A stretch of DNA of 43,853 bases from Clostridiales bacterium (GTDB lineage Bacteria; Bacillota; Clostridia; Oscillospirales; Oscillospiraceae): positions 1 to 43,853 of the forward strand of contig JAJQCJ010000030.1 in the NCBI GenBank assembly GCA_021202775.1, given 5' to 3'. Under the pieces are notes generated by a model that made no database searches, was not told where the DNA came from, and saw nothing but the letters and a program-made list of their open reading frames with translations. The position numbers and the translations under genes are program-made. Positions 1 to 43,853 of the stretch are shown piece after piece; within the stretch, counting starts at the first letter, position 1, and each line of letters starts with the position of its first letter.

Positions 1-225
1 GCCTCCGCTGTGTCCGTCACCACCTCCGGGGCACTGGAGGGGCTGGGGAAGGGGGCGCAGTCCCTGGTGATCTCCCTGCTGCGCTATGTGGTGGTGATTC
101 TGCCGGTGGCCGCCCTCCTCTGCCGGCTCTGGGGGCCGGAGGGGGTTTGGCACGCCTTCTGGGTCACGGAGCTGGCGGCGGCAGCAGCGTCGGCGCTGGT
201 GTACCGGAACACGGTTCGGCTCTGA
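1..225 (+). CDS. MATE-family efflux transporter, C-terminal fragment
   Basis: The reading frame is open from the first base of the window to a TGA at 223-225, so only the last 74 residues are seen. They contain two hydrophobic segments (LVISLLRYVVVILPVAALL and a WVTELAAAAASALVY stretch) joined by a short loop with GPEGVWHAFW, and end in a short basic tail. This loop and helix pattern is typical of the last two helices of MATE (NorM/DinF-type) drug/sodium antiporters. The substrate cannot be told. The stop codon directly abuts a MITE-like repeat that starts at 226. The family call rests on a short fragment and is moderately sure. Confidence 0.65.
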   Translation, partial: ASAVSVTTSGALEGLGKGAQSLVISLLRYVVVILPVAALLCRLWGPEGVWHAFWVTELAAAAASALVYRNTVRL

Positions 226-421
226 CACGGAAATCAATTTTGAAATCCGCTCCGTATGGGAACCCCTCCACCGGCTGTCGCCGGTCCCCCTCCCCTTTCA
301 GGGGAGGAAAAGAACTGAGGGAATCACCACGTTATTTGCTCCCCTGAAAGGGGAGCTGGCTGGCCGCAAGGCCAGACTGGGGGGTTCCTTTGGTATGTTA
401 ATCTAAAACTTGATTTCCGTG
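226..421. repeat. MITE-like element with 12-bp perfect terminal inverted repeats
   Basis: The left end CACGGAAATCAA (226-237) is repeated exactly inverted at the right end TTGATTTCCGTG (410-421). A second inner pair, GGAACCCCyCC at about 259 and its complement at about 378-388, encloses stem-loops built on CTCCCCT/AGGGGAG. The element is about 196 bp, has no coding capacity and can fold nearly end to end. I see no clear target-site duplication (TCTGA on the left, CAGCT on the right). It may also act as the transcription end of the MATE gene. Class and mobility are inferred. Confidence 0.7.
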
Positions 422-438
422 CAGCTTTGATTTCCCCC

Positions 439-467
439 TTGCCTGTCATGGAATTTTTGTATATAAT
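439..467 (+). promoter_or_regulatory. Sigma-A promoter for the DUF1858 gene
   Basis: A -35 TTGCCT (439-444) and a perfect -10 TATAAT (462-467) lie 17 bp apart, about 40 bp before the start at 509. An AAGGAGG ribosome site lies at 491-497. Confidence 0.7.
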
Positions 468-508
468 AAGCAGGAAACTATAACACCCGGAAAGGAGGCT
501 GACAACCG

Positions 509-709
509 ATGCTGATTACACCCAACACCATGCTGCGCGATATTCTGAGCGCCGACCCGGATGTGGAGCAGCTCTTCCTGAACCAGGGGATGCACTGCCT
601 GTCCTGCCTGGCCGCCAGCGGCGAGACGCTGGAGCAGGCCTGCGACGTCCACGGCCTGGATGTGGACGACTTTGTGGAGGAGCTGAACAGCTTCATCAAC
701 CGCTATTAA
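509..709 (+). CDS. DUF1858 domain protein (redox disulfide domain)
   Basis: This 66-residue protein matches the small DUF1858 / 'hybrid-cluster-protein-associated redox disulfide' family. It starts with a helical segment (MLITPNTMLRDIL), followed by a CLSC pair and a third cysteine in the pattern GMHCLSCLAASGETLEQAC. The family is known for an N-terminal start like this and a CxxC thought to be redox active or metal binding; its biochemical role is not established. The AAGGAGG at 491-497 supports the ATG. The aminopeptidase gene starts 41 bp downstream with no terminator between, so the two may be co-transcribed. Confidence 0.85.
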   Translation: MLITPNTMLRDILSADPDVEQLFLNQGMHCLSCLAASGETLEQACDVHGLDVDDFVEELNSFINRY

Positions 710-750
710 GGAACCCCTAAAACAGAGAAACAGAAAGAATGTGATAGAAC

Positions 751-2068
751 ATGAAGGACGTCTCCCCCATCACCGCCGGTCTGCTGGACCGGCTGGAGCG
801 GGGTTATGAAAGCGACCCCCATCTGAACGTCCTGTCCAACGCACTGTCGGACACCACCCTGACCAGCGCCGCCTTTATCCCATCCGCCGCCGCCAGGCTG
901 CGGATGAACTTCTCCGTGGAGGTGCCCACCACAGGCATCACCAACCAGAAGCAGAGCGGCCGCTGCTGGATGTACTCCGCCATGAACCTGGTGCGGGAGC
1001 GGGTGGTGCAAAAGTGCAGTCTGGAGGACTTTTCCATCTCCGGCGCCTATCTGGCCTTTTATGACAAGCTGGAGAAGTGCAACAACTTCTTTGAGAGCGT
1101 GCTGTACTACGCCGACCTGCCCCTGGACGCCAGGGAGAACGTCACCCTTATGCGGCGCTGCCTCCCGGACGGCGGCCAGTGGGACATGGCGGTGAGCCTG
1201 ATGAAGAAGTACGGCGTGGTGCCCTCCTGGGTCATGCCGGAGACGGTACACTCCTCCGGCACGTCGGAGTGGAACGATGTCCTGTGCCACAAGCTCCGGG
1301 AGGACGCCCTGGAGCTGCGCCGCCTCCATACGGCAGGGCAGGACACCGCCGCCCGCCGGGAGGAAATACTCCAGGAGCTGTACAACGCCCTGTGCATCCT
1401 CTATGGACAGCCGCCGAAAACCTTCAACTTCGTCTACACCGACAAAGACAAACAGTATCACTGCCATCCCAACCTGACCCCCAAGACCTTCTTTGCGGAG
1501 TTTGTGGGGGATGACCTGGATGAATATGTGAACATCGTCTGCGGCCCCGACCACCCCTGTCACCGCACCTATTCCCAGCCCTTCATGGGCAACGTGGTGG
1601 AGGACGACATCGTCTACCTCAACGTGACCATGGACGAGCTGGAGGCCCTGGCCATCGCCCAGCTGAAAAGCGGCGAGGGCGTCCCCTTCTCCTGCGACTG
1701 CCACCCCTATCGGGAGCGGGCGGCAGGCTACTGGGATCAGGATTCCTTCCAGTACGGCCAGGTGCTGGGGGGCCTGACCTTCGGCATGACCGCCGCTGAG
1801 CGGCTGCAAACCCGGGACTCCACCATGAACCATGCCATGTTCCTCTGCGGCGTCAACCTGACGGAGGACGGCACCCCCGACCGCTGGAAGATTGAAAACA
1901 GCTGGGGGGGAGGCCAACGGCCAGAAGGGCTACTACGTTTGCAGCGAGAAGTGGTTCCGGGCCTACACCATGCAGGTGATCGTCCGCAAATCCCTGCTGA
2001 CGGAGGAGCAGCGGGCCATGCTGGCCCAGACGCCCACCCCCACTCCGTTCTGGGATACACTGGCCTGA
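751..2068 (+). pseudogene. pepC: C1-family aminopeptidase (PepC / bleomycin hydrolase), frameshifted near the C-terminus
   Basis: This is a cytosolic papain-fold cysteine aminopeptidase that trims peptides. The catalytic Cys is about residue 72 in SGRCWMYSA, the His about 361 in NHAMF and the Asn about 383 in ENSW. Directly after ENSW a run of seven G (1904-1910) shifts the frame; six would restore the family sequence. Removing one G gives a 438-residue protein ending FWDTLA with TGA at 2066-2068, the usual PepC length. As written, the frame runs on to 2163 with an unrelated tail. All catalytic residues lie before the shift, but the family's C-terminal segment, which acts in the active site, is lost. 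Either a homopolymer sequencing error or a real inactivating mutation would explain it. Confidence 0.85.
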
Positions 2069-2092
2069 CAGAATCGTTTCATGCCCCCAACA

Positions 2093-2132
2093 CCCAGCCG
2101 GCGGCGCTGCCGTCGGCTGGGCGTCTGTTTTT
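2093..2132 (+). terminator. Intrinsic terminator after the aminopeptidase gene
   Basis: CCCAGCCG (2093-2100) pairs with CGGCTGGG (2114-2121) around a GC-rich loop and is followed by a T-rich stretch at 2125-2132. Confidence 0.75.
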
Positions 2133-2179
2133 GCAGAATGCGACAATTTTACGGTTTTCGTGATTTTTCTACAAAAAGG

Positions 2180-2207
2180 TTGCAATCAGCTCCGTTTCTG
2201 GTATACT
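2180..2207 (+). promoter_or_regulatory. Promoter for the acyl-ligase/acyltransferase fusion
   Basis: TTGCAA (2180-2185) and TATACT (2202-2207) are 16 bp apart, just after the upstream terminator and about 55 bp before the ATG at 2263. Confidence 0.6.
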
Positions 2208-2262
2208 GGATTGGGCGCTTTTTCGCCCGGTTCATATCACAGATAAATGAGGTGGCTCACCC

Positions 2263-4782
2263 ATGAGCTTATATGAAGTCATCGCATCCCGCAACGCCTC
2301 CGGCATGGAGCGCACCGCCATCTGCCAAATGCGGAAGGACGGCGTCACCCTCCGCACCCTGACCTACCGCCAGCTTTTTGAAGGCATCGAGCGCTATTAT
2401 CAGGTGCTGCTCCGGGCGGGCTATCAGCCCGGCGACCGGATCGGCATCTGCGCCGCCGCCTGCCCGGAGTGGCACATGGCCTTCTACGCCATCTCCCGGC
2501 TGGGCTGCACCTGTGCCGCCTTGGACCACTCCTATTCCCATGAGGAGATGGTGCATATCGCCAAAAAGGCCCGGCTCCAGGGGCTTTACCTGACCGACGC
2601 CACCGCCACCGTGCCGGACGACCCCATGGAGGGGGTGAACCTGTACCGGCTGGAGGACGGCACCCAAACACAGTCCTGTCCCCGCGCCGGGGAGACCCCC
2701 TTCGCCAACCCTGAGGCGGAGGTGCTGATCTTCTCCTCCGGCACCACCTCCACCGCCGCCGGTATTCTCCATTCCGCGGAGAGCGCCCTCCGGTCGGTGG
2801 AGATGATCCTCCACTGCAACAACGCGGACACAGATAAAGAGCGGTTCATGGCCTTCCTGCCCAACTCCCACATCTACGGGCTGTACGCCCAGTGCCTCGC
2901 CCCTGCCCTCCACCAGAGCAGCGTCTGCTACATGGAGGAGCTCAGCGCCGCCTGCATCATGGGGGCCTTCGGGGCCTACCATCCCACCATTTTCTGCGGC
3001 GTGCCAAAGGTGTACGAGCTGCTGTACAGCTCCATCCAGCAGAAGATTCAGGCCAGCCGGGCGGCCTCCTTCCTGGTGCGCACCCTTCATCCCCTGTGCC
3101 TGAACATCCGCAGGCGCTGGGGGCTGAACCCTGGCAAGGTGCTGTTCTCCTCCATCAATCAGGGCATCGGCGGCAGCGCAGACATCCTGGTGTGCGGCGG
3201 CGCGCCCATGCGGCCGGAGGTGGCGGACTTCTTCTTCGGGGCCGGGTTCCGGGTACTGATCACCTACGGGGCCACCGAAACCAGCATCCCCACCCTGGGG
3301 AACTATGGCAAACACCTCACCACCGACAGCTGCGGCAGGCCCTACCCCGGCGTGGAGATGAAGCTCTCTGAGGACGGGGAGCTGCTGCTGAAAAACCCCT
3401 CCCAGATGCTGGGCTACTTTGACGACCCGGAGCGGACGGCGGAGGCCTACACCCCGGACGGCTGGTTCCGCACCGGCGACCTGGCCAGCCTGGACGCACG
3501 TGGCAACGTCCACATTAACGGCCGCTGCAAGGAGAACATCGTCCTGTCCACCGGCAAGAAGGTGGCCCCGGACGACATCGAGGCCAACTACGCCGGCCTC
3601 CCCGGTGTAAAGGACTTCACCGCCTGCGGCATCCCCTGCGGCGAGGACGGCAGCTATGACGAGGTGCATTGCTTCGTGGTGCAGGAGGAGCAGGCGGAGA
3701 CGGAAGCCGTGGAGGCCGCCTTCCGCAGCCGCAGCGCGGAGAGCCCCCAGAACATGAAGCTCCACGGCATCCACTTTGTCCCCCGCATCCCCCGCACCGC
3801 CCTGGGCAAGCCCAAACGCTACCAGCTCCGGAAGCTGCTGGAGGCGAAGCGCACCTCTGTGGAGGAGGCGCTGTCCGGCGCTCCCCGGCTGAGCACCGTG
3901 GAGGAGAAGGTCGCCTATGTGGTGCGGCAGGTCACGGGGCAGGAAACCTTCACCCAGGAGAGCCGCCTGAAACAGGATCTGGCCCTGGACTCCCTCTCTG
4001 CGGTGGAGCTGTGCGTCCAGCTGGAGAAGCTCACCGGTGTGCGCATCGACGATATGCTCCACCAGGACGCCACCGTGGGCGACCTGGTGGACTGGTGCAG
4101 CCACCCGGAGACGGTGGTGCGGAAGAAGCTGATCCAGTACCCCCTGACCCGGAAGAATATGGACTACACGCTGATGAACATCGCCTGGTTCCTGATTCGC
4201 ACCTTCTATAAGGTCACGGTCCGGGGGGCAAATCTGCTGCCCACCGACACCGGCTACATCATCTGCGCCAACCACGTCTCCAACTTTGACTACCTCTACC
4301 TGACCCTGACCTTCCGAAAGGAGCGGCTGAGCAAGCTGTGCTGCATGGCGAAGCAGGAGCTGTTCCAGGGCTCCTGGTTGAACCGACTGCTCTGCCGGGT
4401 GGGCGGCATGGTGCCCATCGACAGAACCGGCGCCGTGGGGGACAGCATGCACGCCCTGGCCGTCCGCCTGAAAGAAAAGTGGGGCGTCCTGGCCTTCCCG
4501 GAGGGCACCCGCAGCAAAGACGGCCACATGGCCGCCTTCAAGAAAGGCCCCGCCGTGCTGGCGGTGCAGACCGGCGTTCCCATCGTCCCCGTTTGCATCA
4601 AGGGTGGCTTTGAGATCTTCCCCAGAAATCACAAGCTGCCCAACCTGTTCAACTTCAAGACCGGCCACCGGTACCGGGTGCAGGTGCTCTACGGCCCCCC
4701 CATTGACCCCGCCGGGAAAAGCCCGGAGGCCCTGACCGCACTGGTGCAGCAGGCCGTGGCCGAGCTGGAGGCCAGCGCATAA
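2263..4782 (+). CDS. Trifunctional protein: AMP-dependent acyl ligase, acyl carrier domain and PlsC-type acyltransferase
   Basis: This 839-residue protein has three domains. Residues about 1-520 are an ANL-family adenylating enzyme: SSGTTSTAAG at the phosphate loop, ITYGATETS, GWFRTGDLASLDARGNVHI, and a C-terminal PRTALGKPKR lysine. Residues about 545-620 are a carrier domain with LALDSLSAVEL, whose Ser at about 577 should carry phosphopantetheine. Residues about 640-839 are a 1-acylglycerophosphate acyltransferase with NHVSNFD (about 670) and FPEGTRS (about 745). The likely path is fatty acid activation, loading on the internal carrier and transfer to a lysophospholipid, as in Aas-type enzymes; substrates are inferred. 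The usual Lys after the SGTTG loop is absent. A GAGGTGG ribosome site precedes the ATG. Confidence 0.87.
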   Translation: MSLYEVIASRNASGMERTAICQMRKDGVTLRTLTYRQLFEGIERYYQVLLRAGYQPGDRIGICAAACPEWHMAFYAISRLGCTCAALDHSYSHEEMVHIAKKARLQGLYLTDATATVPDDPMEGVNLYRLEDGTQTQSCPRAGETPFANPEAEVLIFSSGTTSTAAGILHSAESALRSVEMILHCNNADTDKERFMAFLPNSHIYGLYAQCLAPALHQSSVCYMEELSAACIMGAFGAYHPTIFCGVPKVYELLYSSIQQKIQASRAASFLVRTLHPLCLNIRRRWGLNPGKVLFSSINQGIGGSADILVCGGAPMRPEVADFFFGAGFRVLITYGATETSIPTLGNYGKHLTTDSCGRPYPGVEMKLSEDGELLLKNPSQMLGYFDDPERTAEAYTPDGWFRTGDLASLDARGNVHINGRCKENIVLSTGKKVAPDDIEANYAGLPGVKDFTACGIPCGEDGSYDEVHCFVVQEEQAETEAVEAAFRSRSAESPQNMKLHGIHFVPRIPRTALGKPKRYQLRKLLEAKRTSVEEALSGAPRLSTVEEKVAYVVRQVTGQETFTQESRLKQDLALDSLSAVELCVQLEKLTGVRIDDMLHQDATVGDLVDWCSHPETVVRKKLIQYPLTRKNMDYTLMNIAWFLIRTFYKVTVRGANLLPTDTGYIICANHVSNFDYLYLTLTFRKERLSKLCCMAKQELFQGSWLNRLLCRVGGMVPIDRTGAVGDSMHALAVRLKEKWGVLAFPEGTRSKDGHMAAFKKGPAVLAVQTGVPIVPVCIKGGFEIFPRNHKLPNLFNFKTGHRYRVQVLYGPPIDPAGKSPEALTALVQQAVAELEASA

Positions 4783-4806
4783 GCGGAGACGGGTTGACAA
4801 CAGTTT

Positions 4807-4852
4807 ACCCCCATCCGGAACAGATTTCGTTCCGGATGGGGGTTCTTTTTTT
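4807..4852 (+). terminator. Intrinsic terminator after the acyltransferase fusion
   Basis: A 15-bp stem beginning ACCCCCATCCGGAAC (4807-4821) pairs with 4829-4843 and is followed by TTCTTTTTTT. The minus side has no U tract, so it mainly serves the plus strand. Confidence 0.92.
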
Positions 4853-4878
4853 CGGCAGATATGTAAAGTCTTTTTGCT

Positions 4879-6456
4879 TTACTGCATTGCCACCTGCTCC
4901 GCCACCCGGACGCCGTCCACGGCGGCGGACATAATGCCCCCCGCGTAGCCGCAGCCCTCGCCGCAGGGATAGATACCCCGGACGTTGGCCTGACAGCCCT
5001 CGTCCCGCAGGACCTTCACCGGAGAGGAGGAGCGGGTCTCCACGCCGGTGAGCACAGCCTCCGGGGCGGCGAAGCCGTGTACCTTCCTGTCCAGCACCGG
5101 CAGGGCCTCCCGCAGGGCGCTGACGACATAGCCGGGAAGGGTTTCCTCCAGCGCCGTCCAGGTGACGCCGGGCCGGTAGGTGGGCTGAACAGCGCCGGGG
5201 CCGATGCTGGGGCGGGCGGCCAGAAAGTCCCCCACCAGCTGGGCGGGGGCACGGTAGCCGCCGCCTCCCGCCAGAAAGGCGGCACGCTCCCACCGGCGCT
5301 GGAAGCGCACCCCTGCCAGCACATCGCCGGGGCCGAAATCCTCCGGGCCGACCCCCACCAGCAGGCCGCCGTTGATGTTCTTGCCGTCCCTGGCCCGGTA
5401 GCTCATGCCGTTGGTGACCAGGCAGCCCGCCTCGCTGGCGGAGGCCACCACCTGACCGCCGGGGCAGACGCAGAAGGAGAAGGCGCTGCGGCCCCCCGGC
5501 AGGTGGCAGCTGAGCCGGTAGTCGCTGGGGGGCAGCTTTGTCCAGGCGTCCCCGTACTGGGCCTGAGAGATGGCCGCCTGCAAATGCTCGATGCGGACGC
5601 CGATGGCGAAGGGTTTCCGCTCCATGGTCACCCCCGCCTCCAACAGCATGGCGAAGGTGTCCCGGGCGGAGTGGCCGGGGGCCAGAATCAGGGTGTCCGC
5701 CGGGAGGCGGGCGGTCCCCTCCGGCCCTGAGACGGTGATGCCGATCAACGAACCGCCCTGAATCTCCAGGCCGGTGAGGGCAGTTTCAAAGCGAATCTCG
5801 CAGCCCAGGGCCAGCAGCTCGGCCCGGATGTGCCGCACCACCTGCCGGAGAATATCCGTCCCCACGTGGGGGCGGAAGGAGTGGCGCACGTCCTCCGGGG
5901 CCCCAGCGGCCACCAGGGTATCCAGCACCGTGGCGATGCGGCTGTCGTGGGTGCCGGTGGTCAGCTTTCCGTCGGAGAAGGTGCCTGCGCCCCCTTCCCC
6001 AAACTGCACATTGCTGTCCGGGTTCAGCACGCCGGTGCGCCAGAAGGCGGAGACGGCCTGCTCCCGCTGCTCCACCGGCTGTCCCCGCTCCAGCACCAGG
6101 GAGGGCACCCCCGCCCTGGCCAGATACAGGGCGGCGAACAGCCCCGCCGGGCCCATCCCCACCACCACCGGCCTGCCGCCGGTGCGCTTCACTTTGGGGA
6201 AGGTATACCGGGCCTCCGGCAGCAGCGTCACCTGTCCGCTTTTGCAGCGGCGCAGCACTCCCGCCTCATCCCCCACCGCCACGTTGACGGAGAGCACCAG
6301 ATGGAGGTCGCTCTTTTTCCGGGCGTCGATGGACTGCTTCACCGGATGCAGCGCCTGAATCTCTGCGGGGGAAATGCGCAGCAGCCGGGACACCCTGCGG
6401 CGCAGATCGTCCTCGTCATAGCCGACGGGAAGGGTAATATTGTTGATATGCAGCAT
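4879..6456 (-). CDS. FAD-dependent dehydrogenase (COG2509-type flavoprotein)
   Basis: This 525-residue protein is an uncharacterised NAD(P)/FAD-dependent oxidoreductase. A ~90-residue N-terminal module (MLHINNITLPVGYDEDDLRR...) precedes a dinucleotide fold with VVVGMGPAGLFAALYLARAG near residue 100. The mid part has FGEGGAGTFSDGKLTTG, and the end has GIYPCGEGCGYAGGIMSAA, a typical FAD-contacting end of this family. It is cytosolic with no signal peptide; the substrate is unknown. The start at 6456 has AGGAG nine bases upstream. It stands alone: the convergent upstream gene ends at a terminator and the next plus-strand gene starts about 90 bp away. Confidence 0.85.
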   Translation of the reverse strand: MLHINNITLPVGYDEDDLRRRVSRLLRISPAEIQALHPVKQSIDARKKSDLHLVLSVNVAVGDEAGVLRRCKSGQVTLLPEARYTFPKVKRTGGRPVVVGMGPAGLFAALYLARAGVPSLVLERGQPVEQREQAVSAFWRTGVLNPDSNVQFGEGGAGTFSDGKLTTGTHDSRIATVLDTLVAAGAPEDVRHSFRPHVGTDILRQVVRHIRAELLALGCEIRFETALTGLEIQGGSLIGITVSGPEGTARLPADTLILAPGHSARDTFAMLLEAGVTMERKPFAIGVRIEHLQAAISQAQYGDAWTKLPPSDYRLSCHLPGGRSAFSFCVCPGGQVVASASEAGCLVTNGMSYRARDGKNINGGLLVGVGPEDFGPGDVLAGVRFQRRWERAAFLAGGGGYRAPAQLVGDFLAARPSIGPGAVQPTYRPGVTWTALEETLPGYVVSALREALPVLDRKVHGFAAPEAVLTGVETRSSSPVKVLRDEGCQANVRGIYPCGEGCGYAGGIMSAAVDGVRVAEQVAMQ

Positions 6457-6545
6457 AATAGAATTCTCCTGTGGAAGAAGTCGTGGATGGTTTCCACCGC
6501 CAGTTTAGCATAAAAAGTTCGTCCACGCAACAGGAGGAGTGCGCC

Positions 6546-7244
6546 TTGTATGCCTATTATGTGTTAAACCCCGCCCACAGTCGGCCCCGCTACTATGAAG
6601 AATCCGTCTGCGGCCTGCCCCTCCTGCGGGTGGAGCTGCCCCGCCGCTGGAACGGCCGCAGGGTGGGGGCGGTGCTGCGCCGGGCGGGGGTGCGCTGCGC
6701 CCTGAACCTGCCGGAGACCGGGGCGCTTCTGCCGGAGCCGTCCCTGGTATCCACCCGCAGCCTGTGGCAGAGCGTGGCGGCGGAGCTGGCCCTGGCCGAA
6801 CTGACCCGGAGGGGCATCCCCTGGGGCGGGGCCACCGTGGGCATACTGGCGGGCCGCACCACAAAAGAGGTTTGGGACACCTTGGAACGGCTGTCCGGCC
6901 GGGTGCGGGCCCTGGCCCTGAACCTGCCGGAGCGGGAGCGGGTGGCGCTCTGCCTCCAGCGAAAAAACGGCGTTCCGGTGCTGGCCGGCGCGGGAGACGT
7001 GACGCTTTGCTTTTCCCCGGCGGAGCCGGGGGCGGGCCGTCTGTTGCTGGGGGCGGAGCGGCCTGCCCCGGAGGGCTTCACCCTGGCCGTGCCGGGGGTG
7101 CCGGTGCCGGAGGGCTGCCCGGCGGAGGGGCTGTACGGGGCGCTGGAGCAGGGCGGCAGACTGCCGGGGAAACCGGAGGTTTGCGTGCAAGACGGAACTG
7201 CCCACCGTTACCGCCGGTTTTCATTGCCCCAGTCACACAGTTGA
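6546..7244 (+). CDS. Unrecognised protein
   Basis: I do not recognise this 232-residue protein. The frame opens at 6471, but the best start is a TTG at 6546 preceded by AGGAGG at about 6532, giving a protein beginning LYAYYVLNPAHSRPRYYEES. It is rich in Arg, Gly, Pro and Leu, has no transmembrane segment or signal peptide, and shows an Ala/Leu-rich helical middle (SLWQSVAAELALAELTRRG) followed by GGATVGILAGRTTKEVWDTL, suggesting an alpha/beta fold. Three cysteines are scattered without a metal-site pattern. Its last 37 bases overlap the end of the convergent HxlR gene. The clear ribosome site and length favour a real gene. Confidence 0.6.
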   Translation: MYAYYVLNPAHSRPRYYEESVCGLPLLRVELPRRWNGRRVGAVLRRAGVRCALNLPETGALLPEPSLVSTRSLWQSVAAELALAELTRRGIPWGGATVGILAGRTTKEVWDTLERLSGRVRALALNLPERERVALCLQRKNGVPVLAGAGDVTLCFSPAEPGAGRLLLGAERPAPEGFTLAVPGVPVPEGCPAEGLYGALEQGGRLPGKPEVCVQDGTAHRYRRFSLPQSHS

Positions 7245-7537
7245 TCCAGCACACCCACCAGTGAACGGCCCCGCTCAGAAAGGGAATACTCCACCTTGGG
7301 CGGGATTTGGGGATAGACGTGACGGATGATCAGTTCATCCGCCTCCAGTTCTTTCAGGTTCTGGCTCAGGGTTTTATCCGCTACCTTGATATACCGCTGC
7401 ATCTCGTTAAAGCGGACCGGCTCATACTCCATCAGGCAGTAAAGGATGATGGGCTTGTACTTCCCGGAAATCAGGGACAGGGTGTAGCAGTATCCCGTCT
7501 CCTCAAAATTTGCGCTTCGAATATCTTTTCTGTTCAT
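7208..7537 (-). CDS. HxlR-family winged-helix transcription regulator
   Basis: This 109-residue DNA-binding protein has the HxlR pattern YCYTLSLISGKYKPIILYCL, then RFNEMQRYIKVADKTLSQNLKELEADELI (recognition helix) and the wing VEYSLSERGRSL. HxlR proteins often sense electrophiles or quinones through an N-terminal cysteine; here the Cys at about residue 17 sits in the expected place. GGAGG precedes the ATG. It is divergent from the flavin reductase-like gene at 7648, with an inverted repeat between them, so it likely controls that gene and itself. Its 3' end overlaps the convergent gene 6546-7244. Confidence 0.92.
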   Translation of the reverse strand: MNRKDIRSANFEETGYCYTLSLISGKYKPIILYCLMEYEPVRFNEMQRYIKVADKTLSQNLKELEADELIIRHVYPQIPPKVEYSLSERGRSLVGVLDQLCDWGNENRR

Positions 7538-7559
7538 AGCTTACCTCCGGGTATGTACC

Positions 7560-7606
7560 TTACAAAAATGTGGGTACTTGTAAAATGTTCTACATCATGG
7601 TATCAT
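7560..7606 (+). promoter_or_regulatory. Promoter and putative HxlR operator for the flavin reductase-like gene
   Basis: The -35 TTGTAA (7578-7583) and -10 TATCAT (7601-7606) are 17 bp apart. TTACAA (7560-7565) and TTGTAA (7578-7583) form an inverted repeat whose right arm is the -35 itself, suiting repression by the divergent HxlR protein. Confidence 0.6.
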
Positions 7607-7647
7607 AATTTCAGCTGAATGGCAATCCTGATTTGGAGGTTTCTGTT

Positions 7648-8211
7648 ATGAGAAAGTCTATCAAGACAACTGAGGCCATCTTCCCCATGCCTGTGCTGAT
7701 GGTGGCAACCTACAACGAGGACGGTACTGTTGACGTGATGAACGCCGCCTGGGGCACCATGCTGGAGCGTGATCATGTGATCCTCAACCTGACCGAGACA
7801 CACAAAACCGTGAAGAACATCAAAGCCAGAAAAGCCTTCACCGTCAGCATCGCGGATGCGGCGCATATGGTAGAGGCGGACTATTTCGGTGTGGTCTCCG
7901 GCAACAACACGCCGAACAAATTCGCAAAGAGCGGATTGACCGCGCAAAAGTCCAACCTGGTGGACGCCCCCATCATTGCGGAGTTCCCCCTTTGCATGGA
8001 GTGCGAGTTCATCCAGTATCAGGACGGCGAATATGGCTGCGGGGTGATTGGCAGGGTCGTCAACACCACGGCGGATGAATCCGTCCTGACAGAGGGCCGG
8101 GTGGACATCGAAAAGGTTTCCGCCATCGCCTTTGACCCCTATACCCACGGTTATTACAAGGTCACGCAGCGGGTGGGCAACGCCTTCCGGGATGGACTGG
8201 CATTGAAATAA
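7648..8211 (+). CDS. Flavin reductase family protein
   Basis: This 187-residue protein fits the FMN-binding split-barrel (flavin reductase-like) family: PMPVLMVATYNEDGTVDVMNAAWGTML near the start, then HKTVKNIKARKAFTVSIAD, and a late conserved RVVNTTADESVLTEGRVD stretch. Such proteins bind FMN and use NAD(P)H, often in response to electrophiles. The ATG at 7648 was chosen over an upstream TTG because GGAGG lies at 7635-7639. Its divergent HxlR neighbour is the usual partner regulator for this class. The substrate is unknown. Confidence 0.88.
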   Translation: MRKSIKTTEAIFPMPVLMVATYNEDGTVDVMNAAWGTMLERDHVILNLTETHKTVKNIKARKAFTVSIADAAHMVEADYFGVVSGNNTPNKFAKSGLTAQKSNLVDAPIIAEFPLCMECEFIQYQDGEYGCGVIGRVVNTTADESVLTEGRVDIEKVSAIAFDPYTHGYYKVTQRVGNAFRDGLALK

Positions 8212-8224
8212 AGGGGCACACTTG

Positions 8225-8256
8225 CGGCAGCTTCCCATCTCAGATGGAAGCTGCCG
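8225..8256 (+). terminator. Hairpin after the flavin reductase-like gene, probable terminator
   Basis: CGGCAGCTTCC (8225-8235) pairs with GGAAGCTGCCG (8246-8256). The following tract is only weakly T-rich, so termination efficiency is uncertain. Confidence 0.55.
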
Positions 8257-8278
8257 TCTGCATCCCTCAAAATCCCCC

Positions 8279-8308
8279 TTGACTTTTTCTTCCATTTTAT
8301 GGTAGAAT
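8279..8308 (+). promoter_or_regulatory. Promoter for the DUF2798 gene
   Basis: TTGACT (8279-8284) and TAGAAT (8303-8308) are 18 bp apart. The leader to the ATG at 8446 is about 130 bases and holds no regulatory fold that I recognise. Confidence 0.6.
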
Positions 8309-8445
8309 CTCAAGGTAACGAAATAGCGCAGGAACGACACAAGTTGTGCTTTGCACGTAAATCTGATCACGGTACCATGTCAACATGATTGGATTTCAGA
8401 CGGCGGCAGCTTGTGTCTTTTTGCGCTCAAAAAAGGAGAACTGAT

Positions 8446-9027
8446 ATGCCAAGAAACCAATTTCAACGAATGATCTTCGCACTGATCACCGTCATCATCA
8501 CCGTACACAGCTATGTGTTTTACAGCCTGTATGTGATCAACGGGGCCACGCTGATGGAGGTCACTGGTGCCGACAGTGTGCTTCACGCCATCAACGCACA
8601 GGGCGGCGTGTATATGTTTGGGCGGATGCTGCCGATCTGGGCGGTGATCCTGGTCGAATTCTGCCTGGCCTATGGGCTGGAGTGCCTCATGGGCAGCCCC
8701 TGCTCCTTCAAGCTGGCCTGTAAGAACTTCGACCCAAAGACCACCCATCCGGTGATTTTTGAAAGCGCCGTCATCTGCGCCACGGTGGGGCTGATGTGCC
8801 CCACCATGAGCTTCCTGGCGGCATGGCTCTACTATCCGTATTACAGCGGGTTCCACTTCCTGACCCTGCTGGCCAACTGGGGCAAGCTGGTCTGCTACAA
8901 CTTCCCCTTTGCCTTTTTCAGCCAGCTGTTTTTCATTCAGCCCCTTGTCCGCACCATCTTCAAGGCGCTGTTCCGGAAAGACATTGCCGGGCGGAAACAA
9001 GCTGCTGACCCTCAGTCTGCCACATAA
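8446..9027 (+). CDS. DUF2798 family membrane protein
   Basis: This 193-residue protein has about four transmembrane helices in two similar halves. The first half begins FQRMIFALITVIITVHSYVFY and the second ends FPFAFFSQLFFIQPLVRTIF, the internal repeat typical of DUF2798. It should sit in the cytoplasmic membrane; its function is not known. AGGAG lies just before the ATG, while the upstream TTG in the same frame has no ribosome site. It is a single-gene unit between its own promoter and a strong terminator. Confidence 0.8.
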   Translation: MPRNQFQRMIFALITVIITVHSYVFYSLYVINGATLMEVTGADSVLHAINAQGGVYMFGRMLPIWAVILVEFCLAYGLECLMGSPCSFKLACKNFDPKTTHPVIFESAVICATVGLMCPTMSFLAAWLYYPYYSGFHFLTLLANWGKLVCYNFPFAFFSQLFFIQPLVRTIFKALFRKDIAGRKQAADPQSAT

Positions 9028-9047
9028 ATCTGCCGCAAACGCATAGA

Positions 9048-9081
9048 GCGGCTCCGGACCTCGGTTCGGAGCCGCCTTTTT
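9048..9081 (+). terminator. Intrinsic terminator after the DUF2798 gene
   Basis: GCGGCTCCG (9048-9056) pairs with CGGAGCCGC (9067-9075), followed by CTTTTT. Confidence 0.88.
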
Positions 9082-9109
9082 GTCATGGAACCGGAATCCG
9101 TCCAAAGGC

Positions 9110-9139
9110 TTGTCACCCCGGGGCAGTTTGTGCTATACT
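9110..9139 (+). promoter_or_regulatory. Promoter for the eamA-mrnC-rqcH group
   Basis: TTGTCA (9110-9115) and TATACT (9134-9139) lie 18 bp apart, 24 bp before the ATG at 9164. No other promoter is evident before mrnC or rqcH. Confidence 0.65.
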
Positions 9140-9163
9140 GTCCCACAGGAGATGATACCGTTT

Positions 9164-10066
9164 ATGAACCTGTCCAATAAGACCAAGGCTGTGCTGTATA
9201 TCCTGGCCTCCGCCTTTGGCTTTGCCATGATGAACCTGTTTGTCCGGCTGGCGGGCGACCTGCCCAGCATGGAGAAGAGCTTTTTCCGCAACCTGGTGGC
9301 CATGCTGGTGGCGGCCTTCCTGCTGCTGCGGGAGGATGACCACCCCACCTTCCGGACGCTGCTCTGGGGAAAGGGCAACCTGCCCGACCTGCTCCTGCGC
9401 TCCGCGGCGGGCACCGTGGGGATTTTGTGCAACTTCTACGCGGTGGACCATCTGCTGCTGGCCAACGCCTCCATGCTGAACAAGATGTCCCCCTTCTTCG
9501 CCCTGCTGTTCTCCTTCCTGCTGCTCCGGGAGAAGCTGACCCCGGTGCAGGTGGGGGTGGTGGCGGTGGCCTTTGGCGGCAGTATGCTGATCGTCAAGCC
9601 CACCTTGTCCAATTTAGACCTGGTGCCCTCCCTGCTGGGGCTGCTGGGCGGCATTTGTGCCGGCTTTGCCTACACCATGGTGCGGAAGCTGGGCCTGAAG
9701 GGGGAGCGGGGCAGCTATATCGTCTTTTTCTTCTCCACCTTCTCCTGCCTGGTGCTGCTGCCCTGGCTGGTATTGAATTACGTCCCCATGACCGGCTACC
9801 AGCTGGCCATGCTGCTGCTGGCCGGCGTCTCCGCCACCATCGGGCAGTTCGGCATTACGGCGGCCTACACCCACGCCCCGGCCAGAGAGGTCTCCGTCTT
9901 TGACTACTCCCAGGTGGTGTTCTCCGCCGTCCTGGGGTACTTCGTGTTCCGGGACGTGCCTGACGGCTGGAGCTTTTTGGGGTACCTCCTCATCATCGGC
10001 GCGGCGGTGGTGATCTTCCTCTACAATAACGGCTATTTGCAGCGCCGGAAGGAGAACCAGGGATGA
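9164..10066 (+). CDS. EamA/DMT-superfamily transporter
   Basis: This 300-residue membrane protein has ten hydrophobic segments in two EamA halves (about residues 5-140 and 150-290), as in drug/metabolite exporters such as RhaT and YdcZ relatives. The first half has ILASAFGFAMMNLFVRL, and the second ends VVFSAVLGYFVFRDVPDGWSFLGYLLIIGAA, the normal EamA close. The substrate is unknown. The start at 9164 was chosen because AGGAG lies at 9147-9151; the nearer upstream ATG at 9152 overlaps that site. Its stop overlaps the mrnC start by four bases (ATGA), implying translational coupling. Confidence 0.9.
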   Translation: MNLSNKTKAVLYILASAFGFAMMNLFVRLAGDLPSMEKSFFRNLVAMLVAAFLLLREDDHPTFRTLLWGKGNLPDLLLRSAAGTVGILCNFYAVDHLLLANASMLNKMSPFFALLFSFLLLREKLTPVQVGVVAVAFGGSMLIVKPTLSNLDLVPSLLGLLGGICAGFAYTMVRKLGLKGERGSYIVFFFSTFSCLVLLPWLVLNYVPMTGYQLAMLLLAGVSATIGQFGITAAYTHAPAREVSVFDYSQVVFSAVLGYFVFRDVPDGWSFLGYLLIIGAAVVIFLYNNGYLQRRKENQG

Positions 10067-10479
10067 AAGACTACTTTACGCTGTCCGTACCGGAGGGGCA
10101 GCTTGGCACCATGAACGTGCTGGCGCTGGCCCACATCGGGGACGCGGTGTATGAGGTGCTGTGCCGGGGCTGGCTGTGCAGCCAAAAGCTGGAAACCATC
10201 GGCAACCTCCATAAGGCCACCGTATCCATGGTGCGGGCGGACGCCCAGGCCGCCGCCATGGGCCGCCTGCTGCCCCTTCTGACGGAGGAGGAGACGGCGG
10301 TATTCAAGCGTGGCCGCAACGCCAACGTGCATCAGATTCCCAAAAACGCCTCCCGGCGGGATTACACCTACGCCACCGGGCTGGAGGCCCTGTTCGGCTG
10401 GCTGTACCTCCAGGGCCGGAAGGGACGCATCAATCAGCTCTTCGCCGCAGTCGTCGGCGAGGAGGAAAAGGAGGTCTAG
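10063..10479 (+). CDS. mrnC: Mini-ribonuclease 3
   Basis: This 138-residue protein is the RNase III catalytic domain without a dsRNA-binding domain; it matures 23S rRNA in Firmicutes. The signature LALAHIGDAVYEVLCR (about residues 20-35) carries the metal-binding Asp, and the later ATGLEALFGWLYLQGR carries the acidic pair. RGRNANVHQIPKNASRRDY is typical of MrnC. In many Firmicutes mrnC follows cysS; here it lies between an EamA exporter and rqcH. Full-length RNase III is also encoded in this window at 27911-28585, so both enzymes are present. Confidence 0.96.
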   Translation: MKDYFTLSVPEGQLGTMNVLALAHIGDAVYEVLCRGWLCSQKLETIGNLHKATVSMVRADAQAAAMGRLLPLLTEEETAVFKRGRNANVHQIPKNASRRDYTYATGLEALFGWLYLQGRKGRINQLFAAVVGEEEKEV

Positions 10480-10482
10480 CTC

Positions 10483-12246
10483 ATGCCCTTAGACGCCGCA
10501 ACGCTGTCCGGTGTGGTCAGCGAACTGCGCCCCGTGGTGGAAGGGGCAAAACTTGACAAAATCTTTCAGCCGGGCCGGGATGAGCTGGTGCTCCAGCTCC
10601 GGTCCCCCGCCGGGAATCAGAAGCTGCTCCTCAGCGCCAACCCCGCCCATCCCCGCATCCAGCTCACCGAGATCAACCGGGAGAACCCGGCCAGCCCTCC
10701 CATGTTCTGTATGCTGCTGCGCAAGCACCTGGCCTCCGCCCGGATTCGCGCCATCGTCCAGCCCCCCATGGAGCGGGTGGTGGATCTGGAGCTGGAGGCC
10801 CTGGACGAGATGGGCTACCGGGTCTCCCGGCACCTGATTCTGGAGGCCATGGGCCGCCGCTCCAACCTGATTCTGACGGAGGAGGACGGGCGGATCATCG
10901 ACTGCGTCCGCCGGGTGGATATGGAGACCAGCGAAACCCACCCCGTCCTCCCCGGCCTGCTGTACCGTCAGCCCCCGGTCCAGCCGGGGAAGGAGAATCC
11001 CCTGCTGCTGAGCCGGGAGGAGCTGGAGCAGCGTTTTCTGGCCGCCCCGCCGGAACAGAAGGTGACGGACTGGCTGCTGGACCGCTTCTTCGGCCTGTCC
11101 CCCCTGCTGTGCCGGGAGCTGGTGTGCCAGGCCACGGACAGCATGGACGCCAGGGTGGGGACCCTGTCCCCCTGTCAAAACGGGGGCTTTCTGGACACCT
11201 TCTGGCAGTTCCTGGAGGCCGTCCGTCAGGGCAGGCTGACCCCCTGTGCCCTGTATCAGGGCGGCAAGCCCAAGGATTTTTCCTGCCTGTTCCTGTATCA
11301 GTACGGCCTCTCCATGGAGTGCCGGAAGTATGACAGCTTCTCCAAGCTGCTGGATGACTTCTACGCCACCCGGGAGCAGCAGGAGCAGGTCCGGGCCAAG
11401 GGCCAGACCCTGCTGAAAAGCCTGCAAAACGCCCGGAACCGCACCGCCCGAAAACTGGAGAACCAGCGCAGGGAGCTGGCCGACGCGGAAAACCGGGAGC
11501 AGTACCGCATTTCCGGCGACCTGATTACCGCCAACCTGTACCGGATGGAGAAGGGGGCACGGACGCTGACCTGCCAAAACTACTACGACCCGGACTGCGC
11601 CGACATCACCATCCCTCTGGATCCCCTCCTGACCCCTCAGCAGAACGCCGCCAAATACTATAAGCGCTACACCAAGGCGAAAACCGCCGACAAAGTGCTG
11701 ACGGAGCAGATCGCAAAGGGCGAGCGTGAGCTGGACTATCTGGATTCCGTACTGGAAGCGGTACACCGCGCCGAAGGGGAGCGGGATTTGGCGGAGATTC
11801 GTCAGGAGCTGGAGGACACCGGCTATCTCCGCCGATCCCAGCAGGGGCGCAAGGCCCCCAAGCGGGTGTGCTCCAAACCCATGGAGTTCCGCTCCTCCAC
11901 CGGGTTCCGCATCAGCGTGGGCCGGAACAACACCCAGAACGACGAGCTGACCTGTAAGCAGGCGGGGTTCCGGGACATCTGGCTCCACACACAGAAGATT
12001 CACGGCTCCCACGTCATCATCTGGACGGAGGGCCGGGAGGTGGACGCCCAGACCCTCACCGAGGCCGCCCAGCTGGCCGCCTACTACTCCCAGGCCAGGG
12101 AGGGCAGCAACGTGCCGGTGGACTACACCCCCGTCCGCTACGTCAAAAAGCCGGGGGGCGCCAGGCCGGGCATGGTGATCTACACCACCCACAGCACCGC
12201 CTACGTCACCCCCGACCCGTCTCTGGCGGAGCGGCTGAAGCGGTGA
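10483..12246 (+). CDS. rqcH: Ribosome quality control protein RqcH (NFACT family)
   Basis: This 587-residue protein is the bacterial Rqc2/NEMF homologue, older name fibronectin-binding protein A. It binds obstructed 50S subunits and adds C-terminal alanine tails with tRNA-Ala. The NFACT-N domain covers about 1-270 (LSGVVSELRPVVEGAKLDKI, LILEAMGRRSNLILTE), coiled-coil helices about 285-440, and the NFACT-R domain about 455-570 (FRISVGRNNTQNDELT, DIWLHTQKIHGSHVII). It starts 4 bp after mrnC, with AGGAGG in the end of that gene. The link of mrnC and rqcH places rRNA processing and ribosome rescue in one transcript. Confidence 0.95.
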   Translation: MPLDAATLSGVVSELRPVVEGAKLDKIFQPGRDELVLQLRSPAGNQKLLLSANPAHPRIQLTEINRENPASPPMFCMLLRKHLASARIRAIVQPPMERVVDLELEALDEMGYRVSRHLILEAMGRRSNLILTEEDGRIIDCVRRVDMETSETHPVLPGLLYRQPPVQPGKENPLLLSREELEQRFLAAPPEQKVTDWLLDRFFGLSPLLCRELVCQATDSMDARVGTLSPCQNGGFLDTFWQFLEAVRQGRLTPCALYQGGKPKDFSCLFLYQYGLSMECRKYDSFSKLLDDFYATREQQEQVRAKGQTLLKSLQNARNRTARKLENQRRELADAENREQYRISGDLITANLYRMEKGARTLTCQNYYDPDCADITIPLDPLLTPQQNAAKYYKRYTKAKTADKVLTEQIAKGERELDYLDSVLEAVHRAEGERDLAEIRQELEDTGYLRRSQQGRKAPKRVCSKPMEFRSSTGFRISVGRNNTQNDELTCKQAGFRDIWLHTQKIHGSHVIIWTEGREVDAQTLTEAAQLAAYYSQAREGSNVPVDYTPVRYVKKPGGARPGMVIYTTHSTAYVTPDPSLAERLKR

Positions 12247-12291
12247 GGCTGCGTTTCAACTGATGTTATGATGGGGGATTCCCCCGCTTTT

Positions 12292-12324
12292 GCCGCCGTT
12301 CCGGCTGTGGACGGCGGCTTTTCT
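12292..12324 (+). terminator. Intrinsic terminator after rqcH
   Basis: GCCGCCGT (12292-12299) pairs with ACGGCGGC (12311-12318), followed by TTTTCT. Confidence 0.85.
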
Positions 12325-12365
12325 CTGCCATATTTTAGCGCTCTATTCCTCTGTCTGCTAAAACC

Positions 12366-12419
12366 TTCACAAAAGAAACACAGTTCGTTCATGATTTGTT
12401 CATAATCCAGGGGTATACT
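12366..12419 (+). promoter_or_regulatory. Promoter of hsp20 copy 1 with a four-copy 11-bp direct repeat (Pho-box-like)
   Basis: TTCACA (12366), AACACA (12377), TTCATG (12388) and TTCATA (12399) recur every 11 bp with 5-bp spacers, then comes -10 TATACT at 12414-12419. No -35 hexamer is apparent at the usual distance. This is the layout of an OmpR/PhoP-family activator site. Which regulator binds is inference. Confidence 0.65.
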
Positions 12420-12471
12420 ATAGACAAATCAAAGGAGAACCCCCTGAGGGTTCGGAAAGGATGCTTATATT

Positions 12472-12867
12472 ATGTATACTCTGATTTCCAATCGTCACAT
12501 GAATGACTTTGACCCCATGTATTATGCCACGGAAAATGCGACCATCCCCTTCCGGACGGATTTGCAGGACAATGGCGACAGCTTCACCCTCACCGCTGAG
12601 CTGCCCGGCTTTGAGAAAGAGGACATCCACCTGTCGCTGAACGCAGGCGTCCTGACCATCAAGGCCCAGCACAGCGCCAACCAGCAGCGCAACGAAAACG
12701 GCTGGGTCCTTCAGGAGCGGCACACCGGCTCTTACAGCCGTACCTTCACCCTGAACGACATCCAGGAGGACGCCATCACCGCCTCCTACAAGGACGGCAT
12801 CCTGACCCTGACGCTGCCCAAGACGAGACCGGCCGCGCCTCAGCGCCGGGAGATCACCATCGGCTGA
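12472..12867 (+). CDS. Hsp20/alpha-crystallin small heat shock protein, copy 1
   Basis: This 131-residue ATP-independent chaperone holds unfolded proteins until ClpB/DnaK can act. The alpha-crystallin domain spans about 22-115, with [41 protein letters not shown] and [10 protein letters not shown], and it ends in a short tail with an ITIG rather than the usual I-x-I motif. The N-terminal arm is very short. It is closely related to the gene at 13083, so the two arose by tandem duplication that included the promoter region. An AAAGGA ribosome site lies about 12 bases upstream. Confidence 0.94.
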   Translation: MYTLISNRHMNDFDPMYYATENATIPFRTDLQDNGDSFTLTAELPGFEKEDIHLSLNAGVLTIKAQHSANQQRNENGWVLQERHTGSYSRTFTLNDIQEDAITASYKDGILTLTLPKTRPAAPQRREITIG

Positions 12868-12977
12868 CCCCATCCGGGGCATCGCCCCGGCTTCCCTTTC
12901 GTCCGCCCCTCCGGGGCGGGCGAGGGGGCAACGGTTTGCCGTCGCGTTAGCACTCAAACTTAAAGTTTGCTAAAGCC

Positions 12978-13031
12978 TTCATAAAAGAAAAACAATTTCT
13001 TCATAATTGCGTCATATTTGCGCAGTATACT
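12978..13031 (+). promoter_or_regulatory. Promoter of hsp20 copy 2 with the same four-copy 11-bp repeat
   Basis: TTCATA (12978), AAAACA (12989), TTCATA (13000) and GTCATA (13011) are again spaced 11 bp, with -10 TATACT at 13026-13031. The last repeat begins 15 bp before the -10 in both copies. Spacing is kept while spacer bases differ, which argues for function. Confidence 0.65.
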
Positions 13032-13082
13032 GTCATCAAATCACAGAGGGCCTCCCAGAGAGGCCGGAAAGGAAGCATTACT

Positions 13083-13496
13083 ATGTATAACATGATTACC
13101 CGCCGGATGAACGACTTTGACCGCCTTTGGAACACCTTTGACGCCCCGTTTTACGCCACGGAGGACAGCACCATCCCCTTCCGGGTGGATTTGCAGGACA
13201 CCGGCGACAGCTTCACCCTGACCGCCGAGCTGCCCGACTTCAACAAGGAGGACATTCACCTGTCGGTGGATGCCGGCGTCCTGACCATCAAGGCCCAGCA
13301 CAGCGCCGACCAGCAGCGCACGAATGGCGGCTGGGTGCTGCAGGAGCGGCACACCGGCTCCTACAGCCGCAGCTTCACCCTGAACGATATTCAGGAGAAC
13401 GCCATCACCGCCGCCTACAAGAACGGCATCCTGACCCTGACGCTGCCCAAGGCAAGACCGGCCGCGCCCCAACGCCGGGAGATCAACATCTTTTAA
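13083..13496 (+). CDS. Hsp20/alpha-crystallin small heat shock protein, copy 2
   Basis: This 137-residue paralogue of 12472-12867 has a slightly longer N-terminal arm ([20 protein letters not shown]). The alpha-crystallin domain (about 28-122) shows [30 protein letters not shown] and [10 protein letters not shown], and the C-terminal INIF supplies the I-x-I tail that docks neighbouring subunits. Copy 1 lacks a perfect form of this tail, so assembly may differ. It lies just upstream of clpB, a functional partner in disaggregation. A GGAAAGGAAG ribosome site precedes the ATG. Confidence 0.94.
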
Positions 13497-13503
13497 TCCA
13501 GTT

Positions 13504-13546
13504 AGGGCGCGGAGGGGCCCATTCCCCTCTGCGCCCTTTCCCTTTG
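13504..13546 (+). terminator. Hairpin between hsp20 copy 2 and clpB
   Basis: AGGGCGCGGAGGGG (13504-13517) pairs with CCCCTCTGCGCCCT (13524-13537), with one G-U pair, followed by a T/C-rich TTCCCTTT. No separate promoter is visible before clpB at 13580, so read-through probably feeds clpB at a lower level. Confidence 0.65.
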
Positions 13547-13579
13547 CCAAACCTGCTGAAGCAGAAGAGAGGTATGATT

Positions 13580-16174
<2,595 letters not shown>

Positions 16175-16204
16175 ACGCAGCCTGAACAGAATATCGGCGC
16201 AGTT

Positions 16205-16240
16205 AAAAGGCGCGGCGGTCATAAGACCGCCGCGCCCTGT
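16205..16240. terminator. Bidirectional terminator between clpB and the SdpI-like gene
   Basis: A 12-bp perfect stem, GGCGCGGCGGTC (16209-16220) with its complement 16225-16236, lies between the two convergent genes. The minus side has a short TTTT tract; the plus side has only CTGTT. Confidence 0.75.
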
Positions 16241-16843
16241 TCAGCTTCGTTTGTGATAAAATTTTCGATAGTACAGCAGTCCGGAGAGTACGGCAGGAAT
16301 CCCAATCCACAGCAGGAAAATTGTCACTGTCAGCCCTTCAAAGGACTTCATCACGGGAATCCCCAGCAAATAGACCAGCACCAGCGGCAGTGAGAGATAC
16401 CCCAAAATGCGGTGGGCAACAATCCATGTCTCATCGTCCGCCACTGTCCAGGGGAGCCGCAGTCCGGTATGGGAACTGCGGGGCAGCTTCGGCGCAACAT
16501 TTCCGCCAAACAACATGACAATGCACACAATGCAGGCGGCCAGCGTTCGCTCCCCCTGCTCTGACAGGACGATTTTTCCCGTTTCCGTCAGCACAATGAT
16601 TACTGTGCAGCCAATCAGCATGACCACACTGAACACCGTAACCAGCCGCAGGGTGTTCAGCTTGGGGTGCCCATCGGGTAGGTCGGTCAATTCACCCAGA
16701 TGGCGATAGAGTACCGCCACCGCTGCCAACAGCGCCGCCGCCATCAACAAAAAGCCCGCCATCTGATCGGGAAGAGCCAGCCCAAGTACCAGAGCCGCCA
16801 CACACAGCACCCGAATCCAAATCCGTGTCTTACTCCGTTTCAT
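16241..16843 (-). CDS. SdpI-family membrane protein
   Basis: This 200-residue protein has about six membrane helices and the SdpI signature, here FGGNVAPKLPRSSHTGLRLPWTVADDETWIVAHRILGY. In Bacillus, SdpI protects against the SdpC toxin and acts as a receptor that sequesters SdpR at the membrane. The N-terminal DUF1648 part of long SdpI proteins is absent. It overlaps the upstream ArsR-type gene by 14 bases, so the pair matches sdpRI. No sdpC-like toxin gene is visible nearby, so toxin immunity is not demonstrated. Confidence 0.8.
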   Translation of the reverse strand: MKRSKTRIWIRVLCVAALVLGLALPDQMAGFLLMAAALLAAVAVLYRHLGELTDLPDGHPKLNTLRLVTVFSVVMLIGCTVIIVLTETGKIVLSEQGERTLAACIVCIVMLFGGNVAPKLPRSSHTGLRLPWTVADDETWIVAHRILGYLSLPLVLVYLLGIPVMKSFEGLTVTIFLLWIGIPAVLSGLLYYRKFYHKRS

Positions 16844-17126
16844 GAGCTTTTTTCCCTTCCTCCGGTACCTTGCCCAGCAGGCCGCTCAGCTCCACATACA
16901 GTTCCTCCATGACGGAGAGGTTCAGGGAATAAATGATTTGATTAGCCTTGCGGGTGGCGGTGACGATTTCCGCCCGTTTCAGCACGTCCAGGTGCCTGGA
17001 AACGGAGGGTTGAGAGATGTCAAACTGTTCCGCGATTTCCCCGGCGCTGAGATTTTTCCACCGCAGCAAGTGGATGATTTCCCGGCGGTAGGGATTGGCC
17101 AGGGCCTGAAAAAAGTCGTCCTTCAT
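16830..17126 (-). CDS. ArsR/SdpR-family autorepressor
   Basis: This 98-residue winged-helix regulator has FFQALANPYRREIIHLLRWKNLSAGEIAEQFDISQPSVSRHLDVLKRAEIV, the helix-turn-helix and recognition helix of the SdpR branch. No cysteine metal site is present, so it is not a metal sensor of the ArsR kind. The consensus promoter upstream is overlain by a perfect 20-bp palindrome, the likely operator. Coupled translation with the SdpI-like protein suggests that the membrane protein controls the repressor, as for Bacillus SdpR/SdpI. Confidence 0.88.
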   Translation of the reverse strand: MKDDFFQALANPYRREIIHLLRWKNLSAGEIAEQFDISQPSVSRHLDVLKRAEIVTATRKANQIIYSLNLSVMEELYVELSGLLGKVPEEGKKAHETE

Positions 17127-17150
17127 ATGGTTTGCCCCTTTCTATATTCT

Positions 17151-17179
17151 ATTATAGCTATATAGCTATAATTTGTCAA
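17151..17179 (-). promoter_or_regulatory. Consensus promoter and palindromic operator of the sdpR-like operon
   Basis: On the minus strand TTGACA (17174-17179) and TATAAT (17151-17156) are 17 bp apart, a perfect consensus. The 20-bp perfect palindrome TTATAGCTATATAGCTATAA (17152-17171) fills the spacer and covers the -10, so binding there would block RNA polymerase. Confidence 0.9.
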
Positions 17180-17187
17180 GCGCTTGT

Positions 17188-17208
17188 GCAAAAAAATCGG
17201 CCCCCGAC
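17188..17208 (-). terminator. Weak intrinsic terminator after mntP
   Basis: On the minus strand a short TCGG/CCGA stem is followed by seven T. The stem is short, so this is tentative. Confidence 0.45.
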
Positions 17209-17258
17209 CGGTGTTATCCAGGCAGGAGCCGCCGTTACAGTGATTCAGTTTTTCTGCT

Positions 17259-17846
17259 TCACCCGATAAAATGCTCCACCAGTATCCTGACCCCCAGCAG
17301 AATCAAAATGATGCCGCCGGCCAGCTCCGCACGCTTCTCGTACCGACTGCCAAAGACGTTGCCCACCCGCACGCCGATCATGGACAGCAGGAAGGTGGTG
17401 ATACCGATGAGGACGCAGCCCAGCACCGTGTTGGCCAGCACGCTCCAGCTGGCTATCAGCTCCACGTTGACGCAGGTGAAGGTGACACCCACCGCCAGGG
17501 CGTCGATGCTGGTGGCGATGGCCATCATGCACATCTCTCCGGCGGCCAGGCTGTCGTTGGCCTCCTCCGTCTCCTTCCCCAGGGCCTCCCGCACCATGTT
17601 GCCGCCGATCAGCAGCAGCAGGCCGAAGGCGATCCAGGGGGCGATGGCGTCAATATATTGCTCAAAGCGGCTGGACAGGGCGTAGCCGATCATGGGCATC
17701 AAAAACTGGAATCCGCCGAACCAGGCCCCCACAATGAGCTGGGCCTTCAGCGTCAGTTTTTTCAGGGCCAGGCCCTTGCATACAGAGACGGCGAAGGCGT
17801 CCATGGACAGCCCTACGGCCAGTAGCAACAGCGACAGTAAATCCAT
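17259..17846 (-). CDS. mntP: Manganese efflux pump MntP
   Basis: This 195-residue inner-membrane protein exports Mn2+. It has six helices in two similar halves, each with the metal-path acidic motif: LSMDAFAVSVCKGLAL near residue 15 and ATSIDALAVGVTFTCV near residue 110. The length fits the family. It is preceded by a yybP-ykoY manganese riboswitch with a terminator, so expression should rise with Mn2+. It is a single-gene unit. Confidence 0.95.
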   Translation of the reverse strand: MDLLSLLLLAVGLSMDAFAVSVCKGLALKKLTLKAQLIVGAWFGGFQFLMPMIGYALSSRFEQYIDAIAPWIAFGLLLLIGGNMVREALGKETEEANDSLAAGEMCMMAIATSIDALAVGVTFTCVNVELIASWSVLANTVLGCVLIGITTFLLSMIGVRVGNVFGSRYEKRAELAGGIILILLGVRILVEHFIG

Positions 17847-17873
17847 TTAAAATTCCTCCAGTGGGGAGCGGCG

Positions 17874-17906
17874 CAAAAAAAGCGGCGGGCAAGGCTGCCC
17901 GCCGCT
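17874..17906 (-). terminator. Terminator of the manganese riboswitch
   Basis: On the minus strand AGCGGCGGGCA pairs with TGCCCGCCGCT-type bases around CCTT and is followed by seven T, about 30 bases before the mntP start. It is the likely expression platform. Confidence 0.85.
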
Positions 17907-18042
17907 GGCGTTGAGGACAAAAAATCAGACCCAATGCGCGGCAAAAGCAGCACATGAGTCTCATCATTGAGGAGGCAAGCCAGGCGTTCATCACACCAGT
18001 ATGTTGACTTGCCGCGCCCGTGGGCGCCGACTACTCCCTCAT
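17907..18042 (-). promoter_or_regulatory. yybP-ykoY manganese riboswitch upstream of mntP
   Basis: Read on the minus strand the leader shows the conserved blocks GGGAGTAGTCGGC, CAACATACTGGTGTGATGAA and ATGATGAGACTCAT, in the order of the yybP-ykoY aptamer, followed by the terminator hairpin. Members of this class bind Mn2+ and turn on exporters such as mntP. The gene context fits exactly. Confidence 0.9.
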
Positions 18043-18054
18043 ATCTTGATTGAT

Positions 18055-18084
18055 ATTGTAACAGCTTTCCCTATAGTTAGTCAA
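18055..18084 (-). promoter_or_regulatory. Promoter of the mntP transcript
   Basis: On the minus strand TTGACT (18079-18084) and TACAAT (18055-18060) are 18 bp apart, placing the transcript start just before the aptamer. Confidence 0.7.
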
Positions 18085-18136
18085 TCATAACTTTGATTTT
18101 CCCGCATTTTTGCAACCATTTCTCCCAAAAAAACGG

Positions 18137-18165
18137 TTGACAAATCGGGAAGTTGATGGTACCTT
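18137..18165 (+). promoter_or_regulatory. Promoter of the fhs transcript
   Basis: TTGACA (18137-18142) and TACCTT (18160-18165) are 17 bp apart. Transcription should begin just before the riboswitch. Confidence 0.7.
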
Positions 18166-18171
18166 AAAGGT

Positions 18172-18270
18172 AGCCATATGACTGACGGAAGTGGATGGAA
18201 CCACAGGGAATATGGCGGGAACAGTGCCGACCGTCTGGGCCAATGTGGTCTGGGGGCTGGCTTTTTCTGT
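18172..18270 (+). promoter_or_regulatory. ZTP (pfl) riboswitch upstream of fhs
   Basis: The leader has a P1 stem CCATAT/ATATGG enclosing GACTGACGGAA, a P2 hairpin GTGG-ATGGAA-CCAC and GGGAA, then a linker and the 3' domain GCCGACCGTCTGGGCC. This is the two-domain layout of the pfl motif, which binds ZTP/ZMP and senses 10-formyl-THF shortage. A G-rich segment and CTTTTTC at about 18260-18267 may be the terminator platform. Fhs makes 10-formyl-THF, so the regulated gene fits. Confidence 0.85.
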
Positions 18271-18327
18271 TTCAGGAACGCCGCAGCGCCTCAGACAGTC
18301 ACGGATGTGAGAAAGGTGGAGCCTCCC

Positions 18328-19992
18328 ATGAAAACCGATATTGAAATCGCACAGAGCACGGAACTTTATCCCATTGACCAGGTGGCCCGGCAGGCCGGTT
18401 TTGACCCCGATCTGCTGGAGCATTATGGCAAGTACAAGGCAAAGATCGACATCTCCTCCCTGAAAGACGCCCCCCGGAAGGGCAAGCTGATTCTGGTCAC
18501 CGCCATCAACCCCACCCCCGCCGGGGAGGGGAAAACCACCACCTCCGTGGGCCTGGCGGACGCCCTCTCCCTACTGGGGAAGAAGACCCTCCTGTGCCTC
18601 CGGGAGCCCTCCCTGGGGCCGGTATTCGGCATCAAGGGGGGTGCGGCCGGGGGCGGCTACGCCCAGGTCATCCCCATGGAGGACATCAACCTCCACTTCA
18701 CCGGCGACTTCCACGCCATCGGCGCGGCCAACAACCTGCTGGCCGCCATGCTGGACAACCACATTCAGCAGGGCAATGCGCTGGACATCGATGTGAAGAA
18801 CATCACCTGGAAGCGCTGCGTGGACATGAACGACCGGCAGCTCCGCAACGTCATCGACGGCCTGGGGGGCCGGATGCAGGGCGTCCCCAGGGAGGACGGC
18901 TTCGACATCACCGTGGCCTCGGAGATCATGGCGGTGCTGTGCCTCTCCTCCGACCTGATGGATTTGAAGCGGCGGCTGGCCAGCATCATCGTGGCCTATG
19001 ACCGGAAGGGCAACCCTGTCACCGCCCACGATTTGAAGGCGGAGGGCGCCATGACCGTCCTGCTGAAGGACGCCATCAAGCCCAACCTGGTGCAGACCCT
19101 GGAGCATAACCCCGCCATCGTCCACGGCGGCCCCTTTGCCAACATCGCCCACGGCTGCAACTCCGTCTCCGCCACCGACACCGCATTGAAGCTGGCGGAC
19201 TATGTGGTGACGGAGGCGGGCTTCGGCGCGGATTTGGGCGCGGAGAAGTTTTTGGACATCAAGTGCCGGGCCGCCGGGCTGGACCCGGACGCGGTGGTCA
19301 TCGTGGCCACGGTGAAGGCGCTGAAATACAACGGCGGCGTCCCCAAGACGGAGCTGGGCCAGGAGAACCTGGAGGCCCTGGAAAAGGGCCTGCCCAACCT
19401 GCTCAAGCACGTAGAAAACATCACCCAGGTGTTCGGCCTGCCCTGCGTAGTGGCCATCAACCGCTTCACCAACGACACCGACGCCGAGCTGGAGCTGATT
19501 CGCAGCAAGTGCCGGGCGCTGGGGGTCAACGTGGCCATGAGCGAGGTCTGGGGCAAGGGCGGCGCAGGCGGCGTGGAGCTGGCGGAGGAAGTGCTGCGGC
19601 TGTGTCAGCAGCCTCACGACTTCCGCTTCGCCTATCCCCTGGACGCCCCCATCAAGGCCAAGCTGGAGACGCTGGTAAAGCGGGTCTACGGCGGCGCGGG
19701 GGTGACCTACTCCAAGGCCGCGGAGCAGTCCATCGCCAAGCTGGAGGAGCTGGGCTATGGCAATCTGCCCATCTGCGTGGCAAAGACCCAGTACTCCCTC
19801 TCTGACGACCCCACCCTGCTGGGACGGCCGGAGGGTTTCACCGTCAATGTGACGAAGGTGAAGGTCAGCGCCGGGGCCGGGTTCATCGTAGTCCAGACCG
19901 GCGACATCATGACCATGCCCGGCCTGCCCAAGGTGCCCGCCGCCGAGCGCATCGACATTGACGAAAACGGCAAAATCGTGGGCCTGTTCTGA
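18328..19992 (+). CDS. fhs: Formate--tetrahydrofolate ligase
   Basis: This 554-residue cytosolic enzyme joins formate to THF with ATP to give 10-formyl-THF for purine synthesis and one-carbon flow. The ATP site is [14 protein letters not shown] near residues 63-76, followed by [22 protein letters not shown] and later [15 protein letters not shown]-like C-terminal blocks (here [20 protein letters not shown]). Length and motifs match the family. The ATG at 18328 follows GAAAGGTGGAG; the longer upstream reading frame runs through the riboswitch and was discarded. No other folate genes flank it. Confidence 0.97.
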
Positions 19993-20014
19993 TCGAATCA
20001 TATCATGAAGCATT

Positions 20015-20052
20015 CCGCCGCCAGCGTGATCCGCTGGCGGCGGTTCTTTTTT
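20015..20052 (+). terminator. Terminator after fhs
   Basis: CCGCCGCCAGCG (20015-20026) pairs with CGCTGGCGGCGG (20032-20043), followed by TTCTTTTTT. Confidence 0.92.
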
Positions 20053-20056
20053 GTGT

Positions 20057-20090
20057 GAAAAAGCGCCGCACCTCCGGGGAGATGCGGCGC
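20057..20090 (-). terminator. Terminator after pckA
   Basis: On the minus strand GCGCCGCA pairs with TGCGGCGC (20083-20090 with 20063-20070) and is followed by TTTTTC. Confidence 0.88.
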
Positions 20091-20130
20091 ATGGTTATGG
20101 GGTTATGCGGAGGTTTCGGTTGTCAGGAAC

Positions 20131-21738
20131 TCAGTCCAGCTGAGGGCCGGCGGCCACCAGGCTCTTGCCCAGGTCGTTGGTCTGATACTTGACGAAGTTC
20201 TTGATGAAGCGCTGGGCCAGATCCTTGGCCTTCTCCTCCCACTGGGAAGCGTCGGCATAGGTGTCCCGGGGATCCAGGATGGCGGGGTCAACGCCGGGCA
20301 GCTCGGTGGGAACCTCGAAGTTGAAATAGGGGATCATCTTGGTGGGGGCGGACTTGATGGAGCCGTCCAGGATGGCGTCGATGATGCCGCGGGTGTCCTT
20401 GATGGAGATACGCTTGCCGGTGCCGTTCCAGCCGGTGTTGACCAGATAAGCCTTGGCGCCGCTCTTCTCCATGCGCTTGACCAGCTCCTCACCGTACTTG
20501 GTGGGATGCAGCTCCAGGAAGGCCTGGCCGAAGCAGGCGGAGAAGGTGGGGGTAGGCTCGGTGATGCCCCGCTCGGTGCCGGCCAGCTTGGCGGTGAAGC
20601 CGGACAGGAAATAGTACTGGGTCTGCTCCGGGGTCAGGATGGACACGGGAGGCAGCACGCCGAAGGCGTCGGCGGACAGGAAGATGACGTTCTCGGCGGC
20701 AGGACCGGCGGACACAGGACGGACAATCTTCTCGATGTGGTTGATGGGATAGGACACACGGGTGTTCTCGGTAACGCTCTTGTCAGCGAAGTCGATCTTG
20801 CCGTTCTCGTCCAAGGTGACGTTCTCCAGCAGAGCGTTGCGCTTGATGGCGTTGTAGATGTCGGGTTCGGAGTCCTTGTCCAGGTTGATGACCTTGGCAT
20901 AGCAGCCGCCCTCGAAGTTGAAGACGCCGTTGTCGTCCCAGCCGTGCTCGTCATCGCCGATGAGCAGACGCTTGGGGTCGGTGGACAGGGTGGTCTTGCC
21001 GGTGCCGGACAGGCCGAAGAAGATGGCGGTGTTCTCGCCGTTCATATCGGTGTTGGCGGAGCAGTGCATGGCGGCAATGCCCTTCAGGGGCAGATAGTAG
21101 TTCATCATGGAGAACATGCCCTTCTTCATCTCGCCGCCGTACCAGGTGTTGATGATGACCTGCTCACGGCTGGTGATGTTGAAGACAACGGCGGTCTCGG
21201 AGTTGAGGCCCAGCTCCTTGTAGTTCTCCACCTTGGCCTTGGAAGCGTTGTAGACCACGAAGTCGGGCTCGAAGTTCGCCAGCTCCTCCTCGGTGGGGAC
21301 GATGAACATGTTCTTGATGAAGTGAGCCTGCCAAGCCACCTCCATGATGAAGCGGATGGCCATGCGGGTGTCCTTGTTGGCGCCGCAGAACGCGTCCACC
21401 ACATACAGCTTCTTGCCGGACAACTCCTGCTGGGCGATGGCCTTCACGGCAGCCCAGGTCTCCTCAGAGGCGGGATGGTTGTCGTTGGGATACTCAGGGG
21501 TGGTCCACCACACGGTGTCCTTGGAGTTCTCGTCCATGACGATGAACTTGTCCTTGGGGGAACGGCCGGTGTAAACGCCGGTCATGACGTTGACGGCGCC
21601 CAGCTCGCTGACCTGGCCCTTGTCAAAGCCCTCCAGACTGGGATCAGTCTCGTCCTCAAACAGCTGCTCATAGGAAGGATTGTAGACAACTTCCGTTGTC
21701 CCGGTGATTCCATACTTTGTAAAATCAATCTTTGCCAT
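20131..21738 (-). CDS. pckA: Phosphoenolpyruvate carboxykinase (ATP)
   Basis: This 535-residue cytosolic enzyme interconverts oxaloacetate plus ATP with PEP, CO2 and ADP. It shows [12 protein letters not shown], the substrate loop, the kinase-1a P-loop [11 protein letters not shown] near residue 242, kinase-2 [12 protein letters not shown] with metal-binding Asp, and [17 protein letters not shown]. The pattern marks the ATP-type, not the GTP-type, enzyme. AGGAGG lies 12 bases before the ATG. In gut anaerobes it often runs toward oxaloacetate during fermentation; the direction here is not shown by sequence. Codons are strongly biased, suggesting high expression. Confidence 0.97.
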
Positions 21739-21815
21739 AGTTTAGCCTAACCTCCTGCATTGATGGTGAAAGTAATGCTCAGACCGCGAGGTCTAAACAT
21801 ATTCCTCGCTCTTCA

Positions 21816-21844
21816 ATTATGACAGCTCAGGGGACAAAAGTCAA
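21816..21844 (-). promoter_or_regulatory. Promoter of pckA
   Basis: On the minus strand TTGACT (21839-21844) and CATAAT (21816-21821) are 17 bp apart. The leader of about 70 bases carries a small AGACC/GGTCT hairpin at 21781-21794. Confidence 0.7.
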
Positions 21845-22058
21845 GAGCAATGGACATTTTTTCCTTGAAAATCAATTTTGCCAAAAAGTTATGGTAAAAA
21901 CGGACGGGGAAATCGGGATTTTCTGCCAATGCGAAGGAACGAAGGCCCGCCCGGCAAAGCGCCGGCATCTCCTTCTCCTGAGGAAAATGCTCCGTCAGAT
22001 AGGGGCGGGATTTGCCGTACTTCAACCGGGGACAGGCGGGCGTTCCCCGCCCTCCGGT
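21845..22058. other. Intergenic stretch without a recognised feature
   Basis: Between the pckA promoter and the end of the NlpC/P60-like gene I see no convincing gene, terminator or repeat. A 70-codon minus-strand frame (21813-22025) has no ribosome site and no recognisable protein pattern. Confidence 0.5.
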
Positions 22059-23513
22059 TCAGTCCGCCGTCCGCTCCAGGTGCGGGTAGATCGTGCAGTC
22101 CATGGCATCGGTTGCGCCGCTTCTCCCGATGTACAGGCACAGGCGCGCCTTGCAGGATTTGGTGATGGTGAAGCGGACGCTCTGCCCGTCATAGCAGCGG
22201 ATGGGCGGGGCAAACTCTGAGCCGTCCTCCTGCCGCAGCTGCAGCGCAAAGGCCGTGGACGGGATTCCTGTACCGTTCATGCCGGTCAGCCGGTAGCGGC
22301 CGGGGACGAGGCGGAGCATCCCCAGCCCGTCGTCTGGGTTCCCCCGCAGCCAGACGGTCAGGGGGACGCCCCGGCAGGCGGGGGATTTCTCGCCATAGAT
22401 CCGTATGCCGTCGTCACCGGCAGCGTTGCAGGCGGTGGCGGCGTAGAAAAGCCCGTTGGCAAAGTGGCCGCAGTTGCCCGGAGGGCAGCCAAAATTCCAG
22501 GGATAGTGGCACAGGTTGACGCCGATGGGCGCCCAGACCGTGGTGCTCCGGTCGAAGCGGTAGTCCGGGCGGACCACCAGCGTGATTTCGTCATAGGGGT
22601 GCCTGCCGCGGCGGTCTGCCAACGTGCCGGTCAGCCGCGACCGGGTGATGACGGAGGCGCCGGTGGTGGCCTGAACAAAGAAGCTGCTCCGCTCCTCCAC
22701 AATGGCGACATGGCTGACCGAGCGAAACCGCGCCTTTTGCGCCGGGCTGGCGGTGGACTTTGCCCAGAAGATCAGATCCCCCGGCTCCAGACGGAAGACA
22801 GAGGAAAAGTCCCTGCCATAGTTGGCGCTGTCCCCGTCCGTCTCCGCGTCGAACAGGATCAGCCCCGTCCTGTAAAAATACTCGGCAAGCTGTGCGGCGG
22901 TGCGGAGGGAACTGTAGTCGTCGATGCCCAGGTTCACATACCGGCCTGCCGACATTCTGTCGTAGATGACGGTCTTGTACCAGTCCGTCCCGTAGACCAG
23001 CTCCCTGGAAGGCGTCCAGAAAACCGTAGTCCCCTCCGCCCCGGGGTGGTTTGCAAAGGGGGACGCTTCGTAGGGGATGCCCCGGAGCACCAGGCCGGCG
23101 AAGGCGGAGCAATCCAGCCGGGCTTTGCCGTCTCTGCCCCGCACGATGTAAGAGGGGGATACCCCGCCGTCGGCGGGGACGTTGTAACACGGGGTAAAGA
23201 GGCAGGTGTTCCGATAGACAAAGGCGTCCCTGCCGATGGAACGGATGAGGTGGTAGTGGCAGGCCAGCCAGGCCACATACAGCCCGTAGATTCCGTTGGA
23301 GAACCAGGTGTCCGCTTCCATTCTCCCGGCAGTGCGGCTGCCGCCGTCCCCCGGGGAACCGGACAGGTCAAACCGGGCGGCGCTCCATCCGGAGAGAGGG
23401 ACGGCGCACAAGGTCGGATACCGGGCATAGTCACAGCTGCGGTCGAAGCCACAGCCCTGACAAAGCATCTGTTCATCGTCAGTTTCCATATGGCAGCGGG
23501 GACAGACCCACAT
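22059..23513 (-). CDS. Zinc-ribbon protein with an NlpC/P60-like papain-fold domain
   Basis: This 484-residue protein begins with a four-cysteine zinc ribbon: CPRC at 4-7 and CQGC at 18-21. The middle has an NlpC/P60-like (papain-fold) set: LDCSAFAGLVL with Cys135, EPGDLIFWAK near 243-252, and SVSHVAIVEE with His268. The last 150 residues look like a beta-rich domain ending in KARLCLYIGRSGATDAMDC. NlpC/P60 enzymes cut peptidoglycan peptides or related amide bonds. No signal peptide or membrane segment is seen, so it seems cytosolic. The ATG at 23513 was chosen because GGGAGGG precedes it; the GTG six codons earlier lies within that site. Confidence 0.72.
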   Translation of the reverse strand: MWVCPRCHMETDDEQMLCQGCGFDRSCDYARYPTLCAVPLSGWSAARFDLSGSPGDGGSRTAGRMEADTWFSNGIYGLYVAWLACHYHLIRSIGRDAFVYRNTCLFTPCYNVPADGGVSPSYIVRGRDGKARLDCSAFAGLVLRGIPYEASPFANHPGAEGTTVFWTPSRELVYGTDWYKTVIYDRMSAGRYVNLGIDDYSSLRTAAQLAEYFYRTGLILFDAETDGDSANYGRDFSSVFRLEPGDLIFWAKSTASPAQKARFRSVSHVAIVEERSSFFVQATTGASVITRSRLTGTLADRRGRHPYDEITLVVRPDYRFDRSTTVWAPIGVNLCHYPWNFGCPPGNCGHFANGLFYAATACNAAGDDGIRIYGEKSPACRGVPLTVWLRGNPDDGLGMLRLVPGRYRLTGMNGTGIPSTAFALQLRQEDGSEFAPPIRCYDGQSVRFTITKSCKARLCLYIGRSGATDAMDCTIYPHLERTAD

Positions 23514-23578
23514 AGCACTCCCTCCCTTCACCGCAACGCATCTTTATTGTAACATTGTAACAGTTCGCGGTGGACAGG

Positions 23579-24136
23579 TCAACCGGTTTTCTTTGCTCCG
23601 GCGGTCCCCTCCGCCAGGGAGCGACGGAAGGAGAACAGCGTCTTACAGATCCACAGCGCCGCCGCCACCCCGGTCAGCATCACCGCAATGCCCACCGCCA
23701 GCCAGTCCTCCCAGGGCAGGGCCAGGAGGGACAGGGTGGCGGCCACGGTGTACACCGTCCGGAGGGTCAGCAGCTTTCCCTCCTGGGGGCAGGCATATTT
23801 TCCCGCGATACGGGACAGGTCGGTGAGGAGCTGGAAGTGGAAGTACAGCTCCACCACCCCCGCCAGAACGGTGAGGAGGTAGCTGTCCACCGTCACCCCC
23901 AACAGGGCGGCCACCCATCCCACCCCTTCCCACAGGGCCAGGACGATACCCAGGGGGTGCAGCAGCTTTGCGGACGGCTCCTCCTCCCCGAAGGCGGGCA
24001 GGGCCTTCAAAATCAGCAGGTAGCCCAGCCAGCCCGGCAGGATGTCCATCGTGCCCAGGTTCAGGTCAATGCGGATCAGCAGGTATCCCCAGGCCGTCAG
24101 CTTTGCGGCGGCGGCCAGCTTTTCCCGGTTGGTCAT
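23579..24136 (-). CDS. Membrane protein of unknown function in the BlaI/M56 operon
   Basis: This 185-residue protein has four or five hydrophobic helices, for example WGYLLIRIDLNLGTMDILPGWLGYLLIL, LGIVLALWEGVGWVAALLGV and VGIAVMLTGVAAALWICKTLF. I do not recognise a named family. Its start overlaps the end of the M56 gene by four bases (ATGA), so it is translationally coupled and probably works with, or is controlled by, the BlaI/M56 pair. A polar membrane role is all that can be said. Confidence 0.72.
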   Translation of the reverse strand: MTNREKLAAAAKLTAWGYLLIRIDLNLGTMDILPGWLGYLLILKALPAFGEEEPSAKLLHPLGIVLALWEGVGWVAALLGVTVDSYLLTVLAGVVELYFHFQLLTDLSRIAGKYACPQEGKLLTLRTVYTVAATLSLLALPWEDWLAVGIAVMLTGVAAALWICKTLFSFRRSLAEGTAGAKKTG

Positions 24137-26085
24137 TGTTCCACCTCCTCCAGGGTCAGAATCTCCTGCACTTCCCCGTCCCAGCAGGTTTGAACGCAGA
24201 ACGCTTCGGGCAGGGCGTCCGCACCCTCCAGGGTGAGGACGCCGGAGGAACAGAGGGTTCCATCCAGCCGGGACAGCATCTGTGCCTCCATGCTCCAGCC
24301 CCCGCTGCTGTTGCCGACAGCGCTGACGCTATCCTCCTCATCCATCAGAGCCAACAGGTCGCCCAGCATCTCCTCCGACTCATCCGTAATCGGGGACGGG
24401 CCATACAGGACGCCCACGGTCTGGCTGGGGCCGTCCTCCGGGTAGGTATAGGTCAGGGTCAGCCGGGCCTCCACAGAGTCAAAAGCCGCATCCGGTTTCA
24501 GCGTCTCGTCAAAGGCGGCGCTGCTGCTCCAAAAGACGGAATTGCCGTCCGTGAAGCTGACGGAAACGTTATCCGTGGCGCTGATGCCGTTGTCCACCTC
24601 GCAAAACACGCAGGCGGACAGAGCGACGGAGCCGCTCTCCCCGAAGGCTTCGTAGCGGGCGGCGGGCAGGTCGCTTTCGGCCACGCCGGTCTGGCGCGGG
24701 CCGGTCTCCTCCACCACCCAGCCCCTGTTCTCCTGACAGACGGCAACGGGCACCAGTATATAGGCGGTTTCCTCCCCGTCCTCGTCCTCCGCCATGGCAA
24801 AGAGCAGGTCGGCCTGATAGCCGCCCTCCGTCCGGGTCAGGCCGCAGACGGAATAGCCCAGGCCGGGCTCCGCCTCGGCCAGCGCCTCCCCCGGATACAG
24901 CAGGTAGGTGCCGCCGGATTCTGCCATGGCTGTTTCCAGTTCCTCCTGCCGCTCCAGGGGAGACGCCGCCGCCAGATATATCCCGTTCTCCAGCAGCAGG
25001 CCCTTGGCGTAGGTGTCCAAAGCCCCCGCCACGGTGGAGCAGCCCACCAGCCGGGTGCGGGCCATGGACAGGGCCAGGGCTGCGTCCGTGTCGGGGGCGG
25101 TGTCCGCCCCGGTATAGCCGGAGGCCGTCCCCACCAACACCGGGCCGGACAGCACCGCCACGATGCAGACGGACACCAGCGCCATCCCCCTGGGATACTT
25201 CTTGAAGCGGACAATGGCGGCGATGCGCCGGGCGATGTTTTTGCCGCCGTTGGACAGCGAGGTGGTGCCGGGGGCACGGGCGTAGGTTTCGTCCGCCATG
25301 CTCAGGAGGATTTGGCCGTATGCCCGGCGTTCCTCCCCCTCCAGCCGCTCCAGCACCCGCTGGTCGCACAGGGACTCCATATCATTGCCGATGCGGTCAA
25401 AGACGTACTGCAAAAACGGGTTGCACCAGTGCAGCCCCCGGAGCAGGCACCAAAAGACGTTCTGGAGTGCGTCCCGGTGCCGCAGGTGGAGCAGCTCGTG
25501 GAGCAGCACCTTGTCGTCCACCTCCCGGTCCGCCGGCAGCACCAGCACCGGACGGAACACCCCGCAGACAAAGGCAGAGGACAGCCCCTCCAGCCGGAGG
25601 GCTGGGCAGGCATCCAATCCGTACCGTTGACAAACACCCTCCAGCTGTCCCTCTAATTTCTCCGTCAAGGGCAGCCCGAACCGCAGCAGACGCCGCAGCC
25701 GGACATAGGAAAGGGCGTACCACAGCAGGGAGAGGACCACCCCCGCCGTATACACCGCAAAAAGCCAGTCCGTCACGCTTTGGGGCATGGCCGTCAGCCA
25801 GGGGACGGGGGCGGCCACGGACACCGGCGCATAGGGGGCGGAACAGGCGGAGGAAAGGTGCTGCTCTGCCGCCGTCTTGACCGCCTCCACCCACACCGGC
25901 AGGGGGAGCAGGGTGTCCCGGCCGGTGCTGACGGGCAGCAGCACCCGCAGCGCCAGGAGGCACCACACCCCGTACTGCCACCGGGGGGAGAGTTTGTCCG
26001 CAAACAGCCCCTTCACCGCCAGCAGCAGCAACGCCGCCGCCGACACCGTCAGGGTTTGCAGCAGAAAGGCCCACAGGTTGGTCAT
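24133..26085 (-). CDS. M56-family metallopeptidase (BlaR1/MecR1-like sensor)
   Basis: This 650-residue membrane zinc peptidase has N-terminal helices (FLLQTLTVSAAALLLLAVKG and LFAVYTAGVVLSLLWYALSYV), the zinc motif HELLH at 196-200 within LLHELLHLRHRDALQ, and a further helix near 310 (MALVSVCIVAVLSGPVLVG). The last 320 residues lie outside the cell. In BlaR1, sensing activates the peptidase, which leads to BlaI cleavage. Here the outer part is not a penicillin-binding domain that I recognise (no SxxK/KTG set seen), so the signal may not be a beta-lactam. It starts 3 bp after blaI with GGAGGTG. Confidence 0.88.
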   Translation of the reverse strand: MTNLWAFLLQTLTVSAAALLLLAVKGLFADKLSPRWQYGVWCLLALRVLLPVSTGRDTLLPLPVWVEAVKTAAEQHLSSACSAPYAPVSVAAPVPWLTAMPQSVTDWLFAVYTAGVVLSLLWYALSYVRLRRLLRFGLPLTEKLEGQLEGVCQRYGLDACPALRLEGLSSAFVCGVFRPVLVLPADREVDDKVLLHELLHLRHRDALQNVFWCLLRGLHWCNPFLQYVFDRIGNDMESLCDQRVLERLEGEERRAYGQILLSMADETYARAPGTTSLSNGGKNIARRIAAIVRFKKYPRGMALVSVCIVAVLSGPVLVGTASGYTGADTAPDTDAALALSMARTRLVGCSTVAGALDTYAKGLLLENGIYLAAASPLERQEELETAMAESGGTYLLYPGEALAEAEPGLGYSVCGLTRTEGGYQADLLFAMAEDEDGEETAYILVPVAVCQENRGWVVEETGPRQTGVAESDLPAARYEAFGESGSVALSACVFCEVDNGISATDNVSVSFTDGNSVFWSSSAAFDETLKPDAAFDSVEARLTLTYTYPEDGPSQTVGVLYGPSPITDESEEMLGDLLALMDEEDSVSAVGNSSGGWSMEAQMLSRLDGTLCSSGVLTLEGADALPEAFCVQTCWDGEVQEILTLEEVEQ

Positions 26086-26088
26086 GGG

Positions 26089-26448
26089 TCACACCTCCAT
26101 CTCATCCAGCAGCTTCCTGAGCCGCTCCCGCTCTTGGGGGGATAGTTTGGATTCCTGCAAAAAGGCCGCCACCAGATCTCCGGCGGCCCCGCCGTAAACC
26201 CGCGTCAGCAGATCGTCCCGCTCCTGCCGGGCGCAGTCCTCCCGTGTGACGGCGGCGGCGTAGGGTTTGGGCTGGCTGTGGTCGATGGACACCAGCCCCT
26301 TGGCCTCCATCCGGGTCAGGTAAGTGTGAACCGTGTTTTTGCTCCAGCCGTTGACCGGCTTCAGGGCGGCGGTCAGCTCTCCCAGGGCGAACCGCTGGCC
26401 GGACCACAGGACATCCAGCACAGCCCATTCCGCATCCGTGATTTTCAT
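26089..26448 (-). CDS. BlaI/MecI-family transcription repressor
   Basis: This 119-residue winged-helix repressor has ITDAEWAVLDVLWSGQ, NTVHTYLTRMEAKGLVSI (recognition helix and wing) and a C-terminal dimerisation region. The start is the ATG at 26448, preceded by GGAGGC; the longer frame runs into the operator and has no ribosome site. It should bind the double TACAnnTGTA operator at 26461-26496 over its own promoter. The M56 peptidase next in the operon is the expected inactivator. Confidence 0.93.
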   Translation of the reverse strand: MKITDAEWAVLDVLWSGQRFALGELTAALKPVNGWSKNTVHTYLTRMEAKGLVSIDHSQPKPYAAAVTREDCARQERDDLLTRVYGGAAGDLVAAFLQESKLSPQERERLRKLLDEMEV

Positions 26449-26460
26449 GGCAAAGCCTCC

Positions 26461-26511
26461 TACAAATGTAGTACATAGCACTATACTACACTTGTAGGAG
26501 GCTTTTGTCAA
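26461..26511 (-). promoter_or_regulatory. Promoter and double operator of the blaI-M56 operon
   Basis: On the minus strand TTGACA (26506-26511) and TAGTAT (26483-26488) are 17 bp apart. Two BlaI-type sites, TACACTTGTA (26487-26496) and TACAAATGTA (26461-26470), cover the -10 and the start region. The pair is also an outer inverted repeat. Confidence 0.88.
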
Positions 26512-26572
26512 TCCCGAAGCTTCTTTTTCTTTCAATTTTCCCCAACCCGGCCTGAGGCGTCCCGGAGCGCAG

Positions 26573-26614
26573 CAAAACAGTAACCCAGTCCATTCAACCT
26601 CTGGACTGGGTTAC
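26573..26614 (-). terminator. Terminator of the ncRNA
   Basis: On the minus strand a perfect 12-bp stem, GTAACCCAGTCC with GGACTGGGTTAC (26580-26591 and 26603-26614), is followed by TGTTTTGC. Confidence 0.88.
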
Positions 26615-26864
26615 CGTTCACTGGAAATCAGAAGCTTCATCTCTATGGATGCCTCCTTTCGTCCTATTCAATTGTAGGGGCTTTCGCTGCCTTTGTCTGC
26701 GCTTACGACTACTCACTTTACAAACACATTGTCCCGGTGGAGCTTCTACTCATACACCCTGCTGATGCTTTCATCCGTTTCGCCAGACCCCGAGTGAACT
26801 GCCTGCAGCTTAGGCTTTCTCCGGCTCACTCGCTTCGCCTTTGTCTTGGCTCTTTTGTTTTTGT
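26573..26864 (-). ncRNA. Structured non-coding RNA, about 290 nt, family not assigned
   Basis: The region lies in a 530-base gap, has a consensus-like promoter on one side and a strong terminator on the other, and has no credible coding frame. Several helices can be drawn: CGAGTGA (26791-26797) with TCACTCG (26826-26832), GCCT/AGGC inside it, GATG/CATC at 26764-26775, CCTA/TAGG at 26663-26678, CATC/GATG at 26638-26651, and a long-range AGAAGCT (26630-26636) with AGCTTCT (26741-26747). It lacks the T-loop and tag frame of tmRNA, and the conserved blocks of RNase P, SRP RNA and 6S RNA. The raiA class is one candidate by size and host group, but I cannot confirm it. Confidence 0.72.
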
Positions 26865-26870
26865 GATTAT

Positions 26871-26899
26871 AAGATACCACATCCCGGCGGGTTTGTCAA
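26871..26899 (-). promoter_or_regulatory. Promoter of the ncRNA
   Basis: On the minus strand TTGACA (26894-26899) and TATCTT (26871-26876) are exactly 17 bp apart. A/T-rich bases precede the -35, as in strongly expressed RNAs. Confidence 0.82.
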
Positions 26900-26948
26900 G
26901 CACTTTTTTAAAGAAAATCAAAAAATATTTTTGCAGCCTTTCTGTGAA

Positions 26949-26975
26949 AAGAGGGAGCGCCGCCGCGCCCCCCTG
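26949..26975 (-). terminator. Probable terminator after the M15 lipoprotein gene
   Basis: A short GC-rich hairpin, GGGGCGC against GCGCTCCC on the minus strand, is followed by TCTTTTC. It is weaker than others in the window. Confidence 0.5.
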
Positions 26976-26978
26976 AGA

Positions 26979-27848
26979 TCAGTCCTCCATAACGAAGTGC
27001 TGATAATCCTTCACACTGTTCCAGTTGCCGCCCCAGAAAAAGCCGTGGTCGGTAAAGAGCCGGTAGCACAGGTCGGTTTCGTCGATTTTATAGGGCGTGT
27101 CCGCCGAGCGGTCCACATAGTCCCCGGAATTGGCGGGGAAGTAGCCCGCAGAGGTGACATAGGGATTGTACAGCGGGTTGACGTCCACCGCCAGGCCGTA
27201 GGCATGGGCGCTCAGGTGGTCGCTGCCGGAGACGGTGCGATAGTTGAAGCAGGAGGTGTTGTTGTCCGCCATGGACGCCTCATCGTCCCCGCCGTATTCG
27301 TCGATCAGCAGCATCTTCTCAATAGGGTACTGGGCGTCATACAGCCCCCGGAAGATTTCCAGCAGGTCGGCACTGATGCTCTTGTTGCAGACCATCTCCC
27401 CGAGATGCACCTCCCCGTCGAAGCCGATATGGAGCACCCGCAGGTAGCGCAGGTCGTCCCGGCTGACGGTGCAGCCCTCCGGATAGGAGACGCCATCCAT
27501 CCGGGCGAACACCTCATCGGTCAGCGCGCTTTCGGTGAAGAGCAGGTCGGCGTCCAGCCCGGACAGCTCCTCCGCCGTCAGCACGGTGCCTGCCGCCATA
27601 TTCAGCACGTCCTCCTCCGTCAGGGCCTGCACCTCCGGCTCTGTACTGGAGGACGTTTCCCGGTTGTCAGCCTCCGGCTCCGCGGTGGAGGAGAGGACAC
27701 TTTCCTCCGAGACCGGGCCGGAGAACTGCGCCCCGGCGGCGGAGCTGCCGCTGTCCGCTCCGGCCGGTGCGCCGCAGCCTGCCAGCAGGGCCAGCAGAAG
27801 GGCGGCGCTGAGTGACCGCGCAAGGGCGGTACGAACGGTATCTCTCAC
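26979..27848 (-). CDS. Lipoprotein with M15 (VanY/D-Ala-D-Ala carboxypeptidase-like) domain
   Basis: This 289-residue lipoprotein begins with a basic stretch, a hydrophobic core and the lipobox LLAGC with Cys25. A Ser/Glu-rich linker follows to about residue 75. The C-terminal domain has the M15 zinc motif SAHAYGLAVDVN and a final His in DYQHFVMED, the M15C form; GFFWGGNW lies between. Such enzymes trim D-amino acids from the peptidoglycan stem outside the membrane. The GTG start at 27848 follows AAAGGGGG. The gene lies directly behind the rnc terminator with almost no room for a promoter. Confidence 0.85.
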   Translation of the reverse strand: MRDTVRTALARSLSAALLLALLAGCGAPAGADSGSSAAGAQFSGPVSEESVLSSTAEPEADNRETSSSTEPEVQALTEEDVLNMAAGTVLTAEELSGLDADLLFTESALTDEVFARMDGVSYPEGCTVSRDDLRYLRVLHIGFDGEVHLGEMVCNKSISADLLEIFRGLYDAQYPIEKMLLIDEYGGDDEASMADNNTSCFNYRTVSGSDHLSAHAYGLAVDVNPLYNPYVTSAGYFPANSGDYVDRSADTPYKIDETDLCYRLFTDHGFFWGGNWNSVKDYQHFVMED

Positions 27849-27865
27849 AGAAATTCCCCCTTTGA

Positions 27866-27903
27866 ATAAAAAACCAGCCGGCGGCCCCTGGGCCGCCGGC
27901 TGG
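27866..27903 (-). terminator. Strong terminator between rnc and the M15 lipoprotein
   Basis: On the minus strand CCAGCCGGCGGCC pairs with GGCCGCCGGCTGG (27874-27903), followed by TTTTTTATT. It separates the plsX-rnc transcript from the lipoprotein gene. Confidence 0.92.
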
Positions 27904-27910
27904 ACAGAGC

Positions 27911-28585
27911 TTACTGGCTCAGCTTCGCAATGGCCGCTCTGGCCGCCATCTGCTCCGCCTCTTTTTTGCTGCGGCCGGTGCCCTGGCCCACGGGCTGTTC
28001 GTTGAGCCGCACCTCCATGGTGAACTGCTTGGCGTGGTCCGGGCCGGACTCCCCCACCAGATGATAGGTCAGCACCTGGCCGCTCTTGCGCTGCACCAGC
28101 TCCTGAAGGGCGGTCTTGTAGTCCCGGCTGGCCTCGTAGGCCTTGGCCATGTTGTTCAGGATGAAACGCTGAATGATGCGCCGGGCCTCGTCGATGCCGC
28201 CGTCTAGGTAGACCGCCGCCAGTACCGCCTCCACCGCATCCGCGTTGATGGAGGGGCGGGTGCGTCCGCCGCCGGCCTCCTCCCCCTTGCCCAGCTTCAG
28301 GTAGGCCCCCAGCTGCAGCTCTTTGGCCACCAGCACCAGGCTGTTTTCGCACACCAGGCTGGCCCGCAGCCGGGTCAGGTTGCCCTCCGGCAGCTCCGGG
28401 AAGGTGCGGTACAGGCTGTCCGCCACCACCATGCCCAGGATGCTGTCCCCCAGGAACTCCAGCCGCTCGTTGGAGTGGATGCCGCCCAGGTGATGCTCGT
28501 TGGCGTAGGAGCTGTGGATCAGGGCGTTCTCCAGCAGGGAGATGTCCTTGAAATGATAGTCCAGCCTTTCTTCCAGTGATTTCAT
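27911..28585 (-). CDS. rnc: Ribonuclease III
   Basis: This 224-residue endonuclease cuts double-stranded RNA in rRNA and mRNA processing. The signature HSNERLEFLGDSILGMVVAD (about residues 37-56) carries metal-binding acids, NADAVEAVLAAVYLDGG the second set, and residues about 155-224 form the dsRNA-binding domain (GESGPDHAKQFTMEV, GRSKKEAEQMAARAA). The ATG at 28585 was chosen because AAAGGAG precedes it by eight bases; the frame upstream is open but lies in plsX. It follows plsX by 31 bp with no acpP between. Confidence 0.96.
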   Translation of the reverse strand: MKSLEERLDYHFKDISLLENALIHSSYANEHHLGGIHSNERLEFLGDSILGMVVADSLYRTFPELPEGNLTRLRASLVCENSLVLVAKELQLGAYLKLGKGEEAGGGRTRPSINADAVEAVLAAVYLDGGIDEARRIIQRFILNNMAKAYEASRDYKTALQELVQRKSGQVLTYHLVGESGPDHAKQFTMEVRLNEQPVGQGTGRSKKEAEQMAARAAIAKLSQ

Positions 28586-28616
28586 ATTGCTTAACTCCTT
28601 TGGATGCACCGCCCGG

Positions 28617-29651
28617 TCACTCCTGTGCGGCCTGCGGTGGCAGAACCATGTGGTCCATGTTGTCAATGATCTCCTGTTCCACATCCGCGCTGACAAACTG
28701 GATGGCCTGCTTCACGGCGTTGAAGAAAGCGAAGGCGTCGCTGTTGCCGTGGGCCTTGATGACGGGGGCCTGTACCCCCAGGAAGGCGGTGCCGCCGGTC
28801 TCCCGGCTGTCCAGCATTTTCCGGAAGCCGCCCATGTCGCCCTTGATCATCAGGTAGCCCAGCTTGGTTTTCGTGTTGGTCATGAACAGGTCTTTCAGGC
28901 CGTGGACGATGAAGTTGGCGGTGCCCTCCATGGTTTTGAGGACGATATTCCCCACAAAGCCGTCCGCCACCAGGACGTCCACCGCGTCAGGGCTAGCCAG
29001 ACTGGTGGGCTCCACGTTGCCCACGAAGTTGATGCGCCCGGCGTCTCCGGCCCGTTTCAGCAGGGCGTAGACCTCCTTATACAGCTCGCTGCCCTTGCTG
29101 GGCTCCGCGCCGATGTTGATGAGGCCCACCCTGGGGTTCTCCCGGCCCAGCACCTTTTCGGCATAGAAACTGCCCATGAAGGCGAACTGGAGCATATACT
29201 CGGCGGTACACTCGGCGTTGGCCCCGGCGTCGATCAGCACGGCGCTGCCCGCCCCGGTGGGCACCACCGGGGCCACAGCGGCCCGCTTGATGCCGGGAAT
29301 CCGCCGGACGATCAGGGTTGCGCCGCTGAGCAGCGCCCCGGTGGAGCCGGCGGAGATAAAGGCACCCCCCTTGCCGTCCCGCACCATCCGCAGGCCCACG
29401 GACATGGAGGAATCCTTCTTCCGCAGGCAGACCCGTGCGGGGTCGTCGCAGATCTCCACCACCTGGGTGGCGTTGACGATGGTGACCCCCTCCGGCAGGG
29501 TGGCCTTGTCGTCCGAGAGAACCTTGCGGATGTCCTCCTCCCGGCCCACCAGGGTGATGTCACAGCCCAGCTCCTTGTGGGCGCGCAGTGCGCCCCGGAC
29601 GGGCTCCGCAGGGGCCAGGTCGCCGCCCATTGCGTCAATAATAATGTTCAT
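28617..29651 (-). CDS. plsX: Phosphate acyltransferase PlsX
   Basis: This 344-residue enzyme makes acyl-phosphate from acyl-ACP, the first step of phospholipid synthesis with PlsY. It begins MNIIIDAMGGDLAPAEPVRG and has FISAGSTGALLSGATLIVRR, PRVGLINIGAEPSKGSELYKE and VDVLVADGFVGNIVLKTMEG, all family blocks. AAGGAG lies about 10 bases before the ATG. In many Firmicutes plsX is followed by fabD, fabG or acpP; here it leads straight to rnc. The 143 bp to trmFO contain hairpin-forming repeats but no clear promoter. Confidence 0.96.
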   Translation of the reverse strand: MNIIIDAMGGDLAPAEPVRGALRAHKELGCDITLVGREEDIRKVLSDDKATLPEGVTIVNATQVVEICDDPARVCLRKKDSSMSVGLRMVRDGKGGAFISAGSTGALLSGATLIVRRIPGIKRAAVAPVVPTGAGSAVLIDAGANAECTAEYMLQFAFMGSFYAEKVLGRENPRVGLINIGAEPSKGSELYKEVYALLKRAGDAGRINFVGNVEPTSLASPDAVDVLVADGFVGNIVLKTMEGTANFIVHGLKDLFMTNTKTKLGYLMIKGDMGGFRKMLDSRETGGTAFLGVQAPVIKAHGNSDAFAFFNAVKQAIQFVSADVEQEIIDNMDHMVLPPQAAQE

Positions 29652-29794
29652 CTGTGGTCGCTCCTTCTCTTCTATTTTTGTAAGGGGCGCGCATAAGGCG
29701 TTCCCATGCGGAACGCATCATGCCCACCCCCAGGGGGACAGGGTACGGGGAGAGGCCAGGGCTTCCTGCATTTGGCCTCCCGACCGTTACCGGG

Positions 29795-31099
29795 TCACAG
29801 CTCCAGCTTTGCCAGGGCCTCCAGCGCCCTGGCCGCCAGGGCGGCATTTTTTGCCCTCTTGCCGCCCCGCACCTTTTTCTCCAGTGGGGGAATGATGCCG
29901 AAGTTGACGTTCATGGGCTGGAAGTCAGTGACAGTGGGGTTGCTGACGTAGCGGGCCAGGGCTCCCAGGGCGGTTTCCGGGGGAAAATCCACCGGCGGCT
30001 GCCCCAGCAGGCGGTGGGCCAGCTCCACCCCGGCCACCAGGCCGGAAGCGGCGGACTCCACATAGCCCTCCACGCCGGTCATCTGCCCGGCGAAGGTCAG
30101 CCTCGGCTCCTCCGCCACCTGATAGTAGCGGTTCAGCAGGCGGGGGGAGTTCAGATAAGTGTTCCGGTGCATCACGCCATACCGGAGGAACTCCGCCTGC
30201 TCCAGGCCGGGAATCATCCGGAACACCCGCCGCTGCTCCGGCCAGGTCAGGTGGGTCTGGAAGCCTACCATATTATAGATGGAGCCTTCCCCGTTGTCCT
30301 TGCGCAGCTGCACCACCGCGTAAGGCTCCTTCCCCGTCCGGGGGTCAGTGAGGCCCACCGGCTTCAGCGGGCCGTAGCACAGGGTGTCGTGGCCCCTCCG
30401 GCCCATGACCTCCACCGGCATACAGCCTTCAAAGACGGTCTTGTCCTCAAAGCCGTGGAGTTTGGCCTCCTCCGCATTGCACAGGGCCAGCCAGAAGGCG
30501 TCGTACTCCTCCCGGCTCATGGGGCAGTTGATATAGTCCGGGGTGCCCTTGTCGTAGCGGCTGGCGAACCAGGCTTTCCCCATGTCGATGCTTTCGAAGG
30601 ACACCAGAGGGGCCACAGCGTCGAAGAAGTGGAGGTATTCCTCCTGGGGGAAGCAGCGGGCAATGTCCTCCGCCAGGGGGTCGGAGGTCAGGGGGCCGGA
30701 GGCCACCAGCACCGTCCCCTCCGGGGGGATGGCCGTCACCTCGCCCGCCGTCACCGTGATGTTGGGGTGGCTGCGGACAGCCTGGGTCACCTTCCGGGCG
30801 AAAGCCTCCCGGTCCACCGCCAGGGCTCCGCCCGCCGGAAGGGCGGTGGCATCGGCGCAGGCCATGATCAGGGAGCCGCAGCGGCGCATCTCCTCTTTCA
30901 GCAGGCCCACGGCGTTCTCCACATTGTTGGCCCGGAGGCTGTTGGAACAGATCAGCTCGGCAAAGTCCGGGCTTTTGTGGGCGGGGGTCATCTTCTCCGG
31001 CTTCATCTCCCGCAGATCTACGGGGATGCCCCGCCGGGCCAGCTGCCAGGCGGCCTCGGAACCGGCCAGCCCGGCCCCAATGACGATCACAGGCTCCAT
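29795..31099 (-). CDS. trmFO: Methylenetetrahydrofolate--tRNA-(uracil-5-)-methyltransferase TrmFO
   Basis: This 434-residue flavoenzyme makes ribothymidine 54 in tRNA with methylene-THF and FADH2. It has the FAD loop VIGAGLAGSEAAWQLARRG at the start, LREMKPEKMTPAHKSPDFAELICSNSL with the catalytic-region Cys, PMSREEYDAFW, and GVEGYVESAASGLVAG near the C-terminus. The start codon directly abuts the topA stop, so the two are co-translated; topA-trmFO is a common Firmicutes order. Confidence 0.97.
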   Translation of the reverse strand: MEPVIVIGAGLAGSEAAWQLARRGIPVDLREMKPEKMTPAHKSPDFAELICSNSLRANNVENAVGLLKEEMRRCGSLIMACADATALPAGGALAVDREAFARKVTQAVRSHPNITVTAGEVTAIPPEGTVLVASGPLTSDPLAEDIARCFPQEEYLHFFDAVAPLVSFESIDMGKAWFASRYDKGTPDYINCPMSREEYDAFWLALCNAEEAKLHGFEDKTVFEGCMPVEVMGRRGHDTLCYGPLKPVGLTDPRTGKEPYAVVQLRKDNGEGSIYNMVGFQTHLTWPEQRRVFRMIPGLEQAEFLRYGVMHRNTYLNSPRLLNRYYQVAEEPRLTFAGQMTGVEGYVESAASGLVAGVELAHRLLGQPPVDFPPETALGALARYVSNPTVTDFQPMNVNFGIIPPLEKKVRGGKRAKNAALAARALEALAKLEL

Positions 31100-33532
31100 T
31101 TACTCCTCCGTTCCCGGCGCTTTGGCCTGCTTCGCGGCCTCACGGTTGGCCTTTGCAATCTCCCGGCCTCTGGCCAGCGCCGCCTTCTGGGCCTCCGTCA
31201 GCTGCCGCTTGGGTTTGTCGGCGGAGGCGGTTTTCGTGGCTGCGGCCTTCTTCGTGCCGGATGTGCGCTTCTTTGCGGCGGTACCGGTTTTCTTCCCAGC
31301 GGCGGCGGTCTGTTTCGTCCCGGCAGGCGATTCCTTTGCCGTCGGTTCGGCGACGGCGTCCGCCGCAATGCCGCTGACCGTCTCCGAGGAGGAAGTCTCC
31401 GTTTTCTTCTTCCGGTAGCCCCGCTGGTCCTCCGGCAGGAAGTTGGGGCAGTCCGGCGTGACGCAGAAGGGCTTCTTCGCCCCCTTGCCGGACAGCTTGA
31501 ACATGGTCTTGCCGCAGACGGGGCAGTTCTCCTTGGTGGGAACATCCCAGGTCATAAAGTCGCAGACCAGGCCGTTGGCGCTGCGGTTATGCTCACAGCC
31601 GTAGTAGGTGTAGCCGTTGCGGCTGGTCTTTTTCAGGATGCGGCTGCCGCACTTGGGGCACCTGCCCGGCATTTCAATGACCAAAGGCTTGGTGAAGGTA
31701 CACTCCGGGTAGCCGGGGCAGGCCAGGAAGCGGCCAAACCGGCCGGTTTTGATGACCATCTTCCTGCCGCAGACTTCACAGACCTCGTCCGTCTCCTCGG
31801 CGGGGATTTTGATACGGGTGCCGTCCAGGTCCTTCTCCGCCTGGGCCAGCTCGGCGCTGAATCCGGCGTAGAAGGTGCGCAGCACCTCCTTCCAGTAGGT
31901 CTTGCCCTGCTCCACCTCGTCCAGCTGCTCCTCCATATGGGCGGTGAAGTCCGGGTCCACGATGTCGGTAAATTTGTCCTCCATCAGCTCGGTGGTGACC
32001 TCTCCCAGCGGGGTGGGTTTCAGGGCCTTGCCCTCCTTCACCACATAATACCGCTCCAAAATAGTGGAGACGGTGGGGGCATAGGTGGAGGGGCGGCCAA
32101 TGCCCTTCTCCTCCAGGGTCTTGATGAGGGAGGCCTCCGTGTAGCGGGGCGGGGGCTGGGTGAAGTGCTGGGCTTTGTCCCACTTGTCCAGGCGGACGAC
32201 CTCTCCCTCCGTCAGGTCGGGCAGGGGGGAGCCAAGCCCCTCCTCCCCCTCGTCCTTGCTCTCCACATAGACGGCGGTGAAGCCGGCAAATTTCAGGCTG
32301 GAGTGGGTGGCCCGGAACAGGTGGGTGCCCGCCGTCACGTCGATGGAGACGGCGTCATAGACGGCGTTGGACATCTGGGAGGCCAGGAACCGGCTCCAAA
32401 TCAGCTTGTAGACCTTGAACTGCTCCGCAGTCAGGCTCTTCTTAATGTCCTCCGGCGCCAGGGAAACATCGGTGGGGCGGATGGCCTCGTGGCCGTCCTG
32501 GGCGCCGGACTTCGTCTTGTACACCCGGGGTTTGCCGTAGTAGTACGCCTGGCCGTAGCGGCCGGTGATCATCTGTGCCGCGGCGGCGGTGGCCTCGTCG
32601 GAGAGGCGGACGGAGTCGGTACGCATATAGGTGATGAGGCCCACGGTGCCCTCCCCGGCCACGTCGATGCCCTCATAAAGCTGCTGGGCGATGGACATGG
32701 TGCGCCGGGGGGTCATCCCCAGCTTCCGGCTGGCCTCCTGCTGTAAGGTGGAGGTGGTGAAGGGGGGCGCGGGGAGGCGCTGCTTCTCCGTCCTGCGGAC
32801 GGCGGACACCACAAAGGTCTGTTTCGGCAGGTCGGCCAGAATCCCGTCCGCCGCCGCCTCATTGGGCAGCTCCGCCTTTTTTTTGCCCTCCCCGTGGTAG
32901 TGGGCGGTGAAGGAGCCGACATTGGGGGCGATGCGGCTCAGGTTCACGTCCAGAGACCAAGATTCCTGGGGGATGAAGGCCCGAATCTCCCGCTCCCGCT
33001 CCACCACGATGCGGGTGACCACGGACTGCACCCGCCCGGCGCTGAGGCCCCGGCGAATCTTCCGCCACAGCAGCGGGGACAGCTGGTAGCCCACGATGCG
33101 GTCCAAAATCCGGCGGGCCTGCTGGGCGTCCACCAGGTCCTGGTCGATGTCCCTGGGGTGCCGGATGGACTCCGTGACAACTTTTTTCGTGATTTCGTTG
33201 AAGGTGACCCGATAGGTTTTGTCGTCCGGGATGTCCAGCAGCGCCTTCAGGTGCCAGGAGATGGCCTCCCCCTCCCGGTCAGGGTCGGTGGCCAGATAGA
33301 TGGTCTTGCTCTTTTTGGCGGCCTTTTTCAGGCTGTCAATGACCTCTTCCTTCCCCTTGATGGGGGTGTAGACCGGCTCAAAGTCGGCCTCGATGTCCAC
33401 ACCCAGCTTGCTCTTGGGGAGATCCCGGATGTGCCCCATGGACGCGATCACCTGGTAGTCCGGGCCAAGGTACTTGCCAATGGTCTTGGCCTTGGCCGGA
33501 GACTCCACGATGACCAAATTGGTTTTTGACAT
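31100..33532 (-). CDS. topA: DNA topoisomerase I
   Basis: This 810-residue type IA enzyme relaxes negative supercoils. The TOPRIM domain starts LVIVESPAKAKTIGKYLG, with TDPDREGEAISWH near 72; the active-site Tyr is about 302 in GLITYMRTDSVRLS. Three C4 zinc modules follow (CEVCGRKMVIKTGRFGRFLACPGYPEC-type, about 585-700), two canonical and the last shortened (CPVC...CVTPDC). The last 90 residues are a Lys/Ala/Thr-rich tail (TAAAGKKTGTAAKKRTSGTK), which likely binds DNA without specificity. It follows dprA by 53 bp; GGGAGGAA precedes the ATG. Confidence 0.97.
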   Translation of the reverse strand: MSKTNLVIVESPAKAKTIGKYLGPDYQVIASMGHIRDLPKSKLGVDIEADFEPVYTPIKGKEEVIDSLKKAAKKSKTIYLATDPDREGEAISWHLKALLDIPDDKTYRVTFNEITKKVVTESIRHPRDIDQDLVDAQQARRILDRIVGYQLSPLLWRKIRRGLSAGRVQSVVTRIVVEREREIRAFIPQESWSLDVNLSRIAPNVGSFTAHYHGEGKKKAELPNEAAADGILADLPKQTFVVSAVRRTEKQRLPAPPFTTSTLQQEASRKLGMTPRRTMSIAQQLYEGIDVAGEGTVGLITYMRTDSVRLSDEATAAAAQMITGRYGQAYYYGKPRVYKTKSGAQDGHEAIRPTDVSLAPEDIKKSLTAEQFKVYKLIWSRFLASQMSNAVYDAVSIDVTAGTHLFRATHSSLKFAGFTAVYVESKDEGEEGLGSPLPDLTEGEVVRLDKWDKAQHFTQPPPRYTEASLIKTLEEKGIGRPSTYAPTVSTILERYYVVKEGKALKPTPLGEVTTELMEDKFTDIVDPDFTAHMEEQLDEVEQGKTYWKEVLRTFYAGFSAELAQAEKDLDGTRIKIPAEETDEVCEVCGRKMVIKTGRFGRFLACPGYPECTFTKPLVIEMPGRCPKCGSRILKKTSRNGYTYYGCEHNRSANGLVCDFMTWDVPTKENCPVCGKTMFKLSGKGAKKPFCVTPDCPNFLPEDQRGYRKKKTETSSSETVSGIAADAVAEPTAKESPAGTKQTAAAGKKTGTAAKKRTSGTKKAAATKTASADKPKRQLTEAQKAALARGREIAKANREAAKQAKAPGTEE

Positions 33533-33585
33533 AATGAAACTTCCTCCCAGTATGGAGGCGGGGAACCCTCCCCGCAGAGCGCAAA

Positions 33586-34884
33586 CTAATGTGCCGCCAG
33601 AGAGAAGCGGCTGTCAGGCCCTTCCGTCACCAGCCCCTTGATGCAGAGGATGGTCAGGGCGGAGTTGACCGCCACCACAGGCAGGCTGCAGCCCGCCGCC
33701 ACCTCGTCCGCGGTGGCAGGGCCCCCTGCCAGCACAGAGCAGCACTGAAACTCCGTATCCGAACAGCGGTCACGGAGGGCATTTAAGTCAATATAATCTG
33801 AGACGGGCGAACTGTCAACCTTTTTTTCCGGGCTTTTTTCCGGCTGACTGATTTTTTCCTCCTCCTTTCCGGGGGAGGGCTGCGCCTCCGGGGCCTCCGC
33901 CTTCTGCTTCGGCGGCCGGTCAGACAGCGCTTCTGACTCCACCGCCATGCGCTGGGCCCGGACCGCCTCCGGCAGCTCCGGCAGGCGGCCCACCGCGGCG
34001 AAGCGCTGACGGGCCAGATCAAAGATGTCCTCCTTGTCCAGCAGGACGGAGACGTACCCGGCCCGGATCAGGTCGTTGGTGCCCAGGGCAGAGGGAACAC
34101 CGATGTTGGCCGGGGGCACGAACACCTCCCGGCCCTGCTCCAGGGCCAGGTGGGCCACCTGCACGGCGCCGCTGGCCAGATCCCCCTCCACGCAGATGAC
34201 GCAGTCCGCCATGCCGGTCAGAATGCGATTCCGGGCGCGGAAGAGCTGGGCTGTGGGTCTGGTGCCTGGCGGGGATTCGCTGAGGAGGAAGCCGTAGGTG
34301 GTGATGTCCTCATACAGCCTGCGGCAGGCGTCGGTGTTGTAATAGGGCACATCCACGCCGCCGGCCACCACAGCCCCCACCGGCTGCCCCGCCTGCAAAG
34401 CCCCCAGCAGGGCGTTCTCGTCACAGCCCATCACCACGCCGGTGACCACCAGCAGGCCGGCCCGGCTCAGGTCGAAGGCGAAGCTGTGGGCCAGCTTCTT
34501 CCCGTAAGGGGTGGCGTGGCGGGTGCCCGCCATGGCGACGATGAAGGGGGCGTTCAGGTTCAGCGCCTGCCCCCGGAGGTACAGCACCAGAGGCGGGTCC
34601 TCGATGTCCCGGAGGGCGGGCGGGTAGACGGCGTCCTGGACGGTGATGATTTGAATCCCCCGGTCTTGGCAGTCCGCCAGAATCTCCTCCGCCCGGCGCA
34701 GGGACTTGTCCTCCAGCAGAGCGATCTGCCGGGCCTGGAGGAAGGGCAGCAGGCGGTAATCCCGCCTGTCCCCATAGTAGGCCCCGGAGGCGGAGCCGAA
34801 GTGGGTGTAGACCTGCCAGGCTGTCTGGGTATCCAGGGTCTGGCTCAGCCAGAGCAGATGCTTCAGGGAATCCGTTGCAGGCAT
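33586..34884 (-). CDS. dprA: DNA-processing protein DprA
   Basis: This 432-residue protein loads RecA on single-stranded DNA in natural transformation and is widely kept in Firmicutes. It has a SAM-like N-terminal part, the Rossmann fold (AMAGTRHATPYGKKLA, VAGGVDVPYYNTDACRRLYED, LSESPPGTRPTAQLFRARNRILTGMADCVICVEG), and a C-terminal winged-helix domain after a charged linker (about 300-370). Where most DprA proteins have GIDxxAHxGAL, this one has GCDENALLGAL, and the GSLxTA block reads SGAVQVA, so the branch is divergent. It lies between ecfA2 and topA. Confidence 0.92.
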   Translation of the reverse strand: MPATDSLKHLLWLSQTLDTQTAWQVYTHFGSASGAYYGDRRDYRLLPFLQARQIALLEDKSLRRAEEILADCQDRGIQIITVQDAVYPPALRDIEDPPLVLYLRGQALNLNAPFIVAMAGTRHATPYGKKLAHSFAFDLSRAGLLVVTGVVMGCDENALLGALQAGQPVGAVVAGGVDVPYYNTDACRRLYEDITTYGFLLSESPPGTRPTAQLFRARNRILTGMADCVICVEGDLASGAVQVAHLALEQGREVFVPPANIGVPSALGTNDLIRAGYVSVLLDKEDIFDLARQRFAAVGRLPELPEAVRAQRMAVESEALSDRPPKQKAEAPEAQPSPGKEEEKISQPEKSPEKKVDSSPVSDYIDLNALRDRCSDTEFQCCSVLAGGPATADEVAAGCSLPVVAVNSALTILCIKGLVTEGPDSRFSLAAH

Positions 34885-34945
34885 GGGCGGGCCTCCTTAT
34901 CTCAAATCTCTCAATCAGGTGGGGTCAGGGTTCCGTTTGGCGGAA

Positions 34946-35803
34946 TCACTGTCCGTTTTTCAGGGCGGTCAGGGCGGCCACCGCTTCCTCCATGGTGTAA
35001 ATATTGTCCTCCACCGGCAGGCCCCTGGCCTTCAGCTTCTGGAACAGCCGGGTCAGCTGGGGGGTGTTCAGCCCCATGGCCCGCAGCTCGTCCCCGTGGG
35101 AGAACACCTCCCGGGGGGTGCCGTCCAGGGGCAGCCTGCCGTCGTTCACCACCACCACCCGGTCCACCATTCTGGCCACATCCTCCATGGAGTGGGAGAC
35201 GATGATGACGGTGGCGTTCTTTGCATCGTGATAGTTGCGGATGTTTTTCAGCACCCCGTCCCGGCCCGCCGGGTCCAGCCCCGCCGTGGGCTCGTCCAGA
35301 ATCAGCACCTTGGGCTCCATGGCGATGACCCCGGCGATGGCCACCCGGCGCTTCTGGCCGCCGGACAGCTCAAAGGGACTTTTTTGCAGCAGGTCGTCCC
35401 GGAGGCCCACAAAGTAGGCCGCCTCGTGTACCCGGCGGTCGATCTCATCCTCCGGCAGCTTCATGTTCTTGGGGCCGAAGGCAATGTCCTCATACACCGT
35501 GTTCTCAAAGAGCTGATACTCCGGGTACTGGAACACCAACCCCACCTTGAACCGGGCGGCGTGGGTGCGCTCCTTGGTCTCCCAGATGTCCTCCCCGTCC
35601 ACCAGCACCTGGCCGGAGGTGGGCTTCAGCAGGCCGTTCAGGTGCTGAATCAGGGTGGACTTGCCGGAGCCGGTGTGGCCGATGATGCCCATATACTCTC
35701 CGGGGTAGGCCCGGAAATCCACATCGATCAGCGCTTTATGCTCAAAGGGGGTGCCGATGCTGTAGGTGCAGCACAGCTTTCGGGTTTCAATCACTGGTTC
35801 CAA
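34946..35803 (-). CDS. ecfA2: ECF transporter ATPase, A2 subunit
   Basis: This 285-residue ABC ATPase powers vitamin or metal uptake with EcfA1, EcfT and interchangeable S components. It has Walker A GHTGSGKST, Q-loop LVFQYPEYQLFENTVYEDIAFGP, signature ELSGGQKRRVAIAGV and Walker B VLILDEPTAGLD. The best start is the TTG at 35803, one base after the ecfA1 stop, with AAAGGA eight bases before it; longer frames run back into ecfA1. No ecfT follows; the next gene is dprA. Confidence 0.94.
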   Translation of the reverse strand: MEPVIETRKLCCTYSIGTPFEHKALIDVDFRAYPGEYMGIIGHTGSGKSTLIQHLNGLLKPTSGQVLVDGEDIWETKERTHAARFKVGLVFQYPEYQLFENTVYEDIAFGPKNMKLPEDEIDRRVHEAAYFVGLRDDLLQKSPFELSGGQKRRVAIAGVIAMEPKVLILDEPTAGLDPAGRDGVLKNIRNYHDAKNATVIIVSHSMEDVARMVDRVVVVNDGRLPLDGTPREVFSHGDELRAMGLNTPQLTRLFQKLKARGLPVEDNIYTMEEAVAALTALKNGQ

Positions 35804-35804
35804 C

Positions 35805-36668
35805 TTATTCGTCCTTTCCCTGACGCAGCGCCGCCACGATGGCATCGGCACATTCGTCCTCGCTGAGTGCGTCCAGCGGCACATCCATGCCCCGCTGTTT
35901 CAGCTCATAGAGCAGCCCCACCGTGTCCGGCACCGTCAGCCCCAGCCGGCGGATGCCCTCCACGTCCTGAAATACCGTTTTGGGCGGGCCGTCGGCCACG
36001 ATTTTACCGTGGTCCATCACCACCAGCCGCTGGGCCTGGGCCGCCTCGTCCATGTGGTGGGTGATCAGCACCACGGTGGTGCCCCGCTCCCGGTTCAGGC
36101 GGAGGATGGTCTCCATGACCTCCTGGCGGCCGATGGGGTCCAGCATGGCCGTGGGCTCGTCCAGGACGATGCACCGGGGCTGCATGGCGATGACCCCCGC
36201 GATGGCCACCCGCTGCTTCTGGCCGCCGGACAGCAGATGGGGGGCGTGCTGGGCATACTTGCTCATGCCCACGATGCGGAGGGCCTCGTCCACCCGCTGC
36301 TGAATCTCGGCGGAGGGCACCCCCAGGTTCTCCGGGGCAAAGGCCACATCCTCCTCCACCACGTTGGCGACGATCTGGTTGTCCGGGTTCTGGAACACCA
36401 TGCCCACCGTCCGCCGGACATCCAGCCAGCGGTCATCGTCGGCGGTGTCGATGCCGTCCACGTAGACGGTGCCGCCGGTGGGCAGCAGCACGGCGTTCAT
36501 ATGCTTGGCCAGGGTGGACTTTCCGCTGCCGTTGTGCCCCAGCACCGCCACAAAGCTGCCCTCTTCAATGTCCAGGCTGACGCTGTCCAGCACCGTGGGG
36601 GACTTCTGCCCCTCCTCTTCCTGGTAGGAGAAGGTCACGTTCTGTATCTCAATGATTCTGTTTGCCAT
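35805..36668 (-). CDS. ecfA1: ECF transporter ATPase, A1 subunit
   Basis: This 287-residue ABC ATPase has Walker A GHNGSGKST, Q-loop GMVFQNPDNQIVANVVEEDVAF (a hallmark of the A1 subunit), signature LLSGGQKQRVAIAGV, Walker B CIVLDEPTAMLD and the H-loop LITHHMDEA. It forms a heterodimer with the product of the next gene. The methyltransferase gene lies 18 bp upstream, so all belong to one transcript. AAGGAGC precedes the ATG. Confidence 0.95.
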   Translation of the reverse strand: MANRIIEIQNVTFSYQEEEGQKSPTVLDSVSLDIEEGSFVAVLGHNGSGKSTLAKHMNAVLLPTGGTVYVDGIDTADDDRWLDVRRTVGMVFQNPDNQIVANVVEEDVAFAPENLGVPSAEIQQRVDEALRIVGMSKYAQHAPHLLSGGQKQRVAIAGVIAMQPRCIVLDEPTAMLDPIGRQEVMETILRLNRERGTTVVLITHHMDEAAQAQRLVVMDHGKIVADGPPKTVFQDVEGIRRLGLTVPDTVGLLYELKQRGMDVPLDALSEDECADAIVAALRQGKDE

Positions 36669-36686
36669 GTAAAAGCTCCTTGCGTG

Positions 36687-37556
36687 TTATTCCGCCTGCC
36701 AGCGTCCGGTGGCCCCGCAGGGCAGCACCAGGCCGGACTCCGTCACCGGAAGGCCCAGCTCCCCCGACTCGGTGTGGCCGCCAAACCTCCGGGAAAACAC
36801 CGTTTCCAGCAGGTAGGTCAGCACCGATGGGGCCAGACCGGTGGTGTAGGAGTTCACCAGCACGAACAGCGGCCTGTCCGACAGCACCTGGGCCGTCAGC
36901 TCCAGGAAGGGATAGAGGTTCTCCTCCAGCTTCCACACCTCGCCGCCGGTGCCCCGCCCGTAGGAGGGCGGGTCCATGATGATGGCGTCATAGCGGTGGC
37001 CCCGGCGAATCTCCCGCTCCACAAACTTGGTGCAGTCGTCCACCAGCCAGCGCACCGGGGCGTTCTCCAGCCCGGAGAGGCGGGCATTCTCCTTCGCCCA
37101 GGCCACCATGCCCTTAGCCGCATCCACATGGCACACCCTGGCCCCCGCCGCCGCGCAGGCCACCGTGGCCCCGCCGGTGTAGGCGAACAGGTTCAGCACG
37201 CTGACCTGCCGCCGCTGGCGCCCGATCATCTGCCGGGCCCAGTCCCAGTTGGCGGCCTGCTCCGGAAAGAGGCCGGTGTGCTTGAAGTTCATGGGGCCCA
37301 CCTTGAAGGTCAGGTCGTCATACCGAATCTGCCAGCTGGCGGGGAGGCTGTCCTTCTCCCAGTGGCCGCCGCCGGTCTTTGAGCGGAGATAGTACCCGTC
37401 GTTTTTCTTCCAGCCCCGATGGGTGCGGGGGGTGTTCCAGATGGCCTGGGGGTCGGGGCGCACCAGAATCTCGCCGCCCCAGCGCTCCAGCTTCTCGCCG
37501 CCGCCGCAGTCGATCAGTTCATAGTCCGTCCACCGGTCTGCAATCCACATAGTCAT
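36687..37556 (-). CDS. Class I SAM-dependent methyltransferase (RlmI-like)
   Basis: This 289-residue protein has the Rossmann methyltransferase set: VLNLFAYTGGATVACAAAGA (motif I, with the RlmI-type FAYTG), VCHVDAAKGMVAWAKEN (motif II), and IIMDPPSYGRG (motif IV), where the DPPSY and upstream layout match 23S rRNA cytosine/guanine methyltransferases of COG1092. The N-terminal PUA domain of RlmI is absent. The exact target base is unknown. The ATG at 37556 has GGAG just upstream. It heads the operon that runs through ecfA1, ecfA2, dprA, topA and trmFO. Confidence 0.85.
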   Translation of the reverse strand: MTMWIADRWTDYELIDCGGGEKLERWGGEILVRPDPQAIWNTPRTHRGWKKNDGYYLRSKTGGGHWEKDSLPASWQIRYDDLTFKVGPMNFKHTGLFPEQAANWDWARQMIGRQRRQVSVLNLFAYTGGATVACAAAGARVCHVDAAKGMVAWAKENARLSGLENAPVRWLVDDCTKFVEREIRRGHRYDAIIMDPPSYGRGTGGEVWKLEENLYPFLELTAQVLSDRPLFVLVNSYTTGLAPSVLTYLLETVFSRRFGGHTESGELGLPVTESGLVLPCGATGRWQAE

Positions 37557-37728
37557 ACTGCTCCATTATTCATGATATTCAGTTCATTGTAGCATTTTCC
37601 CTTTTCTGCGTCAATGATGAGTTCGTGAAAGTTTTTGAAACGCTGTCGCAGACAGAGGAGGGCAGGAAACAGGCAGCGGCGCCACCGTATTCGGGTTAAG
37701 GGGCCGCTTTTGCCTGATGTAAAATTGT

Positions 37729-37757
37729 GTCCGCTCCGATGGGGCGGACATTTTTTC
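37729..37757 (+). terminator. Intrinsic-type hairpin before the STAND gene
   Basis: GTCCGC (37729-37734) pairs with GCGGAC (37744-37749), followed by ATTTTTT. No annotated gene ends just upstream on this strand, so it may block read-through or mark an undetected short transcript. Confidence 0.65.
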
Positions 37758-37776
37758 GCGTCTTTTGCTTTTTTCC

Positions 37777-37804
37777 TTGCGCAAGGAGGAAAATATGATA
37801 TACT
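37777..37804 (+). promoter_or_regulatory. Promoter of the STAND NTPase gene
   Basis: TTGCGC (37777-37782) and TATACT (37799-37804) are 16 bp apart. The -35 lies in the perfect palindrome CCTTGCGCAAGG (37775-37786), a possible repressor site. The start codon follows 43 bp later. Confidence 0.55.
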
Positions 37805-37847
37805 AAGGATAGTGATAGAAAATTTGCTTTGCGTTGGGGGTGTCGGT

Positions 37848-40376
37848 ATGGTTGACTTTTTAAACTGGGTCAAGGAAAATGTACCAGGGCCGTTTATGTG
37901 GGTTTTCATAGTAGTGATTATCCTTGGCGCTCTGTTGGTCTGGTTCCTCACAAATGGGGAGAAAGCCGCGTCTACTTACAACAAAATCAAGGCATGGAAA
38001 ACCCGCAAAGCAAAACCGCTGACCAAAGGCCCGGCCAGAGTCAGAGGAAAGCTCCAGTTTCGGGACGAGCTGGTGAAGGAAACCAGCAAGCAAATCAAAA
38101 AGGCCAAAAAGACGAAACAAAACAAATTTCTCCTTCACGGCTTCGGTGGGGTTGGGAAAACCGCTGTAGCTACGGCGCTTTATGACGCGCTGGAACCCAG
38201 CTGCCAGCAAATCGGCTGGGTGGAGTGCCGGGAGAGCAGCTCCCTGCGGGACAGTCTGCTGGCAGCCATCGACACAGGCAGCGGGAACAAAACCGCCGAG
38301 GAACGCTTTGCGGAGATTGAGCGCCTGCTGCTGGATGCCACGGGGGAAACCATCCTGTTTCTGGACAACGTGGACCGGTACGACCCGTTGCTGAGAGATC
38401 TGACACGCTATAATGTGACCCTGGTTGTAACCTCCCGGATGGAGCAGGTGGATGGCTACATCCCCATTCTTATCCCCCAGCTGGCAGAGGACAAGTGTGT
38501 GGAGCTGTTCCGCGCCTATTGCGCCCAAACCCTTACAGAGCAGGACGAGCCTGCGACGCGGGAACTGGTACGGCTGGTCAGTTGCCACACTCTGTCGGTG
38601 GAGCTGCTGGCCAAGGGCCTTCCCGCAGGAATGAACCTGCCGGAGTACCTGGAGCGGCTGAAAGCGGAGGGCTTCGGCTTCCCCGGCCTGAAATTCCGCA
38701 CTGGCCACGATGAGGAAATAGGCACCATAACAGACCATCTGAAAAAGCTCTTTGACATGGCCAGGCTGGGCGGGGAGCAGACCCGCGTCATGCAGAACCT
38801 GGCGCTGATGGCAGACAACCGTACGCTGCCCTTTGAAGTGCGGGATTGGATCGGCTGCGAGGAAAACACCCTGAATGAACTGGCCAATACCGGCTGGCTG
38901 ACCCAGACAGAGGATGGGTACGAGGTACACCCCATTGTCCGGAAGGTCGTTCTGTTAGGTGGGGTTCCGCTGTCGGCAGTGGAGCACTATCTTAATTTTG
39001 TCGCTTACAAGCCATACTTCCAGGACGGCGAGGACTACCGTGCAGTACAGTTCAAGCTGGGAATCGTAGAATCAGGGCTGGCGCGAGTAGAGGACAGGAT
39101 GGAGAAAGGCGCAGATACCGCCGCGCTGTACAATAAACTGGGCGTTGTCTACATCGACCAGGGACAGTACGTTCAGGCAGAGATGTGCTGCCAGAAGGCG
39201 CTGAACATCTACCACAAGATGCCCGGGGAGAACCACCCGGGCATGGCCGACAGTTACAGCAATCTGGGCGTTGTCTACAGCAGACAAGCAAAATATACTG
39301 AAGCGGAGAGGTGCTTTCTGAAGGAACTGAAAATCCGCCGCAAGGTGCCAGAGGAGCGCGATATGTTGGAGGATGAAGCCCCAGATACGGTTGGCAGCTA
39401 CAATAATCTGGGCAATGCCTACAGAAGGCAAGGGGAGTATGTTCAAGCGGAAAAGTGTTACCGGGAGGCACTGCGCATCCGTCGTAATGCGCTGGCAGCA
39501 CGCAATATGCTGGAGGAGAAAGACCCGGATACGGCCATCATCTACAGCAATTTGGGTAATGTCTACAGAAACCAGGGGAAGGATACCCAGGCGAAGAAGT
39601 GTTACCAGAATGCGCTGGACATCCGTCTTAAGGTGCTGGGGGAGGAACACCCGGACACGGCCAACAGCTACAATAACTTGGGCAATGTCTACAGACGTCA
39701 AGGATGGTATGCCCAGGCAGAGGAGTACCACCGGACGGCACTGAACATCCGTCTTAAGGTGTTGGGGGAGGAACACCCGGACACGGCCAACAGCTACAAT
39801 AACTTGGGCGTTGCCTGTGAAGACCAGAATAGGTATGATGAGGCAGTGGAACAGTACCTGCACGCCTGGAGGATTTGGCAGAAGACGCTCGGCCCAGAGC
39901 ACCCATCTACCAAATTGGCTGAGAGCAACCTGCGCAGCGTATTCCCCCACACCGACCACGGCGATGAGGACTTCGATACCTGGCTCAGCCGCCAATGGAG
40001 GGCACTGGGGGAGGAACACTCGGACACGGCCAACAGCTACAATAACCCAGGCGTTGTCTACGATGACCAGGGGCAGTATGACCAAGTGGAGGCATGCCAC
40101 CAGAAGGCGCTAGAAATCCGCCTTAAGGTGCTAGGAGAAAACCATCCAGACACGGCTATGAGCTATAATAACTTGGGAGTTGTCTATGAAAACCAGAAAC
40201 GGTTTGATGAGGCAATGGAACAGTGCCTGCACGCCTGGAGGATTTTGGAAAGGGTACTCGGCCCGGAACATCCGCGTACCGAAACGGTAAAAAACAACCT
40301 CCGTAGAGTATTCCCCCACATCGCCCACGGAGACGAGGACTTCGAGACCTGGCTCAGCCGCCAGCAGAAGGCCTGA
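37848..40376 (+). CDS. STAND NTPase: transmembrane segment, NB-ARC and tetratricopeptide repeats
   Basis: This 842-residue protein has one membrane helix at about 14-36 (PFMWVFIVVIILGALLVWFL) and a Lys-rich linker. The NB-ARC-type NTPase follows at about 70-395: Walker A GFGGVGKT at 98-105, Walker B ETILFLDNVD near 168, TLVVTSR near 191, and a winged-helix end with YEVHPIVRKV. From about 420 on there are eight kinesin-light-chain-like TPRs (SYNNLGNVYRRQGWYAQAEE type). STAND proteins of this plan switch on when the repeats bind a trigger; some bacterial ones give phage defence. The ATG at 37848 has GGGGGTG upstream; the 71-codon extension contains the promoter. Surrounding genes are housekeeping and unrelated. 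Confidence 0.88.
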   Translation: MVDFLNWVKENVPGPFMWVFIVVIILGALLVWFLTNGEKAASTYNKIKAWKTRKAKPLTKGPARVRGKLQFRDELVKETSKQIKKAKKTKQNKFLLHGFGGVGKTAVATALYDALEPSCQQIGWVECRESSSLRDSLLAAIDTGSGNKTAEERFAEIERLLLDATGETILFLDNVDRYDPLLRDLTRYNVTLVVTSRMEQVDGYIPILIPQLAEDKCVELFRAYCAQTLTEQDEPATRELVRLVSCHTLSVELLAKGLPAGMNLPEYLERLKAEGFGFPGLKFRTGHDEEIGTITDHLKKLFDMARLGGEQTRVMQNLALMADNRTLPFEVRDWIGCEENTLNELANTGWLTQTEDGYEVHPIVRKVVLLGGVPLSAVEHYLNFVAYKPYFQDGEDYRAVQFKLGIVESGLARVEDRMEKGADTAALYNKLGVVYIDQGQYVQAEMCCQKALNIYHKMPGENHPGMADSYSNLGVVYSRQAKYTEAERCFLKELKIRRKVPEERDMLEDEAPDTVGSYNNLGNAYRRQGEYVQAEKCYREALRIRRNALAARNMLEEKDPDTAIIYSNLGNVYRNQGKDTQAKKCYQNALDIRLKVLGEEHPDTANSYNNLGNVYRRQGWYAQAEEYHRTALNIRLKVLGEEHPDTANSYNNLGVACEDQNRYDEAVEQYLHAWRIWQKTLGPEHPSTKLAESNLRSVFPHTDHGDEDFDTWLSRQWRALGEEHSDTANSYNNPGVVYDDQGQYDQVEACHQKALEIRLKVLGENHPDTAMSYNNLGVVYENQKRFDEAMEQCLHAWRILERVLGPEHPRTETVKNNLRRVFPHIAHGDEDFETWLSRQQKA
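39657..40376 (+). repeat. Tandem 369-bp in-frame duplication in the TPR region
   Basis: A unit of 123 codons made of two TPRs plus the tail VFPH-x-x-HGDEDF-x-TWLSRQ occurs twice, at about 39657-40025 and 40026-40376. An older 126-bp step is also seen: 39621-39683 and 39747-39809 match at 62 of 63 bases. Confidence 0.88.
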
Positions 40377-40410
40377 CCCCTCCCGCCGCCTGAACAGCCA
40401 GCCACCCGCA

Positions 40411-40447
40411 AAAAACGGCGCAGCCCCTTGTGAAAAGGGGCTGCGCC
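40411..40447. terminator. Bidirectional terminator between the STAND gene and the nucleotidyltransferase gene
   Basis: GGCGCAGCCCCTT (40417-40429) pairs with AAGGGGCTGCGCC (about 40435-40447). On the minus strand it is followed by GTTTTTT, a strong tract; the plus side has little T. Confidence 0.88.
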
Positions 40448-40484
40448 GTGCTTCTGCCTCTGAACCGCCGCAGGTTTCTACGAT

Positions 40485-41390
40485 TTAGAACAGCCTCTCA
40501 GGGTACACACCCTGGTCGATCAGCGCCCGGATGCTGTCCACGACGCCCTGCTTGTCCTCCCGATAGGTGACGCCGAACCATTTGCCGCCGGTGGGCAGCA
40601 CCGTCACCCTGGCGGTGTCGGCAGCCACCATGCCGCCGATGATGGTGGGCAGCAGATATTCCTCCGTGCTGCCCTCCTGCTGCCCCTGGAGGAAGGTCAG
40701 GAAGCCGTCCTCCAGCACATCCAGGAACTCCAGGTCAAGGCCCCACATGTTCATAGGCACCAGCGTATCCCCCGGCACCAGGACGCCGCTGACCATGGCG
40801 TCCACGCCGTTGGGGGCCTTTTCGATGTACTTTGTCTCGACGACCTCCATCAGCCGGCCGGTATCGTCCGTTTTGCAGATGCCTCTGGTGACGCTGCCGT
40901 GGTCGGACAGGGTGTTTTTCAGCCGGAAGCCCGCCATGCAGTAGGTGCGCCGGGCGATGCCGTCCTGCAAAAACTGATGCATCCGGCGGAAGGCCTCCTT
41001 GCCGTAGTAGTCATCCGCGTTGATGACCGCAAAGGGGCAGTCCAGAATTCCTTTACAGGAGAGGACGGCCTGACCCGTCCCCCAGGGCTTTGTCCGACCG
41101 GTCAGCAGCCGGGCGGCATCCACCCCGGCGGGCAGATCGGTCAGCTCCTGATAAGCGTACCGAACAGGGACGCCGGCGCTGACCAGCCGCTGCCCCACGG
41201 CGGCGTGGAAGGCTTCTTCAATGTCCCGGCGGATGATAAAGATGACCTCGTCAAAACCCGCCTCCAGCGCATCGTAAACGGAATAGTCCGTAATAATTTC
41301 ACCGTTGGGGCCAACGCTCTCCAACTGCTTAATGCCGCCCTTGAAGCGGCTGCCCATGCCCGCCGCCATAATGACCAATGCTGTCTTCAT
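40485..41390 (-). CDS. Sugar-phosphate nucleotidyltransferase family protein
   Basis: This 301-residue protein fits the GT-A-fold NTP transferase family. It begins LVIMAAGMGSRFKGGIKQLE, the nucleotide-binding loop with the Arg and Lys of the GxGxRxxxxxxK pattern, and later has FAVINADDYYGKEAF, the metal-binding Asp pair. Such enzymes make NDP-sugars or CDP-choline-like donors for surface polymers; the sugar is unknown. The ATG at 41390 was chosen because the next frame upstream has no clear ribosome site and lies over the promoter. It is divergent from fbp. Confidence 0.85.
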   Translation of the reverse strand: MKTALVIMAAGMGSRFKGGIKQLESVGPNGEIITDYSVYDALEAGFDEVIFIIRRDIEEAFHAAVGQRLVSAGVPVRYAYQELTDLPAGVDAARLLTGRTKPWGTGQAVLSCKGILDCPFAVINADDYYGKEAFRRMHQFLQDGIARRTYCMAGFRLKNTLSDHGSVTRGICKTDDTGRLMEVVETKYIEKAPNGVDAMVSGVLVPGDTLVPMNMWGLDLEFLDVLEDGFLTFLQGQQEGSTEEYLLPTIIGGMVAADTARVTVLPTGGKWFGVTYREDKQGVVDSIRALIDQGVYPERLF

Positions 41391-41521
41391 ACAATAACCG
41401 TCCACTCTTTCTTTCTTGAACTGGCTCACATAAGAACAGGATATGAACCGCGCACCTGAATGCAGCTGCCTTGAAGAAAAGCCGTTTTCATTTGCGAAGC
41501 GAATTCCATGTCCTTTTTGGA

Positions 41522-41550
41522 ATTGTACCAGATTCCACAAACGCTGTCAA
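41522..41550 (-). promoter_or_regulatory. Promoter of the nucleotidyltransferase gene
   Basis: On the minus strand TTGACA (41545-41550) and TACAAT (41522-41527) are 17 bp apart, leaving a leader of about 125 bases in which I see no known riboswitch. Confidence 0.75.
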
Positions 41551-41581
41551 TATGCCTGTGACAAATTTGACGGTAACCCGT

Positions 41582-41627
41582 TCTGTGGATTGTCAAATTC
41601 TTGTAAAATAGCTTGACAATCCGCAGA
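41582..41627. promoter_or_regulatory. 15-bp inverted repeat between divergent promoters
   Basis: TCTGTGGATTGTCAA (41582-41596) is the inverted complement of TTGACAATCCGCAGA (41613-41627), with one mismatch. It lies between the promoter of the nucleotidyltransferase (-) and that of fbp (+), so it is a plausible shared operator. It has no U tract and is not a terminator. Confidence 0.5.
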
Positions 41628-41655
41628 CTTTCCGCAAAAAAGTTGTACCAACGGA

Positions 41656-41684
41656 TTGAGTATGCCGCCAATCTGTGGTATGAT
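41656..41684 (+). promoter_or_regulatory. Promoter of fbp
   Basis: TTGAGT (41656-41661) and TATGAT (41679-41684) are 17 bp apart, about 95 bp before the ATG. Confidence 0.7.
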
Positions 41685-41778
41685 AGGACTTAAGAAAATG
41701 TAGGCGCTAAGTTCCATCGACCCGGCCATGCGTTTTCAATCTTTGGGTTCCATTGTACGATAATAAGGAGGAATCTTC

Positions 41779-43752
41779 ATGGTCACCCAGCAACCGTCGA
41801 CCGATGAGCAGCTGCGCTATCTGCGCCTGCTCTCTGAAAAATATCCCACCGTGGCAGCCGCCTCCAGTGAGATCATCCGCATCGAGGCCCTGCTGCGCCT
41901 GCCCAAGGGCACAGAGCATTTTATGAGCGACCTCCACGGCGAGCACGAGGCCTTTCTTCACATCCTGAACAGCGCCTCCGGCGTCATCCGGGAGAAGATC
42001 GACCAGCTGTTTGCCGACACCGTTCCCGCCCGGGAGCGGGCGGATCTGGCCACCCTGGTCTACTATCCGGAGCAAAAGCTGCCGGAGCTGAAGGCCCGTC
42101 AGGAGGACCTGAACCAGTGGTATGCCACCACCCTGCTGCGGCTGGTGGAGCTGTGCCGGCTGGTGTCCAGCAAACACACCCGCTCCCACGTCCGCAAATG
42201 CCTGCCGGAGAGCTGCGCCCACATCCTGGACGAGCTGCTCCACGCCCACTTCGAGGACCATGACAAGCAGCTTTATTATCAGGAGATCATCCAGAGCATC
42301 ATCCGCTACGACCGGGCGGACGCCTACATCACCCGGTTCTGCCAGCTCATCAAGCGTCTGGCGGTGGACCAACTCCACATTGTGGGCGACCTCTTTGACC
42401 GCGGCCCCCGACCCGACCTGATTCTGGACGAGCTGATGGAGCATCACGACGTGGACATCCAGTGGGGCAACCATGACGTGGTCTGGATGGGGGCCGCCGC
42501 GGGAAGCCCCATCTGCATCCTCACCGTCCTGAAAACCACCCTTTCCTACAACAACCTGGAAATGCTGGAGACCGGCTATGGCATCAGCCTGCGTGTCCTG
42601 GACCAGATGGCGGAGCGGGTTTATGGCAGGTCCGACGTGACATTGTGGAAACCCCACGGCGGCAGAGCCGACCGCCAGGAGGAGGTGGCCCGGATGCACA
42701 AGGCGGTGTCCATCCTCATGTTCAAGGTGGAGGCCCAGGTCATCGCCCGGAACCCGGACTTCCAGATGCAGGGCCGGGACTATCTGAACCAAATCGACTA
42801 TGAGGCGGGGACGGTGCTGTGCCAGGGCAAGCGGTACCCCCTCCGGGACCGGGACTTCCCCACAGTGGACCCCGCCTGCCCCAGCGCCCTCAGCGCGGAG
42901 GAGTCCGCCGTCCTGGCAGACCTGGTCAGGAGCTTCCGCACCAGCGAGCGGCTCCAGCGGCACATCCGCTTCCTCTATGCCAAGGGCACCGTCTACCGCT
43001 GCATCAACGGCAACCTGCTCTACCATGGGGCGGTGCCCATGACCGAGGAGGGCGACTTCGCCTCCGAGACCTTCGAGGGCCGCTCCTACAGCGGCAAGGC
43101 CCTCTTTGACTATTGTGACCGCCGGTGCAGACAGGGCTACTTCGCGCCGGAGGGCAGCCCCGAACGCCAGGCCGGGCAGGACTTCCTGTGGTACCTCTGG
43201 TGCGGCTCCCTGTCCCCCATCTTTGGGCGCAGCGCCATGACCACCTTTGAGCGGCTGTACATCGCGGACAAATCCACCCACGCGGAGGTGAAGGACCCCT
43301 ATTACACCCAGATCAACGGCCCCCATGCGGCGGAGGTGGCAGACCGGATTTTGCAGGAGTTCGGCCTCACCGGTCCCGGCTGCCACATTATCAACGGCCA
43401 TGTACCGGTACGGGCCATCGAGGGGGAGAGCCCCATCAAGGGCGGCGGAAAGCTCATCGTCATTGACGGTGGCTTCTGCCGGGCCTACCACAGCAAAACC
43501 GGCATCGCCGGGTACACCCTGATCTACAACAGCCGGGGGCTGACCCTGCGCACCCACCAGCCCTTTGAGAGCACGGAGAAGGCCATCCGGGACGATGAGG
43601 ACATCGCCAGCCAGAGCGAGCATATCTACACCGCCCCCCAGCGGGTGCTGGTGCGGGACACCGATGAGGGCGCAGAGGAGTCCGCCCGCATCAAGGATCT
43701 GGAGCGGCTGGTGCAGGCGTACCAGAGCGGGCTGCTCAACGAGGGGGAGTGA
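41779..43752 (+). CDS. fbp: Fructose-1,6-bisphosphatase class III
   Basis: This 657-residue gluconeogenic enzyme removes the 1-phosphate of fructose-1,6-bisphosphate. Class III enzymes are Firmicute metallophosphoesterases and show the metal blocks SDLHGEHEAF near 50, GDLFDRGPRPD near 205, GNHDVVWMGAAAG near 233, and INGHVPVRAIEGESPIKGGGK near 540. The length fits the class. AAGGAGG lies 10 bases before the ATG. With pckA at 20131-21738 it supplies two committed gluconeogenic steps in the window. No terminator is seen in the 100 bp left before the edge. Confidence 0.96.
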   Translation: MVTQQPSTDEQLRYLRLLSEKYPTVAAASSEIIRIEALLRLPKGTEHFMSDLHGEHEAFLHILNSASGVIREKIDQLFADTVPARERADLATLVYYPEQKLPELKARQEDLNQWYATTLLRLVELCRLVSSKHTRSHVRKCLPESCAHILDELLHAHFEDHDKQLYYQEIIQSIIRYDRADAYITRFCQLIKRLAVDQLHIVGDLFDRGPRPDLILDELMEHHDVDIQWGNHDVVWMGAAAGSPICILTVLKTTLSYNNLEMLETGYGISLRVLDQMAERVYGRSDVTLWKPHGGRADRQEEVARMHKAVSILMFKVEAQVIARNPDFQMQGRDYLNQIDYEAGTVLCQGKRYPLRDRDFPTVDPACPSALSAEESAVLADLVRSFRTSERLQRHIRFLYAKGTVYRCINGNLLYHGAVPMTEEGDFASETFEGRSYSGKALFDYCDRRCRQGYFAPEGSPERQAGQDFLWYLWCGSLSPIFGRSAMTTFERLYIADKSTHAEVKDPYYTQINGPHAAEVADRILQEFGLTGPGCHIINGHVPVRAIEGESPIKGGGKLIVIDGGFCRAYHSKTGIAGYTLIYNSRGLTLRTHQPFESTEKAIRDDEDIASQSEHIYTAPQRVLVRDTDEGAEESARIKDLERLVQAYQSGLLNEGE

Positions 43753-43792
43753 GGGGAAAGCCTCTACTCATCTGCGGGGGCGGGGCTGATTT

Positions 43793-43853
43793 CCTTAGGG
43801 AACCTCTGAATAAATGGACGAGAGCGGATTGCGAGGAAATTTGCGTCAGAAAA
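43793..43853. repeat. Possible left edge of a dispersed repeat at the window end
   Basis: TTAGGGAACCTCTGAATAAA lies just after fbp and runs to the edge in AT-richer sequence. It resembles ends of dispersed elements in this group from general memory. With one end missing I cannot test for an inverted partner. Confidence 0.25.

Follow-up and report, generated by a model that had tools for sequence, protein, structure and literature searches.

Plant CC-NLRs such as NRC1 and NRC2, and also Apaf-1, are built around an NB-ARC fold and carry LRR or WD40 repeats; the CC-NLRs begin with a coiled-coil bundle. According to an excerpt of PMC6944444, the 29 N-terminal residues of plant NRC4 are enough for cell death. 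In TPR-STAND proteins of the PH0952/MalT type an NTPase core precedes a TPR sensor, and a closed ADP form opens on a trigger to give a multimer (PMC6468293, available in part). Avs (AVAST) proteins combine a STAND core, a repeat sensor and an N-terminal module; Avs5 is found at membrane sites, and its protection requires an N-terminal hydrophobic localisation segment (PMC12931631, available in part). Two further groups bear on this work, namely the TPR protein of the FxSxx-COOH system (NF040586) and the TIR-NB-ARC-TPR proteins of the same order.

Here we describe a gene in a window of 43,853 nucleotides (the whole stretch of DNA analysed) from a Clostridiales bacterium of commensal type. Its 842-residue product is a STAND/NB-ARC NTPase, NLR-like in layout. 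The protein shares the NB-ARC fold with plant CC-NLRs and Apaf-1, but it has TPRs where these have LRR or WD40 repeats, and the coiled-coil bundle of the CC-NLRs is replaced by a fixed membrane helix. Unlike proteins of the PH0952/MalT type, it has an N-terminal membrane helix and is without a DNA-binding output. The Avs likeness extends to the layout, whereas the scores are low (13.1 bits for the PADLOC model of Avs4; 15.5 bits against a cut-off of 1500 for the NCBIfam model) and no enzymatic effector was found. NF040586 matched with 194.7 bits, under its cut-off of 300, and the best stretch lies within the TPRs. Eight TIR proteins of the order have a related NB-ARC/WHD core and TPRs; in these a TIR domain replaces the short N-terminal module, and an alignment of two of them (L036, L037) gave 22% identity in the core.

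Anatomy of the gene and its protein

The features of the gene are collected in Table 1. The preliminary description, which was made from the letters of the window, had listed one helix, the P-loop and Walker B motifs, eight TPRs, 842 residues and an own promoter, and had assigned the protein to the STAND class; alignment and fold model agree with this. The lysine and three glycines of the P-loop are invariant in 13 of 13 aligned rows, and the histidine and proline of the winged-helix VHP occur in at least 90% of the same 13 rows. The VHP presumably corresponds in position to the MHD motif of NLRs.

Table 1. Features of the gene and its upstream region, in window coordinates.
Feature	Position	Strand	Basis or remark
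Terminator-like hairpin upstream of the gene	37727..37751	+	sequence
Promoter TTGCGC, 16-nt spacer, TATACT, preceded by TG (extended -10)	37777..37804	+	sequence
Whole gene, 842-aa NB-ARC/TPR STAND protein	37848..40376	+	ORF and structure model
Variable N-terminal module, residues 1-52	37848..38003	+	unlike among copies at the same locus
Membrane helix, residues 16-34	37893..37949	+	hydrophobicity and structure model
P-loop GFGGVGKT, residues 98-105	38139..38162	+	alignment
Walker B region ETILFLDNVD, residues 167-176	38346..38375	+	alignment
Winged-helix VHP, residues 360-362	38925..38933	+	alignment
TPR array, eight units, residues 422-804	39111..40259	+	domain search, repeat pattern, structure model
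369-bp tandem duplication (TPR and C-tail), first copy	39636..40004	+	
369-bp tandem duplication, second copy	40005..40373	+	
Conserved C-terminal tail, FPHxxHGDxDFxxWLxxQ type	40293..40373	+	

The structure model had a pLDDT of 82.5. The first match in a Foldseek search against the PDB was the TPR-STAND protein PH0952 (6mfv; E 1.1e-13), with 13% identity, TM values of 0.39/0.47 and an rmsd of 13.7 A across the whole chain; further matches were the NB-ARC of NRC1 and NRC2 and Apaf-1. The NB-ARC assignment is thus borne out by the fold, although the Pfam NB-ARC score of 23.0 bits lies 0.5 under the cut-off. NACHT, the NTPase type of the bNACHT antiphage proteins, was absent among the best 25 of 32 families listed for the protein, and no DNA-binding or enzymatic domain appeared there. 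Nor does the structure model leave a segment for a DNA-binding domain. The short membrane module is the sole, putative, candidate for an output within the protein. Three basic residues lie in the 15 positions following the membrane helix and one precedes it, so that the NTPase side is predicted to be cytoplasmic by the positive-inside rule.

The two copies of the tandem duplication are 75% identical over the 300 nt compared. The number of TPR units recognised by pattern was eight in the window, five in G016 and six each in G001 and G027; these counts cover the four full-length copies free of N runs, with two out-of-register matches in G001 dropped. Assembly gaps (N runs) in L027, L030 and L031 fall within TPR arrays, where nearly identical repeats would make such gaps likely. 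The third-position GC of the gene is 0.69, against 0.83-0.90 in four neighbours in the window.

Copies in the genus and presence at three loci

We searched 32 genomes of the genus, the window's own (G000) included, and found the core in ten at E<=0.001. In seven of these ten, again counting the own genome, the core is nearly complete and at least 65% identical. A single copy is found in the own genome, and second copies in G001, G014 and G027 bring the total to ten. In the wider family, the core profile found 18 of 300 genomes at E<=1e-12. Two of the second copies, G001b and G014b (L034:7634-9028 and L035:6451-7719), combine a membrane helix, a winged helix and TPRs without an NTPase, and each stands in a genome that also has a full copy; G027b is without residues ~213-284. 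The TGnTATACT element is conserved in all ten copies, as is the upstream TTGCG. The C-terminal tail was found in eight of the ten, and the two remaining frames close behind a stretch of N.

This close family is spread over three chromosomal loci, each of which is variable. The assemblies are drafts, and at every empty site counted the two flanks share a contig. Locus 1 lies beside ORF 40488-41390 and is readable in the seven genomes in which that ORF is at least 85% identical; the gene is present in G000, G016 and G029 and absent from G002, G028, G017 and G020. The distance between the methyltransferase and the ORF is 215-216 bp in G002 and G028. Where G016 has 2.37 kb, G017 has ~50 bp, and the flanking sequence of these two genomes is 97% identical on one side and 91% on the other; the empty site of G020 resembles that of G017. 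At locus 2 the two flanking proteins reach at least 95% in seven genomes, and four of them have the gene (G019, G001, G014, G027; absent from G031, G022 and G026). Locus 3 holds copies in G001, G014 and G027, the latter two with only one flank on the same contig; G031 was left outside this tally because its flanks lie on different contigs. At locus 3 the sequence of G022 matches as far as 38 bp short of the start; 133 bp of different sequence follow, and the match then resumes with the final 19 bp of the gene, so that the site is probably a deletion scar. The gene is dispensable and variably present among relatives.

The upstream neighbour at locus 1 differs between two groups of genomes, and the window keeps a remnant of the gene end and terminator of the other group's upstream neighbour. 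This remnant indicates that the gene probably adjoined ORF 40488-41390 before the rearrangement, and its absence from locus 1 is probably loss. The breakpoint lies at window positions 37640-37760, where the methyltransferase side is joined to the remnant. In G016 and G029, the two relatives in which gene X precedes the gene described here, gene X is followed by a hairpin like the one upstream of the gene in the window; the latter is, by comparison, a vestige of gene X.

As had been noted at the outset, the neighbours of the gene in the window are housekeeping genes. No defence-island, phage or mobile-element association was found for the gene, and the viral, phage and plasmid collections contained no close copy. 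A mobile defence cassette is ruled out because the copies track their locus, with losses. The partner-gene survey took ORFs of at least 90 aa; at all three loci the flanking genes that were searched occur also in genomes without the gene, so that the earlier term single-gene fits.

Rates of change and tree

For the pairs G016/G029, G000/G016 and G000/G029, dN was 0.18, 0.167 and 0.196 in the NB-ARC core against 0.033, 0.085 and 0.080 in ORF 40488-41390, and dS was 0.394, 0.517 and 0.652 against 0.215, 0.483 and 0.562. The dN of the core is 2 to 5.5 times that of the ORF; that of the methyltransferase was 0.011-0.047, and at the protein level the core changes faster than both flanking genes. 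A clear excess of silent change in the core was seen for G016/G029 only. With dN/dS of 0.30-0.46 the core is under purifying selection. Presence at the site in every relative and slow evolution, which the preliminary description had named as arguments against a defence role, were therefore not what we observed.

A tree of seven cores and an outgroup separated locus 1 from locus 2 in 100% of 200 bootstrap trees; the same branch had a support of 71/100 and no branch was starred.

N-terminal modules and mosaic copies

While promoter, TPRs and tail are common to the copies, the N-terminal modules are unlike among copies at one locus. They measure 25-95 residues in the copies with an NTPase and ~65 in G001b, and were grouped by eye into five types. 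Type I (window, G027b) has ENVPG and then a membrane helix; type II (G016, G001) has KDxWDI, a membrane helix and a linker; type III (G029, G027, G014) has KDIxDIGKD and no membrane helix; type IV (G019) is short and proline-rich; type V is that of G001b and G014b. Both type II and type III are represented at locus 1 and again at locus 2. A hydrophobic helix is present in six of the ten modules (19-residue mean 2.49-3.37), and the other four copies are without a membrane helix. Six of the ten have a helical moment of 0.51-0.66 over an 18-residue stretch from residue 2-4, values taken without a shuffled control; the window's own module is weakly amphipathic (0.29). A membrane or amphipathic helix at the N-terminal place suggests action on the membrane.

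Between G016 and G029 a 3.9-kb match at 95% stops about nine codons into the gene, and from there to the core only matches of 8-9 nt, a chance size, are found. At locus 2 the match between G001 and G027 stops 41 bp before the start, with one 18-nt match inside the modules. Within core columns 1-70, G029 resembles G027 and G014 of locus 2 (76-81% identity) more than G016 and G000, with which it shares locus 1 (52-63%); beyond about column 210 it is closer to the latter pair (77-79%) than to the former (53-58%). A second mosaic inside the core involves G014 and G019. These identity patterns suggest exchange between loci. Two modules were searched in the 32 genomes and found on no other protein beyond weak matches, a search of low power in which the module of G027b reached only E 0.0027.

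Proposed function and alternatives

A further 23 more distant ORFs with the core were found, and ten of these were scanned, eight of them chosen for a TIR-like look. TIR_2 stood at the N-terminal place in all eight picks (eight of the 23); of the other two, L032 has an N-terminal region without a Pfam match and L145 no N-terminal domain. TIR domains in some relatives, empty sites at loci that are otherwise occupied, modules that differ and rapid change of the protein together favour conflict over housekeeping signalling, and a conflict role is likely. The defence role first put forward for the protein is thus favoured in part, namely by the modules and the TIR relatives; against it stand the housekeeping neighbours and the PADLOC search, which returned a generic TPR model besides Avs4 and no other phage-defence match. 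As a sensor for bacterial self-defence the protein is a good, though unproven, candidate.

The reading that we put forward, and hold at about even strength, is that of a stand-alone membrane-anchored NLR-like conflict receptor, directed most likely against phage or other invaders, whose N-terminal helices disturb the membrane. In the resting state the NB-ARC would bind ADP in a closed form restrained by the TPR arm, and the N-terminal helix would tether the protein to the inner membrane face. Binding of a trigger by the TPRs would open the NB-ARC, ATP-bound subunits would form a ring, and the ring would gather the helices in the membrane, where the disturbance would stop or kill the cell. The ADP/ATP switch and nucleotide-driven oligomerisation are predicted from the fold family; trigger binding by the TPRs and membrane disturbance as the output are likewise inferred.

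Rather less probable, in our view, is a conflict receptor in which the helix serves purely as an anchor and a second protein, drawn to the NB-ARC ring, delivers the output. Modules with and without a membrane helix occupy the same locus in different species, and the localisation segment of Avs5 suggests that the window's helix may be a locating device. However, the flanking genes searched occur also where the gene is absent, and the module search, for what its power allows, placed the two modules on no other protein beyond weak matches.

A signalling regulator in the manner of MalT, AfsR or PH0952, which would sense a metabolite or peptide and act on physiology and not on invaders, is improbable. 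The best Foldseek match is a MalT homologue (PMC6468293, available in part), and a single gene with its own promoter and under purifying selection would suit a regulator. Repeated absence and differing N-terminal modules would be unusual for one, and the output domain is missing from both the best 25 of 32 families and the model cited above. The AfsR model gave 53.6 of 1430 bits with the match within the TPRs, and the structure model has no place for the domain by which MalT/SARP/LuxR-type STAND regulators bind DNA. Kin or mobile-element discrimination, with TPRs that read variable self or plasmid proteins as in fungal NB-ARC/TPR incompatibility genes, is very doubtful: mosaic copies and repeat turnover between species would fit, and fungal PLP-1 has NB-ARC and TPRs (PMC12881547, available in part), but bacteria are not known to undergo cell fusion of the fungal kind.

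The membrane-disturbing conflict receptor can be extended, tentatively and with a good deal of speculation, to a genus-specific family whose executioner would be no more than a helix that can be exchanged. Recombination would swap modules of ~25-95 residues, membrane-spanning or purely amphipathic, at fixed loci before a shared NB-ARC/TPR switch; the NTPase-less sisters G001b and G014b would be decoys or brakes, and the whole would parallel, in bacteria, the helix of the plant resistosome. In the literature searched we found no precedent for differing minimal non-enzymatic modules at fixed loci together with NTPase-less sister genes. Should the short helix be the executioner, nature would have supplied, in these copies, a series of minimal effectors mounted on a common switch, with which one could test directly whether bacteria too evolved the membrane action of an N-terminal helix that plant receptors show. 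The case also illustrates how a defence-type gene amid housekeeping genes can be recognised by structure and locus comparison and not by island context.

Other N-termini were seen among the distant relatives. In L145:6546-8324 a short asparagine/glycine-rich N-terminus, possibly a self-assembly motif, is followed by NB-ARC and TPRs. In L146:6279-9761 and L152:2281-4065 an N-terminus that looks kinase-like by eye stands ahead of a related NTPase core. Two other genera of the family have neighbouring pairs of TIR-NB-ARC-TPR genes (L142:6300-11116 and L143:5488-12140).
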